Source of the DNA: Alkalihalophilus pseudofirmus
GTDB lineage: Bacteria; Bacillota; Bacilli; Bacillales; Bacillaceae_D
Assembly: GCF_029094545.1 (NCBI RefSeq)
Contig: NZ_CP117835.1
Span: forward strand, 1,902,001-1,966,000
DNA: 64,000 nucleotides
Direction of reading: 5' to 3'
Part shown: positions 1-64,000 of the stretch, one piece after another
Position numbering within the stretch: position 1 is the first letter of the stretch
Layout: the number at the start of each line of letters is the position of its first letter
Position numbers and translations under genes: made by a program
The notes under the pieces: model-generated
Databases searched by the model: none
What the model was told of the DNA's origin: nothing
Seen by the model: the letters and a program-made list of their open reading frames with translations, nothing else

Positions 1-714
1 AGGGATTCTTGAATAATGCTCGGTCAAAAATACATGTTTAATCAACGCAATATCTTGGTCCACCTCAATCGCAATCATATCTGGACGAGGCTTCAAGATT
101 TCTTGAACGATAATGTCATCAAATTCGAGTGAACGGTGCACCATTTCTTTCTCGCTTTTACCGATGACACCTTCGTCTTCACTTATTTGAACGAGCATTT
201 TAATTTCTTCTTCTGTGACAGATGGAGTCTGATCTTTACTTTTTACAAAGAGTGAGATCACATTCTTAATTTGCAGAAACACCCAAGTGACTGGATAGAA
301 CACTTGAATGAGCAAAAATAAGAACCCTGATGTCTTAAGCGCATAGCCTTCTGCGTACTCTTTAGCCAATGATTTAGGGATAATCTCACCAAAAATCAAC
401 ACTAAAATCGTAACAACAAATGTACTGATAAACACTCCAAGACTTGGACCAAACAATTGGATCGCAATTTGTGAAGATAGCGTTGCAGCCGCAATATTCA
501 CCAGGTTATTGCCGACCAAAAGTGTTGAGAGCGTCTTATCAAAATTCTCAGCTATCTGGACTGCCTTTCGCGCCCCTCTCCTTCCCTCATCCTCATAATG
601 TTTCAAACGGATTTTATTTACACTCGAAAATGCCGTTTCCGCTGAGGAGAAAAAAGCGGATAACCCTAACAATATGATAAAAAACGCAATCAAACTCGAC
701 GGAACATCGTCCAT
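1..714 (-). CDS. CNNM/CorC-type hemolysin-family membrane protein, C-terminus outside window
   Basis: The reading frame is open from ATG at 714 to the window edge (238 codons), so the C-terminal part is missing. The N-terminus has the CNNM (DUF21) signature: a hydrophobic helix ending in SAFFSSAETAFSS, then LSTLLVGNNLVNIAAAT and IFGEIIPKSLAKE. The region after about residue 170 starts the cytoplasmic CBS-pair domain. The family is linked to Mg2+ or other divalent-cation handling at the cell membrane; substrate is not shown here. GGAG about 10 bases upstream supports the start. A full-length paralogue lies at 7077-8324 and shares the same motifs. Confidence 0.9.
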   Translation of the reverse strand, partial: MDDVPSSLIAFFIILLGLSAFFSSAETAFSSVNKIRLKHYEDEGRRGARKAVQIAENFDKTLSTLLVGNNLVNIAAATLSSQIAIQLFGPSLGVFISTFVVTILVLIFGEIIPKSLAKEYAEGYALKTSGFLFLLIQVFYPVTWVFLQIKNVISLFVKSKDQTPSVTEEEIKMLVQISEDEGVIGKSEKEMVHRSLEFDDIIVQEILKPRPDMIAIEVDQDIALIKHVFLTEHYSRIP

Positions 715-753
715 CTATACATCACACTCCATAGTAGTATTACTTCTATTTTA

Positions 754-1590
754 TTACGAATTCTGAATTTTCACCACTATTTTTTTATTCTCAGCAACAC
801 TCAACAGCTTTGCAGCCATCCAGCCTAAAATGATGGCTCCGATACTTAATAGATGGTCTTCGGTGAAACCCGGAAAAATAACGACAATTGATCCTGCTAT
901 AAAGCCAATCATGATCGCATACGTTTCAAGTTTAAAGCGTTCAAATAAAAACGTAATTAATTTACTCGTTAATACTAATCCAATTCCAATCCCTGCCCCT
1001 ACCGTAAGAATGACTGGGATATTGAAGGAAGATAATGCGTTAACGACTGTCGGATAAACCCCGAATAGCAGGAAAATAAACGATCCACTCACACCAGGCA
1101 GAATCATTGCTGAGCTTGCGAGCCACCCTGCAAAGAATAATAGGATATAATCACTAAAGCTTAAACTAGTCATCACCTCTGCCAGCTCATTGCTTTTAAA
1201 GAAAAACGTTGAAGCAACAAGAAGCGCACCAATAGCTAATAATCCATAATGTCTGTTAGTAAAGTTCCGTTTATAATCAATCTCCTTTAATAAGGAAGGA
1301 ATGATCCCAATGACTAGACCTAGAAAAAAGAAAAATGTCGGCTGCGGGTATTCCGCAAGCAGCCATTCAATTAGATGACTAATCGTCAGTAAGGCAATCA
1401 CGATCCCCGTTCCTAGCGGGATTAAAAACATCAAATGCTTCTTCCAATCCTTTGTAAATAAGCCGTTGATTGCAGCGACAAGGTTTTGATAAATGCCTAG
1501 CACTAAGGCGATTGTTCCACCGCTGACACCAGGAATCAGGTCAGACACACCCATCGTCATGCCTTTAAAAATATTTCTCCACTCAAACAA
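754..1590 (-). CDS. DUF368 family membrane protein (PopT-type polyprenyl-phosphate transporter)
   Basis: The 278-residue polytopic membrane protein has the DUF368 hallmark of two related loop motifs, DLIPGVSGGTIALVLG near residue 20 and ILPGVSGSFIFLLFG near residue 165, indicating an internally duplicated fold. DUF368 proteins of the PopT group are known to recycle undecaprenyl phosphate across the membrane for cell-wall synthesis; assignment here is by family only. The start is TTG with AAGGAG upstream. A Fur-like 7-1-7 dyad lies 24 bases upstream of the start codon, so metal control is possible. Confidence 0.85.
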   Translation of the reverse strand: MFEWRNIFKGMTMGVSDLIPGVSGGTIALVLGIYQNLVAAINGLFTKDWKKHLMFLIPLGTGIVIALLTISHLIEWLLAEYPQPTFFFFLGLVIGIIPSLLKEIDYKRNFTNRHYGLLAIGALLVASTFFFKSNELAEVMTSLSFSDYILLFFAGWLASSAMILPGVSGSFIFLLFGVYPTVVNALSSFNIPVILTVGAGIGIGLVLTSKLITFLFERFKLETYAIMIGFIAGSIVVIFPGFTEDHLLSIGAIILGWMAAKLLSVAENKKIVVKIQNS

Positions 1591-1613
1591 AATTGTCTTC
1601 TCCTTTATAAATA

Positions 1614-1630
1614 ATGATAAAGATTATCAT
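1614..1630. promoter_or_regulatory. Fur-type 7-1-7 box upstream of the DUF368 gene
   Basis: The core TGATAAAGATTATCA at 1615-1629 differs from the Bacillus Fur consensus TGATAATNATTATCA at one position and is flanked by a further A/T pair. It lies between the TTG start at 1590 and the upstream intergenic region, where a promoter for the gene is expected. Fur versus another Fur-family member cannot be told from sequence alone. Confidence 0.5.
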
Positions 1631-1780
1631 AATCGATAGGCTTCAAACAAACAACTAGTTTGTCTATTTGTCCATAATTGTTCAAACCTGTGGAGAATAT
1701 TGAAAGACAGACAGCAACAGCATAGAATCTCTAATAGAAAGCCGATCGATACTACTGAAAGTTCCACCACCTAAAGTAGT

Positions 1781-1910
1781 TGTTGATTCCCGCTGCAGGG
1801 ACTCGCTTTCCGCGGGCGGTCCAGGAGCTTCTTCGGTATTTTTACACCTGTGGGATCTCACCTTCTCCCTCGTCCCGCTGGAGTCTCGTACCTTCCACTC
1901 CATTCAACAA
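1781..1910 (-). repeat. Dispersed GC-rich intergenic repeat, copy 1
   Basis: This stretch begins GTTGATTCCCGCTGCAGGG and runs through CTTTCCGCGGGCGGTCC to a CCACTCCATTCAACAA end. It is the reverse complement of the copy at 19994-20120. A 73-codon frame over it (1682-1903) has no ribosome binding site and encodes the same peptide-like string as the distant copy, so I treat it as repeat rather than gene. Confidence 0.75.
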
Positions 1911-2038
1911 AGGAAAAAGATTGTATATTGCCCCATCATTATAAGCAGCCTTATTAAACTAAGTTGTCGATTTAAGTTTTTTTTATTTGAACTGACCCAT
2001 AAGCAAATCACTCCACTGAATAATTACAGAAAGCAATA

Positions 2039-2108
2039 GCCCAGCGGATGAACTATACGGAGACTTCTACGGGGCCTAGAGCAGGAGTGAGATCCCACAG
2101 GGCATTGC
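2039..2108 (+). repeat. Dispersed repeat, copy 2, left part (split by the IS150-group element)
   Basis: The stretch from CCAGCGGATGAAC to GATCCCACAGGGCATTGC matches the complement of the intact copy at 19729-19852. Its other half resumes at 3558 after the insertion sequence. Confidence 0.75.
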
Positions 2109-2138
2109 TGTACTGCACCCATAAAGTTGGACACTTTT

Positions 2139-2951
2139 TTAAGCAGCTTTTTGGGTACTGAGTCGATAAGCTACTGGACTTTTCCGGTTCAATCTTGATT
2201 TAATTCTCACATGGTTGTAGTAATAGATGTATTGTTCTAACTCTTCTTTGAAGTGTTCAATACTATCAAATTCGTTTAAATAAAGGAACTCCGATTTCAG
2301 GATTCCAAAAAAGTTTTCCATGACAGAATTATCGTGACAGTTGCCTTTTCGAGACATACTTTGTGTGATGTTATGTTCTTTCAGTTTCCTTACGTAAGGG
2401 GCCATTCGATAGTGCCAACCTTGATCAGAATGAATCAAGAGATCATCGCCTTTATTTAGGTGCTTTAACCCTTGGTCCAACATCGTATCGACCAAATCAT
2501 ACGTTGGTCTTGATTGGAGCGTATAGGTTATCAGTTCGCCGTTAAACAGGTCAAATAGTGGAGACAGATAGAGCTTCTGTCCAAACAATTTAAATTCCGT
2601 AATGTCTGTCACCCACTTTTGATTAGGCTTCTCGGCTCTAAAGTTACGGTTTAGGATGTTTGGAGCTGCTTTTCCAACTTCTCCTTTATATGATTTGTAT
2701 TTTTTCATTCGTACAAGGCATTTAAGCCCTAGGTCTCTCATCATTCGAAGCACTTTCTTTTTGTTAATCGCATATCCCTTTTCCTGAAGGAGGTCTGTAA
2801 TACGACGATAGCCATATCGACCAAAGTGCTTATGGTAAATGAATGCAATTCTTCTTTTCCATTTTCGATCAGGATCTGGTTCGCTCCATTTTTTTACAAG
2901 GTTATAGTAAGTGCTTCTAGGCATCTTGGCTATCTTTAACATTCGAATCAC
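2139..2951 (-). CDS. IS150-group transposase OrfB (DDE catalytic part)
   Basis: The 270-residue stretch from the first ATG carries the rve integrase core: first Asp in VTDITEF, second Asp in LLIHSDQGWHY, and Glu in HDNSVMENFFGILKSE, the DDE triad of IS3 transposases. The N-terminal HTH_21 segment (STYYNLVKKW, RYGYRRIT) is typical. The frame continues upstream past the ATG to overlap orfA and reads AKVVYELRNEFPVIRML, so the functional product is most likely the OrfAB fusion made by -1 frameshifting at 3032-3038. Confidence 0.95.
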   Translation of the reverse strand: MIRMLKIAKMPRSTYYNLVKKWSEPDPDRKWKRRIAFIYHKHFGRYGYRRITDLLQEKGYAINKKKVLRMMRDLGLKCLVRMKKYKSYKGEVGKAAPNILNRNFRAEKPNQKWVTDITEFKLFGQKLYLSPLFDLFNGELITYTLQSRPTYDLVDTMLDQGLKHLNKGDDLLIHSDQGWHYRMAPYVRKLKEHNITQSMSRKGNCHDNSVMENFFGILKSEFLYLNEFDSIEHFKEELEQYIYYYNHVRIKSRLNRKSPVAYRLSTQKAA

Positions 2952-2977
2952 CGGGAATTCGTTCCTTAGTTCATATA

Positions 2978-3508
2978 CTACTTTCGCTTTGATTTTGTTG
3001 GTGATTGTTTTTCCTGAACTAAGGCTTTCAGCTTTTTTAAATACGCATTCTCCATACGCAGGTGTTCCAGTTCTCTTTTCATCTCTTCTATCGATTGGGT
3101 TGAAGAGTCGCTGTTGCCCTTGTTTTTATTCTGATTAGAAGTCATTGTAGAAAGCCCCTTTTCTCTTGGTTCAAGGGCATCTTCTCCAGCTGTTTCCCAC
3201 TTTTTCTTCCATCTGCGAAGCATACATGGAACGGGAATATGAAAAATGGCTGATGCCTCTCGAATGGAGTAATTCTCTTCGGTCATAAATTGAATTACTT
3301 TCAGTTTAAAGGCAGCTGAATAGTTTGTATAGGGAAAGGTAAAAGCTTGATCTCCATGATAGCGAACTAACATCACCCAATATCGCAGCGTCGAATCATC
3401 TACGCCCACTTGATTCGCAAGTTCTCGATAACTGATGATTTCATTTAGATAACGTTTAGCCGCTTGAAGTTTATATTCCTTAGTGAACGTGGTCATTGAT
3501 GAAGGCAC
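2978..3508 (-). CDS. IS150-group OrfA (helix-turn-helix DNA-binding protein)
   Basis: The 176-residue protein has two HTH-type segments of the IS3 OrfA kind (about residues 15-55 and 70-105, the latter with YSIREASAIFHIPVPCMLRRW) and a C-terminal leucine-zipper-like coiled coil (SIEEMKRELEHLRMENAYLKK). Near its end lies the heptamer A AAA AAG (read on the minus strand, 3038 to 3032), a standard -1 slippery site in this family, allowing fusion to orfB. ATG start with AGGAGGTGCC upstream. Confidence 0.9.
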   Translation of the reverse strand: MPSSMTTFTKEYKLQAAKRYLNEIISYRELANQVGVDDSTLRYWVMLVRYHGDQAFTFPYTNYSAAFKLKVIQFMTEENYSIREASAIFHIPVPCMLRRWKKKWETAGEDALEPREKGLSTMTSNQNKNKGNSDSSTQSIEEMKRELEHLRMENAYLKKLKALVQEKQSPTKSKRK

Positions 3509-3557
3509 CTCCTATTGTTGATTGAGGTGTCCAACAATAGGGGTGCAGTACAATTGC

Positions 3558-3608
3558 CCGAGGAAGCTCACTAGCTTCCCGTGAAAAGCGAAGTATAGTT
3601 CAGCAGCG
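3558..3608 (+). repeat. Dispersed repeat, copy 2, right part
   Basis: CCGAGGAAGCTCA, then CGTGAAAAGCGAAGTATAG, continues the repeat interrupted at 2108, in register with the complement of the copy at 19729-19852. The bases after it up to 3776 hold no gene that I can support. Confidence 0.7.
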
Positions 3609-3772
3609 TTGAATCCGCTATAGCCCATGTTTAGGGTATTTGGAGTTAAATAAGCTTTGAAGCGATTACTATATCACTCCACATAATATTTACAAAATGC
3701 GATAATCTAGCGAAGCCTAATTCAGTAGCGGCGAGTACGCTCTTGCCACGCGTTTGACAGCTTTTCAGTGGA

Positions 3773-3800
3773 CAAAAGCCGACCCATTAGTGAGCCGGCT
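3773..3800 (-). terminator. Intrinsic terminator of the efflux operon
   Basis: On the minus strand AGCCGGC and GTCGGCT form a stem around a 10-base loop, followed by TTTTGTCC. It lies directly after the permease stop codon at 3816. Confidence 0.6.
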
Positions 3801-3815
3801 AAAATAACGTATTTA

Positions 3816-5042
3816 TTATTCATACCTTAATGCATCTACAGGCTGTAGATTTGACGCCTTTAATGATGGTAAAATTCCAAATACAATCCCTACTAACATG
3901 GAGAATATCAGTGACCCAACAATAGCAGGAATCGAAATCATAAATGGCATATTAATAATTGTTGATATAATCTTTGCAATGCCGATCCCACCAGCAATTC
4001 CAAGGACACCGCCTATACTAGTCAGCACGATCGCTTCCGTTAAAAATTGCAAGAGGATGATGTGACGCTTTGCACCAAGTGCTTTTTTGATGCCGATCTC
4101 TCTAGTTCGCTCTGTGACGGATACGAGCATAATATTCATGACCCCGATTCCCCCGACAAGCAAGGATATACTTGCGATCCCTCCGAGCAATAGGGCAAAA
4201 GCCATGTTAAATGCGGCGATCTCTTCTGCAATGGCTTGCAAGTCCATGACATTGTACATCGCCGTTTCCATCTCGGCAGGAGACAGGTCGCTATTTAACA
4301 AATCAGCTGCAATCATACCCGCTTCTTGTATATGTTCTGAAGATGTAGCTTGCACAGCAATCTGAGTCGGGGCATCAAATCCTTCGATAAACGGCCAAAC
4401 CCCACGTGGGAAGTACATTTTTGGCTCCGTCCAACCCCCGTAAAACATGCTTTCCTCTGTCATCTCTGTGAATATTCCTACGACGCGAAACGGGATCCCT
4501 TTGACTTCTATAAATTCACCAAGCGGGCTCTTATCTGGGAATAATTCTGTTTGAACATCTTCATTAATCATGACGACTTGAGCTGTTCCGGTTAGCTCAT
4601 TTTCGGTGAGAGGTCTGCCTTCTACGATGGTGATAGGAAAAAGATCAAAGTAGGCTTGATCCACTCCAATTGCTCTTGGGTAGGAAAACTGCGTTAAATG
4701 AAAGGCAGGTGCATTCCATGACTCATGATACAAAGAAATTCCATTTACTATATCGAGGCTCTCGATTTGTGCAACGGTTTCTTCTTTTACAGGGGGAGCA
4801 GAAAGGTAGGAAGAGGTATTATAATACCCTTCGCCTATCATGCTCTGCTCCTCATACACGACGTTTATCGTATTATTTCCCATCCCAACTAAGTTGCTTT
4901 TAAGCGCCTCGCTCTGTCCTTCAATCATGGACACAATCGCAATGATTGCCGCAATCCCAATGATGACACCAAGCATAGTTAGTGTGGAGCGCAGCTTATG
5001 AGCGAAAATGGATTGAAACGATATTCGAATATTCTCAAGCAC
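3816..5042 (-). CDS. MacB/YknZ-like ABC transporter permease
   Basis: The protein is 408 residues from the chosen start. It has an N-terminal membrane helix, a MacB-type extracytoplasmic core (about residues 40-270), and a C-terminal FtsX domain of three helices with the conserved GGIGVMNIMLVSVTERTREI loop. The start is placed at GTG 5042 because AAGGGAG lies about 8 bases upstream; the further-upstream GTG at 5063 has no such site. It overlaps the ATPase gene by 8 bases, indicating coupling. Family members move lipophilic compounds or peptides; B. subtilis YknWXYZ protects against the SdpC toxin. Confidence 0.88.
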   Translation of the reverse strand: MLENIRISFQSIFAHKLRSTLTMLGVIIGIAAIIAIVSMIEGQSEALKSNLVGMGNNTINVVYEEQSMIGEGYYNTSSYLSAPPVKEETVAQIESLDIVNGISLYHESWNAPAFHLTQFSYPRAIGVDQAYFDLFPITIVEGRPLTENELTGTAQVVMINEDVQTELFPDKSPLGEFIEVKGIPFRVVGIFTEMTEESMFYGGWTEPKMYFPRGVWPFIEGFDAPTQIAVQATSSEHIQEAGMIAADLLNSDLSPAEMETAMYNVMDLQAIAEEIAAFNMAFALLLGGIASISLLVGGIGVMNIMLVSVTERTREIGIKKALGAKRHIILLQFLTEAIVLTSIGGVLGIAGGIGIAKIISTIINMPFMISIPAIVGSLIFSMLVGIVFGILPSLKASNLQPVDALRYE

Positions 5043-5724
5043 TTGGGATCGCTCCCTTCTCACTTACTAGTAATTCGCCGTCACGGATATAAACGACTCG
5101 ATCCGCTTGATCAGCGACTTCTTGGTCATGCGTAATCATAATGATCGTAACGCCTTCTTCATTTAACTCTTTAAATAGCTGCAGAATTTGTGCGCTTGAC
5201 TTTGAATCAAGTGCTCCAGTTGGCTCATCCGCTAAGATAAATTTAGGCTCGTTCACTAAGGCTCGAGCAATCGCTACCCGCTGCTTCTGGCCGCCTGACA
5301 GACGAGTTGGGAGGAAAGAGACTCGATCACTCAAGCCGACCTTACTCAGCACTTCTAACGCCTTTTCTCTTCTTTCTTTCTTCTTTACTTTGCTGTATAT
5401 CATCGGAAGCTCAACATTTTGCAGAGCACTCAGCCTTGGCAGAAGGTGAAAGGTTTGAAACACAAAGCCAATTTGCTGGTTCCGAATATCAGCTAGCGCT
5501 CCTTCTCGACTTGCTAACACATCTGTTCCATCAAGTTGATAGATACCTGTTGATGGTTTATCAAGGCATCCTAAAATATTCATTAACGTCGATTTACCAG
5601 AACCAGACGGGCCCATAATGGCAACAAATTCCCCAGACTCAACCGTGAAATCGATATTTTTGAGAATCGTTACATCCTCTTTTCCTAGCTTGAAGGTTTT
5701 ATAGATTTTACTCAAATGAATCAT
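5035..5724 (-). CDS. MacB/YknY-like ABC transporter ATP-binding protein
   Basis: A 229-residue ATPase with Walker A GPSGSGKST (about residue 39), Q-loop QIGFVFQTFHLL, signature LSGGQKQRVAIARAL, Walker B FILADEPTGALDS and an H-loop in MITHDQEVA. The LolD/MacB subtype is clear from the DEPTGALDS string. Its start overlaps the adaptor gene by 17 bases and its end overlaps the permease. With the adaptor and permease it forms a three-component efflux pump of the YknXYZ kind. Confidence 0.93.
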   Translation of the reverse strand: MIHLSKIYKTFKLGKEDVTILKNIDFTVESGEFVAIMGPSGSGKSTLMNILGCLDKPSTGIYQLDGTDVLASREGALADIRNQQIGFVFQTFHLLPRLSALQNVELPMIYSKVKKKERREKALEVLSKVGLSDRVSFLPTRLSGGQKQRVAIARALVNEPKFILADEPTGALDSKSSAQILQLFKELNEEGVTIIMITHDQEVADQADRVVYIRDGELLVSEKGAIPSA

Positions 5725-6913
5725 GGTAGATCGTAACCTTCTTTCCTTCAGTTACAGATGGATCTGGGTAGACTAAATAATCATCTAGGGAGATCCCGCT
5801 AACAATTTCGATTGTATAATCCTCTTCAAATTCAGCCCCTGTTTCTACGACTTGTTTCGTTGCTTCCTCTTCTTCATTAACTAGCCATACATAAGGTGCA
5901 TCATCTTCAAATACCACAAAATCACGCATCACTCTTATGGCATCTGCCTCGCTGCTTGAATCTTCTGAGACAGGTTCTACATTCACATGAAAGCCGATTT
6001 CTAACCCGTCATGCTCCTCAATAAGCACGGTAAAAGGATAATTAGATGATTGGGGGTTCGACTCGCCGTAATAATCCATCATCGGATCCCCTTGGTCATT
6101 ACCTACAGGCAGTTTCCCAATTTCAATAATTTTACCTAGCCATTCTTCCTCACCGCCTGCTTTTTTGGTGATTTTCACCATTTGGTCAACTTCAATAGAG
6201 TCTAATAAAAATTCATTGATCTGACTTTTAACTAAGTAAGAGCCTGTAGAAACGATTTGAATAAATGGACCAGGCGCCTGTTCCATGCTAGCCCCGTTCA
6301 TCACATCTTCATTGACAGACTGTACAATACCTTGACTATTACTAACGACGGTTGTTGAATTTTCTTCCTCTTCCATATTAGCAATTTGCTTTTGCAGCTG
6401 AGCAGCTTCAAGATTACTCATGCGCAGGTCAAATGAAATTTGGTCAAGTTCTTCTTGGATTAGTTCTTTTTCCTCTTTATCCTGTGTTTCTTTAAGGCTT
6501 TTCTCTATTTTTTTCTTTTTCTTATCTGTTTGGTTGATCTGAAGATAAGACATCTCAAGCTGCATTTTTAGCTGCTCTAGTTCAAGGGTGGAAGAATCAA
6601 GCGGTTCATAGACAAAAAGTTCGGTTCCTTCATCGATCAAATCTCCTTCTTTTACGAAAATCTCTTCAATTTTCCCTTTTTCTGCTTCATAGTATATTTT
6701 TTCATGCTTTTCAGGCTCTACTTTTCCTGAAAAGGCGGATGAAGAATAGTCGTCATAAAAAGTCATATTCGCTACTTGTTCCACCCACGGTTCATCTAGC
6801 ATCGCATTGACTTCTCGATCAGTGGAAAAATATAAGCCACCTCCAATCGCAGCAGTTAAAGATACTGATAATGCGCAAATTCCTACAATTAATTTTGTCT
6901 TCTTTCTCATCAT
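5708..6913 (-). CDS. HlyD/YknX-like membrane-fusion adaptor
   Basis: First gene of the operon, 401 residues. A basic N-terminus and one hydrophobic helix (about residues 5-28) anchor it. A lipoyl/barrel-sandwich half-motif (YYEAEKGKIEEIFVKEGDLI) is followed by a long charged coiled coil (about residues 105-185), then the second half (VSNSQGIVQSV) and a beta-barrel. Two ATGs abut at the start; the second (6910) has the better 7-base spacing from AGGGG. The protein is strongly acidic in its outer part. Nested dyads at 6927-6977 lie just upstream. Confidence 0.85.
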   Translation of the reverse strand: MMRKKTKLIVGICALSVSLTAAIGGGLYFSTDREVNAMLDEPWVEQVANMTFYDDYSSSAFSGKVEPEKHEKIYYEAEKGKIEEIFVKEGDLIDEGTELFVYEPLDSSTLELEQLKMQLEMSYLQINQTDKKKKKIEKSLKETQDKEEKELIQEELDQISFDLRMSNLEAAQLQKQIANMEEEENSTTVVSNSQGIVQSVNEDVMNGASMEQAPGPFIQIVSTGSYLVKSQINEFLLDSIEVDQMVKITKKAGGEEEWLGKIIEIGKLPVGNDQGDPMMDYYGESNPQSSNYPFTVLIEEHDGLEIGFHVNVEPVSEDSSSEADAIRVMRDFVVFEDDAPYVWLVNEEEEATKQVVETGAEFEEDYTIEIVSGISLDDYLVYPDPSVTEGKKVTIYHDSFE

Positions 6914-6926
6914 ATGACCCCTGTTC

Positions 6927-6977
6927 TATTAGAAAATATTTCAAATAACTAGAAATATTATCTAGTATATTCTAATA
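6927..6977. promoter_or_regulatory. Nested inverted repeats upstream of the efflux operon
   Basis: An outer dyad TATTAGAA/TTCTAATA (6927-6934 and 6970-6977) encloses a perfect inner dyad AATATTTC/GAAATATT (6935-6942 and 6952-6959). The site sits 14 bases upstream of the adaptor start, where a repressor or activator of the pump could bind. No regulator gene is adjacent, so the binding protein is unknown. Confidence 0.4.
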
Positions 6978-7011
6978 ATTTACAATATATTTTTTGAAAT
7001 GATATAGAACG

Positions 7012-7045
7012 ACAAAAAAACCAAACAAGTTTCCCCTGTCTGGTT
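7012..7045 (-). terminator. Intrinsic terminator after the second CNNM gene
   Basis: On the minus strand AACCAGACA and TGTTTGGTT pair imperfectly and are followed by a run of seven T residues. It lies 32 bases after the stop codon at 7077. Confidence 0.7.
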
Positions 7046-7076
7046 CTCATAATTTATCCTACTGGCACCTTGCAGT

Positions 7077-8324
7077 TTATCCTGCCGGGCTGACCTTTAC
7101 CTTCTTCACCCTTCGATCTTCGCTGTCTGTAATGGTTAACTTCAATCCGTCATAAATTATTTCTTCATCTATAGTCGGTACATAATGAAACCTTTCCGTT
7201 AACCAGCCTCCAAGCGTATGGTTCCGGCTGTCTGGCAGTTCAACTTTAAGCATTCTTGCAAATTGATCAAGCGGGTAGTCACCAAAAAATTCATACTCAT
7301 TCGGGCCTAGCTCTGTCACGTCTTTAATCTTTTCATCATGTTCATCCCAGATCTCGCCGACAAGTTCCTCGAGTATATCTTCAAGGGTAATGATGCCAGA
7401 AGTGCCGCCGAATTCATCAATCACAATCGCCATATGAGCACGGTCCTTTTGCAGCATCGGAAGGAGCTTAGCTATTCTTAATGTCTCAACAACAAAATAC
7501 GGCTTCCGCATGATGGTTCTGATATCCGTTTGTCCTTGAGTGACTAGAGCGGTAAGAAAATCTCGTTCAGATAATATGCCAATAATGTTATCAATCGTGC
7601 CTTCATACACTGGGACTCTTGAAAAACGCTCTTTTATTAAAAGGGCCGTAATTTCTTCGATGTCCATATCAATGTCAATGGCAACGAGCTCTGTTCTTGG
7701 TGTTTGAATTTCGACAACTTTAATATCGTTAAAATCCAGCGTATTGTGAAGGAGTTCCTTTTCATTTGGATCAATGACACCTTCAGCATGACTTATGGTA
7801 AATATTTCTTTTAATTCTTCTTCCGTTACTGATGGCTCGGCCTCTGAGTTTGAAACGTAACGGGTAGTGACCTCTTTTAATTTTACCAACAGCCATGTTA
7901 CAGGTGTAAAAAGCTTCATTAAAGCAAGTAAAATAACGGATATTTTCAGAGCGAAGGATTCCGCATTTTCTTTGGCTAATGATTTTGGCAGTACTTCTCC
8001 AAATACTAAAATAAGAATAGTCATCACAATCGTTGAAATCAACAATCCGGTGTTGCCGCCAACAATCGCGGTAGCCACTTGAGCTGAAATAGTCGCTGCA
8101 GCGATATTGACTAAGTTATTACCAATTAAGATCGTTGAAAGCGCATGATCAAAATGCTGTGCAATATGATAAGCTTTGGCCCCGCCTCTTCTGTTTTCAT
8201 CAGCATAACTTTTCAGCCTCATTTTATTCGCACTTGAGTAGGCTGTCTCAGCTGATGAGAAGAAGGCAGATAGGATGAGCAAAAAAAATAAGATAAGGAC
8301 TAGGTGTAATGGGATTTCAGACAA
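7077..8324 (-). CDS. CNNM/CorC-type hemolysin-family membrane protein
   Basis: Full-length, 415 residues. DUF21 membrane domain (residues 1-180) with SAFFSSAETAYSSANKMRL, LSTILIGNNLVNIAAAT and VFGEVLPKSLAKENAES. CBS-domain pair (about 200-320) with PRTELVAID and FSRVPVYEG and DEFGGTSGIITLEDILEELVGEI. CorC_HlyC C-terminal domain with NHTLGGWLTERF. The family is tied to Mg2+/Co2+ efflux or sensing at the membrane. It is a close paralogue of the partial gene at 1-714, from which it is separated by the DUF368 gene, the IS and the efflux operon. Confidence 0.92.
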   Translation of the reverse strand: MSEIPLHLVLILFFLLILSAFFSSAETAYSSANKMRLKSYADENRRGGAKAYHIAQHFDHALSTILIGNNLVNIAAATISAQVATAIVGGNTGLLISTIVMTILILVFGEVLPKSLAKENAESFALKISVILLALMKLFTPVTWLLVKLKEVTTRYVSNSEAEPSVTEEELKEIFTISHAEGVIDPNEKELLHNTLDFNDIKVVEIQTPRTELVAIDIDMDIEEITALLIKERFSRVPVYEGTIDNIIGILSERDFLTALVTQGQTDIRTIMRKPYFVVETLRIAKLLPMLQKDRAHMAIVIDEFGGTSGIITLEDILEELVGEIWDEHDEKIKDVTELGPNEYEFFGDYPLDQFARMLKVELPDSRNHTLGGWLTERFHYVPTIDEEIIYDGLKLTITDSEDRRVKKVKVSPAG

Positions 8325-8391
8325 GATAAACCTCTCCCGTGTTAAAAGTAGTAAGGTTATTTTGTCCCAATGAGGAAATGATCATGAATAT

Positions 8392-8430
8392 AAAAAGCAT
8401 GCGTAAGAAGAATCCTCCTTAAACATGCTT
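8392..8430 (-). terminator. Intrinsic terminator of the VOC gene
   Basis: AAGCATG (8395-8401) and CATGCTT (8424-8430) form the outer stem, with an inner AAGGAG/CTTCTT pairing; on the minus strand it is followed by TTTTTAT. It lies just after the stop at 8439. Confidence 0.7.
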
Positions 8431-8438
8431 CGTTACAG

Positions 8439-8861
8439 TTATTCTACTTCCGTAGTAATCTGCCAGCTCACGCCGAATTTATCAGTTACTTGTCCATATG
8501 ACGGACTCCAAAAGGTTTCCTGCAGCTCCATCGTCACATTGCCGCCATCACTTAATTTGCTGAACACTTCTTTTGATTTTTCAACATCAGTTAAAATCAT
8601 CGCAATCGTTACTTGTGATCCTAATTCGTAAGGCTGTCCTGGAAACGTATCAGATATCATTAATCTCGTGTCCCCCACTTGCAAGGCTCCGTGCATCACA
8701 CGATCCTTCGCTTCTTCAGGCAATGGATATTCCGGGTTTGGGGGCATGTCACCAAATGTCTGCACACCAATAAGTTCAGCATCGAAAGCATTTTTGTAAA
8801 ATTCTACTGCCTCTTGACCATTTCCATTTGTCACAATATACGGAGCTAATGCTTTAATCAT
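8439..8861 (-). CDS. VOC superfamily protein (PhnB/YjdN-like)
   Basis: The 140-residue protein starts with APYIVTNGNGQEAVEFYKNAF and has the paired beta-alpha-beta modules of the vicinal-oxygen-chelate fold. The motifs VMHGALQVGDTRLMISD and FWSPSYGQVTDKFGVSWQI are typical of the PhnB-like glyoxalase group (DUF1428/3-demethylubiquinone-9-methyltransferase-like domain). Enzyme activity is not known for most members; substrate cannot be told here. GAGGTG lies 8 bases before ATG. It stands alone with its own terminator. Confidence 0.85.
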   Translation of the reverse strand: MIKALAPYIVTNGNGQEAVEFYKNAFDAELIGVQTFGDMPPNPEYPLPEEAKDRVMHGALQVGDTRLMISDTFPGQPYELGSQVTIAMILTDVEKSKEVFSKLSDGGNVTMELQETFWSPSYGQVTDKFGVSWQITTEVE

Positions 8862-8950
8862 GTGGACACCTCTTTTTATTATAGTATGTAAGTCTGGAAC
8901 ATTTGTTCTTGTTTAGTTTACCATAACTTAACCAATAATTGTAATCATTT

Positions 8951-9817
8951 TTACCGCCAATAAATTTTTTGATTCCCCCATACATATAGGAACCTGCCTC
9001 TCATAAATATAGGTCCATAAATTCGCTTGCCTTCTTTATCAATCATGTTGATTTTATCGCTTGGTGAGAGCGTTCTCTTGTTTATTTTATAGCGGGTTAA
9101 TATTTGCCGATCTTTTTGTGCGATGAGGCCATATTCATCAAACATAAACTGATCAAAACCATCCGACCCTTTAACTTGATAGCGTAAAGCCTCTTGTCCG
9201 TTTGTTAAATGAACGAGATGTAAATCATCATAATAATGAAAGAAAACATTAGATGAATTAGTCACATTTAAACCGCAGCAATCAACCATAGAATATCCTT
9301 TAGCTTCCCATACCTTTTCACCTGAAATAGAAAAGGATGTTAATCCACTGTGCCCAATCGGATCCTCCCAGCCGAAATTGCCGAAAATCCCTTCATCAAA
9401 ATAACTAACCCAAATCGTATCGTTCTCGTCTATTTGCACAGTATTAATCCCATCACCAAGGGTAAACGCATCAATCAGTTGTCCATTAATATTGTATCTT
9501 CTTGCATTTCGTTCAATTCTTTCTCCATCTTTGAAACAACGTGATTGAACAAGTAAAATCGATCCGTCCTGAAAAAGATCGATTCCAGTTGGTATGAGGG
9601 GAACATTTTTTAACTCTATCGTTTGCATTATTCCATCTTTAATGATCCGAATGATCCAAGTGTTTTTCGTAACTGGTCGCTGAAAATAGTCCAATTCAAG
9701 GACATCACTCTCAATCAAAAGCAACGTCCCATCTACTGTCACGTTGCCGCTGATAAAATGTAACGAAGACATGAAATCCATATTGTTATGTAACTGTAGC
9801 TTCTCTATTTTGATCAC
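8951..9817 (-). CDS. Uncharacterised protein, probable beta-propeller-like repeats
   Basis: I do not recognise this 288-residue protein. It is soluble, without signal peptide, and consists of short recurring beta-rich units of the form GxLIDAFTLGDGINTVQIDENDTIW and GEKVWEAKG..., which suggests a WD/NHL-like propeller with about four to five blades. The first codon is uncertain: the frame opens with GTG at 9817, but GAGG directly abuts it, leaving no spacer; the next Met is at codon 13. It is flanked by single-gene units on both sides, so context gives no function. Confidence 0.65.
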   Translation of the reverse strand: MIKIEKLQLHNNMDFMSSLHFISGNVTVDGTLLLIESDVLELDYFQRPVTKNTWIIRIIKDGIMQTIELKNVPLIPTGIDLFQDGSILLVQSRCFKDGERIERNARRYNINGQLIDAFTLGDGINTVQIDENDTIWVSYFDEGIFGNFGWEDPIGHSGLTSFSISGEKVWEAKGYSMVDCCGLNVTNSSNVFFHYYDDLHLVHLTNGQEALRYQVKGSDGFDQFMFDEYGLIAQKDRQILTRYKINKRTLSPSDKINMIDKEGKRIYGPIFMRGRFLYVWGNQKIYWR

Positions 9818-9881
9818 CTCAAAGCTATCAAATTATTTCAAAGTGTACTGTTTGCTTTAATGCTGAACCATCACTTAGGCT

Positions 9882-10739
9882 TTATTCGTTTTTAACTGAA
9901 TTTAGCTTCATTTCGATCATCTCAGGCCGATTAAATACTCTGAGTGGAATAATACTATTTCCAAGGCCTCTATTTACGATCATCGTGGTTTCATTCATCG
10001 TGTATGTTCCTGCTGTATAAGTTGGCAGCATCCCTTGACTTGGTGCGACTAGACCTCCTATAAATGGTAATCTTACCTGTCCGCCATGAGCGTGGCCAGA
10101 AAACACTAAATCAATCGGGTAAACACTATATAAAGCCAGCCACTCTGGCCTGTGTGAGAGGAGAATGGTAAAAGCATTCTCATCAGGAGCATTTGCTAAT
10201 GTTTGCTCAATTCCTCTTGTTAACTCCTCTTTATCCTCGTGTGGGGATATGGCTGGGTCATCAACTCCTAATATTCGAACTGACTGATTTCCCCGTGTAA
10301 TCTCAGCTGCCGTGTTTCTCATCACTATTACACCTAGGTCTCCAAGCTTCTCCTCAAGCGAAGAAAAAGTCCCTGCCCACCACTCATGATTTCCTGTTAC
10401 AAAGTAAACAGGTGCACGCTTCACTAATTCCTGCATCAGCAGGAGACTTGCTTCTTCATCATAGTTTTTTGAGTCGATTAAGTCCCCTGTAAATACGATC
10501 AGGTCAGGCTTGGACTCATCGACTTTTTCAAGCAAGAGGCGCTGATCTTTGCCAAAGGATTTACTATGAAGATCGGATAATTGAACGATTGTATACCCGT
10601 GAAATTCGGCAGGGATCTTGTCAGAGTCTATATGTATTTCAGTTGTAGTAATGGAATTATTTTGAAAGTGGAAAAAGAAAAGCATTAGCAGTGCGGTAAA
10701 AATGCTAAGAGTAAATATCTTTATGATACGTTTTGTCAA
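9882..10739 (-). CDS. Membrane-anchored metallophosphoesterase (YkuE/YaeI-like)
   Basis: The 285-residue protein has an N-terminal membrane helix and the five calcineurin-type blocks in order: QLSDLHSKSFG, VFTGDLIDS, VTGNHEWWAG, LLSHRPEW and FSGHAHGGQVRLP. These bind a dinuclear metal centre. YkuE/YaeI relatives act at the membrane surface, some as UDP-diacylglucosamine-type or lipid phosphate hydrolases; the true substrate is open. Start is TTG at 10739 with GAGGTG upstream. A three-fold 14-bp repeat lies in the leader. Confidence 0.88.
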   Translation of the reverse strand: MTKRIIKIFTLSIFTALLMLFFFHFQNNSITTTEIHIDSDKIPAEFHGYTIVQLSDLHSKSFGKDQRLLLEKVDESKPDLIVFTGDLIDSKNYDEEASLLLMQELVKRAPVYFVTGNHEWWAGTFSSLEEKLGDLGVIVMRNTAAEITRGNQSVRILGVDDPAISPHEDKEELTRGIEQTLANAPDENAFTILLSHRPEWLALYSVYPIDLVFSGHAHGGQVRLPFIGGLVAPSQGMLPTYTAGTYTMNETTMIVNRGLGNSIIPLRVFNRPEMIEMKLNSVKNE

Positions 10740-10750
10740 AGGTTCACCTC

Positions 10751-10791
10751 AAATCAGACCAATCAAATCAGACCAATCAAATCAGACCAAT
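10751..10791 (+). repeat. Tandem 14-bp repeat, three copies
   Basis: AAATCAGACCAATC occurs at 10751-10764, 10765-10778 and, short of its last base, 10779-10791. It sits directly upstream of the ribosome binding site of the metallophosphoesterase gene. From here to 11061 I see no gene, only a stretch with many short TGCG-type words. Confidence 0.9.
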
Positions 10792-11061
10792 ATTTGTTAA
10801 AAATATAGTCCTTAATCTAGCGCAGCACAATAAATTTTTTGTAACCTAGCGCATGTTTTATGCGTCCGATTTAATTGTATTTTTTCATCCTGTTTATGCG
10901 TCAGTAAGAATGATAATTGAACGCATTGATTAAGCTATTGCGCCGGTTGCCGGCTGAATTGCATCGATTGAATGTAATTGCGTCAGTTCAAGCAGGATAT
11001 GCGTATGGATCAGGTGGAATTGTATACATTCGGCAGGTCATTGCGTCGTTGCACTAACAAG

Positions 11062-11091
11062 AAAAAACTGCCCCACGTCAGTACAGGGCAG
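11062..11091 (-). terminator. Intrinsic terminator of the Opp/Nik-type operon
   Basis: On the minus strand CTGCCC (11091-11086) and GGGCAG (11073-11068) pair around a 12-base loop, followed by TTTTTTCTT. The stem begins one base after the stop codon at 11093. Confidence 0.85.
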
Positions 11092-11092
11092 C

Positions 11093-11878
11093 TCATGAAA
11101 CGCTGGCAGCTTGAATTAGTGATTTCGTATAAGGATGGCGTGCCTCATCATAAAGTTCATCCCGTTTAAAGGTGTCAACCATTTCCCCGTTCTTTAACAC
11201 AATTATTCTTGTACATATATAATACACAGCACGAACATCATGGGAAATAAATAAGATTGACAGATTGTGTTGATTTTGAAGTGCTTTTAGCAAGTCTAGA
11301 ATCTGCTTTTGGACCGTGACGTCAAGGCTGGCTGTCGGTTCATCACAAACGAGTAAAGAAGGTTCTAAGCTGATAGCGCGTGCAATGCCGACTCGCTGTT
11401 TCTGTCCTCCGCTTAACTGATCGGGATACATCAAAGCCATTTCTTCTTTAAGCCCGACCATTTTCAAGAGGTCTCTTACGATTTGCTGCTCTTTTCTTTT
11501 TTTAGGGTAAGAAGATACATCTGCATAAGAAGGAATGATATCAGGATAATTACTTAAAGGTTCCATAATTGACTGCTCTACTCGCAGTCTCGGATTAAGT
11601 GCACTCGTTGCATCTTGAAAAATCATTTGGACTTTTTTGCGGTAAGACGACATTAATTTGCGTTTTTTTCTATTTAAACTCTCTCCGTCTAAAGTAATCG
11701 TACCGCTGGTAGCTGGCTCTATTCCAGTGAGGATTTTTGCTAGTGTACTTTTACCACTCCCGCTTTCTCCAAGGACACCAATACTTTCCCCTTTTTGGAT
11801 GGTAAAGGATAATTTGTTTAATGCATGCACATTTTTATTATAGAACTTAGAAATATTTTCTATTTTTACGTGGCTCAT
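11093..11878 (-). CDS. Opp/NikE-type ABC transporter ATP-binding protein (second ATPase)
   Basis: The 261-residue ATPase has Walker A GESGSGKST, signature QLSGGQKQRVGIARAIS, Walker B LLVCDEPTASLDVT and H-loop FISHDVRAV, all of the OppF/NikE subtype. It is the last gene of a five-gene unit and overlaps the first ATPase by 4 bases. With its partner it powers uptake of a small peptide, metal or metal complex. The Zur box ahead of the operon (16137-16157) argues for zinc or a zinc complex as cargo rather than nickel or peptides. Confidence 0.9.
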   Translation of the reverse strand: MSHVKIENISKFYNKNVHALNKLSFTIQKGESIGVLGESGSGKSTLAKILTGIEPATSGTITLDGESLNRKKRKLMSSYRKKVQMIFQDATSALNPRLRVEQSIMEPLSNYPDIIPSYADVSSYPKKRKEQQIVRDLLKMVGLKEEMALMYPDQLSGGQKQRVGIARAISLEPSLLVCDEPTASLDVTVQKQILDLLKALQNQHNLSILFISHDVRAVYYICTRIIVLKNGEMVDTFKRDELYDEARHPYTKSLIQAASVS

Positions 11879-12696
11879 AAATTCACTGAACTCCTCATGC
11901 TGTGCTCGATCTCATTTGAGGGAAGGGGCAAAACTGCTGAATTCAGTTGTTTTGTATAATAGTGCTGCGGTGACTCTTTGATCTTACTTGATGGCCCTTC
12001 CTCAATAACTGTTCCTTCCTTCATAATATAAATATAATCAGCTCTTTTGTAGGCTTGTGTCAGATCATGTGTAATATAAAGGACAGCACAGTTTGTTTCA
12101 ATTTGAACACGTTCTAGATAATCTAAGACGATTTCGCCGCTGATCATATCAAGGGCAGAAGTAGCTTCATCACATATTAGTAATGAGGGTTTTAGCAGCA
12201 TCATACATGCAATGGCTGCTCGTTGGATTTGACCTCCGCTCAGTTGAAAAGGGTAACTATGATAGACTCTTTTAGCAGGTAGATTCATCTGATCCAAAAC
12301 GAACAGTGCTTGATCTTTTGCCTTTTTTCGGCTTGTTTTCTCATGACTTCTAAGGGCTTCTACCATTTGACTGCCTACTTTAAGGTATGGTGTGAAGCTC
12401 CCGCGATAATCTTGGTGTATTAGAGCAATCTCTTTTCCGAGGAGAGACCGTCTCTCTTTTATAGTCATTTCAGATATAGATTCTTCTTTAAAAGTGATTC
12501 TTCCAGACCTTTGAATCAGGCCTTTTGGAAGCATTCCCATGACTGATTTTGCAGTTAAACTTTTCCCGCTTCCGCTTTCACCTATTAAAGCCGCGGTTTC
12601 TCCTTTCTTTATGCTTAGATTCACCTTATTCAACAAGGGCGGTTTATTTGAAACGCATACGACCAAGTTCTTTATTTCAAGTAAAGCTGTGCTCAT
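11875..12696 (-). CDS. Opp/NikD-type ABC transporter ATP-binding protein (first ATPase)
   Basis: Protein of 273 residues with Walker A GESGSGKS, the Q-loop region EIALIHQDYRGSFTPYLKVG, signature QLSGGQIQRAAIACMML, Walker B LLICDEATSALD and YITHDLTQA. The variation DEATSALD instead of DEPTTALD is common in the NikD group. Four-base overlaps at both ends indicate tight translational coupling with the permease and second ATPase. Works as a heterodimer with the 11093-11878 product at the inner membrane face. Confidence 0.9.
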   Translation of the reverse strand: MSTALLEIKNLVVCVSNKPPLLNKVNLSIKKGETAALIGESGSGKSLTAKSVMGMLPKGLIQRSGRITFKEESISEMTIKERRSLLGKEIALIHQDYRGSFTPYLKVGSQMVEALRSHEKTSRKKAKDQALFVLDQMNLPAKRVYHSYPFQLSGGQIQRAAIACMMLLKPSLLICDEATSALDMISGEIVLDYLERVQIETNCAVLYITHDLTQAYKRADYIYIMKEGTVIEEGPSSKIKESPQHYYTKQLNSAVLPLPSNEIEHSMRSSVNL

Positions 12697-13532
12697 CCTT
12701 TCTCCCTCCTAGAAACCTGATTGATTCCATCTCCTAATAAGTTGAAACATAACACGGTAAACATTATGGCAAGCCCCGGATAGACCATTAATGCAGGATG
12801 TACTTGAAAATAAGCACGTCCATCATTCAGCATGGCGCCCCATTCAGGAATAGGTGGTTGAGCTCCAATACCGATATAGGATAAAGCGGAAATCATTAAA
12901 ATGATTTTACCTACATCAATAGCAGCCATAGAGACAAGGTCAGAGGATATATGAGGGATAATGTGCATTCGAATGATTTTAAATGTTCCTGAATTTGCTG
13001 CCTTCGCAGCAGTGATGAAATCCTTCTCTTTTTCTGCTAAAACTAACCCTCTTACTACACGGGTGTATGTAATCCATTTCACTAAAATCAGAGCAATGAC
13101 GATATTTGTTAAGCTAGGACCGAGTATACCAGCTAAAGCGATCGCTAAAATAAAGTCAGGAAAAATTAAAATTCCATCAACAATTCTCATGAAAAATTGA
13201 TCGACTCGACCACCAACATATCCAGATATCAAGCCTAAAGGTACGCCAATAGCAAGAGATATAAGAATCGTAGCCAATCCTAAACCAATAGTAATTTTCG
13301 CACCATACAGCATTCTCGATAAGACATCTCGCCCCAATTGGTCTGTTCCAAGCCAATGTACCATTGAGGAAGATTGAAGACGGTTAGTCATATCAATAGA
13401 GAAAGGATCATATGGGACTAAGAAGGTTCCTAATATGGTTATCGTTAGCAAGATTAAACTTAAACCAATTCCTATAAAAAGTCCTAGGTTCCGTTTAATT
13501 GATGTTCGTGGTCTCATCAGAAGTGCCTCCAT
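12693..13532 (-). CDS. Opp/NikC-type ABC transporter permease
   Basis: A 279-residue permease with an N-terminal OppC_N helix, LVPYDPFSIDMTNRL, WLGTDQLGRDVLSRMLYG and the EAA loop EKDFITAAKAANSGTFKIIRMHIIPH, classic for OppC/DppC/NikC. About six membrane helices. The last residues reach into the ATPase start by a 4-base overlap, and the gene itself begins at the final base of the partner permease stop codon. Forms the membrane channel with the 13532-14491 product. Confidence 0.9.
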   Translation of the reverse strand: MEALLMRPRTSIKRNLGLFIGIGLSLILLTITILGTFLVPYDPFSIDMTNRLQSSSMVHWLGTDQLGRDVLSRMLYGAKITIGLGLATILISLAIGVPLGLISGYVGGRVDQFFMRIVDGILIFPDFILAIALAGILGPSLTNIVIALILVKWITYTRVVRGLVLAEKEKDFITAAKAANSGTFKIIRMHIIPHISSDLVSMAAIDVGKIILMISALSYIGIGAQPPIPEWGAMLNDGRAYFQVHPALMVYPGLAIMFTVLCFNLLGDGINQVSRREKG

Positions 13533-14491
13533 TACAGTCCCTCCTTTCCATACCTAATTTGTGGATGTAAAACGGTATATAATATATCTACAATTAAATT
13601 AGCTGTGACAACTAAGATTCCTATGACGAGAATATAGCCTTGAATGACCGGATAATCTCTTTGCATGACTGCTTGCACAATCAACTCACCCATTCCTGGC
13701 CAGGAAAATAACACTTCGACGACAGTAATTCCTCCTAAAAGACTGCCAATACTAAGACCAAGCAATGTGACAATCGAAATAAGACTCCCCCTTAACACAT
13801 GTACAATGAGGATTCTGCTTCTTCTAACGCCTCTTGCTTCGGCTGCTTCAATATAGGGGCTTTTGAGTGTATGGATTAGTCGTTCTCTGAGCAGGCGGAT
13901 ATACATGGGTGCCATCGCAATACCTAATGTGATGGAAGGTAAAATATAATGAGCAAATGTTCCACGACCCATAACGGGAAGAATCCCCAGATGAAGAGAA
14001 AATAACTGAATTAACAATAGTCCAAGCCAAAAGCTTGGCATGGATGCACCTGCTAGAGCGATCAATCTGCTTAGCCTATCTGGCCATTTGTTTTCATAGA
14101 CGGCACCAAGCATCCCTAAAGGTAAAGCAATTATAAATAACATGACTATCCCCCCTGCTGCAAGGCCAATTGTTGCTGGGAGTCTGGAGGTGATCATATC
14201 CATGACAGGGCGATTTGTAATAAGGGAATCTCCTAAATCTCCCCGTACCGCGTTTGACAGCCATTCTCTGTATTGAACAAGGATAGGTTGGTTAAATCCA
14301 TAAGCCTCTCTTAATTCTTGCTCTTCTTCAAGCGTAACACCCACATCATCCACTTTTAAAATGGTCCTTATCGGATCTCCTGGAGTGATCTTCATTAGAA
14401 GGAACGTAACGAAAGAAAGCACTAAAATCATAATGATAAATTGCAGCAGCCTTGAGCTTACTACTTTTACTATTTGTTTCCGCCAAGTCAC
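13532..14491 (-). CDS. Opp/NikB-type ABC transporter permease
   Basis: A 319-residue OppB/DppB/NikB permease: N-terminal helix LQFIIMILVLSFVTFLLM, then KITPGDPIRT, a periplasmic-side amphipathic region, and the EAA-loop SPYIEAAEARGVRRSRILIVHVLRG. The start is set at GTG 14491 because GAGAGGAAG is spaced 8 bases from it; the GTG at 14512 has no ribosome binding site. A hairpin between this gene and the binding-protein gene may lower its expression relative to the latter. Confidence 0.88.
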   Translation of the reverse strand: MTWRKQIVKVVSSRLLQFIIMILVLSFVTFLLMKITPGDPIRTILKVDDVGVTLEEEQELREAYGFNQPILVQYREWLSNAVRGDLGDSLITNRPVMDMITSRLPATIGLAAGGIVMLFIIALPLGMLGAVYENKWPDRLSRLIALAGASMPSFWLGLLLIQLFSLHLGILPVMGRGTFAHYILPSITLGIAMAPMYIRLLRERLIHTLKSPYIEAAEARGVRRSRILIVHVLRGSLISIVTLLGLSIGSLLGGITVVEVLFSWPGMGELIVQAVMQRDYPVIQGYILVIGILVVTANLIVDILYTVLHPQIRYGKEGL

Positions 14492-14521
14492 ATCTTCACT
14501 TCCTCTCCACAAAAACAGAAA

Positions 14522-14552
14522 CAGTGAAAGTGCTTATTTCACACTTTCACTG
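14522..14552 (-). terminator. Intercistronic hairpin after the binding-protein gene
   Basis: A perfect 11-bp stem CAGTGAAAGTG/CACTTTCACTG with a 9-base loop lies 8 bases after the binding-protein stop. On the minus strand it is followed by TTTCTGTTTTTG. Such partial terminators usually give an excess of binding protein over permeases. Confidence 0.7.
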
Positions 14553-14559
14553 CAAACGT

Positions 14560-16113
14560 TTATTCAACATCCAACGTATTTGTAATTAAATAATACTCTT
14601 CAGAACCTGGCTTCCAGTTCTTAACACGTTCATTGACTCCTACAATAATATGAGGATGAAGGAGGAATGAGTGAGGAACTTCTTCCTGAATTACACTAAC
14701 AGCTTGTTTCTTCAACTCATTACGAGTTTCTGGGTCAGCCGTTCTATTAATCTGATGAGTTAGTTCGTTTAGCTTTTCAATATTGATCTGCCCAGGGTTT
14801 AGTCCACCATTCGGCAAGTATGCTACATTTAAGAAGTAACCCCCATCTCCTCGTGGTGCAGTAAGATTACTGTAAGTTGCAATGTCCCATTCATCTTGTT
14901 TTTCAAATAAATAGCTGTCAATATCTTCAATCGTTACAATATCAACCTTCACCCCTAGATTAGCAGCTTCAGCCTGGAAGTACTGTGCCATTAAAGGAAG
15001 CTCTGGTCTGCCTTGATACGTGGCAATAGTAAGTGAGAGTTCTTTTCCGTCTTTTTCAAGATTTTCTTGATCATTTTTAGTATATCCTGCCTCTTCTAAC
15101 AGAGCCTCAGCTTGTTCAGGATCATAGTTAACTGTTAAGCTATCTCCTGCAAATGGAAAGTCAGGGTTAAATGGTCCACTGGCAGCTGTTGCATGTTCAT
15201 TCATAATTTCTTCTACCATTACATCTCGGTTCACAATAAGGTCTAATGCTTTTCTGACTCTATTATCTTGCAGCGATTCGGATGCTTGGTTGTAGAGCAA
15301 GAAATGTACTCGCAGGCTAGGCACGGATTCGACCCGATGCTTATTGCTTGATTCAATCGGATCCAGTGCTTCAGGTGGTAGGTGGTAGGCGATATCTGCT
15401 TCACCGGACTGAAGACTTAATGCGCGTACATTGGCATCAGAATTGAATTTTATTGTTACTTCATTAAGCTTAGCTGGAGTATCCCAATACTCTTCATATC
15501 TTTCAAGGTTTATTTCACTCTCGGAAATGAAGCTTTCCACCTTAAAAGGACCAGTAGCAATTGGGTGTTCACTGATGTTATCAGCATCTGTCTTAATAAT
15601 CGATGCATTTGTATGTACTAGCTCACTAACAAAAGCTGGGTAAGGTTCTTCATTTGTAAATGTAACTTCCATACCATCCGCTTCAATCGACTCAATTTTA
15701 AGCGCAGAAGCAACAGCAGCGTTCTCTTCTACAGCACGTTCAAATGAAGCCTTCACAGCCTCTGCATCAACAGGTGTACCGTCATGAAACGTAACTTCCT
15801 CTCTAATCTTGAATTTCCATGTCTTCTCATCGACCTGTTCGTACTCTTCAGCGAGCCACGGCTGGATCTCTAAATTTTCATCAATTTTTACTAGAGTTTC
15901 TGCAATCCCTGCACGAACTCCCATGAAATCTTGATGAGGATCAATGGATGAAGAGGCAAAGCTAAAAAGCATTGTTAAAGATTTTCGTTCCTCTGAATTT
16001 GTATCTGTGCTCGCATCACTTTCATTTGAGGATGTCTCCTCTCCCCCGCACGCAGATAAAAGTAATAAAATAAAGGACAGGAACAAGATTGAATGTAAAC
16101 GTTTGAGGCCCAT
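14560..16113 (-). CDS. Opp/Nik-type substrate-binding lipoprotein, Zur-controlled
   Basis: 517 residues, SBP_bac_5 family. A lipoprotein signal peptide with lipobox LLSAC near residue 21 is followed by a Ser/Glu/Asp-rich linker. Typical NikA/DppA motifs: VTFHDGTPVDAEAVKASF, HPIATGPFKVESF and NVRALSLQSGEADIAY. The start is ATG 16113 with AAAGGGAG 7 bases upstream. A longer frame to 16149 would run into the Zur box and has no ribosome binding site. First gene of the operon; the Zur box suggests a zinc or zinc-chelate ligand. Confidence 0.9.
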   Translation of the reverse strand: MGLKRLHSILFLSFILLLLSACGGEETSSNESDASTDTNSEERKSLTMLFSFASSSIDPHQDFMGVRAGIAETLVKIDENLEIQPWLAEEYEQVDEKTWKFKIREEVTFHDGTPVDAEAVKASFERAVEENAAVASALKIESIEADGMEVTFTNEEPYPAFVSELVHTNASIIKTDADNISEHPIATGPFKVESFISESEINLERYEEYWDTPAKLNEVTIKFNSDANVRALSLQSGEADIAYHLPPEALDPIESSNKHRVESVPSLRVHFLLYNQASESLQDNRVRKALDLIVNRDVMVEEIMNEHATAASGPFNPDFPFAGDSLTVNYDPEQAEALLEEAGYTKNDQENLEKDGKELSLTIATYQGRPELPLMAQYFQAEAANLGVKVDIVTIEDIDSYLFEKQDEWDIATYSNLTAPRGDGGYFLNVAYLPNGGLNPGQINIEKLNELTHQINRTADPETRNELKKQAVSVIQEEVPHSFLLHPHIIVGVNERVKNWKPGSEEYYLITNTLDVE

Positions 16114-16136
16114 ATAAATCTCCCTTTCATAAACAA

Positions 16137-16157
16137 AAATCGTAATCATTTCGATTT
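16137..16157. promoter_or_regulatory. Zur box of the ABC importer operon
   Basis: The 15-base core TCGTAATCATTTCGA (16140-16154), within AAA...TTT flanks, differs from the B. subtilis Zur consensus TCGTAATNATTACGA at one base. It is centred 34 bases upstream of the binding-protein start. Expected action: repression by Zur when zinc is plentiful. Confidence 0.85.
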
Positions 16158-16275
16158 ACATTGTATATGAATCCCTTCCTTTTGTATATATTTACTTTAA
16201 ATTATTTTAAGCAGCTTTCACTACCTTCTTTCCTTTTTCTTCTTAATGAGAGTGGTTCTTGTGGGTTTGATCATT

Positions 16276-16809
16276 TTAATCCTTATCATCAAATATTTTG
16301 CTGTATGTTGCCCCTTTTTGGTTAAGGTATTTCCCTCTGTATGGGACGCCCTCCTCTGTGACTTCTGCAAATACCAGCTGGCATATTCTTCTGCCAGGTA
16401 TGAGTTCAATCGGCAATCGATTAGCATTGTATAATTCCAATGTGATTTGACCGCTAAACCCTGGGTCTACCCAGCCTGCATTCTGAATAAATAAGCCGAG
16501 TCTACCTATTGAACTCCTTCCTTCAACAAAAGCTGTTAATGTATTAGGCAGGTGGATTGTTTCGAGCGTGGTTGCTAGTAAAAAGGTCTGAGGTGGTAAA
16601 ATGAGCTTGTTATCCTCAGGAATTATTTCGCTATACGATACGGGTTTTGTTAAAGATAAAGTGTTCTCTTTATATTCATCAATTGTTAAAAAATGCGTTC
16701 CAAGACGCAAATCCAGTGAAGCCGGCTGAATATGCTCTTTTTCAAAAGGGTCAATGCCCAGTTCATTATTCTCAATTTTTGTTTGGATTGTTTTGCTGGA
16801 TAAAATCAT
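16276..16809 (-). CDS. dcd: dCTP deaminase
   Basis: 177 residues, the usual size. It has the trimeric dUTPase-like fold signature [20 protein letters not shown] followed by [12 protein letters not shown], with the catalytic Glu in TLEL and the arginine/serine phosphate contacts in GRSS. N-terminal ILSSKTI and LDLRLG match Dcd. It converts dCTP to dUTP (or dUMP if bifunctional) for thymidylate supply and needs Mg2+, not zinc. It follows the CobW-type gene by 15 bases, so it shares the Zur-controlled promoter. From 16158 to 16275 I see no gene or clear terminator. Confidence 0.92.
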
Positions 16810-16824
16810 TATGTCCCCACTTTC

Positions 16825-18024
16825 TTATGCGTTTTGAAGCTTCCATCCGAATGGATCTTCTAACTCGTCCCAGTCTGACATTAATTCGCTATCGGTTAGC
16901 AGACACCTGTCTAGTTCTTGGGTGATCTCATCTTTATCTATATTTGTACCAATAAAAACAAGCTTTGTATGACGATCTCCAAATTCAGGGTCCCACTCAT
17001 TCAGTAAATGAGGGTTCTCTTTAATGATATGTTTTTTCTCTGCTTCAGGAAGGCTTGCTACCCAATATGACACCGGTTCAAATTGAACAGCGGGTCCTGC
17101 TTGTGACATAAGAATAGCAAGGTTATTTCTTGAGGCGCACCATGCGATTCCTTTAGCTCTTACAACATTTTCAGGCAAATTGTGGATCATATTATATAGT
17201 CGGACTGAATGAAAAGGCAATCTCCTGCTATAGACAAAGGATGAAATATTATACTCCTCTGTTTCAGGGGTATGAGCTTTGTGACCAGCTGTAAGCTCTT
17301 TAATCCATCCGGCAGATTGATTCGCTTTTTCAAAGTTAAATAGTTTTGTATTAAGTACTTCCTTAGGGTCGACTTTGGCCTGCATGGTTTTAATTAATGT
17401 TACATCGGGTTGTAATGTGCGTAAAACCTTCTCTAATTTCTCAAGTTCATCCTCATCTACCAAATCACATTTATTTAGCAGGAGTACATCACAGAACTCT
17501 ATCTGATCAATGAGTAGGTCAGCAATTTCTCGTATATCATCTTCCCCTAGAGATTCTTTTCGATCTAGAAGTGTTTCTCCAGAGCGAAAATCGTGCCAGA
17601 ATCGGTTTGCATCCACTACAGTAACCATTGTGTCCAGCCGGCAAAATTCAGTCAGGTCAATATTAAGTTCCTCGTCAATATAAGAAAAAGTTTGAGCAAC
17701 TGGGACTGGTTCACTAATACCTGTAGATTCAATGACAATATAATCAATATTTCCTGTTAGTGCCAGTTTCTTTACTTCGATTAACAGATCTTCTCGCAGT
17801 GTACAGCAGATGCAGCCATTTGACATTTCTACTAGCTTTTCATCTGTACGTGATAACTCGCCACCCTGTTTGACTAACTCTGCATCGATATTCACTTCAC
17901 TCATATCATTAACAATAACAGCGATTTTCAGCCCATCTCTATTCTGTAATAGATGGTTTAATAGAGTGGTTTTTCCTGATCCAAGATAGCCGCTTAAGAC
18001 CGTTACTGGGATAATTTTATTCAT
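16825..18024 (-). CDS. CobW/COG0523 GTPase, YciC-like zinc metallochaperone
   Basis: 399 residues. G-domain with Walker A GYLGSGKTTLLNHLL, the family metal-binding motif GCICCTLREDL (CxCC), Walker B-type IVIEST and the guanine-specificity motif LLNKCDLV. C-terminal CobW_C domain from about residue 265 (SFVYSRRLPFHSVRLYNMI). B. subtilis YciC has the same length and Zur control and is thought to deliver zinc during shortage. The Zur box lies 19 bases upstream of the ATG, with AGGAGG between. Confidence 0.92.
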   Translation of the reverse strand: MNKIIPVTVLSGYLGSGKTTLLNHLLQNRDGLKIAVIVNDMSEVNIDAELVKQGGELSRTDEKLVEMSNGCICCTLREDLLIEVKKLALTGNIDYIVIESTGISEPVPVAQTFSYIDEELNIDLTEFCRLDTMVTVVDANRFWHDFRSGETLLDRKESLGEDDIREIADLLIDQIEFCDVLLLNKCDLVDEDELEKLEKVLRTLQPDVTLIKTMQAKVDPKEVLNTKLFNFEKANQSAGWIKELTAGHKAHTPETEEYNISSFVYSRRLPFHSVRLYNMIHNLPENVVRAKGIAWCASRNNLAILMSQAGPAVQFEPVSYWVASLPEAEKKHIIKENPHLLNEWDPEFGDRHTKLVFIGTNIDKDEITQELDRCLLTDSELMSDWDELEDPFGWKLQNA

Positions 18025-18042
18025 AATAGCCTCCTGTTATGT

Positions 18043-18063
18043 AAATCGTAATAATTACTATTT
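18043..18063. promoter_or_regulatory. Zur box of the cobW-dcd operon
   Basis: The 15-base core TCGTAATAATTACTA (18046-18060) differs from TCGTAATNATTACGA at one base and keeps the AAA/TTT flanks. It lies immediately upstream of the ribosome binding site of the YciC-like gene. Confidence 0.9.
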
Positions 18064-18143
18064 ACATAATATCTTGTCTGAGTTCTTCTGTCAAAACTCT
18101 AATTTAGGATACTAAACGTGATATTTACATCCCATACCTCATA

Positions 18144-18176
18144 AAAAATACCAGCACAGTGTGTGCTGGTATTTTT
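18144..18176 (-). terminator. Strong bidirectional terminator hairpin
   Basis: A stem of 15 bp, AAAAATACCAGCACA with its complement, closes on a GTG loop and has A/T runs on both sides. It ends the aldehyde dehydrogenase gene on the minus strand, 5 bases past its stop. Confidence 0.9.
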
Positions 18177-18180
18177 CCAT

Positions 18181-19608
18181 TTATGATTTAGGCATGCCAT
18201 GTACTGATTTAACTTCTAAATATTCCTCGATGCCAAAGTCGCCCCATTCGCGGCCGATGCCTGACTCCTTGTAGCCGCCAAATGGTCCGTTAAAATCTGT
18301 TTCGGCATTATTAACGACAATCCGGCCGGCTCTAATGCTTGAAGCCACATAGCTGAGTTGTACAGGGTCTTGACCGACTACATAGCCTGCTAACCCGTAT
18401 TTTGTATCATTGGCCTTCTCGATTGCATCTTCTACGTCACTATACGTAATGATGACTGATACTGGGCCAAAAATTTCTTCCTGTGCAATAACGGAATCGT
18501 TTGATACATCGGTGAAAAATGTTGGTTTCGCATAATAGCCAGTTGGTAATCCTTCAGGCTTTCCTGCTCCGCCGACAAGCAGTTTCGCTTCTTTTCCACC
18601 TTTTTCAATGTAGGATTGAACGGTCTCCCACTGATCCTCAGAGACAAGCGGGCCAGTTGCGACTCCTTCTTTACGAGGATCTCCGACTGGATAATTCGGA
18701 AGCAATTCAACGACCTTCTGTTCAAATTCCTCTTTCATAGATTCCGGAATCAATACTCTCGTCCCGGCTGAACAAACTTGTCCAGTATTTTTTGTGATAT
18801 GAGAGATAGCAGTCTTCGCTGCATCTTCCACATTTGCATCATCAAGCACGATAACAGGTGATTTGCCACCAAGCTCGAGTGCGACTTTCTTTTTCGTTTC
18901 CGCTGCCTTTTGCATGATCGTTTCACCAACACCGCCAGAACCGGTGAAGGAAACGAAGTCTATGTCAGGATGTGAGCTGATTCCATTTCCAATGACAGAA
19001 CCTGACCCATTTACAAGGTTAAATGCACCTTTTGGCAAGCCTGCTTCATGGATGATTTCAGCGACAATAATCGCAGCAAACGGTGTTTTAGAAGCCGGCT
19101 TTAAGATCACTGGACTTCCTGCTGCAATGGCACTAGCAATTTTTGTTGACAGTTGATTAGTCGGAAAGTTCCATGGTGTGATCAGCCCACTTACTCCAAT
19201 AGATTCTTTTAATAGGGTGTGCCCTCCTTTATCTTCAGTAAAAGAAAAGTCAGAAAGGGATTCGATAGCCTGTTTAAAGTGCCCGACCCCCATTGGATAA
19301 TGAACCTCTTCAGAGACTGATAACGGTGCACCAAGCTCATCGGTCATCACTTCAATAAGCTCCTCTTTTCTTTTTTCATAGCCTTGTACGATTTTTTCGA
19401 GCCATTCGATTCGCTCTTCTTTTGTTGAGCGGGAGAATGCTGGGAATACCGCTCTTGCAGCCTTTACCGCTTTATCTAAATCTTCCTCTGTACCTGAACA
19501 GATTTTACCCATCACTTCCTCTGTTGCTGGATTAATGACTTCAATTACTTCAGAGCCAGTCGACTCCGTCCATTCACCATTAATATAATGCTTCAGTTGA
19601 TTTCGCAT
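18181..19608 (-). CDS. Aldehyde dehydrogenase family protein
   Basis: 475 residues, NAD(P)+-dependent ALDH superfamily. Seen: substrate/cofactor loop ITPWNFP, KPASKTP, the Rossmann FTGSGGVGE, catalytic Glu in LELGGKSPVIVL, catalytic Cys in NTGQVCSAGTRV, and QEEIFGPVSVI. The substrate cannot be set from sequence; the NGEW...INPATEE N-terminus is common to broad-range semialdehyde-type members. AAAAAGGAG precedes the ATG. It is a single-gene unit between a strong terminator and a repeat-filled 720-base gap. Confidence 0.9.
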   Translation of the reverse strand: MRNQLKHYINGEWTESTGSEVIEVINPATEEVMGKICSGTEEDLDKAVKAARAVFPAFSRSTKEERIEWLEKIVQGYEKRKEELIEVMTDELGAPLSVSEEVHYPMGVGHFKQAIESLSDFSFTEDKGGHTLLKESIGVSGLITPWNFPTNQLSTKIASAIAAGSPVILKPASKTPFAAIIVAEIIHEAGLPKGAFNLVNGSGSVIGNGISSHPDIDFVSFTGSGGVGETIMQKAAETKKKVALELGGKSPVIVLDDANVEDAAKTAISHITKNTGQVCSAGTRVLIPESMKEEFEQKVVELLPNYPVGDPRKEGVATGPLVSEDQWETVQSYIEKGGKEAKLLVGGAGKPEGLPTGYYAKPTFFTDVSNDSVIAQEEIFGPVSVIITYSDVEDAIEKANDTKYGLAGYVVGQDPVQLSYVASSIRAGRIVVNNAETDFNGPFGGYKESGIGREWGDFGIEEYLEVKSVHGMPKS

Positions 19609-19728
19609 GGGAAAAACTCCTTTTTAATATGTTGATGTTCAATTAAACTTCTAAAATACGTGTACAGCATGTATATTCCCAGCATGTTTGTTTTTTAAAC
19701 AAATAACAAATATCCGTTATTGGAAAAT

Positions 19729-19852
19729 TGCCGCTCCTGAAATATGCTTCGCTTTCCGCGGTGAGCTGCTGAGCTTCCTCGGGTTTATGCCCTGTGGGAT
19801 CTCAGCCTTGCTCTAGGCACCGCTGGAGTCTCCGCATATTTCATCCGCTAGG
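19729..19852 (+). repeat. Dispersed GC-rich intergenic repeat, copy 3 (intact)
   Basis: Runs from CCGCTCCTGAAATATGC through CTTTCCGCGG and CCCTGTGGGATCTCAGCC to TTTCATCCGCTAGG. Its complement aligns over its whole length with the copy split by the IS at 2109-3552, and its first and last arms are partly complementary to one another. Confidence 0.8.
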
Positions 19853-19993
19853 TTATGTGCTTATTCAAGAAATGTTGTGAGATTGAGTAGGAAGTAAGCG
19901 CAGTTCTAATAACTATTGCTTTAATCTGCCTCAGCGTCTGTTAGGTTTAGAAGCTGCTTATAATGAGTGAGCACTTTACAACATCCTTCCGCT

Positions 19994-20120
19994 GTTGATT
20001 GGAGCGGAAGGGACTTGACTCCTGCGGGATGTGCGTGGCCAGCGGGTACCCCACAGGAGCGTGCGACGAGGAGGCTTCCGGACCGCCCGCGGAAAGCGAG
20101 TCCCTGCAGCGGAGATCAAC
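19994..20120 (+). repeat. Dispersed GC-rich intergenic repeat, copy 4
   Basis: Begins GTTGATTGGAGCGGAAGGGA, contains CCACAGGAGCGTGCGACGAGG and CCGCCCGCGGAAAGCGAG, and ends GCAGCGGAGATCAAC. It is the reverse complement of copy 1 at 1781-1910. Open frames over it (19947-20141 and 19999-20499) are not supported as genes. Confidence 0.8.
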
Positions 20121-20170
20121 CATTATGGCAGGGGAGTTCATTTTTACGTGGCTATTAGGTATCCTGCTAG

Positions 20171-20232
20171 ATCGTAGCGAGGAGGAAACTCCCGGAATGA
20201 CCGCAGTAGAGTGTGCCTGCAGCGGAAATCAA
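20171..20232 (+). repeat. Dispersed repeat, partial copy 5
   Basis: GCGAGGAGGAAACTCCCGG followed by GCAGCGGAAATCAAC matches the 3' half of copy 4 with decay. Together copies 3 to 5 fill most of the gene-free interval between the aldehyde dehydrogenase and cysI. Confidence 0.6.
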
Positions 20233-20290
20233 CACCTAATGTCAGAAGAAATATTTTCATTGGTTTCACTGATTCCTATTACACAAAACA

Positions 20291-20321
20291 CAAAAAAAGA
20301 CAGGGATGCATCCCTGTCTTT
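20291..20321 (-). terminator. Intrinsic terminator of cysJI
   Basis: A perfect 26-base palindrome (AAAGACAGGGATG and its complement, 20296-20321) precedes seven T residues on the minus strand. It starts 8 bases after the cysI stop. Confidence 0.92.
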
Positions 20322-20328
20322 CTCCTAT

Positions 20329-22047
20329 TTATGCATGAAAATTCGTTCCGTCAGTCGTCGCGTTAATAATTCCTGCTCGGATGACAAAGTCACCGAAGTG
20401 TTCGCCTTCTTGGCGTTCGTTTGCATAACGTGGAAGAATGTCACCAAGCTCACGCAGGATTTCCTCTTCCCCGATATTTTCACGGTACATTTTGCTTAGA
20501 CGGCTGCCATCAAAGGCTGCTCCAAGATACATATTGTATTTGCCTGGCGCTTTTCCGATAAAGCCGATCTCGCCTAATGCGTGGCGGGCACAGCCGTTCG
20601 GACAGCCAGTCATACGAATCGTGATCTCTTCGTCACGAAGACCGTTTTCATCAATTATCGCATCAATCTTATCAATTAAAACTGGTAAATAACGCTCTGC
20701 TTCTGCCATTGCAAGGCCGCATGTAGGAAGCGACACACAGGCAATGGAGCTGCGGCGAAGAGCAGAATGGTTTTTTCCGTCTGTTAATCCATATTGCTCG
20801 ATAAGTGCCATAATCTGCTTCTTATTCTGAGTTGATACGTTAGCGATGATTAAGTTTTGGTTTGCTGTAAGACGGATATCACCCGTATGAACCTTAGCAA
20901 TTTCGCGCACAGCTGTCTTTAACTTGTATTCTTCCGTATCAACAATTCTACCGCCTTCTACAAACATCGTGAAATGCCATTTGCCGCGAACACCCTTCAC
21001 CCAGCCGTAGCGGTCACCGTTGCTGTCAAATTGGAAAGGCTTTGCTTCCTCAAGACTCCAGCCAAGGCGGTTTTCTAGTTCCTCTTTCACATTCTCAAGA
21101 CCAAGACGATCTACTGTGTATTTGAAGCGGGCATTCTTACGTTCAGAACGATTACCGTAATCACGTTGAATCGTAATAATTTTTTCAGCAACATCAACAA
21201 TTTGATCTGGTTTGACGAATCCAATCACTTTAGCAAGCTGCGGATACGTCTCTTTATCACCATGAGTCATACCCATACCGCCGCCGATTGCAACGTTAAA
21301 ACCAATCAGCTTCCCGTCTTCAATGATAGCAATATAGCCAAGGTCCTGTGAGTACACATCAACATCATTTGACGGAGGGACAGCAATCCCTATTTTAAAT
21401 TTACGCGGTAAATAGAGCGGGCCATACATTGGCTCGACTTCTTCTGCATCAGGTGTAGAAGCTACTTTTTCTTCGTCCAACCAAATTTCGTGATACGCTC
21501 GTGTGCGCGGCAATAGATCATCACTTATTTTTTTGCCCCACTCATACACTTCCGTATGGATTTGAGATTGGTCTGGGTTAGAAACGCTCATCACGTTACG
21601 GTTAACATCTCCGCACGCGGCAATCGTATCAAGCATCGATGCATGAATCTCTTGGATCGTTTTCTTCATATTCCACTTTAAGATCCCGTGCATCTGAAAT
21701 GTTTGACGAGTCGTCAGCTTTAGTGTGCCGTTTCCGTATTTATCTGCAAGCTCATCCATCACAAGCCACTGTTCGGGTGTTGATACCCCGCCTGCCATAC
21801 GGACACGCAGCATGAATTGATATGCTGGTTCAAGCTTCTGCTTTTGACGTTCATTACGCAGGTCACGGTCATCTTGCAGGTAGCTGCCGTGGTGCTTCAT
21901 CAGGCGGTTATCATCATCTGGAATGCCCGCACTGATACGATCTAGCATTACTTCCTTTAAGGTACCACGCAGCAAATTACTCTCCTGTTTAATTCGCTCC
22001 ACATCACTTGGAGGGCCGTCTGGCGCTTTTAATTTCTCGTTAGCCAT
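20329..22047 (-). CDS. cysI: Assimilatory sulfite reductase (NADPH), hemoprotein beta subunit
   Basis: 572 residues. The siroheme and 4Fe-4S binding cysteines are visible as CVSLPTC and, about 40 residues on, [19 protein letters not shown]. Ferrite-reductase half-domains and the two siroheme-contacting arms ([11 protein letters not shown], and GGGMGMTH) are present. It reduces sulfite to sulfide for cysteine synthesis, taking electrons from CysJ. AAGGAG lies 10 bases before ATG and only 27 bases separate it from cysJ, so the two are one operon. Corresponds to B. subtilis YvgQ. Confidence 0.95.
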
Positions 22048-22074
22048 GTTGTCTGTTCTCCTTCCGATCCAAAA

Positions 22075-23895
22075 TCAATATACATCACGTTGATAACGCT
22101 TTTGCTGCTGCATATCAGCAAGATACTGCTCCGCACTCTCACGGCTCATTTGCCCTTCTTTTTCAATAATATCGATCAGAGTCATATGTACATCATGGGC
22201 CATATGCTTCTCATCTCCGCAAATGTAAACAACCGCTCCTTGTTCAAGCCACTCATATAATTCCCTACTCGCCTCAAGCATACGGTGCTGCACGTAGACT
22301 TTCTCATCTGTATCACGTGAGAATGCAACATCCATTTTTGTTAATGTACCGTCTTTTAACCATTGCTGCCACTCTGTTTGGTAAAGGAAGTCTGTGACGA
22401 AATGCTGGTCGCCAAAGAATAACCATGACTTTCCATCGGCTCCTGCTTCCTCACGTTCTTGAATAAAGGAGCGGAATGGTGCAATCCCTGTACCTGGCCC
22501 TACCATAATAATTGGTGTCTCTGGATTTTCAGGGAGCTTAAAGTTTTCGTTATGTTGAATGTAAATAGGAAGCGTGTCACCTGGCTCTAGACGCTCTGAA
22601 CATAATATCGAGCAAACTCCGCTTCGATCACGGCCGTGTGATTGATAACGAACAGCGCCGATTGTTAAATGAACTTCATCAGGATTGGCTGATAAGCTGC
22701 TTGCAATCGAATAGAGACGGGCTGGCATTTTGCGTAAGATGGAGATGAAGTCTTGTGCAGATCCACTCCATGGACCATACGTTTGAACTAAATCAAGCAA
22801 ATCACGGCCTTCAATAAATTCTTTTAGTTTCTCATTACCTGTTGATAAAAGCTCTGTCAGGTCTTGATTAGCAGATAGCTTTGCTGCCTGCTCAAGAAGC
22901 GGCTTTGTTAACACGGTAATTTCAAAATGAGAAGTGAGCGCTTCTTTAAGCGGACGAACATCCCCTTGTTTATTGACCGTTACAATTTCTTCTGGATCCC
23001 AGTTCATTTCTTTGATGAGTAAATCTACTAATACAGGATCATTCTCAGGATAGATTCCTAGACTGTCGCCTGGTGCATACGTAAGTCCTGATCCTTCAAG
23101 CGATAATTCAAGATGACGCGTTTCCTTATTAGAGCCGCGGCCATTTAAATTAAGATTTTCTAATACTTCCGCTTTAAATGGATTCTTTCTTGAATATGCT
23201 GATTCACCACTTGCAGGTGCAGCTGCTGCTTGCGTTGGTGCACTGCTTGCGCCTTGTGCTTCACTTAAACCGCTAATGACTCCATCAAGCCATTCTGCTG
23301 CTGGATCATCATAGTCAAGGTCACAATCGACACGAGGATGAATTCGTGTGCCGCCAAGCTCTTCTAAGCGCTGATCAAATTCTTTACCTGTCTGACAGAA
23401 AAATTCATAAGAACTGTCACCTAGTGCTAAGACAGAGAAACGTAGATCGTCAAGCTTTGGAGCTCTTCTGCCGTGAAGGAATTCATGGAATGTCAGTGCA
23501 CTATCCGGAGGCTCTCCCTCACCATGTGTACTCACAACGATCAAAAGATTTTGAATTTTTTTCAACTGATTCGGCTTAAAATCATTCATTGATGTTACGT
23601 TTACTTGGAAGCCTTTTTCCTCAAGGGTCTTCCCTGTCTGTTTTGCAAGACCTTGAGAATTACCCGTTTGCGAACCGAAAAGAATGGTTACTTCTTTGGA
23701 AACGGGCTGCGGGGAACTTTCTGAAGAAGCTTGAGCTGCCGGAGCTTCTGGTGCAGCCGTGGCTGCAGCTGATTGGGATGCAGCTAAATAACCCGTCAAC
23801 CAAATTTTTTGCGACTCTGTTAACGTTGGCAGAAGTTGATTAAGGAGATCCGCCTGCTCCTGACTAAAAGGACTGTTAACTACCTGAAGTTGCAA
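22075..23895 (-). CDS. cysJ: Assimilatory sulfite reductase (NADPH), flavoprotein alpha subunit
   Basis: 606 residues from TTG at 23895, chosen because GAGGTGG is 6 bases upstream and because the product then begins MQLQVVNSPFSQEQ, as in relatives. An upstream extension to 23934 lacks a ribosome binding site. Domains: flavodoxin (about 65-210, LFGSQTGNSQGLA, VVSTHGEGEPPDSA), FAD-binding with RLYSIASSL and GVCSILCSERL, and NADPH-binding with MVGPGTGIAPFRSFIQER and the C-terminal RYQRDVY. It passes NADPH electrons to CysI. An Ala/Pro-rich linker follows the flavodoxin domain. Confidence 0.95.
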   Translation of the reverse strand: MQLQVVNSPFSQEQADLLNQLLPTLTESQKIWLTGYLAASQSAAATAAPEAPAAQASSESSPQPVSKEVTILFGSQTGNSQGLAKQTGKTLEEKGFQVNVTSMNDFKPNQLKKIQNLLIVVSTHGEGEPPDSALTFHEFLHGRRAPKLDDLRFSVLALGDSSYEFFCQTGKEFDQRLEELGGTRIHPRVDCDLDYDDPAAEWLDGVISGLSEAQGASSAPTQAAAAPASGESAYSRKNPFKAEVLENLNLNGRGSNKETRHLELSLEGSGLTYAPGDSLGIYPENDPVLVDLLIKEMNWDPEEIVTVNKQGDVRPLKEALTSHFEITVLTKPLLEQAAKLSANQDLTELLSTGNEKLKEFIEGRDLLDLVQTYGPWSGSAQDFISILRKMPARLYSIASSLSANPDEVHLTIGAVRYQSHGRDRSGVCSILCSERLEPGDTLPIYIQHNENFKLPENPETPIIMVGPGTGIAPFRSFIQEREEAGADGKSWLFFGDQHFVTDFLYQTEWQQWLKDGTLTKMDVAFSRDTDEKVYVQHRMLEASRELYEWLEQGAVVYICGDEKHMAHDVHMTLIDIIEKEGQMSRESAEQYLADMQQQKRYQRDVY

Positions 23896-24223
23896 CGATA
23901 TCCACCTCACAAATATGAACTTATCATCAGTCACTATATTGATAGAGACTACCTTTCATTCGTCTTTTCATTAACTGAAAATAAAAATAATGGTTGAATT
24001 AATGGTAAACTCATAAATCCTATAAGTCAAGTATGATTTAACACAATACAGAATGAAAGTGCATTCAATTTGAACCTCTTTTGGCTAATATATTAGGCGT
24101 GTGAGTAATGTGTGTCACTTCAAATAGAAGTTTCAATCTCATTTAAACCAAACCCTCCAATAAGCCACCACCCTTTCCTTTTTTGCTAAGATGGTTGCTG
24201 TGTTTAATTTAAGGAGGGATAAA

Positions 24224-26284
24224 ATGACTAGATTTCCTGATGAGATCATTTCTTTATCAACGATTTTAACCAAATTGCATAAAGCGTATGAGAAAAAAGC
24301 CGGCAAGCTTGAAAATTATCATGATGATTATAAGGACTTGAAACAATACATGGTCGATTATCGAAATGAAATGGATGCTATGGAGGCGTTTAGTCATCAA
24401 CGCTCTCTTACGACAATTGATAAAACTGGGGTGATGGTTGAAAAAAAGCTAGATCAGCTAGGGAAACTGATTGAATCCCCATACTTTGGCCGTATTGATT
24501 TTATTTATGATGGAGAATCTGCGGAGGATACTGAAATCTTCTATATAGGAAAGTTCTCGTTTACAGATGAAGATGGATCTATATGTATTTATGATTGGCG
24601 CGCCCCGGTCTCAGGGATGTATTATGAGTACGAGCTTGGTCCTGCCTCGTATCAGTCATTAAATGGATTGATTTCAGGTGAACTCACAAGAAAGCGTCAA
24701 TTTAAGATTACAAACAGCGAGCTTGAGTACGTTCTAGAAAGCTCCACTAATATCCACGATGATATTTTGCAAAAGGAATTAAGTACAACTGCTGATGATC
24801 GCATGAAAACAATTATTGCAACCATTCAACAAGAACAAAATAAGATCGTACGAAATGAGAAAGCACATACGCTCGTTATTCAAGGCGTGGCAGGCTCCGG
24901 CAAAACGTCTATTGCTCTTCACCGCATCGCCTATTTATTATACAAAAATAAAGAAACACTCTCCTCTGATCGGGTGATGATTGTTTCTCCTAATAAAGTG
25001 TTTGCCGATTACATTTCAACTGTCCTGCCCGAGCTTGGTGAGGAACCAATTAAAGAGAATACGATTGAGGATATTGCCCGTTCAATTATGCCAGCTAAAT
25101 TCTCCTTCACCACAAAATACGATCAAACCAAACGGCTGATCGAACATCATGACCCATCGTTTGCAGAGCGGATTTCGTTCAAATCATCAACAGAATTTTT
25201 CAGCCTTTTTAAAGACTACTTAACACAACTGGATACAGAAATGTTCGAACCGACAAAAATTACAATCCAAGAGATGGAGTTCACGCAGGACTATCTTAGC
25301 CGCCGTTTTAAAAGCTATAGCCGTTATCCAGTCAAGCAACGTATGGAGTATATAGCAAGGGATATCCTCGAAGTTATGAAATCCAAAAGAATGGGCGAGA
25401 TGAAGCTTCCCTCAATGGGAGAAGTAACTAAGAGGCTAAAAAAGCGACTTCGCTTTAATGATCCTATGCAGCTGTATAAGTCCTTCTATGCACATTTAAA
25501 CCGAACTGAGCTCTTTACCATGAAGAAAAATCAGTTAGAATTTGCAGATGTGTATCCATACCTGTATTGTATTGATTATCTAGAAGGCATCGACACGTTT
25601 GATGTGGTTGATCATCTTGTTGTCGATGAAATGCAGGATTATACGCCAGTAGAATATATGGTGCTGCAAAAGGTATTCCCGTGCAAGAGAACGATTCTTG
25701 GAGACTTCAGTCAATCACTGAACCCTTTCTCCTTGCATACGGAGACAACATTTAAGCCGATCTTTTCAGAGCCTGAGTTTGTCGAACTAAAGAAAAGTTA
25801 TCGTTCCAGCTATGAAATTATCGAATTTACGAAACAATTCCTCCCTGAGAATGCTATTGAAGCAGTCAAACGTCATGGAGATAAGCCAAGGATCATCACG
25901 TATCACAGTGACGATGAGCAGGTAGAGAAATTAATAGCCTCTCTCCATCAATTTGAACAGAGCGAATTTAAAACGTGTGGTATTATTTGCAAAACAGAAG
26001 CTATGGTACAAACGTTAGATGGAGTTTTGCGTGAGAAATTTACGTTCACACGACTAGATGAAGAAAGCTCTAGCTTTTCAGAAGGAATTACACTTACTAC
26101 CGTTCAGCTGGCTAAAGGACTTGAATTTGATCAAGTAATTGTTCCTTTTGTGAGTGGCAGTGCATACAGAAATGAGTTTGAAAAAGGATTATTGTATGTG
26201 GCTTGCACCCGTGCTATGCATCAACTCATTGTTATGCAAGACGCAGACGATCCGTCGCAATTGATTATAGAGAATCAAAATTAA
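24224..26284 (+). CDS. helD: HelD-type superfamily 1 ATPase (RNA polymerase recycling factor family)
   Basis: 686 residues from ATG 24224, which has AAGGAGG 6 bases upstream. A charged N-terminal helical region (about 1-60) could be the RNA-polymerase secondary-channel arm. UvrD-like motifs follow: Walker A GVAGSGKTSIALHR, motif II VDEMQDY (Met in place of the more usual Ala), motif III-like LGDFSQSLNPF, motif V TTVQLAKGLEFDQVIVP and motif VI LYVACTRAMHQL. It is about 90 residues shorter than B. subtilis HelD. Neighbourhood next to cysJI mirrors B. subtilis yvgQRS. A MerR-type gene follows at 20 bases. The gap 23896-24223 holds nothing else that I can identify. Confidence 0.85.
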   Translation: MTRFPDEIISLSTILTKLHKAYEKKAGKLENYHDDYKDLKQYMVDYRNEMDAMEAFSHQRSLTTIDKTGVMVEKKLDQLGKLIESPYFGRIDFIYDGESAEDTEIFYIGKFSFTDEDGSICIYDWRAPVSGMYYEYELGPASYQSLNGLISGELTRKRQFKITNSELEYVLESSTNIHDDILQKELSTTADDRMKTIIATIQQEQNKIVRNEKAHTLVIQGVAGSGKTSIALHRIAYLLYKNKETLSSDRVMIVSPNKVFADYISTVLPELGEEPIKENTIEDIARSIMPAKFSFTTKYDQTKRLIEHHDPSFAERISFKSSTEFFSLFKDYLTQLDTEMFEPTKITIQEMEFTQDYLSRRFKSYSRYPVKQRMEYIARDILEVMKSKRMGEMKLPSMGEVTKRLKKRLRFNDPMQLYKSFYAHLNRTELFTMKKNQLEFADVYPYLYCIDYLEGIDTFDVVDHLVVDEMQDYTPVEYMVLQKVFPCKRTILGDFSQSLNPFSLHTETTFKPIFSEPEFVELKKSYRSSYEIIEFTKQFLPENAIEAVKRHGDKPRIITYHSDDEQVEKLIASLHQFEQSEFKTCGIICKTEAMVQTLDGVLREKFTFTRLDEESSSFSEGITLTTVQLAKGLEFDQVIVPFVSGSAYRNEFEKGLLYVACTRAMHQLIVMQDADDPSQLIIENQN

Positions 26285-26304
26285 ACCGTAAGCAGGTGGT
26301 TGGG

Positions 26305-27051
26305 GTGTATCGAACAAAAGAAATGGCACAATTAGTGGGCGTGCACCCTAACACTGTGCGGATTTATGAAGACTGGGGCTATATCTCCCCTGTTCCTAGA
26401 AAAGAAAATGGATATCGAATCTATTCAGAAGTCCACTTGCTGCAAATGAAGATAGCCCGATTATTGTTTACATGTGAAATTGTGCAAGGAGATATGAGAA
26501 ATCGAGCAAGACAAATCGTATATGCTTCAGGTAAAGAAGATTTCCAAGGCGCCCTGCAGTTAACAATCCAATACATCACTCATTTGGAGATGGAGTATCA
26601 CCATGCTGTAAAAGCGGCAGATGTTGTGGAGAAATGGCTGAGGAAAGAGTCCGTACAAGGTAATCAAACGTACTCCAGAAAAGAAGTGGCCAAGCTTTTA
26701 AGTGTCACACCTGAGGCATTACGTAATTGGGAACGGAACGGTCTAATTTCAGTCCCGCGGCTTGAGAATGGATTCAGAGTTTATGGTGAAAAGGAAGTGG
26801 AACAGCTGCGTGTGATTCGCAGTTTGAGACAAGCTCATTATTCTCTCAATGCGATTTTAAGGCTGTTTAGTACAATTAAGCCTCCAGGTTCTGCAGTAAT
26901 TGAGATCCTTGATACACCATCAGAAAGCGAAGATATCGTTTCTGTGACAGATCAATTAATCACCTCTTTAACACTGGCTATTACATATGCTGATGATGCC
27001 AAAAAAATATTAGTTGGTTATCTAAAAATGAATAAGACGACTGCAAAATGA
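26305..27051 (+). CDS. Transcription regulator with two MerR-type helix-turn-helix domains
   Basis: 248 residues from GTG 26305 with AGGTGG just upstream; 20 bases after the helD stop, so probably cotranscribed. Two separate MerR-like DNA-binding domains are visible: residues about 3-50 (AQLVGVHPNTVRIYEDWGY, GYRIYSEVHLLQMK) and about 119-185 (YSRKEVAKLLSVTPEALRNW, GFRVYGEKEVEQLRV). A helical linker joins them, and only a short C-terminal tail remains, with no obvious ligand domain. MerR proteins normally have one such domain per chain and dimerise; here one chain may span both half-sites. Confidence 0.75.
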   Translation: MYRTKEMAQLVGVHPNTVRIYEDWGYISPVPRKENGYRIYSEVHLLQMKIARLLFTCEIVQGDMRNRARQIVYASGKEDFQGALQLTIQYITHLEMEYHHAVKAADVVEKWLRKESVQGNQTYSRKEVAKLLSVTPEALRNWERNGLISVPRLENGFRVYGEKEVEQLRVIRSLRQAHYSLNAILRLFSTIKPPGSAVIEILDTPSESEDIVSVTDQLITSLTLAITYADDAKKILVGYLKMNKTTAK

Positions 27052-27081
27052 CTTAAATTGAGTAACAAATTAGGCATTTTA

Positions 27082-27109
27082 CACATGTTTTAAACGACAG
27101 CATACATTA
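27082..27109 (+). promoter_or_regulatory. Candidate mother-cell sporulation promoter (SigE/SigK type)
   Basis: CATACATTA at 27101-27109 fits both the SigE -10 (CATACANT) and SigK -10 (CATANNNTA) patterns. CACA at 27082-27085 is a possible SigK -35 element at 15 bases. The spacing to the ribosome binding site at 27126 is suitable for transcription of the next gene. Confidence 0.4.
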
Positions 27110-27142
27110 ATTGAAACGAATAAAAGAGGAGTGAATGTTATC

Positions 27143-28510
27143 TTGAGAAATGGATATTTTAGGCAAGCTGGTCCTTCTTTTACTTCACAGCCACACCATT
27201 ATTCCTATCATCCTTCTTATACATTTCAACCTAACTACACACCTTTATCACAGAATTATGCTTACCAAACCTCTCCTTATGTACCTAATCAAATAAACCA
27301 AACTAGTGTGCCAAACTTACCATTATCGCGAAATCAAACGGACCAAACCTCTTTTAATGTACCTCATCCCGGTCCTCATCAAAATTGGATTTATCAACCA
27401 AGTGATACGTACTTTTTCTTGGGAGACCATAACGCGAGCTACTACATTTTTCCGTATGAAGCTGATCCCACTACCGAAATTGTCATCAGAGGGCGATATC
27501 CCTATGCACGCTATTTCACCTTTAATGTAGCAAATATTCCAACTCATCGTTTAGTTGATGCCATAGTTGGTAAGGATTTAATTCCTGATCCAGGCAGTAC
27601 GAACCCCTTTTTGCCTGGTGCGAATTGGGATGCAACAAACCGTAACTATACGTTGAAAATCCGTTTTACTGAACCTCCTGAGGGATCAACTCTTTTTGTT
27701 CCTGATGCGGGTAATAATGTTATTTATGCTGGGTCTCTTGAAAGTGGTGCACCAAATAGAACCGGGTTTATTATATTAAGAATTTACGTTCCGAGTATAG
27801 GCTATGATAAAACAGGAGGTGTCGATCTTCCTTTTATCACTTATGCACAAAATAGCAGTCTCCCCTCTGTTGCATTTCAAACCACAACTCAGCAGCATCA
27901 GCTGGATTTTTATGACTTTATGAATCTAAATGAAGTTGCTAATATGATTACAAGAAATAACATAGAGATCGACTTTAGAGAGAACGTCGATTTAACATGG
28001 AAGCGTTTTGGACCAGAATTTCTTCAGCCTGAAGGAAATACCATCTATACCATTTCCAACCTAATTGACAGGGGCCCTAATAAGTTGTTATATATTCGCT
28101 GGAAAGCTCCTACGTTCCCGGATACGTATCATAATTTCGGGATCACAGGCAATGAAGATATGCAATATTGGAGCATGAATTTTGTCACACCAGTTGGTAT
28201 GTTGGGACTATATACTATTTCAGATTATCAGACAATTATTGATCATGAAGGGTATGTAAATCTAGTGATAAGCTTTGGAGCCCCACGTCCATCATCTGTC
28301 ACCTCCGAGAATGGTTATACTTGGATTGACGCTAGCCAGCTTCCATTAGTCCCTCTTTTCCTTATTTACAGAAATAATCAAATATCTGAAGACTTCATTC
28401 AATATACAGCGGCCGATATTCCTCCGGGCGAAATCGTGACACCTCAAGACATGGGAGAATACTATCAATCTGGTATATACTTAGATCCTATGGATTTTGA
28501 GCAGATATAA
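27143..28510 (+). CDS. Large unrecognised protein with Tyr/Pro/Gln/Asn-rich N-terminus
   Basis: 455 residues from TTG 27143; GAGGAG at 27126-27131 rules out the GTG at 27131, which overlaps it. Residues 1-90 are low-complexity (Y, P, Q, N, S), as in many spore-coat proteins. Residues about 95-230 hold motifs such as RGRYPYARYFTFNVANIP, PDPGSTNPFLPGANWDATN and GGVDLPFITY; the C-terminal half has QYWSMNFVTPVGM. I cannot name the family; the pattern recalls DUF1214-like beta-rich proteins. No signal peptide. The sporulation-like promoter supports a coat role, but this is inference. Confidence 0.6.
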   Translation: MRNGYFRQAGPSFTSQPHHYSYHPSYTFQPNYTPLSQNYAYQTSPYVPNQINQTSVPNLPLSRNQTDQTSFNVPHPGPHQNWIYQPSDTYFFLGDHNASYYIFPYEADPTTEIVIRGRYPYARYFTFNVANIPTHRLVDAIVGKDLIPDPGSTNPFLPGANWDATNRNYTLKIRFTEPPEGSTLFVPDAGNNVIYAGSLESGAPNRTGFIILRIYVPSIGYDKTGGVDLPFITYAQNSSLPSVAFQTTTQQHQLDFYDFMNLNEVANMITRNNIEIDFRENVDLTWKRFGPEFLQPEGNTIYTISNLIDRGPNKLLYIRWKAPTFPDTYHNFGITGNEDMQYWSMNFVTPVGMLGLYTISDYQTIIDHEGYVNLVISFGAPRPSSVTSENGYTWIDASQLPLVPLFLIYRNNQISEDFIQYTAADIPPGEIVTPQDMGEYYQSGIYLDPMDFEQI

Positions 28511-28514
28511 TAAA

Positions 28515-28541
28515 GAGTGTTGGCATAGCTTGCCAACACTC
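28515..28541 (+). terminator. Hairpin after the 27143-28510 gene
   Basis: A perfect 11-bp stem GAGTGTTGGCA/TGCCAACACTC closes on TAGCT; the T-run behind it is weak (ATTT). A near copy of the same hairpin occurs at 36928-36957, on the other side of the sugar operon. Confidence 0.7.
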
Positions 28542-28572
28542 ATTTAGCATTTCTCCACCTAGTCTATAAGAA

Positions 28573-28602
28573 AAGGCAGACTGTAATAGCGCAGTCTGCC
28601 TT
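28573..28602 (-). terminator. Intrinsic terminator of the sugar operon
   Basis: An 11-bp stem AAGGCAGACTG/CAGTCTGCCTT with an 8-base loop; on the minus strand it runs into TTTTCTTAT. It lies just after the stop at 28619. Confidence 0.88.
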
Positions 28603-28618
28603 CTCGTGCATTTATTAG

Positions 28619-29587
28619 TTATACCCACCACATGTTCCCTGGTTGTTCACGGATTAATACTGACTGCAAATTTCTAACGGCTGTTGCGAAGCCTTCGTTG
28701 ATCGACATAATTGGGTCTTCATGTTCAATACTGACCACATAATCATAACCATATGTTCGTAATGCGCTGATAATATTGGACCATTCATGAATGCTATGAC
28801 CTAAGCCGACCGAGCGGAAGTTCCATGCCCTCGTTTGAATTTCACCGTATGGCTGCATGTCCGTTAGACCATACATATTTACATTATCTTGATCAATATA
28901 AGTATCCTTTGCATGGAAATGATGAATAGCATTTTTCTTTCCGAGAATTTTAATGGCCGCTACTGGATCAATACCTTGCCACCAAAGGTGACTTGGGTCT
29001 AGGTTTGCTCCAATGGCATCACACGTTTCTTCTCTTAACTTCAGCATCGTGTGAGGGGAATGAACTAAAAATCCTCCATGTAATTCTAGACCAATTTTTA
29101 CTGAGTGCTCTTCTGCAAACTGGCCAACTTCTTTCCAATAAGGGATTAACTTCTCTTCCCACTGCCATTTTAAGATGTCACTATAATCATTTGGCCAAGG
29201 GGCAATCGGCCAGTTTGGGTATGTGGCATTCTCACTATCTCCTGGTGTTCCAGAAAAACAATTAACAACAGGGACATGTAGGAGTTCTGCTAATTGAATG
29301 GTTTTTATAAGTGTCTCATGGCTCTCTTTGGCAAATGATTTATTAGGTGTTAATGGGTTGCCGTGAGCACTGAGCGCACTGATCATTAATCCTCTTGATT
29401 CAATCGCTTGCATGTATTTTTTTCGTTCCTGTTCTGAATCAAGCAGAACATCTAGTGGACAATGATTGTTGCCAGGATAACCGCCTGTTCCGATCTCAAT
29501 AGCATCCAGACCTGCTTCTTTTACGTAATCTAGCATGTCTTCAAAAGACTTTTCAGCAAATAAAACAGTAAAAACTCCTAATTTCAC
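28619..29587 (-). CDS. Sugar phosphate isomerase/epimerase family TIM-barrel protein
   Basis: 322 residues, AP-endonuclease-2-like barrel. N-terminal KLGVFTVLFAEKSFEDMLDYV and metal-site residues are visible: Glu in IGLELHGGF, Asp/His in NLDPSHLWWQG, His in IHHFHAKD and Glu in VSIEHEDP. The long insertion around residue 135 (AT-rich WPIAPWPNDYSD) is typical of members found with Gfo/Idh dehydrogenases. Last gene of the operon, 15 bases after a dehydrogenase. Likely role: isomerising or epimerising the keto product of the neighbouring dehydrogenases. Confidence 0.85.
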   Translation of the reverse strand: MKLGVFTVLFAEKSFEDMLDYVKEAGLDAIEIGTGGYPGNNHCPLDVLLDSEQERKKYMQAIESRGLMISALSAHGNPLTPNKSFAKESHETLIKTIQLAELLHVPVVNCFSGTPGDSENATYPNWPIAPWPNDYSDILKWQWEEKLIPYWKEVGQFAEEHSVKIGLELHGGFLVHSPHTMLKLREETCDAIGANLDPSHLWWQGIDPVAAIKILGKKNAIHHFHAKDTYIDQDNVNMYGLTDMQPYGEIQTRAWNFRSVGLGHSIHEWSNIISALRTYGYDYVVSIEHEDPIMSINEGFATAVRNLQSVLIREQPGNMWWV

Positions 29588-29602
29588 TTTTCCAACCTCC
29601 CT

Positions 29603-30628
29603 CTAAAGTTGTACAATCGTTTTTGTTTTCTTTGATTCTAGTGCTGCTAATATCACTTTTAAAGATTTATAGCCTTCTTCACCAGGTACAGGTGGTGACG
29701 TGTTATTTTTTATAGCATCAACAAATTGATCGATTACATGGGTTGTTGTTTGACCGCCCGCTTCATTAGATTGAATTTTTGCTAATTCATAATTGACGGT
29801 TTCCCCATTTTGATATTGCAGAATCAGCGAGTAGTTCGGATCATCTTCAAGTCGGATAATCCCTTTTTCTCCATAAATCACGGTTGAATTATCAGCTACA
29901 GGTGAATACGCCCAGCTGGCCGTTAAGGTTCCGATGATTCCACCTTCCATTTTTAAAATACAAACCGCATTATCATCAACTGTCGTATCTTCCTTTGCGT
30001 TGGTCTCTACCATTGCCCCTACTTCGAGAACTTCTTTTCCGAGAATATAACGGATTAAATCAGATTTATGAACACCTAAATCACCCATTGCCCCAATAAA
30101 GGCCTCATCCTTCCTAAAGAACCAGCTTCCCTTTCCATCAATACTCCAACCCTCAGGCCCTCCATGTCCGAATGTTGTCCGGAAACTATACACCTTACCG
30201 ATTTCTCCTGCTTCAATTAACTTTTTTGCCCTTTGGTGCGAAGCCACGAAACGCTGATTGTGGGCAATCATTAATTTCTTACCATTTTCCTCTGCAGCCA
30301 GAATCATCGCTTCTGCTTCTTCTTTAGACGTAGCCATAGGCTTTTCACATAATACATGCTTGCCGCTGTTTAAAGAGGCTATGGTCACCTCGGCATGTAG
30401 ATAATTGGGTAAACAAACACTGATTGCATCCAAGTCTTCGTTTGTCAGTAACTCTTTATAATCAAAATAGGCTTTAGCTTTGTACTCGTTTGCGACCTCG
30501 TAAGCTCGCTGTTCATTGATGTCACAGACTGCTGCAATTTCCACCTGGTTGTTTGCCTCGTATTCAATCAGATGACGTTTTTGTGCAATACTACCGCAAC
30601 CAATAATTCCTACTTTTAATTTCCCCAT
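29603..30628 (-). CDS. Gfo/Idh/MocA family oxidoreductase (second copy)
   Basis: 341 residues from ATG 30628, which has GGGAGG 6 bases upstream; the frame extending to 30700 overlaps the preceding gene and has no site. NAD(P)-binding VGIIGCGSIAQKRHL, the HVLCEKPMA motif with the conserved catalytic Lys, and MGDLGVHKSDLIRY carrying the His of the active site. C-terminal alpha/beta sheet domain from about 125. Oxidises or reduces a sugar-type hydroxyl. Follows a divergent paralogue by 23 bases. Confidence 0.9.
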   Translation of the reverse strand: MGKLKVGIIGCGSIAQKRHLIEYEANNQVEIAAVCDINEQRAYEVANEYKAKAYFDYKELLTNEDLDAISVCLPNYLHAEVTIASLNSGKHVLCEKPMATSKEEAEAMILAAEENGKKLMIAHNQRFVASHQRAKKLIEAGEIGKVYSFRTTFGHGGPEGWSIDGKGSWFFRKDEAFIGAMGDLGVHKSDLIRYILGKEVLEVGAMVETNAKEDTTVDDNAVCILKMEGGIIGTLTASWAYSPVADNSTVIYGEKGIIRLEDDPNYSLILQYQNGETVNYELAKIQSNEAGGQTTTHVIDQFVDAIKNNTSPPVPGEEGYKSLKVILAALESKKTKTIVQL

Positions 30629-30651
30629 TACTATTCCTCCCACGAACGAAT

Positions 30652-31746
30652 TTATTTGATTAAGAAATCTTTCTGTGGTACTAATGTTGGCTTTTGACAT
30701 GTACTTTCTAGAAAGTAGTGACTATTTGTTTCTGATGCCATAAGCAATCCATGCATGATTTCAAGTACATGTAAGGCAAGTTCACCATTCGCTCGATGCT
30801 CATCATTCTTTCTAATGGCCAGCGCCATATTGCCGACTCCAATTCCTCTACTATTCTCGGTAAATTGAAATAAGATCGGGATCTCTTCCCACGTGTTCGC
30901 CCCAGGCCGCTTTAATAGAATTGGTCCACCAAATGTATTAGGATCAGGGACACTTAGCGTTCCTTCCGTACCATGAATCTCCATCCTTGGCACCTGAGAT
31001 CCCCAAACATCGAAGCTGGTAATTAAAGTTGCAACGGTACCTTCTTTGAAATCGAGTACTCCAGAAATATGAGTTGGAGTATGTACTTGTATCTTTTTAC
31101 CATATAAAGGTTTACTTTTAATCGTTCTCTCACTAACTGAGATACTTGCTGACGCTGTTACACGCTTAACTGGACCTAGTAAATAAATTAACGTTGTTAA
31201 ATAATAAGGCCCCATATCAAATAATGGCCCTCCGCCTTCTTGATAGAAAAAGTTTGGATTCGGGTGCCATGCTTCCGGACCATGCCCCATCATAAATGCA
31301 TTGGCGGCAACCGGCCTCCCTATCCACCCGTCATCTATCAATTTCCGGCACATTTGAATGCCTCCACCAAGAAAGGTGTCAGGAGCAGAGCCAACCAGCA
31401 AGCCCTTTTCTTTTGCTAATTCTAGTATTCTTTTCCCGTCCTCCACTTTTATAGCGATAGGTTTTTCTACGTATACGTGTTTTCCGGCATGAAGTGCTTC
31501 TAAACACAAGGAAACATGGGCAGCTGGAGGGGTTAAATTGATTATTAATTCAATATCTTTGCTGTCTAGCATTTCTTGTACAGTGTAAACATGTTCAACT
31601 TGATGTTTAGCTGCAGCCTGATGTGCTTTTTCTAGGTCTAGATCCGCACAGGCAGCTACCTCTAGAACATCTAGCTCTTTGCAATTAGTGAAATAGATGT
31701 CACTAATATTTCCACAACCGACTATACCAACCTTTACTTTATCCAC
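30652..31746 (-). CDS. Gfo/Idh/MocA family oxidoreductase (first copy)
   Basis: 364 residues, GTG start with AAAGGAG about 8 bases upstream. Rossmann motif VGIVGCGNISDIY, HVYVEKPIA with catalytic Lys, and a GGPLFDMGPYYLTTLIYLLG segment replacing the more usual D-x-G-x-H motif; the His seen in many dehydrogenases is a Tyr here, so it may differ in chemistry from its partner. C-terminal domain with GTEGTLSVPDPNTFGGP. In the same operon as the transporter and the TIM-barrel proteins. Confidence 0.9.
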   Translation of the reverse strand: MDKVKVGIVGCGNISDIYFTNCKELDVLEVAACADLDLEKAHQAAAKHQVEHVYTVQEMLDSKDIELIINLTPPAAHVSLCLEALHAGKHVYVEKPIAIKVEDGKRILELAKEKGLLVGSAPDTFLGGGIQMCRKLIDDGWIGRPVAANAFMMGHGPEAWHPNPNFFYQEGGGPLFDMGPYYLTTLIYLLGPVKRVTASASISVSERTIKSKPLYGKKIQVHTPTHISGVLDFKEGTVATLITSFDVWGSQVPRMEIHGTEGTLSVPDPNTFGGPILLKRPGANTWEEIPILFQFTENSRGIGVGNMALAIRKNDEHRANGELALHVLEIMHGLLMASETNSHYFLESTCQKPTLVPQKDFLIK

Positions 31747-31776
31747 TCTTTTTAACTCCTTTTTTATAAGTAACCG

Positions 31777-32607
31777 TTATCCTTTCACAGCTCCTCCAGT
31801 AAGTCCCTTTACTACACGTTCTTGTGCTAGGATGAATAAAAGCAGTACTGGTAAACTTGCAAGTGTCAATGCAGCCATTAACCCTGGTACATTGATCATG
31901 AATTCCCCATAGAAATTTTGCAGCCCTAAAGGCAATGTCATATTACTTGGGCTTGTAATGAGGATTAAAGCAAAGATAAATTCCGTCCATAGAAAGACAA
32001 AGTTGTAGATGACAATCGTAGAAATGGCCGGGACGATATTTGGAAAGATGACCTTCCAAAAGATTTTCCAATGATTCGCACCATCTAATTGCGCTGCCTC
32101 TTCTAGTTCCTTAGGAATCTCTTGCATAAATTGCGTTAAGATAAAAATCGAAATGGGCAAACTGAATGCAACATACGGACCAAGTAAGGCTAGTAACGTA
32201 TCATAGACGCCCATCCCTTGAGTCAATACAAAAATTGGAATTAATGTTGCGTGAATTGGCAGCATCATTCCTGCAACAAAGAGGAGAAATAATGGCCGAT
32301 TCAAGCGAAATTTCATTCGACTTAAAGGGTAGCTTGCTAGAGAAGCAATCATAACGGTAATGACAACTGCTGATGTTGTGATAATCATACTGTTTAGAAA
32401 GTAATTCGATAATCCCATATCAAAAACAGAAAAGTAATGTTCGATGGTAAATAACTCGGGAAAAATTGAGTACGGATTGACGAAAAACTCACTCATGCTT
32501 TTAAAGGATGTTCCAATCATGTACATGAACGGATAAAACGTAAAGATTAGCAGCGAAATGGCTAAGACATACAATAGAATTCTCTTTATTAGCTGTAATG
32601 GTTTCAT
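31777..32607 (-). CDS. Carbohydrate ABC transporter permease (MalG type)
   Basis: 276 residues with six membrane helices. The MalG/LacG family marks are PFMYMIGTSFKSMSEF near the N-terminus and the EAA loop ELEEAAQLDGANHWKIFWKVIFP. The gene overlaps the partner permease by 4 bases. With the MalF-type partner and the binding lipoprotein it imports a sugar, glycoside or short oligosaccharide. No ATPase gene is in the operon, so a shared MsmX-like ATPase encoded elsewhere is probable. Confidence 0.92.
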   Translation of the reverse strand: MKPLQLIKRILLYVLAISLLIFTFYPFMYMIGTSFKSMSEFFVNPYSIFPELFTIEHYFSVFDMGLSNYFLNSMIITTSAVVITVMIASLASYPLSRMKFRLNRPLFLLFVAGMMLPIHATLIPIFVLTQGMGVYDTLLALLGPYVAFSLPISIFILTQFMQEIPKELEEAAQLDGANHWKIFWKVIFPNIVPAISTIVIYNFVFLWTEFIFALILITSPSNMTLPLGLQNFYGEFMINVPGLMAALTLASLPVLLLFILAQERVVKGLTGGAVKG

Positions 32608-33539
32608 GAAAATAACCCCCGCTTCTTTCGCTGGTATTCAATAACCTGAATTATGATGACGCAGGCAAATGCAATTAAAAACATGACTGCAGCAATTGTA
32701 CTTGCATAACCCATACTAAAATTAATGAAACCTTGTTTATACATATAGGTTCCTAGTATCTCAGTCGCTCCTCCTGGGCCTCCACCAGTCATAATGTAGA
32801 AAATATCAAAGGCCTTGAGTGATCCAACTATGGCTAGTATGGAAGAAGTAACAAATGTTGGAATTAGAGCTGGCAATGTCACATAAAAAAACTTTTGTAA
32901 TTCATTTGCCCCATCTATACTTGCTGCTTCATACAATTCATCAGGAATTCCTACCATTGCAGCCTTAAAGAGAATCATATAAAAAGGAGAGAACTGCCAA
33001 ATAACGACGATTAAAATTGCGATCATTGCGGTATTTTTATCAGCTAACCATGGTATTGCATTGAAACCAAACAATTGAACAATTTGATTAACTGGGCCAT
33101 TGATTGGGTCATACATGAATATCCATAATAAGCCAATTGCCACCGTTGACATTAAGTAAGGTAAAAAGAAAATGACATTCAAAAACTTCTTCCCCATAAT
33201 TGGGCTAAAAAGAACCAATGCCATAATTAATCCAAGCGGGATTTGAACAAAGACTGACACTAGTACTAGCAGCATGTTATTCTGTAGTGCTTGCCAAAAA
33301 GTAGAATCAGAGAATAAGGTAAAATAATTTTCAAGGCCTATAAAAGTCTTCTGTGCTTGAACGCCGTTCCAGTTATACATACTGTAGTTAAACGTAGCTA
33401 TAATGGGGTATAGAATAAAAATCGAATAAACTAAAAGTGCTGGCAAAACAAACAGAAGAATCGTTTTTCCTTTTTTCCGTTTATTCTTCTTTTGCTCTGG
33501 ACTAATCATAATGACATCGGTATCAACAGCCGTCTTCAT
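32604..33539 (-). CDS. Carbohydrate ABC transporter permease (MalF type)
   Basis: 311 residues from ATG 33539, with AAGGGAGGG about 7 bases upstream; the frame to 33599 is an artefact of open sequence. After a basic N-terminal stretch (KKNKRKKGK), LPALLVYSIFILYPIIATF starts the first helix. The EAA loop ELYEAASIDGANELQKFFYVTLPAL is present. Typical lactose/MalF-type permease acting with the 31777-32607 product. Confidence 0.92.
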   Translation of the reverse strand: MKTAVDTDVIMISPEQKKNKRKKGKTILLFVLPALLVYSIFILYPIIATFNYSMYNWNGVQAQKTFIGLENYFTLFSDSTFWQALQNNMLLVLVSVFVQIPLGLIMALVLFSPIMGKKFLNVIFFLPYLMSTVAIGLLWIFMYDPINGPVNQIVQLFGFNAIPWLADKNTAMIAILIVVIWQFSPFYMILFKAAMVGIPDELYEAASIDGANELQKFFYVTLPALIPTFVTSSILAIVGSLKAFDIFYIMTGGGPGGATEILGTYMYKQGFINFSMGYASTIAAVMFLIAFACVIIIQVIEYQRKKRGLFS

Positions 33540-33605
33540 ATCGTTCCCTCCCTTATACATGTAGAGGAGGAGCGTGAGCGGCTGCCCCTCCCTATTCATG
33601 TTGTT

Positions 33606-34916
33606 TTAATCTAATGTTTCTTTAGCTTTCTGTTCCATAAGGTCTGCTGCTTCTTGTGGTGTCATTGTTTTACCAAATAACTCTTGCGTAGTATCTTTAT
33701 GAAGCTCAGCAAGAACTGGAGGGAGAGTCTGATCATATGGCATATGAATATCATTTGCTTCTACTGCCATTTCAGCAAATTGTTGAACAAAAACATCGTC
33801 TGTTGGAACGTCTATAAGCGCAGATAAACTTCCAGTACGATTGACATAATCTTCTGCTGTCTCGAGTGTCGTTAATTCTTTCATTAACTCAATGGCCAAC
33901 TCAGGGTGTTCTGTTCCTGAATAAGCAGACCAAACTGGACTTGTTGCTCCACCAACATTTGATGGATCACCTTCTCCATCAGGTAGAGTTGGGAATGGGA
34001 ACATACCTAGCTTCTCTTCAAATTCAGGAGCTTCTGAACGGACATTAACGACAAGAGTGTTCGTCATAAGCATCATTGCTGATTGACCTGAATACAATAA
34101 TTGTCTGCCTTGACCAGCATCATAAGGAACGCCGTTAAAGCCTGGGTTAAAGGCATTACGGTCAACGAGCTCTTGAATGTATTCCCCAGCCCTTACGTAG
34201 TTAGCATCATCAAATCCCTTACCGTCTCTATTAAAAGCACTTTGGAATAATTCCTCACTGCCCAAGCGATCAGCAAAGTACATTAAATAATAAGCACCAG
34301 GCCATTTTGTCTGATTCGTTAATGTAATAGGGATTACATCATTTTCATCCAATTCGTCAATTATGGCTAGTAACTCATCATACGTTTCTGGCTCTTCTAA
34401 GCCATGCGTTTCAAAGATTTCCTTGTTATAGAAGAAAAGTGTTTGGCTGAGTCCTAAAGGGAGCCCATATACTTTCTCGTCAAATGTTGTATTGTTTAGT
34501 GCCATTTCTAAAAAATGATCAAAATCAATATCTTCATTTGTTAGGTCCAACACCTGCCCGGCATCAGCAAACTCCTTCAGCCATCCGCCACCCCAAGAAG
34601 TAAATACATCAGGGGGATTCCCACCTGACATCGCTACTACCATCCGCTGCTTATAATCATCATTTGGAATTCGAAGCATGTTTACTTCAACGCCTGGATT
34701 TTTTTCCTCAAAACGCTCTATAGCATCTTGATACACTGCCTCTTTTTCTCCACTATCAATTTGCCAAAAGTCTAAAACGATTGTATCTCCAGTACTAGTT
34801 GCCTCATTAGAATTACCATCAGCTTCAGAAGAAGTTTCTTGATTTCCTCCGCCACATGCCGTAACAAAAAGAGAAAGAATTAGCGCGAATAGCATGACAG
34901 ACCATTTTTTTCTCAT
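33606..34916 (-). CDS. Extracellular sugar-binding lipoprotein (SBP family 1)
   Basis: 436 residues. Lipoprotein signal peptide with lipobox FVTAC at about residue 21, then a Gly/Ser/Glu-rich linker. SBP_bac_1 features include FEEKNPGVEVNMLRIPNDDYKQRM and GGNPPDVFTSWGGGW. It captures the sugar for the two permeases. It has its own operator, a perfect palindrome at 34991-35006, so the transporter part of the operon can be transcribed separately from lacI and the first isomerase gene. Confidence 0.93.
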   Translation of the reverse strand: MRKKWSVMLFALILSLFVTACGGGNQETSSEADGNSNEATSTGDTIVLDFWQIDSGEKEAVYQDAIERFEEKNPGVEVNMLRIPNDDYKQRMVVAMSGGNPPDVFTSWGGGWLKEFADAGQVLDLTNEDIDFDHFLEMALNNTTFDEKVYGLPLGLSQTLFFYNKEIFETHGLEEPETYDELLAIIDELDENDVIPITLTNQTKWPGAYYLMYFADRLGSEELFQSAFNRDGKGFDDANYVRAGEYIQELVDRNAFNPGFNGVPYDAGQGRQLLYSGQSAMMLMTNTLVVNVRSEAPEFEEKLGMFPFPTLPDGEGDPSNVGGATSPVWSAYSGTEHPELAIELMKELTTLETAEDYVNRTGSLSALIDVPTDDVFVQQFAEMAVEANDIHMPYDQTLPPVLAELHKDTTQELFGKTMTPQEAADLMEQKAKETLD

Positions 34917-34990
34917 TTAAATGTCCCCTTTGACTTTTTTGTAATCCCTCGCATAAACCTAGCAGAGTTCCCAATAATAGAGTTAAGGCA

Positions 34991-35006
34991 ATGTAACCGG
35001 TTACAT
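34991..35006. promoter_or_regulatory. LacI-type operator (cre-like) ahead of the sugar-binding protein gene
   Basis: The perfect 16-bp palindrome ATGTAACCGGTTACAT is identical to the one in front of the lacI-type gene at 36855-36870. Its inner 14 bases also fit the CcpA cre pattern TGWNANCGNTNWCA, so either the local regulator or CcpA, or both, may bind. Confidence 0.85.
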
Positions 35007-35010
35007 TTAT

Positions 35011-35763
35011 CTATAAAAGATGATGACTTTTTAAGTAATCCATACTTATTTTTACACTTTCAAAAGGACTTTTCTTCGTCTGATCCTGCTCCACAACAAA
35101 CCAATCAACACCAGCCTGCTTGCCTTCTTCAATCGCACCAAGGACATCAACCACACCTGTACCTAATTCAGCAAAAAATTGTTCAGAGTCGTTTGTCATA
35201 TCTTTTAGGTGTAGCAGCGGTACTCTTCCTTTATAGTGATTGATCCACTCTAATGGATTTTCACCAGCCTTGGTAAGCCAGTAGATATCAAGCTCCGCAT
35301 TCACCCATTTTGGATCTGTCTCATCTAATAGAATACGTAAGGGCTGCCTTCCGTCGAGATCTTCTAATTCAAATGCGTGATTGTGATAACTAAACTGAAT
35401 CCCGTTATCTGAACATACTTTTCCAATTTCGTTCAACCTTTGAGCGAATTGACTATACTCACTAACTCCCCCGCGACGGTCTTCTGGTAAGATAGGGCAA
35501 GTAATATATCTACTATTAATTTCTTTTTGATATTGAATGACATCTTCTAATTCATTCTCTAGCATGTGCAGGGGCACGTGACTCCCTGCAGCTTGCAGGC
35601 TAAGTTCATCAAGAATCCCTTTCAACTCTCTTGCTTCAAGTCCACCCCAATGCCCGGCAAACTCAACACCGTCATACCCTAACTCAGATACTTTTCTTAA
35701 TGTACCAACAAAGTCTTCATTGCAGGAATCTCTTAAAGTGAATAATTGAATGGCAACTTTCAT
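35011..35763 (-). CDS. Sugar phosphate isomerase/epimerase family TIM-barrel protein
   Basis: 250 residues from ATG 35763, with GGGGGAGG 8 bases upstream; the longer frame to 35808 has no ribosome binding site. Starts KVAIQLFTLRDSCNEDFVGTL. Metal-ligand candidates: Glu in DGVEFAGHWG, His in FSYHNHAFEL, Glu/Asp in VNAELDIYW and His in PLLHLKD, plus Glu in WFVVEQD. This subtype often occurs with Gfo/Idh enzymes. It is cotranscribed behind the LacI-type gene and differs strongly from the second barrel protein at 28619-29587. Confidence 0.88.
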   Translation of the reverse strand: MKVAIQLFTLRDSCNEDFVGTLRKVSELGYDGVEFAGHWGGLEARELKGILDELSLQAAGSHVPLHMLENELEDVIQYQKEINSRYITCPILPEDRRGGVSEYSQFAQRLNEIGKVCSDNGIQFSYHNHAFELEDLDGRQPLRILLDETDPKWVNAELDIYWLTKAGENPLEWINHYKGRVPLLHLKDMTNDSEQFFAELGTGVVDVLGAIEEGKQAGVDWFVVEQDQTKKSPFESVKISMDYLKSHHLL

Positions 35764-35830
35764 TATTAAATCCTCCCCCAATTTTATTAAGTCATGTGAA
35801 CAAAGCAATTATCCTTCCTCATCACCCCCT

Positions 35831-36835
35831 TCAAAGAGATCTATTTACTTTTTTACACGAATCCCTAATGACTAAATGGCTGTTTAGGACTACATGCATT
35901 TGGTCCAATGGTTTATCTTTTATTATGGTTAATAACATCTTCGCAGCATGAGTTCCAATTTCAATGGTTGGCTGTTCGATAGTAGTAAGAGATGGTGTAA
36001 CATATTTCGCGACTTCAATATCATCGAAGCCAATGATTGACATATCCTCAGGAATTTGAAAGCCATGTTCCTTCAATGCTTTTATTGCTCCAATAGCCAT
36101 ATTATCTGAAACCGCAAAGATGGCAGTTGGTAATTGCTTTTCCAAAAGAAGTTGATTTGCTAATTGATACCCTGACTCTAACGACCAATCACCGCTAAAT
36201 ATCAAGCTTTCATCTATTTCTAAGCCGTTTTGAATAAGTCCATTTTTATAGCCTTTTAATCTCCTTCTTGCTCCCAATACATCAGGTATACCACCAAAAT
36301 AGGCAATTCGTTTGTGACCTAAGTTTGCTAAGTAATTGACTGCTTTTTCAGCTGCCAAAAAATTATCAATGCTGACGGATGGAGCAGTGGAGATATTTTC
36401 ACTCATATGATCAGTCGCTAGAACAATTGGAAGGTCTTTAAGCTTTTTATTAAATTCCTCCTCAGTCATTACAGCTGATAATAAGATCGCTCCTTCGACA
36501 GTTCGGTTCCTAATTAATTCAATAACAGATGGATCTACTCCGTTGTAGGTCTCAACAAGGATGACTTGATATCCTTCTGTTTTTAAGACTTCTTGAATCC
36601 CTCTGTAAATACTTGAAAATACAGCATTTGATAAATTCGGTATGACAACCACAATCATTTTCGATTGCATTTTACTAAGGTTTCTGGCCAATGTATTTGG
36701 TACATAATTTAACTCTTCGACCGCTTTTAAGACTTTTTCTTTTGTCTTTTGTGTTACGTTGCTATCTCCTTTTAATACCCGTGAAACAGTAGCAACAGAA
36801 ACGCCCGAATATTTTGCTACATCTCTCATTTTCAT
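35831..36835 (-). CDS. LacI-family transcription regulator
   Basis: 334 residues. N-terminal HTH MRDVAKYSGVSVATVSRVLKG and hinge helix PNTLARNLS, then a periplasmic-binding-protein-like sensor domain (VVVIPNLSNAVFSSIYRGI ... IIGFDDIEVAKYVTPSLTTI). It likely represses its own operon and the transporter genes by binding the two identical ATGTAACCGGTTACAT sites, releasing them when the imported sugar or a derivative binds. First gene of the 28.6-36.9 kb unit. Confidence 0.93.
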   Translation of the reverse strand: MKMRDVAKYSGVSVATVSRVLKGDSNVTQKTKEKVLKAVEELNYVPNTLARNLSKMQSKMIVVVIPNLSNAVFSSIYRGIQEVLKTEGYQVILVETYNGVDPSVIELIRNRTVEGAILLSAVMTEEEFNKKLKDLPIVLATDHMSENISTAPSVSIDNFLAAEKAVNYLANLGHKRIAYFGGIPDVLGARRRLKGYKNGLIQNGLEIDESLIFSGDWSLESGYQLANQLLLEKQLPTAIFAVSDNMAIGAIKALKEHGFQIPEDMSIIGFDDIEVAKYVTPSLTTIEQPTIEIGTHAAKMLLTIIKDKPLDQMHVVLNSHLVIRDSCKKVNRSL

Positions 36836-36854
36836 TTCATTTCACCTTCTATTT

Positions 36855-36870
36855 ATGTAACCGGTTACAT
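36855..36870. promoter_or_regulatory. LacI-type operator (cre-like) ahead of the lacI-type gene
   Basis: Perfect palindrome ATGTAACCGGTTACAT, 19 bases upstream of the regulator start, identical to the site at 34991-35006. Suits autoregulation; also fits the cre consensus. Confidence 0.85.
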
Positions 36871-36927
36871 TTATTTTAGTTAAGAGGAACTGAATTGTCA
36901 ATAAATTCTTAATTTTTATTTAATTTA

Positions 36928-36957
36928 AGTTGGCATAGCTTGTGCCAACACTCTTTT
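36928..36957 (+). terminator. Hairpin with T-run, copy of the one at 28515-28541
   Basis: TTGGCA/TGCCAA stem with loop TAGCTTG, followed by CACTCTTTTT. It shares GTTGGCATAGCTTG and CCAACACTC with the hairpin on the far side of the sugar operon. On the plus strand it has no gene to terminate here. Confidence 0.55.
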
Positions 36958-36959
36958 TA

Positions 36960-36985
36960 AAGCGATGCTTGATTAAGCATCGCTT
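36960..36985 (-). terminator. Stable hairpin downstream of the GIY-YIG gene
   Basis: A perfect 11-bp stem AAGCGATGCTT/AAGCATCGCTT with loop GATT lies 36 bases after the stop at 37022. The T-run on the minus side is poor (TT then A-rich), so efficient termination is uncertain. Confidence 0.55.
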
Positions 36986-37021
36986 GTGATGTAGTCTATT
37001 TCATTACATAACCTTCAGGTT

Positions 37022-37378
37022 TCACTTGAATAACACTTTATCTACATTGTACTTCGCCTTGAGTTCATTAATAATAAATGTCTCATAGATTTCTCTATGA
37101 ACAGGATCTTCAATAGTGCAAACATCAATTTTAGCAACTTTATCTCTATGCATTTTGATTGGCGATACCGTATCCTCAAAATGTTTTTTGATTCGTTGTC
37201 TTAACTTCCTTGCTTTACCTACGAACAATAACTCTTTCTTGTCATTATAAAACATAAAAATACCACCCTTATCTCTAGGGATTAGGTGAAAATCAGTAAA
37301 TCCATAGATATTACTAAGCTCTGGATTATCTTGTTTGGTAATCGTCACATTCGGTGTTGGAATGGTTATATTAATCAC
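37022..37378 (-). CDS. GIY-YIG nuclease domain protein (YurQ/UvrC-N-like)
   Basis: 118 residues. The GIY-YIG core reads GGIFMFYNDKKELLFVGKA, with GIF and FVG in place of the name-giving motifs, followed by the catalytic-type Arg in LRQRIKKHF and a later Glu in REIYETFIINELK. The domain resembles the N-terminal nuclease of UvrC; stand-alone members such as YurQ have unknown roles, perhaps in DNA repair. A single-gene unit. Confidence 0.8.
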   Translation of the reverse strand: MINITIPTPNVTITKQDNPELSNIYGFTDFHLIPRDKGGIFMFYNDKKELLFVGKARKLRQRIKKHFEDTVSPIKMHRDKVAKIDVCTIEDPVHREIYETFIINELKAKYNVDKVLFK

Positions 37379-37527
37379 GAAAGTTCACTTCCTTTTTAAA
37401 TATTGCTATAAATGCTTTTCAACTATTTTCTGAGAGTATTTTATATAAATTGAAATAACCATTAGGTATTCTAAGCATTGTGTGGTATGCTTCATCTAAC
37501 CATTTTACCACTTGTAGCATGTATGCC

Positions 37528-37600
37528 CCGAGGCTGACTAAACGTAAAATGCCAGCACCTTCCTTCTAAAGGTGAGGCATTTAGTAGTCAGCCTTTTTTG
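37528..37600 (+). ncRNA. Orphan long hairpin with T-run: candidate small RNA 3' end
   Basis: A three-part stem is formed by AGGCTGACTA (37531-37540) with TAGTCAGCCT (37585-37594), AAATGCC with GGCATTT (37547-37553 and 37576-37582) and ACCTT with AAGGT (37557-37561 and 37569-37573), followed by TTTTTTG. It reads on the plus strand, yet both flanking genes are on the minus strand, so it must end a transcript that has no known gene. The RNA start is not located; 37379-37527 is AT-rich and open. Confidence 0.5.
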
Positions 37601-37616
37601 TATGGTTTATTCCGCT

Positions 37617-37645
37617 AAAAAAAGGACTCTAATCTAGAGTCCTTT
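37617..37645 (-). terminator. Intrinsic terminator of the cold-shock gene
   Basis: A perfect 10-bp stem AAAGGACTCT/AGAGTCCTTT with loop AATCT; on the minus strand it continues into T residues. Five bases after the stop at 37651. Confidence 0.92.
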
Positions 37646-37650
37646 CTTTA

Positions 37651-37851
37651 TTATGCTTTGTTTACATTAACAGCTTGAAGTCCACGTTGACCTTGCTCTG
37701 TTTCAAATGTAACTTTTTGGCCTTCATCTAAAGATTTAAATCCTTCGCCTTGGATAGCTGAGAAATGTACGAATACATCATCTCCACCTTCAATTTCGAT
37801 GAAACCGAATCCTTTTTCTGCGTTGAACCATTTTACTGTACCTTGTTCCAT
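37651..37851 (-). CDS. Cold-shock protein (CspA/CspB family)
   Basis: 66 residues, the standard length. RNP1 KGFGFIE and RNP2 VFVHFSAI are intact in the OB-fold, and the basic/aromatic start [15 protein letters not shown] is typical. It binds single-stranded RNA and DNA and acts as an RNA chaperone. AGGAGG precedes the ATG. Which of the several Bacillus csp paralogues it equals cannot be told. The leader upstream is at least 200 bases, which is usual for cold-regulated csp mRNAs. Confidence 0.95.
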
Positions 37852-38069
37852 GTGTGTTTCCTCCTGCGGTGGACTAATTCCACCATTTATTACTATAGAT
37901 GTTCAGTTATCAAAGGCGAAAAGCTTAACCACTTATTCATTCCTAAAATCGAACAAAAATAATTCTCCTTAAGAGTAACAGATAAAATTCCATAACGCAA
38001 ATTGAATTTAAGTTGACTCAATAATCTTTCCAGAAAGTTAATCGTTATCATACACCTTTGTAACTGATA

Positions 38070-38801
38070 TTAAGAGACCAGTAATAATAAAGCTATATAT
38101 CCAATTGCTCCTAAGGAAAACGCCAATGTACTGCTTTCTCGATCTTCAGGTAGTTCCTCTTTTAGAACATTTAATATGATGGCACCTGATAGAAAGGCAA
38201 AAAATAAGGCTAACACTGATTCGGGGATTTCTGTTAAGACACCGATTGCCCATCCCAACAATACAGCTAAAGCTAGCAGCCATCGACCAACACGATTATA
38301 GATATCCTTATGATGAGTACGTAAGCCATAATCAACAACAATAAAATGCAGGGCCATAGCTATAACATATAAAATTAAACTTAACAGCCCTTCTGAATCT
38401 CTATGAATGAGTAAATATCCAATAAGTCCGTTATAAAAGGCAAAGGAACTAATATGCAGCCAAAAGATTCTTCTCGTTGGTTGATTTTCCCCTGTTTCTT
38501 GCTGGTTTTGTTTCTGAGATTCTTTGGCCGTTTTTTCTAAGGCATAAAATAATATAAGGCCAAGCATTGCGAGTAAGTAGGCATGATGTTCTAGATAAGA
38601 AAGCAAAAAGCCATGATGCTCTATTAGCTCTTGATGTTCCTTTAATTCAGGCAGGATATGAATAAATACATACCCAACAGAAACACCACCACCTAACGAA
38701 AGGAACCGACTTCTCGGAATGATTTGGATAAAGCGCATATTCTTAGCGAAGATATGCATACTTGCAAGTATTATGGCAAAGGCAAACGCTGTGATCTGCA
38801 T
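38070..38801 (-). CDS. ZIP-like integral membrane protein
   Basis: 243 residues with about seven to eight membrane helices and a His/Glu-rich early loop. Motifs LSLGGGVSVGYVFIHILPEL, LHFIVVDYGLRTHH and FLSGAIILNVLKEELPE recall the metal-binding helices of ZIP zinc/iron permeases, with polar residues placed inside helices. I rate ZIP-superfamily membership as probable but not proven. Single gene; no Zur-type box was seen in front of it. Confidence 0.65.
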   Translation of the reverse strand: MQITAFAFAIILASMHIFAKNMRFIQIIPRSRFLSLGGGVSVGYVFIHILPELKEHQELIEHHGFLLSYLEHHAYLLAMLGLILFYALEKTAKESQKQNQQETGENQPTRRIFWLHISSFAFYNGLIGYLLIHRDSEGLLSLILYVIAMALHFIVVDYGLRTHHKDIYNRVGRWLLALAVLLGWAIGVLTEIPESVLALFFAFLSGAIILNVLKEELPEDRESSTLAFSLGAIGYIALLLLVS

Positions 38802-38879
38802 ACAGACTCCTCCTCTGTCTGCCTTTTACCCTTTCTCGTAAGATCTATTCAGAATTTTTCAATTAGCTTAATAGACGAA

Positions 38880-39515
38880 TTAGTTGTCCACACTAAATTC
38901 ATTTATCTTTGAAATTACTCTTTTCAATACATCAATTGACTCTAGTGGGTCATCATTAAGCTCTAAACTATGGTTTCCGCCTTCTACTATCTGTAGTTTA
39001 AGCTGTTCGTTGTGTTTAAGTGTGGCCATCCGTTCTTCGATAAAGCAGCTATCTTGATCTCCAATAATACAAAATCCTCTATGTTCACTTTTGCGCATAG
39101 CATTGAATACATCGTCTCTTTGTAATAATGGAGTCAACCATACTACTTTTGCATTTTTAAATGTTTGGTTGTTTAATAAATAACTTAATGTTATGGTTCC
39201 AATTGATTTGGCAACTATGTAATAATTATCGTATTGGTTGGTTTCTGATGCCTCATTAATAGCAAGCTGAACATCTTTAGCAAAATCCTCTTCACTTAAA
39301 TCTGCTAACTCTTGTCTATTATATGTATAGTTAACATGTAATACATCGAATCCTTTAGTGTAGAACAGACCTGTTGTATAGTGTAATAATGGTGCCTGTG
39401 TCGTGTACCCAGCTCCAGGTAAAACAACAACTAAATTATTCGTTTTTTCTTTTTGTTCTATTAGTCTAAATGGGATCATTTTATAGTCACTTTTATATTC
39501 CGACAACCCTATCAC
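38880..39515 (-). CDS. Small alpha/beta-hydrolase family protein
   Basis: 211 residues. Oxyanion-type loop VVVLPGAGYTTQAP, nucleophile elbow VAKSIGTITL (G-x-S-x-G variant AKSIG), an Asp-bearing strand IIGDQDSCF and a C-terminal His in EGGNHSLEL give a plausible Ser-Asp-His triad. The frame opens at GTG 39515; TTG three codons later (39506) is better placed relative to AAAGGTG. A 16-bp tandem duplication lies just upstream. Substrate unknown. Confidence 0.75.
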   Translation of the reverse strand: MIGLSEYKSDYKMIPFRLIEQKEKTNNLVVVLPGAGYTTQAPLLHYTTGLFYTKGFDVLHVNYTYNRQELADLSEEDFAKDVQLAINEASETNQYDNYYIVAKSIGTITLSYLLNNQTFKNAKVVWLTPLLQRDDVFNAMRKSEHRGFCIIGDQDSCFIEERMATLKHNEQLKLQIVEGGNHSLELNDDPLESIDVLKRVISKINEFSVDN

Positions 39516-39522
39516 ACCTTTA

Positions 39523-39554
39523 ATGTTGAGTTAGTATTATGTTGAGTTAGTATT
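39523..39554 (+). repeat. Tandem duplication of 16 bp
   Basis: ATGTTGAGTTAGTATT occurs twice without gap (39523-39538 and 39539-39554), in the leader of the hydrolase gene at 38880-39515. Confidence 0.9.
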
Positions 39555-39598
39555 ACTTTTCACCAGTCGCATTCAGGGTAACTTAATATTTTTTGATC

Positions 39599-40372
39599 TT
39601 AAATAACTCCGAATTTTTTTAGTGCATAGGCTATACCATCTTCGCTAGAATTAAGAGTCACAAAATCTGCTACCTTCTTCAAACTGTCAGTTCCATTCCC
39701 CATTGCAATGCCCAAACCTGCTAATTCCAGCATATCTATATCATTCTCACCATCGCCAAATGCAATAGCTTCAGATTTATCGATTTTAAAATATTCAAGG
39801 GTTTTGAAGATAGCTAATGATTTCGATATATCTTCTTGTAGAACATTTAATATAAAAGGATGCCATCTTCTAAAAGAAAGATGAGGAAATTTGTGAATAT
39901 ATTTTTCAAGCATTTCATCGTCCGCAAACAGACACATTAGATATATTTCATCATTATGAAAAAGTTGGTTAATCTCTGGATAATGATTTAATGATAAAGT
40001 TTCCTTTAACGCTCTTAGTATATTGTCATCCTTTATTCCGTTCATATAAAAATTTTCAGAATAGAATGATAGTCCATGATTCTCTGCTTTTGCATATTCA
40101 ACCACTTCTCGAACGATGTTTTTATCCATCTGTACTTTATGAAGGACTTTGTCATCATGCTTCACATAGGCACCATTCGCTGTTATGAAAGTGTCGATTC
40201 CTAATTCTCTTATTTCATTACACATTGATAAAGGTCTACCAGTTGCCGCTACAATCTTCAGCCCTTTATGTTTTAACGCTTTGATCGCTTCTTTCGTCTT
40301 ACTCGAAATACTACCGTCCTCATGATTTGTAATCGTTCCGTCAATATCCAAAAATACAATCTTATAATCCAT
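39599..40372 (-). CDS. Cof-type HAD-IIB family hydrolase
   Basis: 257 residues. Motif I FLDIDGTITN with both Asp residues, motif II ATGR, motif III Lys in DISKSLA, and motif IV AFGDGENDIDMLELAG are all present; the large C2B cap lies between. Typical role is dephosphorylation of sugar phosphates, pyridoxal phosphate or FMN; the true substrate cannot be told. ATG with AAGGGG upstream. Single gene. The 215 bases beyond its start (40373-40587) are AT-rich with no gene seen. Confidence 0.9.
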   Translation of the reverse strand: MDYKIVFLDIDGTITNHEDGSISSKTKEAIKALKHKGLKIVAATGRPLSMCNEIRELGIDTFITANGAYVKHDDKVLHKVQMDKNIVREVVEYAKAENHGLSFYSENFYMNGIKDDNILRALKETLSLNHYPEINQLFHNDEIYLMCLFADDEMLEKYIHKFPHLSFRRWHPFILNVLQEDISKSLAIFKTLEYFKIDKSEAIAFGDGENDIDMLELAGLGIAMGNGTDSLKKVADFVTLNSSEDGIAYALKKFGVI

Positions 40373-40587
40373 AAGAAACCCCTTATTATATATTGTTATG
40401 GTAAATATAAACTATTAATAAAATTTTATCATAATAAGTAATATATAAGAATGTTAAAAGGGTATCTTTGTTTCCATGGCTTCCGAATGACTTAAATTGC
40501 CCTATACTAACTAACTACTGTTACGGCTGGTTATGTAATGGCAAACGATCTAAATTTCAGGGAGAATATACTATGAAAAATTAAGTG

Positions 40588-41151
40588 TTATTCAAATGAA
40601 TTAAACAGATGTTCCTGTAAGTGGTGTTTCAATTTTGTGATATATGAATCTAGCTCCGCGAGATTCATTGACGAATAAATTGAGAAGGTTGGTAATTTGT
40701 TAAAGCCGCAATATTCAAATGTCTTATGAATTGAAAGTAAAACCTGATCTTCACTTAACCCTTCTAAAAAATCGTCTTTCATGCCGTTAAACGCTGATTC
40801 CCTTGCCCCCCAAGTAACCGAGAGCATGTATTCTTTCTCATTGAACTTTCCACCTGTCCCAAACTTCTTAGCTTTTCCAAAGAACACATCTGGGACGAAG
40901 ACATCATCTATATATTTCTTCAAAATACCCGGTAAGCTAAACCAATAAATAGGTGCTTGGATAATGACAACGTCTGCCCATTTAAACTTCTGAATCTCTT
41001 CATTTACGTGGTAGCCCTTTATAATATCGGTATGTATTACTTCATATCCCTTCGGTGTGAGTTCTGTAATATGCTTTACCATTGTATTATTTAACTGTCC
41101 TTGCGCCCTCTCGTAGTAATCATGTCCGTTAATGATCAATAGATTTCTCAT
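40588..41151 (-). CDS. NAD(P)H-dependent FMN oxidoreductase (MdaB/KefF-like)
   Basis: 187 residues, flavodoxin-like fold. Seen: N-terminal LLIINGHDYYERAQGQLN (phosphate loop), QAPIYWFSLPGILKKYIDDV, the conserved fold segment binding FMN, and SVTWGARESAFN. MdaB-type proteins reduce quinones. It is transcribed away from a LysR-type gene with 114 bases between them, so it is the likely target of that regulator. AAGGAGG before ATG. Confidence 0.9.
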   Translation of the reverse strand: MRNLLIINGHDYYERAQGQLNNTMVKHITELTPKGYEVIHTDIIKGYHVNEEIQKFKWADVVIIQAPIYWFSLPGILKKYIDDVFVPDVFFGKAKKFGTGGKFNEKEYMLSVTWGARESAFNGMKDDFLEGLSEDQVLLSIHKTFEYCGFNKLPTFSIYSSMNLAELDSYITKLKHHLQEHLFNSFE

Positions 41152-41217
41152 ATAGTACCTCCTTGAATAATTTGTAAACTAAGAGTACACTATTTATTGA
41201 AATCGTTACAGATGATT

Positions 41218-41231
41218 ATTTCGATTGAAAT
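41218..41231. promoter_or_regulatory. LysR-type T-N11-A dyad between divergent genes
   Basis: ATTTC-GATT-GAAAT is a perfect dyad of the T-N11-A kind in the 114-base gap between the oxidoreductase and the LysR-type gene. A second partial copy, TTATTTCCGATCG, follows within 20 bases. Confidence 0.5.
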
Positions 41232-41265
41232 GATCGTTATTTCCGATCGATGAGAAGGAGTACAA

Positions 41266-42150
41266 ATGGACATTAAACAACTTCGCACATTTTTAGTTGC
41301 TTCAAAGACCTTGAATTTCACAAAAACAGCAGAGCAAATGCAATATGCTCAATCCAGCGTCACCGCTCAAATAAAAAAGCTAGAAGCTGAGTTTGACCTT
41401 AAGCTGTTTGAACGGCTTGGAAAAAGGTTAGTTCTTACTCAATCTGGAGAAAGCTTAAGACAATATGCTACAAAGATCGTACATTTAGAAGAAGAAGCTA
41501 GAAAATCCCTAAAAGCTGACCATAATGGAGGAACGCTTATAATTGGGGCACAAGAAAGTCAATGCACATATCGTTTGCCAGGCTTATTACGGGACTACAA
41601 ACTAAAGTACCCATCTATTCAACTAATATTTAAAGCTGCTCATTCAGATGAAATGGCCACCAAAAGTTTGATGAAAGGAGAAATTGATTTAGCCTTTATA
41701 ATGGATGCTCAAAAAATGAACCCCTATGTTCAATCGACCCCTTTAATCCAAGAAAAATTGCTTTTGATTTGCTCACCAACTCATTCTTTAGCTGCTCAAA
41801 GTACGGTTATCCCTGAAGAATTAGGAACTGAAACCATTTTGTATACAGAGAGTGGCTGCCCATACAGAAACACTTTCGAAGATATTCTAAATAATCATCA
41901 AGTCACTCCTAAAACTACTCTTGAATTTATTAGTTTAGAAGCGATAAAACAATGTGTAATCTCAAATCTGGGTGTGGCTGTTCTACCAGAAATGGTAGTT
42001 AAAGAAGAATTAAAAAAGACTGAATTGGTAGAGTTGAAATTCAAAGTAGAGATGCCCACTCTAACCACACAAATGGCCTTACATAAAGATAAGTGGGTAA
42101 GCCCGCAACTAGCAGATTTTATAGGTATGACAAAGGAATATTTTAAATGA
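41266..42150 (+). CDS. LysR-family transcription regulator
   Basis: 294 residues, standard length. N-terminal winged HTH MDIKQLRTFLVASKTLNFTK..AEQMQYAQSSVTAQIKKLE and a two-lobe effector domain. Cys residues in ESQCTYRLP and ESGCPY raise the possibility of redox sensing but this is only suggestive. Probably controls the divergent NAD(P)H oxidoreductase gene. GAAGGAG before ATG. Plus-strand neighbour starts 64 bases downstream. Confidence 0.9.
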   Translation: MDIKQLRTFLVASKTLNFTKTAEQMQYAQSSVTAQIKKLEAEFDLKLFERLGKRLVLTQSGESLRQYATKIVHLEEEARKSLKADHNGGTLIIGAQESQCTYRLPGLLRDYKLKYPSIQLIFKAAHSDEMATKSLMKGEIDLAFIMDAQKMNPYVQSTPLIQEKLLLICSPTHSLAAQSTVIPEELGTETILYTESGCPYRNTFEDILNNHQVTPKTTLEFISLEAIKQCVISNLGVAVLPEMVVKEELKKTELVELKFKVEMPTLTTQMALHKDKWVSPQLADFIGMTKEYFK

Positions 42151-42214
42151 TATGTATGTTGTCTCATGTTCAATAATAGACAGGCCTAAGTACTTACAGC
42201 AAAGAGGTGATCGG

Positions 42215-42424
42215 GTGAAAAAAGAGAAACGTTCCTTTCGCGACTATAGCTATAAGGAGAGAGCAATTGCAAATAGTAAATTTACAGTAATTCTAGCACT
42301 ATTTATTTTATTTCCAGAATACCCTTTATGGTTATATCTTCTTACTATGTGTGTAATGGGGATCGGGATCCTCTATAATATAGTCATGCACGTTAAAACA
42401 AAAAGAAAGAAAGCATCCAAATAG
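42215..42424 (+). CDS. Small membrane protein
   Basis: 69 residues from GTG 42215, with AGAGGTG upstream. A basic N-terminus (KKEKRSFRDYSYKERA) is followed by two short hydrophobic segments (about 22-55) and a basic tail KTKRKKASK. Family not recognised. It follows the LysR-type gene on the same strand and has its own terminator at 42529. Confidence 0.7.
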   Translation: MKKEKRSFRDYSYKERAIANSKFTVILALFILFPEYPLWLYLLTMCVMGIGILYNIVMHVKTKRKKASK

Positions 42425-42528
42425 CTCTAAAGCGTTCGGTTGACGAGGAAAAAAGTGCAAATAATTGTGTCAATGGTATGCTAATCAGCATATATATTAA
42501 CAACCAATTGGTCATGTAAATGGCAAGT

Positions 42529-42556
42529 AAAAAAGCTCAGATATCTGAGCTTTTTT
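42529..42556 (+). terminator. Intrinsic terminator, perfect palindrome
   Basis: A 28-base palindrome made of AAAAAAGCTCAGAT and its exact complement, ending in six T residues, about 105 bases after the small membrane protein gene. Confidence 0.9.
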
Positions 42557-42580
42557 ATGATGTGTAATGACTATTCTTCT

Positions 42581-42627
42581 TCAACTAACGCACCCAATAG
42601 TTTAAGTGTAATTATTCACAATCTTTA
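42581..42627 (+). repeat. Intergenic CCCGTTAG-type repeat, copy a
   Basis: CAACTAACGCACCCAATAG then TTTAAGTGTAATTATTCACAA. It shares the ACTAACGCACCC left arm with the IS110 junction at 44768 and the TTAAGTGTAATTATTCACAA right arm with the copy at 48377. The gap 42628-42811 holds nothing else clear besides a CACTTAAGT word at 42655. Confidence 0.7.
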
Positions 42628-42811
42628 CTTTCGAAAAGTATCAGCTACTAAATTCACTTAAGTAGTAAAGGTGATTTTCTCTGCCATAGTTATATCGTTT
42701 GTTATACATTTTTAAATCAAGAGTAATGGTTTTTTGGTATTATTTAATGTTGTAGGCAAAGATTATAAGAATACATAAATTAGCCTCCGTTGATACAATT
42801 AGCGCAATTTT

Positions 42812-42821
42812 CACTTAAGTG
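42812..42821. promoter_or_regulatory. CACTTAAGTG palindrome ahead of the MerR-type gene
   Basis: A perfect 10-bp palindrome 30 bases upstream of the MerR-type start; CACTTAAGT recurs at 42655-42663. A plausible autoregulatory operator. Confidence 0.35.
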
Positions 42822-42851
42822 GTACTGAGATTATTATTAAAGGAGTTATAA

Positions 42852-43691
42852 ATGAAAATTCAAAAAAAATATTATCGCATTGGTGAAATATCAGACATAT
42901 TCGGAATTCCAAAACAAACTTTAAGATATTACGATAAAATAGGTAAGTTTTCACCTGAATACACAGATGAAGAGAATGGATACAGGTATTACTCGCTAAG
43001 TCAACTGCAATATTTACACGCTTTAAAAGTTTTTAAAATTATGGGCGTCTCTTCTAGTGATATTGATAAATACATGTCTACAGATTGGGATTTGGAAAAA
43101 TTAAAAGAAAATTACGAGATGCAAATAAAGCGTATTAATAACGATATTAGAAATCTAATTTCCATGAAAAAAAGCCTTAAGGGAAAAATTCATCACTTCA
43201 ATGAATTAAGAAAGAATAATATAAACGATATTACTTTAGTTGAAAGAGATGAAAAAATAATTTATACAAAGGATGTACAGATTAATTCCGTTGAGGAGCA
43301 AGAAATAGAGTATTATAAAGCTTTTGAATCTCTTGCTGAAGCAAATCAGCTTATACAAGTTAACCCTGGTTTTATTGTCAAAAAAACATCTTTTGTAAAC
43401 GATAGCACTATTGCTTCCTCACTTTTCTTAGATATACCTAACAACATTCCAAATGATTATAATACTTCTATAATTCCTAAAGGGTATTTTTTATCGCTAT
43501 ATATAGAAGATAGTTATTCAAATTCTCCTATTTATTATAAGAAACTTAAGGATTACATAGAAGAAAATGAAATAGAAATACTAAGTGATGTTTTTGAATT
43601 TTGTTATACGGTCTTACCATCAAAAGAAAATGATTTAAGTTCCTGGGAATTGTTAGTAAGAATTAACCCGTTGACCTTACAGTTACTGTAG
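42852..43691 (+). CDS. MerR-family regulator with effector-binding C-terminus (BltR/BmrR-like)
   Basis: 279 residues. N-terminal MerR HTH (YRIGEISDIFGIPKQTLRYYDKIGKF ... NGYRYYSLSQLQYLHALKVFKIMG shown in two parts), a coiled-coil dimerisation helix (about 85-125), and a GyrI-like effector domain (about 130-279). Such regulators sense lipophilic compounds. AAAGGAG precedes ATG. It reads toward a flavodoxin-fold gene 100 bases downstream on the same strand, its likely target. Markedly AT-rich. Confidence 0.85.
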   Translation: MKIQKKYYRIGEISDIFGIPKQTLRYYDKIGKFSPEYTDEENGYRYYSLSQLQYLHALKVFKIMGVSSSDIDKYMSTDWDLEKLKENYEMQIKRINNDIRNLISMKKSLKGKIHHFNELRKNNINDITLVERDEKIIYTKDVQINSVEEQEIEYYKAFESLAEANQLIQVNPGFIVKKTSFVNDSTIASSLFLDIPNNIPNDYNTSIIPKGYFLSLYIEDSYSNSPIYYKKLKDYIEENEIEILSDVFEFCYTVLPSKENDLSSWELLVRINPLTLQLL

Positions 43692-43791
43692 GGTTTATAG
43701 TATAAACAACCACTTATTAAAATATTGGTTTAAAGTGGTTAACACAAGGTGAAAACCTAAAATAAAATTATAGATAAGGAGCCAAGAAAAA

Positions 43792-44385
43792 ATGATTAAA
43801 GTAGCAATTGTTTACCATAGTGAAGGCGGACGAACTAAAAAACAAGCAGAAGCGATTCGTCGTGGTGCTGAGTCTTTAGAGGGGACAGAAGTTCTTTTTC
43901 TTACAACTCAAGAAGCAAGCGAACGTCTTGAAGATTTAGATAGGGCAGATGCGATTGTCTTTGGATCTCCAACCTATTTGGGAAGTATGTCTGCTGAAAT
44001 GAAAAGATTTCTTGAATCTGGAATTGATCGTTGGTTTTCTAGAGCGTGGCAAAATAAAATTGCCGGGACTTTTACACATTCAACAAACTTCTCAGGCGAC
44101 AAGGTGAATACACTTATTGGTATGTTATTTAATGCGATGCAACAAGGTATGATCTATGTTAGTCTTGGACAACTACCAGCTTCAAATGAACCTGATTCTA
44201 TGAAGAGCCTTGTTGGTCCAAGTCCAGATGCTATCAACCGGATTGATGGAAGTATTGGCGCAATGGCAACAAGTTTTGAAGTTAAAGCTGATGAAGCACC
44301 ATCGAAAGGCGATATTCTCACAGCAGAAGCATATGGTCGTAGAATTGCGGATATCACAGCACAGTTTGCTCGTGGTCGTCAGTAA
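43792..44385 (+). CDS. WrbA-like flavodoxin-fold NAD(P)H oxidoreductase
   Basis: 197 residues. FMN-binding phosphate loop VYHSEGGRTKKQAEAI, IVFGSPTYLGSMSAEMKRFLE and FTHSTNFSGDK match the WrbA/flavodoxin group. It probably reduces quinones or nitro compounds. AAGGAG 10 bases before ATG. Codon use and GC content are higher than in the preceding MerR gene. Intrinsic terminator at 44402. Confidence 0.88.
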   Translation: MIKVAIVYHSEGGRTKKQAEAIRRGAESLEGTEVLFLTTQEASERLEDLDRADAIVFGSPTYLGSMSAEMKRFLESGIDRWFSRAWQNKIAGTFTHSTNFSGDKVNTLIGMLFNAMQQGMIYVSLGQLPASNEPDSMKSLVGPSPDAINRIDGSIGAMATSFEVKADEAPSKGDILTAEAYGRRIADITAQFARGRQ

Positions 44386-44401
44386 TTAACTTTTAATAAA
44401 T

Positions 44402-44435
44402 AAAGCCCTTTTGATTTATATATCAAAGGGCTTTT
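44402..44435 (+). terminator. Intrinsic terminator of the WrbA-like gene
   Basis: Stem AAAGCCCTTTTGAT/ATCAAAGGGCTTT followed by TT, 16 bases after the stop. From here to 44767 I see only an unsupported 72-codon frame (44463-44681) and no RNA gene. Confidence 0.9.
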
Positions 44436-44767
44436 TGTGTCATTTTTCAAAATAAGAGAAAAGTGAAAAGGCGTTATCAATCAACCGAGACACGAGCTTG
44501 TACATTTCTATTTGATATTATCTTCTTCAGTATAGATAGGAAATATTCAAGTGAAAGCATGGCAACAACAAGTGTCGGATTAGAATTTTCACTTGTAGAA
44601 TACTGTAAGATCAAAGCTGGCGATATTATCCTCCTAATAGTGACCATGCTCCTACCAGTCCATCAAGATGCACAATATTAGTTATATCACCTTAGCCTCC
44701 TGTAAACACATAATAATTTTTCGTAGATTACAATAAAGAAATGTGGGGACATTCTCCACACTCTTTT

Positions 44768-44785
44768 TAAACTAACGCACCCGTT
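44768..44785 (+). repeat. Intergenic repeat, left arm at the IS110 junction
   Basis: AAACTAACGCACCCGTT matches the left arm of the intergenic repeat; the sequence then departs from the repeat (CGTAATATAAGG), marking the probable left end of the IS110 element. Confidence 0.65.
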
Positions 44786-44849
44786 CGTAATATAAGGTTA
44801 GCCAGATAAGAAAATATTTCTGGTTGACCTTATTTTTTATGGTCATATG

Positions 44850-45020
44850 ATAGCGGTAGTCGGGGTAGAACGTCGCACCCGTGGGACTCGATCCCGTTAG
44901 CTAAACTGTTCGCCCCCTACTTGTATGAACATGTTTCAGGCTGGTTGGGACATAGAAATGATCCCGTTTAACAAGCGAACCTATGACACTACAAGAAGCT
45001 CTAGGGGTTACCGACTAATT
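44850..45020 (+). ncRNA. Candidate IS110 bridge RNA
   Basis: Between the left end and the transposase lies a structured segment with two loops. Loop 1 is closed by GTAG-GGGG/CCCC-CTAC (44856-44865 and 44913-44920) and contains GATCCCGTTAG and CTAAACTG. Loop 2 is closed by CATAG/CTATG (44951-44955 and 44981-44985) and contains GATCCCGTTTA and CGAAC. IS110 elements encode such an RNA, whose loops pair with target and donor DNA. Loop 1 carries CCCGTTAG and the complement of AGTTTAG, as in the repeat that was hit. Confidence 0.6.
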
Positions 45021-45042
45021 TATTTCTAGGAGTTGATAAACA

Positions 45043-46281
45043 ATGAATCCAGTCATCGGTCTGGATGTCTCAAAAGGAGAAAGTCAGGTTCAAGCCTTCT
45101 TGGACAAGGGAAAGCCTTATCGTAAGAGTTTCAGTATTAAACATAATCGTGAGGGTCTCGAGACATTCTTGGCATTTCTTCAAGAAGTCGAACAAGCAGC
45201 ACAAGGACAACCACCTTCTGTGGTTTTAGAGTCGACAGGTCATTATCATCTACCTGTGATTCAGTTTCTGGAGGACCAAAAGTATGTGTATATTGTCATC
45301 AACCCACTCATTTCGCATCGAGCGAAAAGTTCGAGCTTACGCAAGGTAAAAACAGATGCCGTTGATGCGTATCATTTGTGCGAGCTTTACTACAAGGAGG
45401 AGCTTGAACCCTATAAAAAACGAGGGATTCAACTCTTAAATCTTCGTAATTTAACCAGACAACAAGAGACGATCGCTGAAGTATCGGCGAATACGAAACT
45501 ACAACTCCATTCCTTATTGGATCAGGTGTTTCCTGAATACAGAGGCGTATTTGGTAGTTTGTATTCGAAGGTATCGTTATTAACCCTGCAGGCTTTTCCA
45601 ACTTCAGAGGCTGTCTTACAAGTGGATGAGTCTGAATTGGTCGAAAAGATCGCTTCGTTATGTAAAAGTCGTTCTGAGAGGTGGGCCATAGAAAAAGCAC
45701 AAAAGCTGCGAGAGGCTGCCTTGCGTAACCCGTTTCAAAAGAATTTGTATGAGAGTCATATTTTTAATTTGGAGATGTTAACGAACATCGTTCTTCAATA
45801 CCAAGAGCACCTATCCAACATCGCAACTGAAATAGATGCCCTTGCGAAAGAAATTGAAGAATATCAGATTATCCAATCTATTCCCGGAATTGGAGAAAAG
45901 ATCGCCGCCACGATTATTTCTGAGATCGGTGAGATAGATCGGTTTAATCACCCAAAGAAGTTGGTTGCATTCGCTGGAGTCGACCCTAGTGTTTACTCTT
46001 CAGGAAAGTTTACAGCTTCCGTTAATCGGATAACTAAAAGAGGCTCTTCCAGACTGAGACATGCCTTATTTATGGCCGTTCAATGCGGGATTAGAGATTC
46101 TCGTAAGCAAAAGACAACCGACGAAATTATTGCACGGAACAAGAGACTCAGAGAGTTTTACGATAAAAAACGCGAAGAAGGTAAACCATTTAGAGTCGCT
46201 GTCATTGCTTGTGTCAATAAACTCTTACATTGGATTTATGCTTTACTGAAAAGCAAAACACCTTTCCAAGATGTAGCTTGA
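45043..46281 (+). CDS. IS110-family transposase (bridge-RNA-guided recombinase)
   Basis: 412 residues. N-terminal RuvC-like DEDD domain with Asp in GLDVSKGESQVQAF, Glu in VVLESTGHYH and Asp in RKVKTDAVDAYHL. A coiled-coil region follows, then the C-terminal Transposase_20 domain with SIPGIGEKIAATIISEIG, LVAFAGVDPS and TASVNRITKRGSSRLRHAL, which includes the family's catalytic serine. All key residues look intact. CTAGGAG precedes ATG. Such enzymes cut and join at the site specified by the RNA encoded next to them. Confidence 0.95.
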   Translation: MNPVIGLDVSKGESQVQAFLDKGKPYRKSFSIKHNREGLETFLAFLQEVEQAAQGQPPSVVLESTGHYHLPVIQFLEDQKYVYIVINPLISHRAKSSSLRKVKTDAVDAYHLCELYYKEELEPYKKRGIQLLNLRNLTRQQETIAEVSANTKLQLHSLLDQVFPEYRGVFGSLYSKVSLLTLQAFPTSEAVLQVDESELVEKIASLCKSRSERWAIEKAQKLREAALRNPFQKNLYESHIFNLEMLTNIVLQYQEHLSNIATEIDALAKEIEEYQIIQSIPGIGEKIAATIISEIGEIDRFNHPKKLVAFAGVDPSVYSSGKFTASVNRITKRGSSRLRHALFMAVQCGIRDSRKQKTTDEIIARNKRLREFYDKKREEGKPFRVAVIACVNKLLHWIYALLKSKTPFQDVA

Positions 46282-46413
46282 TAGCTATATCTAACTAGAT
46301 AGACCAAGACCTTCCAAAAAGTACAGATTGGTAGGTTATTTGGTATACTCATTTTTAGTATAGCATGTGTAATTTCATTTTTTTATTGAAATTGTTGACA
46401 AACTATTAGCTGG

Positions 46414-46441
46414 TTTACTTTAAGTACATTATTTCACAAAG
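46414..46441 (+). repeat. Intergenic repeat, right arm at the IS110 junction
   Basis: TTTACTTTAAGTACATTAT and TTCACAAA resemble the arm AGTTTAAGTGTAATTATTCACAAA of intact copies with a few changes. It marks the probable right end of the IS110 element; 46442-46533 holds nothing recognisable. Confidence 0.5.
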
Positions 46442-46533
46442 CCATTAATCATTATAAAATCTAACTATGCTTGCATTGAAAATTAAAATAAGTCCCCAAC
46501 TTCTGCACTAGCTACTTTTATAAATATATTAGT

Positions 46534-46908
46534 TTACCAACTGACTCCATAAGAATTTTGAAATTGTTCAGTCAATTGAGGGTGGTCTGTAAGGCTAAAT
46601 ACATCTAATACCGTCCTATTGTTTTGATAAACTCGAACTATAAACTCTTCACCGTCAGCCTTAGCTAAATAAAATTTTCGCAATTGTGGAGAGTCTTCTG
46701 TTCCAACATATTTAAATGATATCTCACTGCTTGAGCTAAGGACTTCAACCATATTTGCTTCGAGAGTCCTTTGTTGTTGAGCGTTTGCAAATGCAATTAT
46801 TCCAACAAAAAATATTAAAGAAATAACAATAAAACCAATCATACCTTTAGCAATACTAACTTCATTACCAGTAACAACTTTGGGTTTTCTATTAACCTCC
46901 GTTTGCAT
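46534..46908 (-). CDS. Uncharacterised single-pass membrane protein
   Basis: 124 residues. A polar N-terminus, one membrane helix (about residues 22-42, GMIGFIVISLIFFVGIIAF), then a soluble domain of about 80 residues with alternating beta-type segments (SEISFKYVGTED, KFYLAKADGEEFIVRVYQ). I do not recognise the family. AGGAGG precedes ATG by 8 bases, so translation is well supported. First of a run of small minus-strand genes separated by related repeats. Confidence 0.7.
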   Translation of the reverse strand: MQTEVNRKPKVVTGNEVSIAKGMIGFIVISLIFFVGIIAFANAQQQRTLEANMVEVLSSSSEISFKYVGTEDSPQLRKFYLAKADGEEFIVRVYQNNRTVLDVFSLTDHPQLTEQFQNSYGVSW

Positions 46909-47061
46909 ACCAACACCTCCTATGCTATATTACTAAAAAAATTCCAGTTATACCATTTAATTAGCTATTATTCACTAAATTTCCTTAATTTAGAGTTAGC
47001 TACTAGTAAATTAAATTAACATGCTCCTTTAACTTAAAATCATTTTCATTTTATTGACAAT

Positions 47062-47091
47062 AAAAAAAGCAATGCCATGTTCAGCGTTGCT
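47062..47091 (-). terminator. Intrinsic terminator after the 47101-47346 gene
   Basis: AGCAACGC and GCATTGCT pair on the minus strand, followed by seven T residues; 10 bases after the stop. Confidence 0.75.
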
Positions 47092-47100
47092 CAGGTAGTG

Positions 47101-47346
47101 TTATTTTCTACTCGTTATGAATAAATTTTGAGAAAAATAGTAAGCTAATGTTGCGAGTGATAAAGTTGCCAGTAACGGGATTATAGAAGTCTGCCCAAAC
47201 ATTACTTCTTGATTTACACCAATCTTCGTTGAAGAAAAATCAGGAGTATAGAAAATCGTGAGAACCCACCCTGATATAATTTGTAATACGATAAATAGAA
47301 GCATAAAACTAAATATAAATACAATAAATTTTCTCATTTTATTCAC
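47101..47346 (-). CDS. Small two-helix membrane protein
   Basis: 81 residues with two membrane helices (about 6-32 and 54-74) joined by a polar loop YTPDFSSTKIGVNQEVMFG, and a basic tail TSRK. Family not recognised. AAAGGGAGTG precedes ATG. Own terminator downstream; separated from the next gene by a composite repeat. Confidence 0.65.
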   Translation of the reverse strand: MNKMRKFIVFIFSFMLLFIVLQIISGWVLTIFYTPDFSSTKIGVNQEVMFGQTSIIPLLATLSLATLAYYFSQNLFITSRK

Positions 47347-47410
47347 TCCCTTTAAATTTTATACGAAACGCCTAGAAGTAAGGTTTCAATTTAATCCAAT
47401 ATTTAACAAC

Positions 47411-47547
47411 ATTGCCCTTTTGGTTTAATATTAATTTTCTTTTCGTTAACAAAGAGAAATGCATCCCTTATTGAAGGATGCTGCTTCGTTAATTCATTGA
47501 AAAATGGCGATAACCATTAATCAGCTATCGCACTCCGTTAGTTTAAA
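47411..47547 (-). repeat. Composite intergenic repeat with two hairpins, copy b
   Basis: On the plus strand: GCCCTTTTGGTTTAATATTAA, hairpin GCATCCCTT-attg-AAGGATGC (47461-47481), CTGCTTCGTTA, hairpin GCGATA/TATCGC (47508-47531), then CTCCGTTAGTTTAAA. Read on the minus strand the hairpins act as terminators for the gene ending at 47538, whose TAA stop lies inside the CCGTTAG motif. Related units are at 49964, 50565 and 51119. Confidence 0.75.
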
Positions 47548-48194
47548 TGACATTCTTTACTTAGGACACGCCACTCTTCTTCAACTTTGAATTGTTCTCC
47601 TGTAAGTTCGAATATATAATTCTGTGGTTTTGCAGTTTTAAATAATTCCGGAAAAATTTCTTGAGTATAGTTTTCGTGTAAACATGCGCTCTCCCAACCA
47701 GTAAACACAAGAAAACCATTACTTTCCCTTTGTAAGAAAGCGATTGTTCCTCCAAGCATCCCTTCGGACTCTATCATCCCTATATTCCAAACATTTTTTT
47801 GCATATCTATAAAGTTCTTAAGTTGGTCTTCTTTCACTTGTGTCAATGTCACACGTATATATTGACAATCTTTTAAAATATTAAGAATATTATCTTCTGA
47901 GCCTGGCACCTTTAGTTTCTCATCATATAATGTCACATCTATTGATTCATAAGTGTTTTCCTGGCCGGAATTGACAAAGATTTGATCATGTTGCCCTTTC
48001 ATAAACTGTTGATAATCGACTTGATTCTCCCAAAAAGAATAGATCCATGCAGTTAATGGTTGTTTGATACTCCATCCACCAATTTGGCCTAAAAAACCTT
48101 TTACCTTACTAAGATGTCCCCATTGCTTTTGATATTCTTGAAATGCTTCTCTTTGATCATCTTTAACAATACATGAAATTCTCTTTATAATCAT
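47538..48194 (-). CDS. YdbC-like DUF4937 protein (dimeric alpha-beta barrel fold)
   Basis: 218 residues, no signal peptide. Two ABM-like ferredoxin-fold halves are visible: residues 1-100 (IIKRISCIVKDDQREAFQEYQ ... GFLGQIGGW, SFWENQVDYQQFMKGQHDQI) and about 105-210 (CQYIRVTLTQVKEDQLKNFI ... GMLGGTIAFLQR). This is the layout of the DUF4937/YdbC family related to antibiotic-biosynthesis monooxygenase-type proteins. Catalytic role unknown. AGGTTATGG precedes the ATG. The stop codon falls within a repeat. Confidence 0.75.
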   Translation of the reverse strand: MIIKRISCIVKDDQREAFQEYQKQWGHLSKVKGFLGQIGGWSIKQPLTAWIYSFWENQVDYQQFMKGQHDQIFVNSGQENTYESIDVTLYDEKLKVPGSEDNILNILKDCQYIRVTLTQVKEDQLKNFIDMQKNVWNIGMIESEGMLGGTIAFLQRESNGFLVFTGWESACLHENYTQEIFPELFKTAKPQNYIFELTGEQFKVEEEWRVLSKECHLN

Positions 48195-48376
48195 TGACCA
48201 TAACCTCCAAAAACTTATACTGAATTTATTGTATAACCCGATAACTCGAAAAACCTTATTACCACATAAGTAAAAAGGAAAGCAAGGGGAATTATATTGC
48301 CCTTATCACAAGTTAAATTTTCGCACCCTTTACTTTTATTACAACAAGAAGAAACGATCACCCTTTATTGATCAAG

Positions 48377-48414
48377 TGCACCCGTTAGCTTAAGTGTAAT
48401 TATTCACAAACTTT
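48377..48414 (-). repeat. Intergenic CCCGTTAG-type repeat, copy c
   Basis: GCACCCGTTAGCTTAAGTG, then TAATTATTCACAAACTTT. It is closest to copy a and, in CCCGTTAGCT, identical to ten bases of loop 1 of the candidate bridge RNA. It lies 16 bases beyond the stop of the hydrolase gene at 48431. Confidence 0.75.
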
Positions 48415-48430
48415 GGAAATATTATGATGT

Positions 48431-49204
48431 TTACAAACTTTTAATAAATTGATGGATGTGTTGGTTGACTTGTTCGGGATTATCCAGATTTGTTGCATGA
48501 TGTGCATTATCAATAACAAAAAGTTGCGACCCTTTTATTCTATTATTCATATAGCCTTGTTGGCTTTTGGTCATGGTATCATTATCCCCATGTAAAATTA
48601 GAGTTGGACAAGTTACTTTATCTAAGTCATCACTACTATCCATCCTTGTTACAGTATTCCATATACGAACCCAGTTATTGTATGACATTGAACTAACTGC
48701 ATCCTCAATATATTGTTTGTTATTACTATTAAACTTAGATAAACTACGAGCTTGGAGCTTTGCAGAAATAGTTATTGGTATTAAACGATTTGACCAACGA
48801 TTGATAGGAACAAACATTTTTTCATACCAATTGAAATTCATTGTAAAAGGAGTACCAATCAAGATAAGCGATTTCACAAACTCCGGAAAGCGAATTGCGG
48901 TCTGTAAAGAAATATGCCCACCCATAGATAAACCACAAAGGTTAGCTTTCTTAATCTTTAAGTGATTGAGTAAACCGATTAAATCTTTACTAAAATCTTC
49001 AGAATCAACTTTTCCAGGAGGCAGCGATGAATATCCGTGTCCACGAACGTCCCATATAATTGTTTTATAAGATTTAGAAAAGATATCAACTTGTTGTTTC
49101 CATTGTTTATGATTCCATGACGCTCCGTGAGTAAATACTATAGGTTCTCCTTCACCTACAACTTCATAGTAAATCTCAGTATTGTTAATAATACACTTTG
49201 GCAT
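48431..49204 (-). CDS. Alpha/beta-hydrolase
   Basis: 257 residues from ATG 49204, with AAGGAGGGGG 4-8 bases upstream; the ATG at 49222 precedes that site. Oxyanion HG in PIVFTHGASWNHKQW, nucleophile elbow LCGLSMGGHIS, acid in LILHGDNDTMT and His in IDNAHHATNLD form a complete Ser-Asp-His triad. Resembles carboxylesterase/BPHL-type hydrolases and 3-oxoadipate enol-lactonase-like enzymes; substrate unknown. Confidence 0.88.
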   Translation of the reverse strand: MPKCIINNTEIYYEVVGEGEPIVFTHGASWNHKQWKQQVDIFSKSYKTIIWDVRGHGYSSLPPGKVDSEDFSKDLIGLLNHLKIKKANLCGLSMGGHISLQTAIRFPEFVKSLILIGTPFTMNFNWYEKMFVPINRWSNRLIPITISAKLQARSLSKFNSNNKQYIEDAVSSMSYNNWVRIWNTVTRMDSSDDLDKVTCPTLILHGDNDTMTKSQQGYMNNRIKGSQLFVIDNAHHATNLDNPEQVNQHIHQFIKSL

Positions 49205-49339
49205 TTTCCCCCTCCTTTTCATTCCTCATGTTCAATGAGCGTAGAGACAATTTTCCTTCGCTAAAGCTACTCGTTCCTTGAATAAGTTATTTAAAAGCAT
49301 AGGATCTAGTTCTTATAATAATAGCTCCTAATCCATTTG

Positions 49340-49546
49340 CTATAATTTAATTAAAGGTTGTTTTGTTACATTTCTAAAAACCTGGAATAAACTACTTATT
49401 CCAATAATCACACCTAATACTATGTACATCATTGCTCTTTCCATTTCTTCGTATACTAAGACAGAAGAAACAATAACCCCTATTGCAAATAGAATTATAA
49501 AAATATGAAAGCCGATTTTTAGTCTTCTAACTGATTGTTCACTCAT
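49340..49546 (-). CDS. Small two-helix membrane protein
   Basis: 68 residues from ATG 49546, preceded by TTGGAGGT; the ATG at 49579 lies upstream of that site. Two membrane helices (about 10-31 and 38-57) and a basic tail (FRNVTKQPLIKL). Family not recognised. The repeat-like spacing of small genes continues here, but no full repeat copy follows this gene. Confidence 0.65.
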   Translation of the reverse strand: MSEQSVRRLKIGFHIFIILFAIGVIVSSVLVYEEMERAMMYIVLGVIIGISSLFQVFRNVTKQPLIKL

Positions 49547-49691
49547 GAGTAATACCTCCAAGTCATTAAATTTTAACATAAATATCCAAATTGCTTATTA
49601 AAGAAACCTGTTCCTTTACTCAATAAGAGTTGCCATACCCCCTTTTGGAAGATGGCACTTCTTTAGGGAAGAAAAAATCTACTTATAGGAG

Positions 49692-49910
49692 TTACTTATT
49701 TTTTCTAAACTTGCTTATAAAAATGGTTGTGTAGAAAACACAAATCATTAAAACAAAAGTTATAGTAAAAATAAATTTGTAATCAAGTTCTCGATTTAAT
49801 AACATATCATTTAAAACCACGAAAAAGGCATAAGCAAGGAAAACCGTATGGAAAGAATTGCGATACGCTTTTAGATTTATGTTGTTTGATTGGGTGCTAT
49901 TGGCTTGCAA
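49692..49910 (-). CDS. Small two-helix membrane protein
   Basis: 72 residues from TTG 49910, with GGAGGTGAG about 6 bases upstream. Polar, Asn/Gln/Ser-rich first 18 residues, two membrane helices (about 20-40 and 46-66) and a basic end SKFRKNK. Family not recognised. Confidence 0.6.
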   Translation of the reverse strand: MQANSTQSNNINLKAYRNSFHTVFLAYAFFVVLNDMLLNRELDYKFIFTITFVLMICVFYTTIFISKFRKNK

Positions 49911-49963
49911 TCTATCTCACCTCCATAAGTAAACTTCAACTACTTCTCTAATTTCTTCTTGTA

Positions 49964-50056
49964 TTAACCTGCCCCTTTAGTTTAACATTAATTTCCTTTT
50001 CTTTGACATAGAAAAAGCATTCCTTGGTGAAGGAATGCACCCATTAGCTGAAGAAT
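49964..50056 (-). repeat. Composite intergenic repeat with terminator hairpin, copy d
   Basis: TTAACCTGCCCCTTTAG, TTTAACATTAATTTCC, hairpin GCATTCCTT-ggtg-AAGGAATGC (50018-50038), then ACCCATTAGCTGAAG. On the minus strand the hairpin runs into TTTTTC and so terminates the gene ending at 50056. Confidence 0.75.
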
Positions 50057-50508
50057 TAATTTGATACACTATAAAATTTGTAACCATCCACAATTTGAGG
50101 AAACTCTTGGTTTGTTACTTCTAACCAATTGGTTTCCACTATGGTATCGTTATTTGCATTTATTTCTGCAACCGTTTTATTTGATTCTCTCGTAACAAAG
50201 TAAATATTCACTTCTTTTACTACATCCAAATGTTCCTTAGAATAATCCTTTACAGCTTCCAGTGATGCTTTCGTTTCAACGCCCACATAGAATTCAGCAT
50301 CTTCATTACTCCACGTTTCAGAATTTGGAAGCATTTTAACTTCAATGTTTAATTCTCCATCTGCAAAATCAACAACTGAAAAGTCATAAAAATTTTTACT
50401 ATTTTCTTTTAAGTAAGCTTGTATTTTTTCTTCTTCGCTTTGGTAGCAAGCAGATAACATTAAAGTAACAGACAATAATAATAACTTGAACAAAATATAC
50501 TTTTTCAT
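50056..50508 (-). CDS. Putative lipoprotein
   Basis: 150 residues from ATG 50508 (AAGAGGG upstream). Signal peptide MKKYILFKLLLLSVTLML followed by lipobox LSAC, so the mature protein is lipid-anchored at about residue 20. The mature part is acidic and lacks motifs that I recognise; it is about 130 residues of mixed alpha/beta type (DFADGELNIEVKMLP, VDGYKFYSVSN). Terminated by the repeat-borne hairpin at 50018-50038. Confidence 0.75.
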   Translation of the reverse strand: MKKYILFKLLLLSVTLMLSACYQSEEEKIQAYLKENSKNFYDFSVVDFADGELNIEVKMLPNSETWSNEDAEFYVGVETKASLEAVKDYSKEHLDVVKEVNIYFVTRESNKTVAEINANNDTIVETNWLEVTNQEFPQIVDGYKFYSVSN

Positions 50509-50564
50509 AGCTTCCCTCTTCCCCATCTTTAATAAGACAAACGAAAATTTCCACTGCTTTTTCT

Positions 50565-50641
50565 GAACTAACCTGCCCGTTACTTCAATAATAAGGAAAG
50601 GCGATAACCCTTAATCAGCTATCGCACCCGAGTTAATAATT
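50565..50641 (-). repeat. Composite intergenic repeat with hairpin, copy e
   Basis: TGAACTAACCTGCCCGTTA, AATAAGGAAAGGC, hairpin GCGATAACC.../GCTATCGC (50602-50626), then ACCCGAGTTAATAA. The hairpin equals the second hairpin of copy b. On the minus strand it precedes CTTTCCTT and closes the gene ending at 50650. Confidence 0.75.
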
Positions 50642-50649
50642 TTAGTAGG

Positions 50650-51048
50650 CTATTTAGTAGATATGTGAATCTCGATATGACCATTAGGATAATATTTTTC
50701 AAAATCAAATGAATAAGCTCTCTTTAAATCCCCGTTCTCCTCTTGTTCCCATATCTGCTTCCAAGTATTAAGTATTCCATTTTCATTCAATGAATCCACT
50801 TTAAAAATCTCGTATTTACTTATGCTTGGAATTTTAATTGTTTTTGCGTTATTACTACTTTCTACTGCTACACTTACTGTATAATCCCCTCTATAATCAC
50901 TCTCGTATTCATGGTACAAACCATATGTAACCTCATCCTGATTTAATAAAGCACTTGATGCCTCTTTCCACATCTCTGTGATCTTTTGCATGATAGCTTT
51001 GTCTTCAAAATTATTAGTTCTCACACTTTTGATGATCGTTAGGTTCAT
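50650..51048 (-). CDS. GyrI-like/AraC effector-binding domain protein
   Basis: 132 residues without a DNA-binding part. The layout (SVRTNNFEDKAIMQKITEMWKEA, YGLYHEYESDYRGDYTVSVAVE, YEIFKVDSLNENGILNTWKQIW, FDFEKYYPNGHIEIHI) is that of the SOUL/GyrI effector-binding fold, including the closing ExYxP-like segment EKYYPNG. Stand-alone members can bind small drugs or act on DNA gyrase; role here unknown. Followed by repeat copy e. Confidence 0.8.
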   Translation of the reverse strand: MNLTIIKSVRTNNFEDKAIMQKITEMWKEASSALLNQDEVTYGLYHEYESDYRGDYTVSVAVESSNNAKTIKIPSISKYEIFKVDSLNENGILNTWKQIWEQEENGDLKRAYSFDFEKYYPNGHIEIHISTK

Positions 51049-51118
51049 TTGATTAGCCTCACAATATGATTATTTATTTTTCTTTCAACATAATAAATAT
51101 ATTACCTTCTTCTTTAAC

Positions 51119-51203
51119 TCTTCTGTTCCATTAGTTTAAAATTAATTTCTTTTTAGTTGACAAAGAAAAAGCATCCCTTGTTAAGGAATGATACCCGTTA
51201 GTG
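51119..51203 (-). repeat. Composite intergenic repeat with terminator hairpin, copy f
   Basis: TTCTGTTCCATTAGTTTAAA, ATTAATTTC, TTGACAAAGAAAAAGC, hairpin GCATCCCTT/AAGGAATG (51171-51190), ATACCCGTTAGTGG. The closest relative is copy d. The 58-residue gene at 51181-51357 reads through the CCCGTTAG part and stops in the hairpin. Confidence 0.75.
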
Positions 51204-51357
51204 GATTAAAAAATTTGATTAAACAACTCCCCAATAAAGAAAACTCATAGTAAAAAATAATCACAAATGTCGAAAGTACTTTTGGTAATTTACCATAAAA
51301 GTATATTAAAGCTGACCCTATTAGTATGTGAATACAAGCAAAAAGAATTAGACTCAT
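51181..51357 (-). CDS. Small membrane protein, 58 residues
   Basis: ATG at 51357 with AGAGGTAGG 3-8 bases upstream opens a 58-codon frame: MSLILFACIHILIGSALIYF, then a loop YGKLPKV, a second hydrophobic stretch LSTFVIIFYY, and a tail ending PLTGIIP. The last seven codons come from the intergenic repeat (CCCGTTAG read backwards), so the repeat has become part of the coding end. Family not recognised. Confidence 0.5.
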   Translation of the reverse strand: MSLILFACIHILIGSALIYFYGKLPKVLSTFVIIFYYEFSLLGSCLIKFFNPLTGIIP

Positions 51358-51410
51358 TTACCTACCTCTTGCCTAAATTGTACCATTTTCATTTTGATAA
51401 TTAACCTTTT

Positions 51411-51442
51411 TTCACTAACCTGCTTCGTTACTGCAATAAGAT
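51411..51442 (-). repeat. Intergenic repeat fragment, copy g
   Basis: TTCACTAACCTGCTTCGTTA followed by CTGCAATAAGATAAAG matches the CTAACCTGCCCGTTA arm of copy e and the CTGCTTCGTTA of copy b. No hairpin is attached. The rest of 51358-51579 holds nothing else recognisable. Confidence 0.55.
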
Positions 51443-51579
51443 AAAGAGCAATCCCTGCTTCTTCAATGGTGGGGAGATAAGCTGTTTGCACTAAGGAGAT
51501 TGTTCATCTATGTACACTTCATTTCAATATGATCATATTGATCTCCTATAAAAGGCGTTAAAACAAAAGGCCAAAAATA

Positions 51580-51621
51580 TACAGACAAAAGGGATCTAGT
51601 TCATTAATCCTTGTGTCTGTA
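51580..51621. terminator. Bidirectional intrinsic terminator after the VanZ-like gene
   Basis: TACAGACA/TGTCTGTA outer stem with an inner AAGGGAT/ATCCTT pairing; T-runs follow on both strands. Ten bases beyond the stop at 51632. Confidence 0.8.
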
Positions 51622-51631
51622 CTTTTTAATT

Positions 51632-52207
51632 TTATTTAATCATTGTAGATTCATTTTTTTCATTGAGAATTATAGGTGTGATTAATGGTCTTATTATTAA
51701 ATATACAAGATAACCAACAGCAACTCCTAATGTGTTTAAAATAAGGTCATCTATGTTAAAAGTTCTATATGTAACACCTAAAACTAGAGATAGTACCAAT
51801 TGAGTTAATTCAATTCCTAAAGAAACACAAAGTCCATATAATAGTGTTCTATAAAATGAGTTTCTCTTTAAAATTAAAGGTAAATAAATACCTAAGGGTA
51901 AAAGTAAAATTAAATTCCCTAGAGTTGAAAAGGAGAGTAACCCTTGTTGTGTAAAAATAGATTGAAAGGGAATAAAGTTGTTTTTAAGCTCCATAATTTC
52001 TGCCATGAATTTTGAATCAGGACCAATTGGTATAGGGAAAATTGTATAATTAATTACGTAAAGTAGGTATATGCTAAAACTATAAATTAAGAGTCTAAAA
52101 GTCAATTTAGGCTTATTCTTACTTTTCCAATAAAATATATTTTCACCAATAATAAACAAAAAAAATAGTGGTAATCCAACAAATTTAAACATCAACAAAT
52201 CAATCAT
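51632..52207 (-). CDS. VanZ-family membrane protein
   Basis: 191 residues with about five membrane helices. Typical VanZ-like strings: NFIPFQSIF, LGNLILLLPLGIYLPLI, SLGIELTQLVL and RTFNIDDLILNTLGVAVGY. VanZ itself gives low-level teicoplanin resistance in enterococci; most chromosomal members have unknown roles at the cell envelope. GGGAAGTG precedes ATG. It lies within the run of small minus-strand genes. Confidence 0.85.
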   Translation of the reverse strand: MIDLLMFKFVGLPLFFLFIIGENIFYWKSKNKPKLTFRLLIYSFSIYLLYVINYTIFPIPIGPDSKFMAEIMELKNNFIPFQSIFTQQGLLSFSTLGNLILLLPLGIYLPLILKRNSFYRTLLYGLCVSLGIELTQLVLSLVLGVTYRTFNIDDLILNTLGVAVGYLVYLIIRPLITPIILNEKNESTMIK

Positions 52208-52230
52208 TGTGATTCACTTCCCTACTAAAG

Positions 52231-52252
52231 CCAAGCTGAATTTAGCTTGGCT
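52231..52252 (-). terminator. Terminator after the secreted-protein gene
   Basis: Perfect 8-bp stem GCCAAGCT/AGCTTGGC with loop GAATTT, T-rich (TTTAG) on the minus side; 20 bases past the stop at 52273. Confidence 0.7.
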
Positions 52253-52272
52253 TTTACAAATTATTTAATGTA

Positions 52273-52644
52273 TTAGTTAGTAATAGTAGCACGACCTATT
52301 AAAGTTGAATTATCATTTGCTTTTGTCCAACGGAAATAGGTCCCTGACGAAGGTACGGACCAACTTGAAGTGGCAGCAGAGAACCTATCTTGAGTTTTCA
52401 TGCCATACGACTTACCATTCTTGTCCATAAGAGTGATATAGAATACAGTGGGACTTCCCTGCTTCCAACCCGGATTTGATTTGTTGAATGTTCGGACACT
52501 AACACTTCCAGATTTCAGGTTATAATCAGGTGAATTTAAAGCTACTTTAAACTCAAAAGAACGCTCCCACGTCGCAGCACCTACTACAAATGGTAGACAT
52601 AAAACTGTTGCGAAGACTAAAACTGCAATTATTTTTTTATACAT
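52273..52644 (-). CDS. Small secreted protein
   Basis: 123 residues. Clear Sec signal peptide (KKIIAVLVFATVLCLPFVVG) with probable cleavage after AA-type residues near 23-24. The mature part of about 100 residues is Ser/Thr/Lys-rich and beta-type (SFEFKVALNSPDYNLKSGSV, FYITLMDKNGKSYGMKT, SGTYFRWTKAND). I do not recognise the family. No catalytic motif. The ATG is preceded by AGAAGGAAT. Confidence 0.7.
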   Translation of the reverse strand: MYKKIIAVLVFATVLCLPFVVGAATWERSFEFKVALNSPDYNLKSGSVSVRTFNKSNPGWKQGSPTVFYITLMDKNGKSYGMKTQDRFSAATSSWSVPSSGTYFRWTKANDNSTLIGRATITN

Positions 52645-52865
52645 TTCTACTATTCCTTCTCAATCTTTTTCTGAGGATCCTCGAAATACATAATAAGTAA
52701 ATTTTACAAATAATAGAATAGGTCTAAAGTTTCGTTTAGATAAATTTACCAAAAAACGAATGAAATGTTATTAATAATTATGTTTCTGAGAGTGGTATTC
52801 TGAAGGAAATATGCTGTGTATACGTGTATACCTTGTGTTACAACCAGATAGAATAACTAAAACAG

Positions 52866-52907
52866 TTAAACTGCCCCGTTAGTTTAAGAACAGCACTTCA
52901 CAAACTA
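52866..52907 (-). repeat. Intergenic CCCGTTAG-type repeat, copy h
   Basis: TTAAACTGCCCCGTTAG, then TTTAAGAACAGCACTTCACA. It keeps the CCCGTTAGTTTAAG core and the TTCACAAACT tail. It lies in a 593-base gene-free stretch (52645-53237) that also has two hairpins. Confidence 0.7.
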
Positions 52908-52980
52908 CCTCTATAATATTAACATATAATTTCCATTTACCTTCAACAACAGCCCCGATTAGCAGAAGTTTTAGCACTGA

Positions 52981-53020
52981 TTTTAACAACACCGCATAAA
53001 TTTGTGAGGTGCTGTTAAAA
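52981..53020. repeat. Long inverted repeat (hairpin) in the gene-free stretch
   Basis: TTTTAACAACACC (52981-52993) and GGTGCTGTTAAAA (53008-53020) pair over 12 of 13 positions around a 14-base loop. No gene abuts it. It may be a terminator or a remnant of a mobile repeat. Confidence 0.6.
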
Positions 53021-53080
53021 TGGATGCGAATTGATGTGCTAATTTGTATGCTAAATACGTTAAATCATTGATATAGCAAC

Positions 53081-53118
53081 AAAAATAAGGACACCAATTT
53101 ATATGCGAAGGATGTCCT
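53081..53118 (-). terminator. Probable terminator for the 53238-53797 gene pair
   Basis: AGGACA (53088-53093) and TGTCCT (53113-53118) form the stem; on the minus strand it is followed by TATTTTTG. It lies 120 bases beyond the stop codon. Confidence 0.55.
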
Positions 53119-53237
53119 CAATTAGGTTGTTATTTAATGTTTTCTCCCCAGTAACCGAACCCGTTAAAATAGCTCTGATGCTTTCTTATAATTTAATGTA
53201 ATGGTATGTTCTCTTCGCTTGGTGTAAACGCACTTCT

Positions 53238-53525
53238 TTAATCCACTAAATCTAACGCGATATCAGATAGTCTATGCCTGATGACTAGTTGTACTTTTCT
53301 TGATTTTTCATTCATCCCTATAAGATCAACAGTCTGTTCACCCCAAGTTAATTTTGTTTCTTGTTCTAATTTCTTTACTTGTTTTTCTATCAATTCTGTA
53401 TGTTCTTCATACAATTTAATGGCCGCTTTCTCATCCTTAAATACCTCTGGCAATTGATAATTTAAACCTGCAAACCATTCTCGAAACGCTGATTCTCCAT
53501 ATGTATTTAATCTGCTATTCAACAC
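53238..53525 (-). CDS. Uncharacterised small soluble protein
   Basis: 95 residues, rich in charged residues. A helical middle (EDEKAAIKLYEEHTELIEKQ in spirit, about residues 28-62) is followed by beta-type segments (VDLIGMNEKSRKVQLVIRH). Family not recognised. Five bases after the membrane-protein gene 53531-53797, so the two form a pair and may act together. No strong ribosome binding site is seen apart from AGGAAT-like bases within the upstream gene end. Confidence 0.55.
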   Translation of the reverse strand: MLNSRLNTYGESAFREWFAGLNYQLPEVFKDEKAAIKLYEEHTELIEKQVKKLEQETKLTWGEQTVDLIGMNEKSRKVQLVIRHRLSDIALDLVD

Positions 53526-53530
53526 ATTTC

Positions 53531-53797
53531 TTAGTTCCCAATAAAAGCAATGGTCAACCCCATTTCAACCATCTTTCTCTCAATATTTTCTAGTGTAATG
53601 TTTAACAGACTTGGTTTTCTAGTTAATTGAATGAACCAATAACCGAAGAAGAACCCTAAAATTAGATAAAGCCAATTAAAATGGATCTCTCCCATATCGC
53701 GCCATGCTTTAATTCCAGAATAGATAAAGCTGCTTACATAAAGAATGGATATCATCCCAAACAAACAAAGATAGAGTGTATTATATTTATTAAACAT
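53531..53797 (-). CDS. Small two-helix membrane protein
   Basis: 88 residues. Two membrane helices (about 8-30 and 42-60) and a soluble C-terminal helix (ITLENIERKMVEMGLTIAF). The ATG at 53797 has only a weak upstream site (ACAGGTAAT). Paired with the small soluble protein downstream. Family not recognised. Confidence 0.55.
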   Translation of the reverse strand: MFNKYNTLYLCLFGMISILYVSSFIYSGIKAWRDMGEIHFNWLYLILGFFFGYWFIQLTRKPSLLNITLENIERKMVEMGLTIAFIGN

Positions 53798-53820
53798 GAT
53801 TACCTGTCTCTATTATCGTA

Positions 53821-54663
53821 TTAATATGAATGACGAAAATCCCTTACCATCTCTCTAAACCTTTCCTTCTCTTCTAAATGTGGAAAATGATTGCTTGTTT
53901 CAAATATAAACAGCTTAGAATTTAGAAGACGGTTATGTATTTCTTCTGAATAAACAATAGGACATTGGGAGTCATGTCTGCCGCAAAAGACGGTAGTCGG
54001 AGTGCTACTATGTGTTATATGATCGCGAATATCATAGGTTGGCAGTTCGTTATTGATATAATAATCTAAACGTTTCTGAACAACCTTACCGCTGCTTGGT
54101 ATTGAAAAGAATTCATCAAAACGACTTGGCTCGTATATCGACATTTCCGTCCATTCACGTACAGCTTGCATTCTCTCTTCTTTTGTAGAATCACTAGATT
54201 TAATGATTGATAACAATTCTCTTACTCTCTGATTTAGAGGATGTTTATAGCTGTAAATACTATCTTTATGCTCCATATAGGCTTTCGTAGCGGCTGCTCC
54301 ACCGACCATTAACCGTTTTAAAGAACTGGAATGTTTTTCCGCATAGACCAAACCCAGCATTCCTCCTGTTGAATGCCCTGCGAAACTCCATGTCTTAAAT
54401 CCTAATGCTAGCCTTATGGCTTCTAGATCTTCCGAGGTTTCCCTCATGCTTAGTTCAACCTCATTTTTAATACGAGGAGAATTTCCAGCTTCCTTTAAAT
54501 TGATAAGAAAAACGGAAAAAGAGTCAACAAACATATCTGCAAAATAATTCCCACGTTCATTAAACTCACTGTAAAGATGAGTAATGAATAACGGTTCCCC
54601 GCTGCCCGCTACGAAAACTTCAAACACTCCTCTTTGGGTATTGATTAGCTTTTGCTCCCACAT
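53821..54663 (-). CDS. Alpha/beta-hydrolase (proline iminopeptidase-like)
   Basis: 280 residues from ATG 54663, with GGAGGAG 5-11 bases upstream; the frame to 54711 is not supported. Oxyanion-type strand PLFITHLYSEF lacks the usual HGxxG Gly-rich loop. Nucleophile elbow FAGHSTGGMLG, acid in VFCGRHDSQCP and His in ETSNHFPHLEE complete the triad. Substrate unknown. It reads away from the PadR-type gene, so that regulator could control it. Confidence 0.85.
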   Translation of the reverse strand: MWEQKLINTQRGVFEVFVAGSGEPLFITHLYSEFNERGNYFADMFVDSFSVFLINLKEAGNSPRIKNEVELSMRETSEDLEAIRLALGFKTWSFAGHSTGGMLGLVYAEKHSSSLKRLMVGGAAATKAYMEHKDSIYSYKHPLNQRVRELLSIIKSSDSTKEERMQAVREWTEMSIYEPSRFDEFFSIPSSGKVVQKRLDYYINNELPTYDIRDHITHSSTPTTVFCGRHDSQCPIVYSEEIHNRLLNSKLFIFETSNHFPHLEEKERFREMVRDFRHSY

Positions 54664-54869
54664 AGGCTCTCCTCCGTGATTCTTTATATTTCCTGAATAC
54701 AACCCTCTCAATCTTTGTTTATTCTAACATAAATAACCATTTTCTGACTGCTTACATAGATGTTTTCATGATCAACCAAATGATTAAGAAAAATCTATTT
54801 ACATAATCATCCATTCATAATATATTATATATAACAAGTTGAATGTAAAATGTTTTGGTGGTGTGATGA

Positions 54870-55424
54870 ATGAGCTTAAGATTTGGGATATTAGGTTTGC
54901 TTAAATATGAGAGTATGACAGGTTATGACTTGCAAAAGACCTTCAATTCCTCACTGCAATTTATGTGGAATGCGAAGACGAGTCAAATTTATCGAGAGCT
55001 GAAAACGTTGGAGAGTCAACAGCTTGTGAGTTCTTCAGTAATAGAGCAAGAAAGCAAATTTGATCGGAAGGTATACACGATCACAACAAAGGGGAACGAA
55101 TCATTCTTAAGCTGGATGCAAAAATTTCCTCAAGATTTGAATGCCCCTATACGCGATGAATTCATAATGAGGATCTTCTTTAGTGAATTTATGGATGATG
55201 ACGAGGTTAGTTTTGAAATCAGAAGATACCAGAAGCAACAAGAAGACTTACTCCAAATATTAAATGTGATTAAAAAGCAAGCAGTATTAGATGCGAAGGA
55301 AAATAGCTATGAAAGGTCACTGTTCTACTGGCTGTTAACAATCAAAAGAGCAATGAAATCGATCGAAGCAGAAAAAGAGTGGGCAGAGGAAGCTTTAGCG
55401 TTGATTGAAAGTAGAAAGGGTTGA
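54870..55424 (+). CDS. PadR-family transcription regulator
   Basis: 184 residues. The N-terminal winged HTH reads LGLLKYESMTGYDLQKTF, TSQIYRELKTLESQQLV and KVYTITTKGNESFLSWM, the PadR pattern; the C-terminal Vir_act_alpha_C-like helical domain (about 95-180) mediates dimerisation. PadR proteins repress efflux or stress genes. The rhomboid gene follows at 4 bases, and AT-rich palindromic sequence (ATAATATATTATAT, 54818-54831) precedes it. Confidence 0.88.
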   Translation: MSLRFGILGLLKYESMTGYDLQKTFNSSLQFMWNAKTSQIYRELKTLESQQLVSSSVIEQESKFDRKVYTITTKGNESFLSWMQKFPQDLNAPIRDEFIMRIFFSEFMDDDEVSFEIRRYQKQQEDLLQILNVIKKQAVLDAKENSYERSLFYWLLTIKRAMKSIEAEKEWAEEALALIESRKG

Positions 55425-55428
55425 GAAG

Positions 55429-55995
55429 ATGGAATGGAACGTACTAAAGAAATCTCCGATGACCATTGCTTTTTTCAGTATTTGTGCGATTATTTTTCTT
55501 TTTGGTAAAATCACTACTCCAGAGAATATTAGGTTTCTTGCACTATCCTATGAACAATTCCCACAAAATTGGTTTACTCTATTTACACATGGGTTTGTAC
55601 ATGTAGAATGGTATCACTTTTTAATTAATATGTTCCTATTACTCTATATTGGATCATGGGTAGAACAGCTTTTAGGTAAAATGAAGTACCTCGTTTTGGT
55701 AGTGGTATGTATTTTATCTGGCGGTCTCGCACTTATCTTATTAAATACTGCTGGGATCGGATTTAGTGTGGCTGGCATGGCTATTCTCTTCTATTATCAT
55801 TTGACCTATCCATTTGAGAAAGAGCTATTCTTTAATCTACCTAATTTCGTATTGCCACTAGCCATAGTGGTCATCTCCATAGTAGCCTTAATCTTTGGCG
55901 TAATGAGTTCTGTAGGACATATCCCGCACCTTGTCGGGGCCATGATAGGAATAGTGTTTCTAATCTTTTTTAGAAAACAGCATTACCCTATATAG
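55429..55995 (+). CDS. Rhomboid-family intramembrane serine protease
   Basis: 188 residues from ATG 55429 (AAAGGG 8 bases upstream), about six membrane helices. Rhomboid marks: FTHGFVHVEWYHFLINMFLLLYIG (L1-loop and helix 2), GSWVEQLLGK, a GFSVAGMA segment bearing the presumed nucleophile Ser, and GHIPHLVGAMIG with the His of the dyad. The Ser motif GxSxAG departs from the common GASGAI, so activity needs proof. Cotranscribed with the PadR-type gene, an unusual pairing. Confidence 0.8.
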   Translation: MEWNVLKKSPMTIAFFSICAIIFLFGKITTPENIRFLALSYEQFPQNWFTLFTHGFVHVEWYHFLINMFLLLYIGSWVEQLLGKMKYLVLVVVCILSGGLALILLNTAGIGFSVAGMAILFYYHLTYPFEKELFFNLPNFVLPLAIVVISIVALIFGVMSSVGHIPHLVGAMIGIVFLIFFRKQHYPI

Positions 55996-56016
55996 AGTTA
56001 AGTAAGAACTACCGAC

Positions 56017-56050
56017 AGAGAGCAGATCTTCCACAGAAGGGCTGCTCTCT
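56017..56050. terminator. Bidirectional terminator between convergent genes
   Basis: Perfect 9-bp stem AGAGAGCAG/CTGCTCTCT; plus-strand side followed by TTTAAAA. It separates the rhomboid gene from the convergent GNAT gene. Confidence 0.75.
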
Positions 56051-56094
56051 TTAAAATGAAGATTCATAAAGCTAAATAGTCACCGAATAAATCA

Positions 56095-56604
56095 TTATAA
56101 ATCTTTCCTATAATAAACAAACTTCAAACTCTTTCCATTCATTTCAACTTCTTCTTCACTTGTAGATATGTAAGTAAAGCCGTTTTTCTCTAATAGCTTT
56201 TGTGAAGCGGTATTGTTATTCGTTGTCTTAGCTAAGAGATGTTCTACTCCTGTATCAGCAAGTAGCTCTATCAATATCTTCAATGCTTTTTTCGCAATCT
56301 TTTTACCAGCGTATTCTTCTCCGACTCTATAACCGAGGTAACCTAACTTACTCTCTTTATCAATATCTACTACATTTATCCGGCCAAGAATTAATCCGCT
56401 ATGATCCTTAATTAGATAGTAATAAGATTCCCCTTTCGCTTGTTCTTCCAGTAATAAGTGGTGCCTTAATTTAAACGTTTCAAAGGTATAATAATCTCCT
56501 CCCCTGCTTGGCACCATTCTCTCAAAATATTTTCTGTTCTTAACTTCAAATTCAAATAAAGTTTCATCATCCGCTGATCGTAATTTTTCTAAAGAAATGC
56601 CCAT
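56095..56604 (-). CDS. GNAT-family N-acetyltransferase (RimJ/RimL type)
   Basis: 169 residues. Motif A is RVGEEYAGKKIAKKALKILI (the Q/RxxGxG/A-type loop here VGEEYAGKKIA), preceded by LGYLGYRVG, and motif B is NNNTASQKLLEKNGFTYI. These bind acetyl-CoA. Acts on amino groups of a protein, antibiotic or metabolite; substrate unknown. Ends up 5 bases after the MerR-type stop, so it is in that operon. Confidence 0.9.
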   Translation of the reverse strand: MGISLEKLRSADDETLFEFEVKNRKYFERMVPSRGGDYYTFETFKLRHHLLLEEQAKGESYYYLIKDHSGLILGRINVVDIDKESKLGYLGYRVGEEYAGKKIAKKALKILIELLADTGVEHLLAKTTNNNTASQKLLEKNGFTYISTSEEEVEMNGKSLKFVYYRKDL

Positions 56605-56609
56605 TATTG

Positions 56610-57368
56610 TTACCTCTCTTCTTGACTCGAGCGACTAGTAAAATAAGCTTTCAACCCTTCATATAGATAAATACCTAAATCTTCAGGGATATAACTATTA
56701 AAATCATGCTGATGGGATTCCAGGAATGTCTCGTCCTGAAGTAAGTTAAACAAGGTTCTTGTAGTAGGAGTAACCAGGTTATTGATTGCTTTTAACAGTT
56801 CTGGATTGTTAACCGTTTCATTATGTACTAATAACTTTCTTGTAATAGAAAGCAACTCTATTGTTGCTTTATCTCTCTCTAGGTTAAGTTTGGGATCTTT
56901 CAGTGACTCTATTTCAGCTAATATGCTTGGGTCATGTTGAAAATGTTGCTCTAATGCATGAATTTGTTTCTTTTCTCTCCTGAATACATCCAGCATGATA
57001 AAAGTGAATTCTTCTAATTCTATGTCAGAGATGGAATTTTTCCCGTACAGCTCCTTCATTCTTTGTATCGTTTGCAAAGACTCATTTAGTTCTTCCATTT
57101 TTTGTTTAATCATTTGTTCTTGTAAATCTAATAGCTCTTTAGTTTTCAATGTGTCTTTAGATAAATGAGTTTTAATTTCTTCTAGTGATAAACCTAATTG
57201 TTTAAAGATGCTAATTTTTTGATACAACTCCCACTCTTTACGCGTGTATACTTTCTGTCCTTTATCATTGCGATTTGTCGGTTTAAGAAGTTCAATTTTA
57301 TCATAATACCTTAACGTTCTAATTGTTGTATTTACGAGCTTTGCAAAGTGTCCAATTGTGACTTCCAT
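56610..57368 (-). CDS. MerR-family regulator with TipAS-like effector domain
   Basis: 252 residues. MerR HTH (IGHFAKLVNTTIRTLRYYDKI, VYTRKEWELYQKISIFKQLG), coiled coil (about 75-110), then a helical C-terminal domain like TipAL/SkgA-type antibiotic-binding regions. Divergent from the MFS gene with 144 bases between; the 19-bp-spaced promoter there carries a dyad that this protein probably twists to activate transcription. GGTGAAATGAC region precedes ATG. Confidence 0.88.
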   Translation of the reverse strand: MEVTIGHFAKLVNTTIRTLRYYDKIELLKPTNRNDKGQKVYTRKEWELYQKISIFKQLGLSLEEIKTHLSKDTLKTKELLDLQEQMIKQKMEELNESLQTIQRMKELYGKNSISDIELEEFTFIMLDVFRREKKQIHALEQHFQHDPSILAEIESLKDPKLNLERDKATIELLSITRKLLVHNETVNNPELLKAINNLVTPTTRTLFNLLQDETFLESHQHDFNSYIPEDLGIYLYEGLKAYFTSRSSQEER

Positions 57369-57450
57369 GTCATTTCACCCTCGCTTCAAATTATGTATTT
57401 GTATTATCTAAGTAACTTCACACCACATTTAACTTTTTTCATTTTAAGTA

Positions 57451-57481
57451 TTGCCTAAGACGTCACGTCACACCTTATGCT
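57451..57481 (+). promoter_or_regulatory. MerR-type promoter with 19-bp spacer ahead of the MFS gene
   Basis: TTGCCT (57451-57456) and TATGCT (57476-57481) are 19 bp apart, the over-long spacing typical of MerR-activated promoters. Within the spacer lie GACGT-C-ACGTC (57459-57469) and an outer TAAG/CTTA pair (57456-57459 and 57474-57477), both centred near 57465. Confidence 0.7.
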
Positions 57482-57512
57482 GATTATATATTAGCAGAAA
57501 GGATTTTGATCT

Positions 57513-58733
57513 ATGGACACAAAAAAATCATTATTTAAAAATCGTCAGTTCTTATTAATTTTTATAGGTGGTTTCTTAGCACTTATAGGGTTTAGTTCTT
57601 TTTTTACGACTACTACGTGGTTTGCCATTACAGAGCTAGGGTCGGCTAGTTCTCTTGGGATCGTACTTGTTTCTATTACTGTTCCTCGGATTCTAATGAT
57701 GGCTTTCGGCGGGATCATCGCTGATAAATTTAAAAAAACGTCCATTATGTTTACCACTAGCTTTATTCAAGGATGCATTCTAGTATTAATATTTGTATTA
57801 ACCTATACGTCTAGCTTATCAATCTCACATTTGGTTGTATTAGGTATGATTTTTGGGACATTGGATGCTTTTTCAGGACCAGCAGGAGCATCATTGATTC
57901 CAAAGATAGTGAATAAAAATCAAATTCAACAAGCAAATGCGATGGTTCAAGGAATGGGGCAAATTGGCTTTGTAGTAGGACCTATCATATCCGGAAGTGT
58001 CATGGAGTATTCTGGAGTTAGTGCAGGATATTTAGTTGCGGCAATGATTGTCCTTTTATCTGCATTTATGATGTTCCCCCCATTATTTAAAGAAGCTGCT
58101 GTTGTAAATACAGTAAAACAGACTCCATTCCATGACCTTAAAGAAGGTATTTCTTATGTAAAGGCGAGTAAATTTCTTTTAACGGGTATTCTCATTTTAG
58201 TGACTTTAAATTTCTTTGCTTTCGGTGCTATCACAATTGCGATACCCATATTAGTGGAGGCCTATGGTGGTACACCTATTAACTTAAGTTTCATTGAAGT
58301 TGGGATGGGACTTGGAATGCTTACGAGTACTGCTGTACTAGGTTTTGTTAACATTCGCCGCCGTGGGTTAACGTCAATTACCGGCTTACTTGCAACACTA
58401 GTTATATCCGTTGGTTTTAGTCAGGTTCCAAATCTATATGCGCTCACTATTCTGGCATTCATGATCGGCTTTACCATGACATTTGTAGCCATCCCATTTT
58501 TCACTTCAGCACAAGAAAATACAGATCCAAGAATTATGGGAAGAGTGATGAGTGTTATTTTCTTAGCAATGAATGGGTTTGATCCCCTTGCATATGCTGG
58601 TGTTACGTTACTTGTTACAAGAGGTTTAGATATACAAAATATTGTCTTATGCTTTTCATTGATTGGCTTAATGATCGCCCTATTCGTCTTATGGAAAGGT
58701 AAGTCATATAGAGAGGACAAATTAGACCTTTAA
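57513..58733 (+). CDS. Major facilitator superfamily efflux transporter
   Basis: 406 residues, about 12 membrane helices. The loop between helices 2 and 3 has FGGIIADKFKKTSIM (MFS motif A variant), and IGFVVGPIISGSVMEYSG is the motif-C-like segment of drug:H+ antiporters. The layout fits the EntS/MFS_3 group of drug and siderophore exporters. Likely induced by the divergent MerR-type regulator through the 57451-57481 promoter. AAAGGA precedes ATG. Confidence 0.9.
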   Translation: MDTKKSLFKNRQFLLIFIGGFLALIGFSSFFTTTTWFAITELGSASSLGIVLVSITVPRILMMAFGGIIADKFKKTSIMFTTSFIQGCILVLIFVLTYTSSLSISHLVVLGMIFGTLDAFSGPAGASLIPKIVNKNQIQQANAMVQGMGQIGFVVGPIISGSVMEYSGVSAGYLVAAMIVLLSAFMMFPPLFKEAAVVNTVKQTPFHDLKEGISYVKASKFLLTGILILVTLNFFAFGAITIAIPILVEAYGGTPINLSFIEVGMGLGMLTSTAVLGFVNIRRRGLTSITGLLATLVISVGFSQVPNLYALTILAFMIGFTMTFVAIPFFTSAQENTDPRIMGRVMSVIFLAMNGFDPLAYAGVTLLVTRGLDIQNIVLCFSLIGLMIALFVLWKGKSYREDKLDL

Positions 58734-58846
58734 TTGTTTCGCAAGGTTGTAAAGTAGTTTGTGGACAGGGTTAAGAGGGGAACTTCCCCTTTTTTACGTT
58801 CACTTCACTCTGCGTTTAATGGTTTTAATACTAAAAGAAATGCCTG

Positions 58847-59359
58847 GTGAAAATGTTGTATGAATTCACTAATTTCGCAAAAACTACACCTACAAAGTGC
58901 AAAGACAAAGGAATGAGTCCAATAGAAAATCAACAGCATGTTATAAAAACGTTAAATAAATTACTGCAAGGTCAATATATGGGAGTGCATTCTTATGAAG
59001 AATTCATTGGAAATCTTAATGACTCTTCCCCTCTCCGTAATCAGTTTATGACTATTCAACAGGACTTAAAACACCATGCGGCCTTGCTTTCAGAACGAAT
59101 TCAGCAACTCCACGGGACGCCTGCTACGAGTGAGGGAGTTATTGGTAAGATTGAACTTAATATCGGCCAACTTTTTGATCATCCAAAAGATGAAAAGGAT
59201 ATATTGAAACATGCAATTAAAGGGGAAAATCTCTACGGAATAAGGATGACTGAGAAATTAGTCCGTGATGAACTTGATGAGGAAAGTCTGAACCTTGTTC
59301 ATCAGATCTTAGAGAAGCAACGAGAGCATGTAGATTATTTGAAGTCTGAATTGCACTAA
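58847..59359 (+). CDS. DUF2383 ferritin-like protein
   Basis: Helical protein with QHVIKTLNKLLQGQYMGVHSYEEFIGNL, LKHHAALLSERIQQLHG and EKQREHVDYLKSEL, the DUF2383 four-helix pattern with Glu/His residues placed as in ferritin-like metal sites. The start is uncertain: GTG 58847 or ATG 58853 give about 170 residues, whereas ATG 58913 gives 148 residues, nearer to relatives, but its AAAGG abuts the codon. Function unknown; relatives are often linked to sporulation or stress. Confidence 0.75.
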   Translation: MKMLYEFTNFAKTTPTKCKDKGMSPIENQQHVIKTLNKLLQGQYMGVHSYEEFIGNLNDSSPLRNQFMTIQQDLKHHAALLSERIQQLHGTPATSEGVIGKIELNIGQLFDHPKDEKDILKHAIKGENLYGIRMTEKLVRDELDEESLNLVHQILEKQREHVDYLKSELH

Positions 59360-59376
59360 ATGTGAGGGTTTTTAAA

Positions 59377-59397
59377 GCTGCCTTATTGAAAGGCAGC
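59377..59397 (+). terminator. Terminator after the DUF2383 gene
   Basis: GCTGCCTT (59377-59384) and AAGGCAGC (59390-59397) form an 8-bp stem, 18 bases past the stop. The T-run is weak. Confidence 0.65.
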
Positions 59398-59418
59398 ATA
59401 TTACTCTTGCTATAATGA

Positions 59419-59621
59419 TCATGGCCTCAAGCCATAAGCAATATTAAAAATAACATGTAGGATAAATAATATTACAGAACTAAATAATGCAGCCAGTATA
59501 AATTTCATCCAGCGCTTTGTTAAGGCTTTAAATGAGTAGGAATGAAGTAAAATAGTATTATAGAAATTATTAGAAATGGCGGCATGAGAATCCAATAACG
59601 TATGTTCTTAAAGTGTTTAAT
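59419..59621 (-). pseudogene. Frameshifted small membrane-protein gene
   Basis: On the minus strand KHFKNIRYWILMPPFLIIS runs on to LFYFIPTHLKP and stops (TAA, 59522-59520). One base out of frame, FKALTKRWMKFILAALFSS continues to a TGA at 59421-59419. The two overlap at the HLK/FKA codons, so a single base loss or gain broke a gene of about 67 codons with two membrane helices. It also lacks a normal start (ATT behind GGAGAGG). Confidence 0.6.
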
Positions 59622-59686
59622 TATATGCCTCTCCTTTGGTCAACTGTACTAAGATAATGATACATAATCCTCGCTTTTACGTGTCG

Positions 59687-59875
59687 TTAATTCGTTCGTA
59701 CCTTTCTTAATACCAACCCGTTAGCTACTGCCCCTATTAACCCTGCAACCACAAAAATATAGGCAACAAACAATGGTGTTGAAGAGAGTGATTCCGTAAG
59801 AATTCTAAACATACCGACGGCAAAAATGAGTAAACTACAAACAAGTGTAATTAATACTTTAGTTTTACCATTCAA
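59687..59875 (-). CDS. Small two-helix membrane protein
   Basis: 62 residues from TTG 59875, with AGGGAGGT about 9 bases upstream. Two membrane helices (about 6-26 and 33-54) and a basic tail LRKVRTN. Family not recognised. Downstream of a 30-residue gene on the same strand. Confidence 0.65.
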   Translation of the reverse strand: MNGKTKVLITLVCSLLIFAVGMFRILTESLSSTPLFVAYIFVVAGLIGAVANGLVLRKVRTN

Positions 59876-59903
59876 CTAAATTACCTCCCTTCGTTTTAAA
59901 AAA

Positions 59904-59996
59904 TCAGTTCTTCCCTTTTGAATTAGCACCAACCAAGCCTCCAACTACACCGCCTATTAATGCAATAACAATTGCTGCCCAAGTCCAAAAGCTCAT
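59904..59996 (-). CDS. Very small membrane protein, 30 residues
   Basis: ATG 59996 with GAGGTG about 6 bases upstream opens MSFWTWAAIVIALIGG, then VVGGLVGANSKGKN and TGA. A single Gly-rich membrane helix with GGVVGG repeats and a short basic end. Too short for most gene finders, but the ribosome binding site and hydrophobic pattern favour a real gene. It lies between the SMI1/KNR4 gene and the 62-residue membrane protein, probably in one operon. Confidence 0.55.
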   Translation of the reverse strand: MSFWTWAAIVIALIGGVVGGLVGANSKGKN

Positions 59997-60011
59997 ATCA
60001 AGCACCTCGCT

Positions 60012-60839
60012 TTATGTATGAAATCTGTTATGTAATTGTCCTAAGGAATATAGAGCTAACTCTTTAACATCCTTATTCTTACTAGTAGATAGTTCCTGTA
60101 AGACTGCATCTAAATAATCATCTTCAATCATTCCCTTATTTTCTCCTTCAGCACAACACATTAAAAAGAGAAGTAAATAAAAATGAACTTTTGGCTTCTC
60201 ATGCTGCCTCATTTTTTCAACCATATAACGGATCAATTCATTCGTTGTGGAGAGCACTTTCGTTAATAGACGGTCAATATCTTTCGGTGTGCCATTCTTT
60301 ATCACGTCGTCTATTTGAGTGTAATAGTCTTTTATTTCTTGATCAGAAAGTTCAGATTCAGGAAAATCAACCTCTTCTTCACTGTAATCAATTAATCCTT
60401 TAATAAAGCTCTCAAAATCATGTGCCAGCTGTAATTCTTGCTCTTGTTCCACATCAATATACATAACAGCAGGCTCCGACTTGGTATTTCGGTAATCAAG
60501 GGCAATCCAGGCATGTCCATCGCCAGAAATAAGCACTATGTTCTCAGGCATGTCCCATTCTTGAATAAGATAGCTGCTATCTAGTATTCCTTTCTCCGTA
60601 CCGATTCCAATACCAAATAAGTGGTCAACTTGAACATGGTTAGAGGCCCAAGATGTTGGTACATCTGTTGGGTGTGCATTAAAGATGAGATACCCTCCAT
60701 TTTGTTGTTTTAATAGCTGTAAGTATGAATCTGGTAATTTAATTCCTAAATCATCTTCTGCTTTTCTTACCATTTCATCTGTTAATGGTTTTAATTTGCC
60801 GTAATCATTGTCTTCATGCCAAATTTTTATATGTTTCAT
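60012..60839 (-). CDS. SMI1/KNR4 (SUKH) family protein
   Basis: 275 residues. The N-terminal SUKH domain (about 15-140) has the marks DEMVRKAEDDLGIKLPDSYLQLLKQQNGG, followed by a hydrophobic-acidic core with ENIVLISGDGHAWIALDYR. The C-terminal part (about 150-275) is helical. SUKH proteins are often immunity partners of secreted toxins; no toxin gene is adjacent here, so it may be an orphan. ATG with GGGGGAT-like upstream bases. Confidence 0.88.
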   Translation of the reverse strand: MKHIKIWHEDNDYGKLKPLTDEMVRKAEDDLGIKLPDSYLQLLKQQNGGYLIFNAHPTDVPTSWASNHVQVDHLFGIGIGTEKGILDSSYLIQEWDMPENIVLISGDGHAWIALDYRNTKSEPAVMYIDVEQEQELQLAHDFESFIKGLIDYSEEEVDFPESELSDQEIKDYYTQIDDVIKNGTPKDIDRLLTKVLSTTNELIRYMVEKMRQHEKPKVHFYLLLFLMCCAEGENKGMIEDDYLDAVLQELSTSKNKDVKELALYSLGQLHNRFHT

Positions 60840-60891
60840 ATTAATCCCCCAAGAAAGGTTGAGCTTTTGGTATTGGCTGCTGCATTAAGGT

Positions 60892-61050
60892 CTAATTCTT
60901 TTTAGACATATAGTCTTTAATCTCATTCACTTTCTCATCAATCTCATCTAATTTATTTTTAGTATATTTCATAAAATGAGCAACTCTTGATAGGAGAAAT
61001 ATAATTAGTATTAAGAATACAAGGTTTATCATAGCGTCAATGATATCCAC
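60892..61050 (-). CDS. Small membrane protein with charged C-terminal helix, 52 residues
   Basis: GTG 61050 behind AAAGGGGCGG opens a frame of 52 codons: one membrane helix (MINLVFLILIIFLLS) and a heptad-like charged tail KNKLDEIDEKVNEIKDYMSK that may form a coiled coil. It lies between the SMI1/KNR4 gene and the 118-residue gene on the same strand. Similar single-helix plus coiled-coil proteins are common in Bacillus; function unknown. Confidence 0.6.
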   Translation of the reverse strand: MDIIDAMINLVFLILIIFLLSRVAHFMKYTKNKLDEIDEKVNEIKDYMSKKN

Positions 61051-61066
61051 GTTGACCGCCCCTTTC

Positions 61067-61423
61067 TTACTTGTATTTACTTATAGATTTATTTGCATAG
61101 CTCCGGGACATTGTGGAAGGAGAAAAACGAATTCTGTATTTTCCTATAAGCTCTTCTTTAACTTTTTCCGTCAACTGCTCTCCTTGTTTGTTATGTTCTT
61201 CTTCCATCTCAACACCATTAGGAATTAATCTATCTACATCCCAATCGATCCATTCGCCGTATTTTCCTGCCCATTCCATTAAATCGTTCTTTAATTCATT
61301 TGATAGGGGGAATTCTTCTAAGTCTAAATTATGACTACAGAGATCACACCAAATAGGATCTGCCCCGATATCACCTTCTACTTTTACTTCATATGTGTTC
61401 GCTTCCTCACAAAAACAATTCAT
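61067..61423 (-). CDS. Uncharacterised protein with putative zinc-binding cysteines
   Basis: 118 residues. N-terminal cysteines as NCFCEE and WCDLCSHNLD give a C-x-C ... C-x2-C pattern that could hold one zinc ion. The remainder is acidic and helical (LSNELKNDLMEWAGKYGEW) with a basic tail. The family resembles short Bacillus hypothetical proteins that I cannot name. No membrane helix. AGAGGAG lies 7 bases before ATG. Confidence 0.65.
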   Translation of the reverse strand: MNCFCEEANTYEVKVEGDIGADPIWCDLCSHNLDLEEFPLSNELKNDLMEWAGKYGEWIDWDVDRLIPNGVEMEEEHNKQGEQLTEKVKEELIGKYRIRFSPSTMSRSYANKSISKYK

Positions 61424-61561
61424 GCATTAAATTACTCCTCTAAAAAATATTATTCTCCTGAGCTGTTAATATAAATAACAGATTCAAAAACTTAGTATAT
61501 TTTAACATAAATAACCATATAATGATTTTTTTCTTAATGAAATACGGTTGTTTTTGTATGC

Positions 61562-61594
61562 AAGAAGCGATTGCTTTAATAGCAATCGCTTCTT
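61562..61594. terminator. Long perfect hairpin between operons
   Basis: AAGAAGCGATTGCT (61562-61575) and AGCAATCGCTTCTT (61581-61594) form a 14-bp stem with loop TTAAT. It may terminate the DUF3147 operon on the minus strand; the T-run is absent. No gene is seen in 61424-61724. Confidence 0.65.
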
Positions 61595-61724
61595 CGTGCT
61601 TATCCCTTTTACCTGTATTTAAACTAGTAAAATGAAAGCAATTCTCTTTCTACCTAGTTGATCAACTTATAAAATTTATTCAGTTGACTAAAGTTTTATT
61701 AGGGAAACAATACGTGCGCTTACT

Positions 61725-62072
61725 CTAAAAGAATACCGCTGCCTTCTTTACGATGAAATCTTGAATGGTTAGAAATATGATCCACCCTACTACTCCAAAT
61801 CCTATGGAGATAAATAATGAAAAAGAAGCTTTTAATGAAATTGCTACTATAATTAATAGGGCAGCTGTTGCTGGGAATCCCCATAGGACCCCCAAGGCAA
61901 ATTTGCTTAGGGTGGTAGTTTGTTCTCCTTGCATGTAAAGCCAAAACAAACTCAGTAAACTAACTAAGGGCAAAGCAGCAATAATTCCTCCATACTTCGG
62001 AAAGAATCTCGCTACTTCTGTAACTAAACCAATAATGAGTGCAGAGACTAGAATCTTTGTAAATAGAAACAT
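61725..62072 (-). CDS. DUF3147 family membrane protein
   Basis: 115 residues, about four membrane helices. The pattern LIIGLVTEVARFFPKYGGIIAALPLVSLLSLFWLY (read in two parts) is that of DUF3147 proteins, which are related to small pore-like or transporter-like membrane proteins. The ATG at 62072 lies inside the end of the MarR-type gene (25-base overlap), so the two are coupled. Function unknown. Confidence 0.75.
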   Translation of the reverse strand: MFLFTKILVSALIIGLVTEVARFFPKYGGIIAALPLVSLLSLFWLYMQGEQTTTLSKFALGVLWGFPATAALLIIVAISLKASFSLFISIGFGVVGWIIFLTIQDFIVKKAAVFF

Positions 62073-62485
62073 TTCTTAGCCTCTTGACTAAGGAGACTAA
62101 ATGCTTTTTCTATCATTACAATATCTGAAGGATCAAGTTTTTCTAATACATTTTTGAGTTTTTCATTATCTAATTGAGTGTGTTTAAACAACACTTCCCT
62201 CCCATCTGCAGTTAATACGACGAATACTTTTCTTTCATCTTGGATGCATCTTTCTTTGGATACAAAGCCCTTTTTAATTAATCTTTTAATATGTTCGGAA
62301 GCAGTATTATGAGTTACACCTAAGTATGTAGCTAAATCACCTATCGTTACTTCGTTCTTTTTTTCAATGTGTTGCAATAATCTTATAGCTTGGTGCGAAA
62401 TATTTTCTTGATGAGCGTAATGCAGTAGATGATAAATGTCAGTTCAATTTTGGTTAATGATACTAATTGATTTATTTAAAGTCAT
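62048..62485 (-). pseudogene. MarR-family regulator with in-frame TGA near the N-terminus
   Basis: ATG 62485 behind GGGAGGG reads MTLNKSISIINQN, then TGA (62446-62444), then without frame change TDIYHLLHYAHQENISHQAI and on through RLLQHIEKKNEVTIG to a complete winged HTH (ATYLGVTHNTASEHIKRLIKKG) and the C-terminus. The full length of 145 codons fits MarR. Either a nonsense mutation (TGG to TGA is the simplest) has broken it, or translation restarts at TTG 62377, giving a 109-residue protein without dimerisation helix 1. Confidence 0.7.
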
Positions 62486-62502
62486 AATTAAACCCTCCCT
62501 TT

Positions 62503-62523
62503 TATATCTTATAATTCGATATA
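62503..62523. promoter_or_regulatory. Dyad upstream of the MarR-type gene
   Basis: TATATC (62503-62508) and GATATA (62518-62523) form a perfect dyad with a 9-base spacer, 18 bases upstream of the original MarR start. It overlaps likely -10 sequence TATAAG on the minus strand and suits autoregulation. Confidence 0.45.
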
Positions 62524-62625
62524 ATCTTATGCAAAGATTAAAGGGATTTTCATCATTACAAGAGCTACTATTTTTATACTTAATTAAATATTTTGTGTTT
62601 AGAGTTCATCTCATGAAGAATTTAG

Positions 62626-63066
62626 TTAACGAACAAAAGCTGATTCTCTGTCAGCAAGGGCATCTTCTAACCATCTGGGATGCATCCTCAATAAGTCTTC
62701 AGGTAAGTTCTGTTGTTCAAAAAATTTAATTTCTAGTGACTCAGACGAATTACAACAAAGTTCTCCCCCGGTTATTTCAGCGAGAAAACATGTAGTTATA
62801 AAATGTACTGTTTTACCGTTGGGATAAGTAAATACCTGTGAATGAGGGTCAGAGTACACACCAATAAGCTTCTTTATTCTTATATCTAAATTCGTTTCCT
62901 CTTTGATTTCTCTAATAGCTGCTTCTGAAACAGTTTCCCCTATTTCGATATGTCCTGAAGGAATACCCCATAATCCAACATCTGCCCTTTTTTGTAACAA
63001 AACGTGGTTTTCCTTATCTAAAATAATTACTGCAACAGCAGCTTTTAAATCATCAACCTTCTCCAT
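62626..63066 (-). CDS. Nudix hydrolase
   Basis: 146 residues. A complete Nudix box GHIEIGETVSEAAIREIKEE with TNL following (GX5EX7REUXEEXGU with Thr in place of the last Gly) binds Mg2+. The N-terminal strand AVAVIILDKENHVLLQKRAD and ADVGLWGIPSG are typical of nucleotide-handling members. It cleaves nucleoside diphosphate linkages; exact substrate unknown. Preceded by a ykkC-type leader with an intrinsic terminator, so it is probably induced by a nucleotide or PRPP-type ligand. AAAGGAGG lies 8 bases before ATG. Confidence 0.92.
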   Translation of the reverse strand: MEKVDDLKAAVAVIILDKENHVLLQKRADVGLWGIPSGHIEIGETVSEAAIREIKEETNLDIRIKKLIGVYSDPHSQVFTYPNGKTVHFITTCFLAEITGGELCCNSSESLEIKFFEQQNLPEDLLRMHPRWLEDALADRESAFVR

Positions 63067-63089
63067 TCAATCATCCTCCTTTAAATAAT

Positions 63090-63250
63090 AAAAAAAGGAC
63101 CGATTGGAAAGATTTCAACGCATGCCAAATACGCTGAACCTTTCCCCTCGGACCTTCTATGTCAATAGGTGCCTTTTACATATGGTAAAAGATGTAGCCC
63201 TTGGTCACTGACCTATCTAAATAGCGGAACCCTAGCTACAATTTTCCAGT
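63090..63250 (-). ncRNA. ykkC-type riboswitch (subtype 2) with terminator
   Basis: Minus strand: CTAGGGTTCCGC (from 63235), hairpin CTATttagATAG, GTGACCAAG, ACA, hairpin CTTTTAC/GTAAAAG, CACC, then ACATAGAAGGTCC. This follows the order of ykkC RNAs (CUAGGGUUCCGC, P2, GGUCCAAG, ACA, P3, ACACC, GGAUAGAAGCCC). A long stem AAGGTCCGA/TCGGTCCTT, closed by T residues at 63090-63096, overlaps the aptamer 3' part. Ligand binding should prevent this terminator. With a Nudix gene downstream, subtype 2c (nucleoside diphosphates) is most likely; PRPP or ppGpp subtypes remain possible. Confidence 0.75.
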
Positions 63251-63377
63251 TCATATTTAGTTTACTATTATTTCTTAGAGAATGAAAGTTACTTTTATCA
63301 CACCTGCCATACTAGTTGCTGACAGGGTACTTTTTTTACTGCATTATCGGAAAAGTTATGTAAGCAAGTAAGTTTAT

Positions 63378-63409
<32 letters not shown>

Positions 63410-63425
63410 TTGAACTAAACGCAAA

Positions 63426-64000
63426 CTACCCAAATACTTGAGCTGCAATGCTGAACAATGTATTGTTCCTGGTAGGTAGACTATCAGAATTAATGACCAT
63501 GATTGGAGGACGGTTCATATTAACAAACCCTCTCCTATTCAAAAACATCATAAATTCATTATTTTCTAACGGAACATCAATTCTTATTTTTCCTTGATGA
63601 TTAATAGCAAGTTTATCTATCAAACCAGAAGCAACTTGAAAATCCCTTGCTACAATCGGGCCTAATATAAGATGAACTGGCCCTGAAATGGAAAGACCAT
63701 ATCCCACAATAGCTCCCTGATCATCCTTGGCAACGAAGATTTGTTCAGCCTGTTTCATTCTAATTTTTAAAAAGCGAGTTCTCGTAGCACCGAAAGCTCT
63801 CTCATCAAGTTTATAAATTGCCTCCATATCAACTACACTATACTCTTCGATAGTGATGTTACTTCCAAGCAACGGGTCATGATCAAACATATAATTATCA
63901 CAAATGTATTTATCAACATAACCTACCGAATTAAAACCCATTTTTTTATAAAGGGGTGTACCTTCTTCCGTGGCAATTAGCATAATTGGAGTGTCGGGCG
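63426..64000 (-). CDS. GNAT-family acetyltransferase, N-terminus outside window
   Basis: The frame is open to the right edge (PDTPI precedes the first in-window Met), so the start is missing. The visible part is the end of one GNAT domain (IMLIATEEGTPLYKKMGF, the motif-B LxATxxGxxLYxxxGF) followed by a second domain (about 130 residues: ITIEEYSVVDMEAIYKLDERAFGATR, GYGLSISGPVHLILGPIVA, FLNRRGFVNM). This two-domain layout is that of GNAT proteins with a C-terminal Acetyltransf_18-like domain. Substrate unknown. Confidence 0.85.
   Translation of the reverse strand, partial: PDTPIMLIATEEGTPLYKKMGFNSVGYVDKYICDNYMFDHDPLLGSNITIEEYSVVDMEAIYKLDERAFGATRTRFLKIRMKQAEQIFVAKDDQGAIVGYGLSISGPVHLILGPIVARDFQVASGLIDKLAINHQGKIRIDVPLENNEFMMFLNRRGFVNMNRPPIMVINSDSLPTRNNTLFSIAAQVFG

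What the first reader, a model, noticed from the sequence alone, without database searches (positions are those of the whole stretch)
44784..46414. IS110 element whose bridge-RNA loop matches the repeat it has entered
The non-coding 5' part of the element folds into two loops. Loop 1 holds GATCCCGTTAG (44890-44900) and CTAAACTG (44901-44908). The chromosomal repeat reads CACCCGTT then AGTTTAAG, so loop 1 carries the left half in direct sense and the complement of the right half, as a target-binding loop should. Loop 2 holds CGAAC, complementary to GTTCG at the left IS junction (44783-44787), as a donor-binding loop should. The element's flanks are the two arms of that repeat. This suggests an RNA-guided element specialised for a multi-copy genomic repeat, as IS621 is for REP elements.
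Basis: partly seen in the sequence, partly recalled or inferred. Interest (0 to 1): 0.85.

Follow-up and report, generated by a model that had tools for sequence, protein, structure and literature searches.

The report
RNA-guided jumping gene hitting hairpin repeats
This is a small mobile DNA element whose own guide RNA carries a copy of the short repeat it inserts into, and among relatives in other Bacillus-like bacteria the guide and the repeat change together, which suggests how such elements retarget themselves in nature.

Summary
The finding is real and mostly read correctly. The 1,631-bp element (44784-46414) encodes an IS110 transposase. This Alkalihalophilus genome has three identical copies and one diverged copy, all four in the repeat GCACCCG-TT-A[GC]T. 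The 5' non-coding regions of 70 of 80 fetched relatives support a two-loop bridge RNA (11 of 28 pairs with two-sided changes). Right target guide, donor guides and TT core fit the published IS621 scheme, though the right target of the window copy itself matches its guide at only 2 of 4 letters. The left guide word changed at least 21 times on the transposase tree; in 8 tree-independent comparisons the flank changed with it (7 in some pairings, never the other way). The element is a new member of a known kind. The repeat is more unusual: it is an end of a ~96-bp intergenic element whose ends also flank a Xer-like tyrosine recombinase gene, and two gene blocks are exchanged at the same points. 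An integron-like cassette system in Bacillaceae is possible but unproven.

The parts
44784..46414 (+). IS110-family element, one unit including one copy of the TT core
   Evidence: identical over these coordinates in three copies with different flanks; no inverted repeat links the two ends
44767..44783 (+). left half of the interrupted repeat: arm TTAAACTAAC + GCACCCG (left target)
   Evidence: sequence; GCACCCG matches the left target guide 7 of 7
44784..44785 (+). TT core, left copy
   Evidence: TT in 58 and AT in 12 of 70 relatives; the motif used to place left ends allowed only TT, TC and AT, and at least one locus left out (L149) reads CT
46415..46424 (+). TT core, right copy, plus right target ACTTTAAG
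   Evidence: sequence; the uninterrupted copy of a gene block reads CCG-TT-AGTTTAAATG (window 47535-47549), the IS-filled copy L217 reads GGT-TT-AGTTTAAATG
44859..45015 (+). bridge-RNA region with target loop and donor loop
   Evidence: alignment A1 of 57 sequences and pair counts
44875..44883 (+). left target guide GCACCCG followed by TG at the core position
   Evidence: best covarying window; 58 of 70 loci match at >=6 of 7
   Evidence: columns 28-32 with 40-44, three pairs with changes on both sides; no covariation with flank
44899..44906 (+). right target guide AGCT, core-pairing AA, handshake guide AC
   Evidence: covaries with the right flank: 94 of 144 vs shuffle mean 75.0, 0 of 20,000, 36 distinct combinations
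44940..44947 (+). left donor guide GCTGGT + TG
   Evidence: direct copy of the right end GCTGGT (46409-46414)
44975..44981 (+). right donor guide GCG, core-pairing AA, then CC
   Evidence: complement of TT-CG at the left end
45043..46281 (+). IS110 transposase, 412 aa
   Evidence: Pfam, NCBIfam, alignment to ISCro4, IS621 matched equally well
47529..47546 (+). uninterrupted repeat site (CGCACTCCGTTAGTTTAA)
47538..48384 (-). gene block (218-aa ORF, minus strand) bounded by two repeat sites; second copy at G000:C1:2050719
   Evidence: 98.9% identical; alignment starts exactly at 47538 (TT of the first site) and runs to 48414, ~30 nt past the second site, because the sequences right of that site are alike
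48376..48394 (+). repeat site at the other end of that block
49960..50055 (+). ~96-bp intergenic element: CTGCCCC-TTTAGTTTAACATT ... GCACCC-ATTAGCTGAA; the IS110 target is one of its ends
   Evidence: 14 matches in G000; matches in 17 of 41 family genomes
50573..50630 (+). second kind of short element between the same two kinds of ends
51122..51206 (+). further short element; its CTG (to 51125) is where a block shared with contig C3 of same-species genome G009 (L193) ends

Best explanation
It is an IS110-group insertion sequence that makes a bridge RNA (about 44859-45015) from its left end. [quoted passage not shown] Its donor loop pairs with the joined ends of the excised circle (GCTGGT-TT-CGTAAT). 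The transposase then exchanges strands at the TT dinucleotide. SHOWN here: element ends, target repeat, guide-flank covariation, conserved two-loop fold, transposase domains. INFERRED from IS621: transcription, the circle, RNA binding, order of strand exchange. The same family, with altered guide letters, sits in variants of this repeat across Bacillaceae.
For: Three identical copies and one 71% copy, all in the repeat and in one orientation relative to it. Left guide vs left flank, best of two offsets: 430 of 490 letters against 316.5 in shuffles, 0 of 20,000; 44 distinct combinations, 254 of 308 against 184.5, 0 of 20,000. Tree-corrected (GCACC guide vs GCACC flank, 68 rows): 8 independent pairs, the same way in 8 of 8 in nearly all of 200 random pairings and 7 with one undecided in the rest, never opposite; p 0.008-0.016; the full guide word changed at least 21 times. 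L143/L144 differ by one letter in the 248-nt 5' region, the guide letter (GCACCCG/GCACCTG), and their flanks differ by the same letter. Right guide: RTG base A with right-target T in 11 of 12, other RTG base with T in 3 of 55, Fisher p 3e-9, 67 rows, not tree-corrected; on the tree only 3 independent pairs. Fold. Layout of guides and core as in IS621, AC after the right target guide as its handshake bases (passages of PMC11208160 and PMC11208158).
Against: No RNA or activity data. The single-sequence fold is not special (z 0.18). 12 of 70 loci match the left guide at fewer than 6 of 7 letters, among them L108 (flank TTAGCTGG, no repeat), L111 (flank resembles the start of the transposase gene) and two with N in the flank. 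Many loci of the CTGCCC class need the one-base shift. The window copy matches its right guide at only 2 of 4 letters. No right-end/left-end junction of the predicted form was found in 225 loci. The base after the right donor guide's AA is G in 27 of 57 sequences and then does not pair with a G 5' of the core, so the handshake of the donor loop is not supported family-wide.
Confidence: 0.95

Rival explanations
1. The transposase recognises the hairpin repeat by protein contacts or DNA shape; the loop matches are relics of shared ancestry.
For: The interrupted site is palindromic (TTAAACTAAC / GTTA.TTTAA) and the family is related, so guide and flank could both be conserved passively.
Against: Guide and flank change together in 8 tree-independent comparisons, never the other way, and one window of the scanned RNA region stands far out.
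Confidence: 0.03
2. One reading: left target guide GATCCCGTTAG at 44890-44900.
For: CCCGTTAG is identical to the repeat's left half plus core.
Against: The segment pairs with the 5' arm in 99.6% of cells, three pairs with two-sided changes, shows no covariation with the flank (275 vs 277.9), and reads GATCCCG in the aligned TGGCCCG and GCGCCCG rows too.
Confidence: 0.01
3. (About the repeat, not the IS.) It is an ordinary intergenic terminator-like hairpin with no recombination role; shared blocks arise by homologous recombination or gene conversion, and the recombinase gene is there by chance.
For: Central parts of many copies look like terminator hairpins (by eye). A test of arm pairing gave no significant signal in 15 elements, about four of them probably spurious. 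With a strict pattern only 5 of 14 recombinase genes or fragments of >=70% identity have a site within 350 nt.
Against: A 35-44-nt stretch of the element's left end lies just upstream of the recombinase gene in three genomes. Further loci (L168, L173, L180) show variant sites by eye that the pattern misses. Block boundaries fall at the sites in two cases. Strict sites near the IS: 29 on the IS strand, 0 on the other, in 293,189 flank bases.
Confidence: 0.5

Closest known systems
IS621 (IS110 group, E. coli) and its bridge RNA
   Same: RNA region upstream of the transposase, two loops, LTG/RTG/LDG/RDG with the core in each, a base pair with the donor after the right target guide as in handshake guides, target is a dispersed palindromic repeat (passages of PMC11208160, PMC11208158)
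   Different: core TT instead of CT, longer right target guide (AGCT plus core), other host group, and the repeat is the end of a recombinase-linked element rather than REP
IS1111-attC elements (ISKpn4, ISPst6) and ISPa11
   Same: IS1111-type elements that sit in recombination sites of another mobile system (attC) or in REP (passages of PMC11187229)
   Different: those have the RNA downstream of the gene and subterminal inverted repeats; this one has an upstream RNA, and no inverted repeat links its ends
IS110 elements of Alkalihalophilus pseudofirmus OF4 plasmid pBpOF4-01 (NC_013792.1)
   Same: 99.9% identical DNA, same kind of target; the left flank of one copy (L077) is that of the copy on contig C2 of this genome (by eye)
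   Different: the other copy (L078) has its own site; no paper on their target turned up (listings only)
Integron gene cassettes with attC sites (for the repeat, not the IS)
   Same: co-oriented sites between small genes, recombinase gene beside an array, block ends at a G^TT point (attC details recalled)
   Different: no integrase over the integron-integrase cut-off in 7 of 7 genomes, genes near the recombinase mostly run towards it (by reading), no covariation found for an attC-type fold; integrons are reported as extremely rare in Firmicutes (passages of PMC9024848)

Membership tests
IS110 family, IS110 group | RuvC-like DEDD domain plus PF02371 domain | tested here: met
   catalytic residues only by reading one alignment
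IS110 family, IS110 group | structured non-coding region upstream of the transposase gene | tested here: met
IS110 family, IS110 group | no long terminal inverted repeats | tested here: met
   24 inverted pairs found in the element, none joining left and right ends
bridge-RNA-guided elements | target loop covaries with the insertion site | tested here: met
   (left guide; right guide weaker)
bridge-RNA-guided elements | donor loop matches both element ends | tested here: met
   GCTGGT and GCGAA match the ends in the window; ends and guides are nearly invariant in the family, so covariation was not tested
bridge-RNA-guided elements | RNA is made and bound, recombination is RNA-dependent | not testable with these tools
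   needs experiments
REP-like dispersed repeats (target) | dispersed extragenic repeat in many copies | tested here: met
   14 matches to the 96-bp element in G000 with 22 of 31 candidates scored; 27 matches to CGCACCCGTTAGTT with up to 2 mismatches vs 14 for the reversed pattern
integron | IntI-type integrase | tested here: not met
   TIGR02249: 0 of 7 genomes over the cut-off of 265 bits; the array recombinase scores 94.4
integron | attC sites with R''-L''-L'-R' pairing | tested here: inconclusive
   15 elements; attC-type pairings reached by 318 and 766 of 1000 shuffles, local hairpins by 82 and 559
integron | mobile single-gene cassettes | tested here: inconclusive
   two blocks with boundaries at the sites; no excision data

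The most novel reading that the evidence does not exclude
The repeat is the recombination site of an integron-like gene-cassette system of Bacillaceae run by a Xer-like tyrosine recombinase that is itself carried between the two site types (CTGCCC-type and GCACCC-type), and this IS110 family lives by aiming its guide RNA at either end of that system, following the sites as they diverge.
Probability: 0.35. Interest if true: 0.85.

Novelty: new member of a known kind. Interest (0 to 1): 0.55.

Why it matters
The family is a natural series of bridge RNAs in which at least 21 guide changes can be read against the sites they hit. That gives a data set for the pairing rules of IS110 elements, including TT and AT cores, one-base shifts and longer right guides. 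It also points to a recombinase-linked system of intergenic sites that delimit exchanged gene blocks in Bacillaceae, which I did not find described, in a phylum where integrons are reported to be extremely rare (PMC9024848 passages).

Tried and rejected
The repeat searched with three Ts (GCACCCGTTTAGTT) gave no excess (14 matches with up to 2 mismatches against 28 for the reversed pattern); the repeat has two Ts before A. A reading with right end GCTGG instead of GCTGGT was dropped because the uninterrupted copy and repeats in other genomes read CG-TT-[AT]GTT; of 225 loci only L108 holds a GCTGG-TTCG junction. Orthologous empty site of the window copy: its left flank was not found in G008, G009, G010 (no positive control). 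Rfam on 44300-46900: two matches, both below the gathering score and outside the element. Integron integrase: see membership test. A first regular expression for the guides worked for 2 of 70 rows and was replaced by alignment columns. A first regular expression for whole short elements found only 2. A first count of strict sites (42) counted overlapping matches twice; recounted as 29, 28 by context, in 20 of 70 loci. Papers: listings; passages seen in PMC11208160, PMC11208158, PMC11187229, PMC2267715, PMC9024848, PMC8138268; no paper read whole. Those searches showed me nothing on this repeat or on an integron-like system in Bacillaceae; most subscription journals are not held. Rows dropped: 10 of 80 loci before the guide counts (L087, L096, L097, L110, L113, L127, L145, L147, L149 without a recognised left end; L154 without a recognised right end); of these L149 has a left end with core CT behind AACAACC, not tested, and L154 has GCACCCG-TT. 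L118 and L152 (N in flank) were also left out of the tree test. 57 sequences kept for the fold: of 70, L079 and L151 lacked the start motif and 11 were duplicates; the window's own sequence stood in for L077. The 80 loci are the best of 253 relatives.

Full report
WHAT IS THERE. Window 44784-46414 is a 1,631-bp IS110-family element. The genome (G000, 4.24 Mb in two contigs) has three identical copies, one of them on the smaller contig, and one diverged copy found as two pieces of 71% and 81% identity. The same-species genome G009 holds copies at the places of the OF4 plasmid record NC_013792.1, so the host is close to Alkalihalophilus pseudofirmus; that plasmid has a copy of 99.9% identity. 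The 412-aa transposase (45043-46281) has both IS110 domains, passes the cut-off of NCBI's 'IS110 family RNA-guided transposase' model and matches the solved ISCro4 and IS621 proteins (by my reading of the ISCro4 alignment the serine of the SG motif is Ser320). No inverted repeat links its ends.

ENDS AND TARGET. All four copies read GCACCCG|TT-CGTA.. on the left and ..GCTGGT|TTA[GC]T on the right. A gene block exists without the element (window 47538-48384) and, 98.9% identical, with it (L217): CCG-TT-AGTTTAAATG against GGT-TT-AGTTTAAATG. So the core is TT. In relatives the left core is TT in 58 and AT in 12 of 70; the motif with which I placed left ends allowed only TT, TC and AT, and one excluded locus (L149) has CT. 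In IS621 the second T is nearly invariant and the first base less so (PMC11208158 passage).

THE GUIDE. Of the 80 relatives returned (of 253) I could place both ends in 70. In alignment columns, the 7 letters at 44875-44881 (GCACCCG) match the flank at 7 of 7 positions in 36 of 70 loci and at 6 or 7 in 58 of 70, allowing a one-base shift. Guides: GCACCCG 26, CTGCCCG 14, GCGCCCG 8, TGGCCCG 5 and twelve rarer words. Scanning 7-nt windows from 44844 to the start codon, this one covaries best with the left flank: excess 113 letters, the overlapping window 71, the next independent one 19. On a tree of the transposase genes the full guide word changed at least 21 times. For GCACC against other, 8 independent pairs agree in nearly all of 200 random pairings, 7 with one undecided in the rest, none opposite (p 0.008-0.016). 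For CTGC (3 pairs), GCGCC (4) and TGGCC (1) the pairs are too few for a test. L143 and L144 are a clean natural pair: one letter in 248 of the 5' region differs, it is the guide letter, and the flank differs by the same letter. The right guide AGCT-AA covaries with the right flank in shuffles (94 of 144 against 75.0), but the tree gives only 3 independent pairs, and the window copy's own right target ACTT matches at 2 of 4 letters.

THE FOLD. Alignment A1 (57 sequences) supports six helices, 28 pairs; 99.7% of cells pair; 11 pairs change on both sides. Four of five measures exceed all 500 shuffles, the number of further pair types does not (130 of 500). Relatedness inflates such shuffles; the slid controls reach at most 4 pairs. 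The window sequence alone is not unusually stable (z 0.18).

HOW IT WORKS. [quoted passage not shown] The AC after the right target guide complements GT of the right end. In the published structure such bases are handshake guides that pair after strand exchange (PMC11208158 passage). This explains why AGCTAAAC looks complementary to the filled right junction (..GTTTAGCT) rather than to the empty site. Transcription, circle and catalysis are inferred.

THE REPEAT. The target is not a lone palindrome. It is an end of short elements, about 96 bp in one common kind (window 49960-50055), that run CTGCCC..TTTAGTTTAACATT ... GCACCC..TTAG. That kind gives 14 matches in G000 and occurs in 17 of 41 family genomes, up to 22 matches; these are lower bounds because at most 22 candidates per genome were scored. 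In 293,189 bases of flank from 70 loci, 29 distinct strict core sites (28 by context) lie on the IS strand and none on the other; they fall in 20 of the 70 loci. The window has 3 on the plus and 1 on the minus strand, none of them in 1-40000. Guides of the GCACCC class fit the right end, those of the CTGCCC class the left end; the Priestia locus L123 shows an element in a left end with the rest of the short element behind it.

A RECOMBINASE. In G000 a Xer-like tyrosine recombinase gene (L162:3238-4155) is followed by a site at 4203 and preceded by a stretch of the same left end as the short elements; so are its 97% relatives in G008 (same genus) and G016 (another genus). It scores 215.3 against a cut-off of 220 for NF040815 (Xer/integron-integrase-like) and far below cut-off for integron integrase. 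With a strict pattern, 5 of 14 recombinase genes or fragments of at least 70% identity have a site within 350 nt (one of them on the opposite strand), and of 14 with less than 60% identity two have a match, which is one sequence type that I take as chance. By eye some further loci of the first group carry variant sites that the pattern misses. Two gene blocks are shared between places with different neighbours and end at the sites: window 47538-48384 with G000:C1:2050719, and window 50601-51125 with contig C3 of G009 (96.4%). This suggests site-specific exchange. Against it: no fold covariation in 15 elements, no excision data, and genes near the recombinase mostly run towards it, opposite to integrons (by reading; integron layout recalled).

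VERDICT. The IS is a new, well-supported member of the bridge-RNA IS110 elements with the left guide corrected. The repeat and its recombinase are the part that deserves follow-up.

Noticed in passing
L162:3238-4155 (G000:C1:2045237-2046154), L165, L166: Xer-like tyrosine recombinase gene between the two kinds of repeat end, 97% identical in another genus (G016).
   Followed up: partly
window 42580-53000: Some eight places with repeat sites or short elements, read by eye mostly on the plus strand, separate small, mostly minus-strand genes, like a cassette array.
   Followed up: partly
L123 1181-5480 (Priestia abyssalis): Dense array: several sites a few hundred bases to 1 kb apart, some with a central terminator-like hairpin, between small minus-strand genes.
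   Followed up: partly
L143 and L144: Elements whose 248-nt 5' regions differ by one letter, in the left guide, with the same one-letter difference in the flank (GCACCCG/GCACCTG): a natural retargeting pair.
   Followed up: yes
L081 and L093, left flanks: The element sits next to what looks like an inverted left end of a related IS in the same repeat, so both strands of the palindrome may be hit.
   Followed up: no
L108:2245-2262: Left flank is TTAGCTGG, a copy of the element's own right end, with one T fewer than the predicted circle junction.
   Followed up: partly
one search hits in G025:C1, G022:C25 and G000:C2: Short elements keep one strand over tens to hundreds of kb (7 of 7 listed on G000:C2 minus; G025:C1 nearly all plus), possibly tied to replication direction.
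   Followed up: no
G000:C1:3773371-3776743: Several tyrosine recombinase genes in a row.
   Followed up: no
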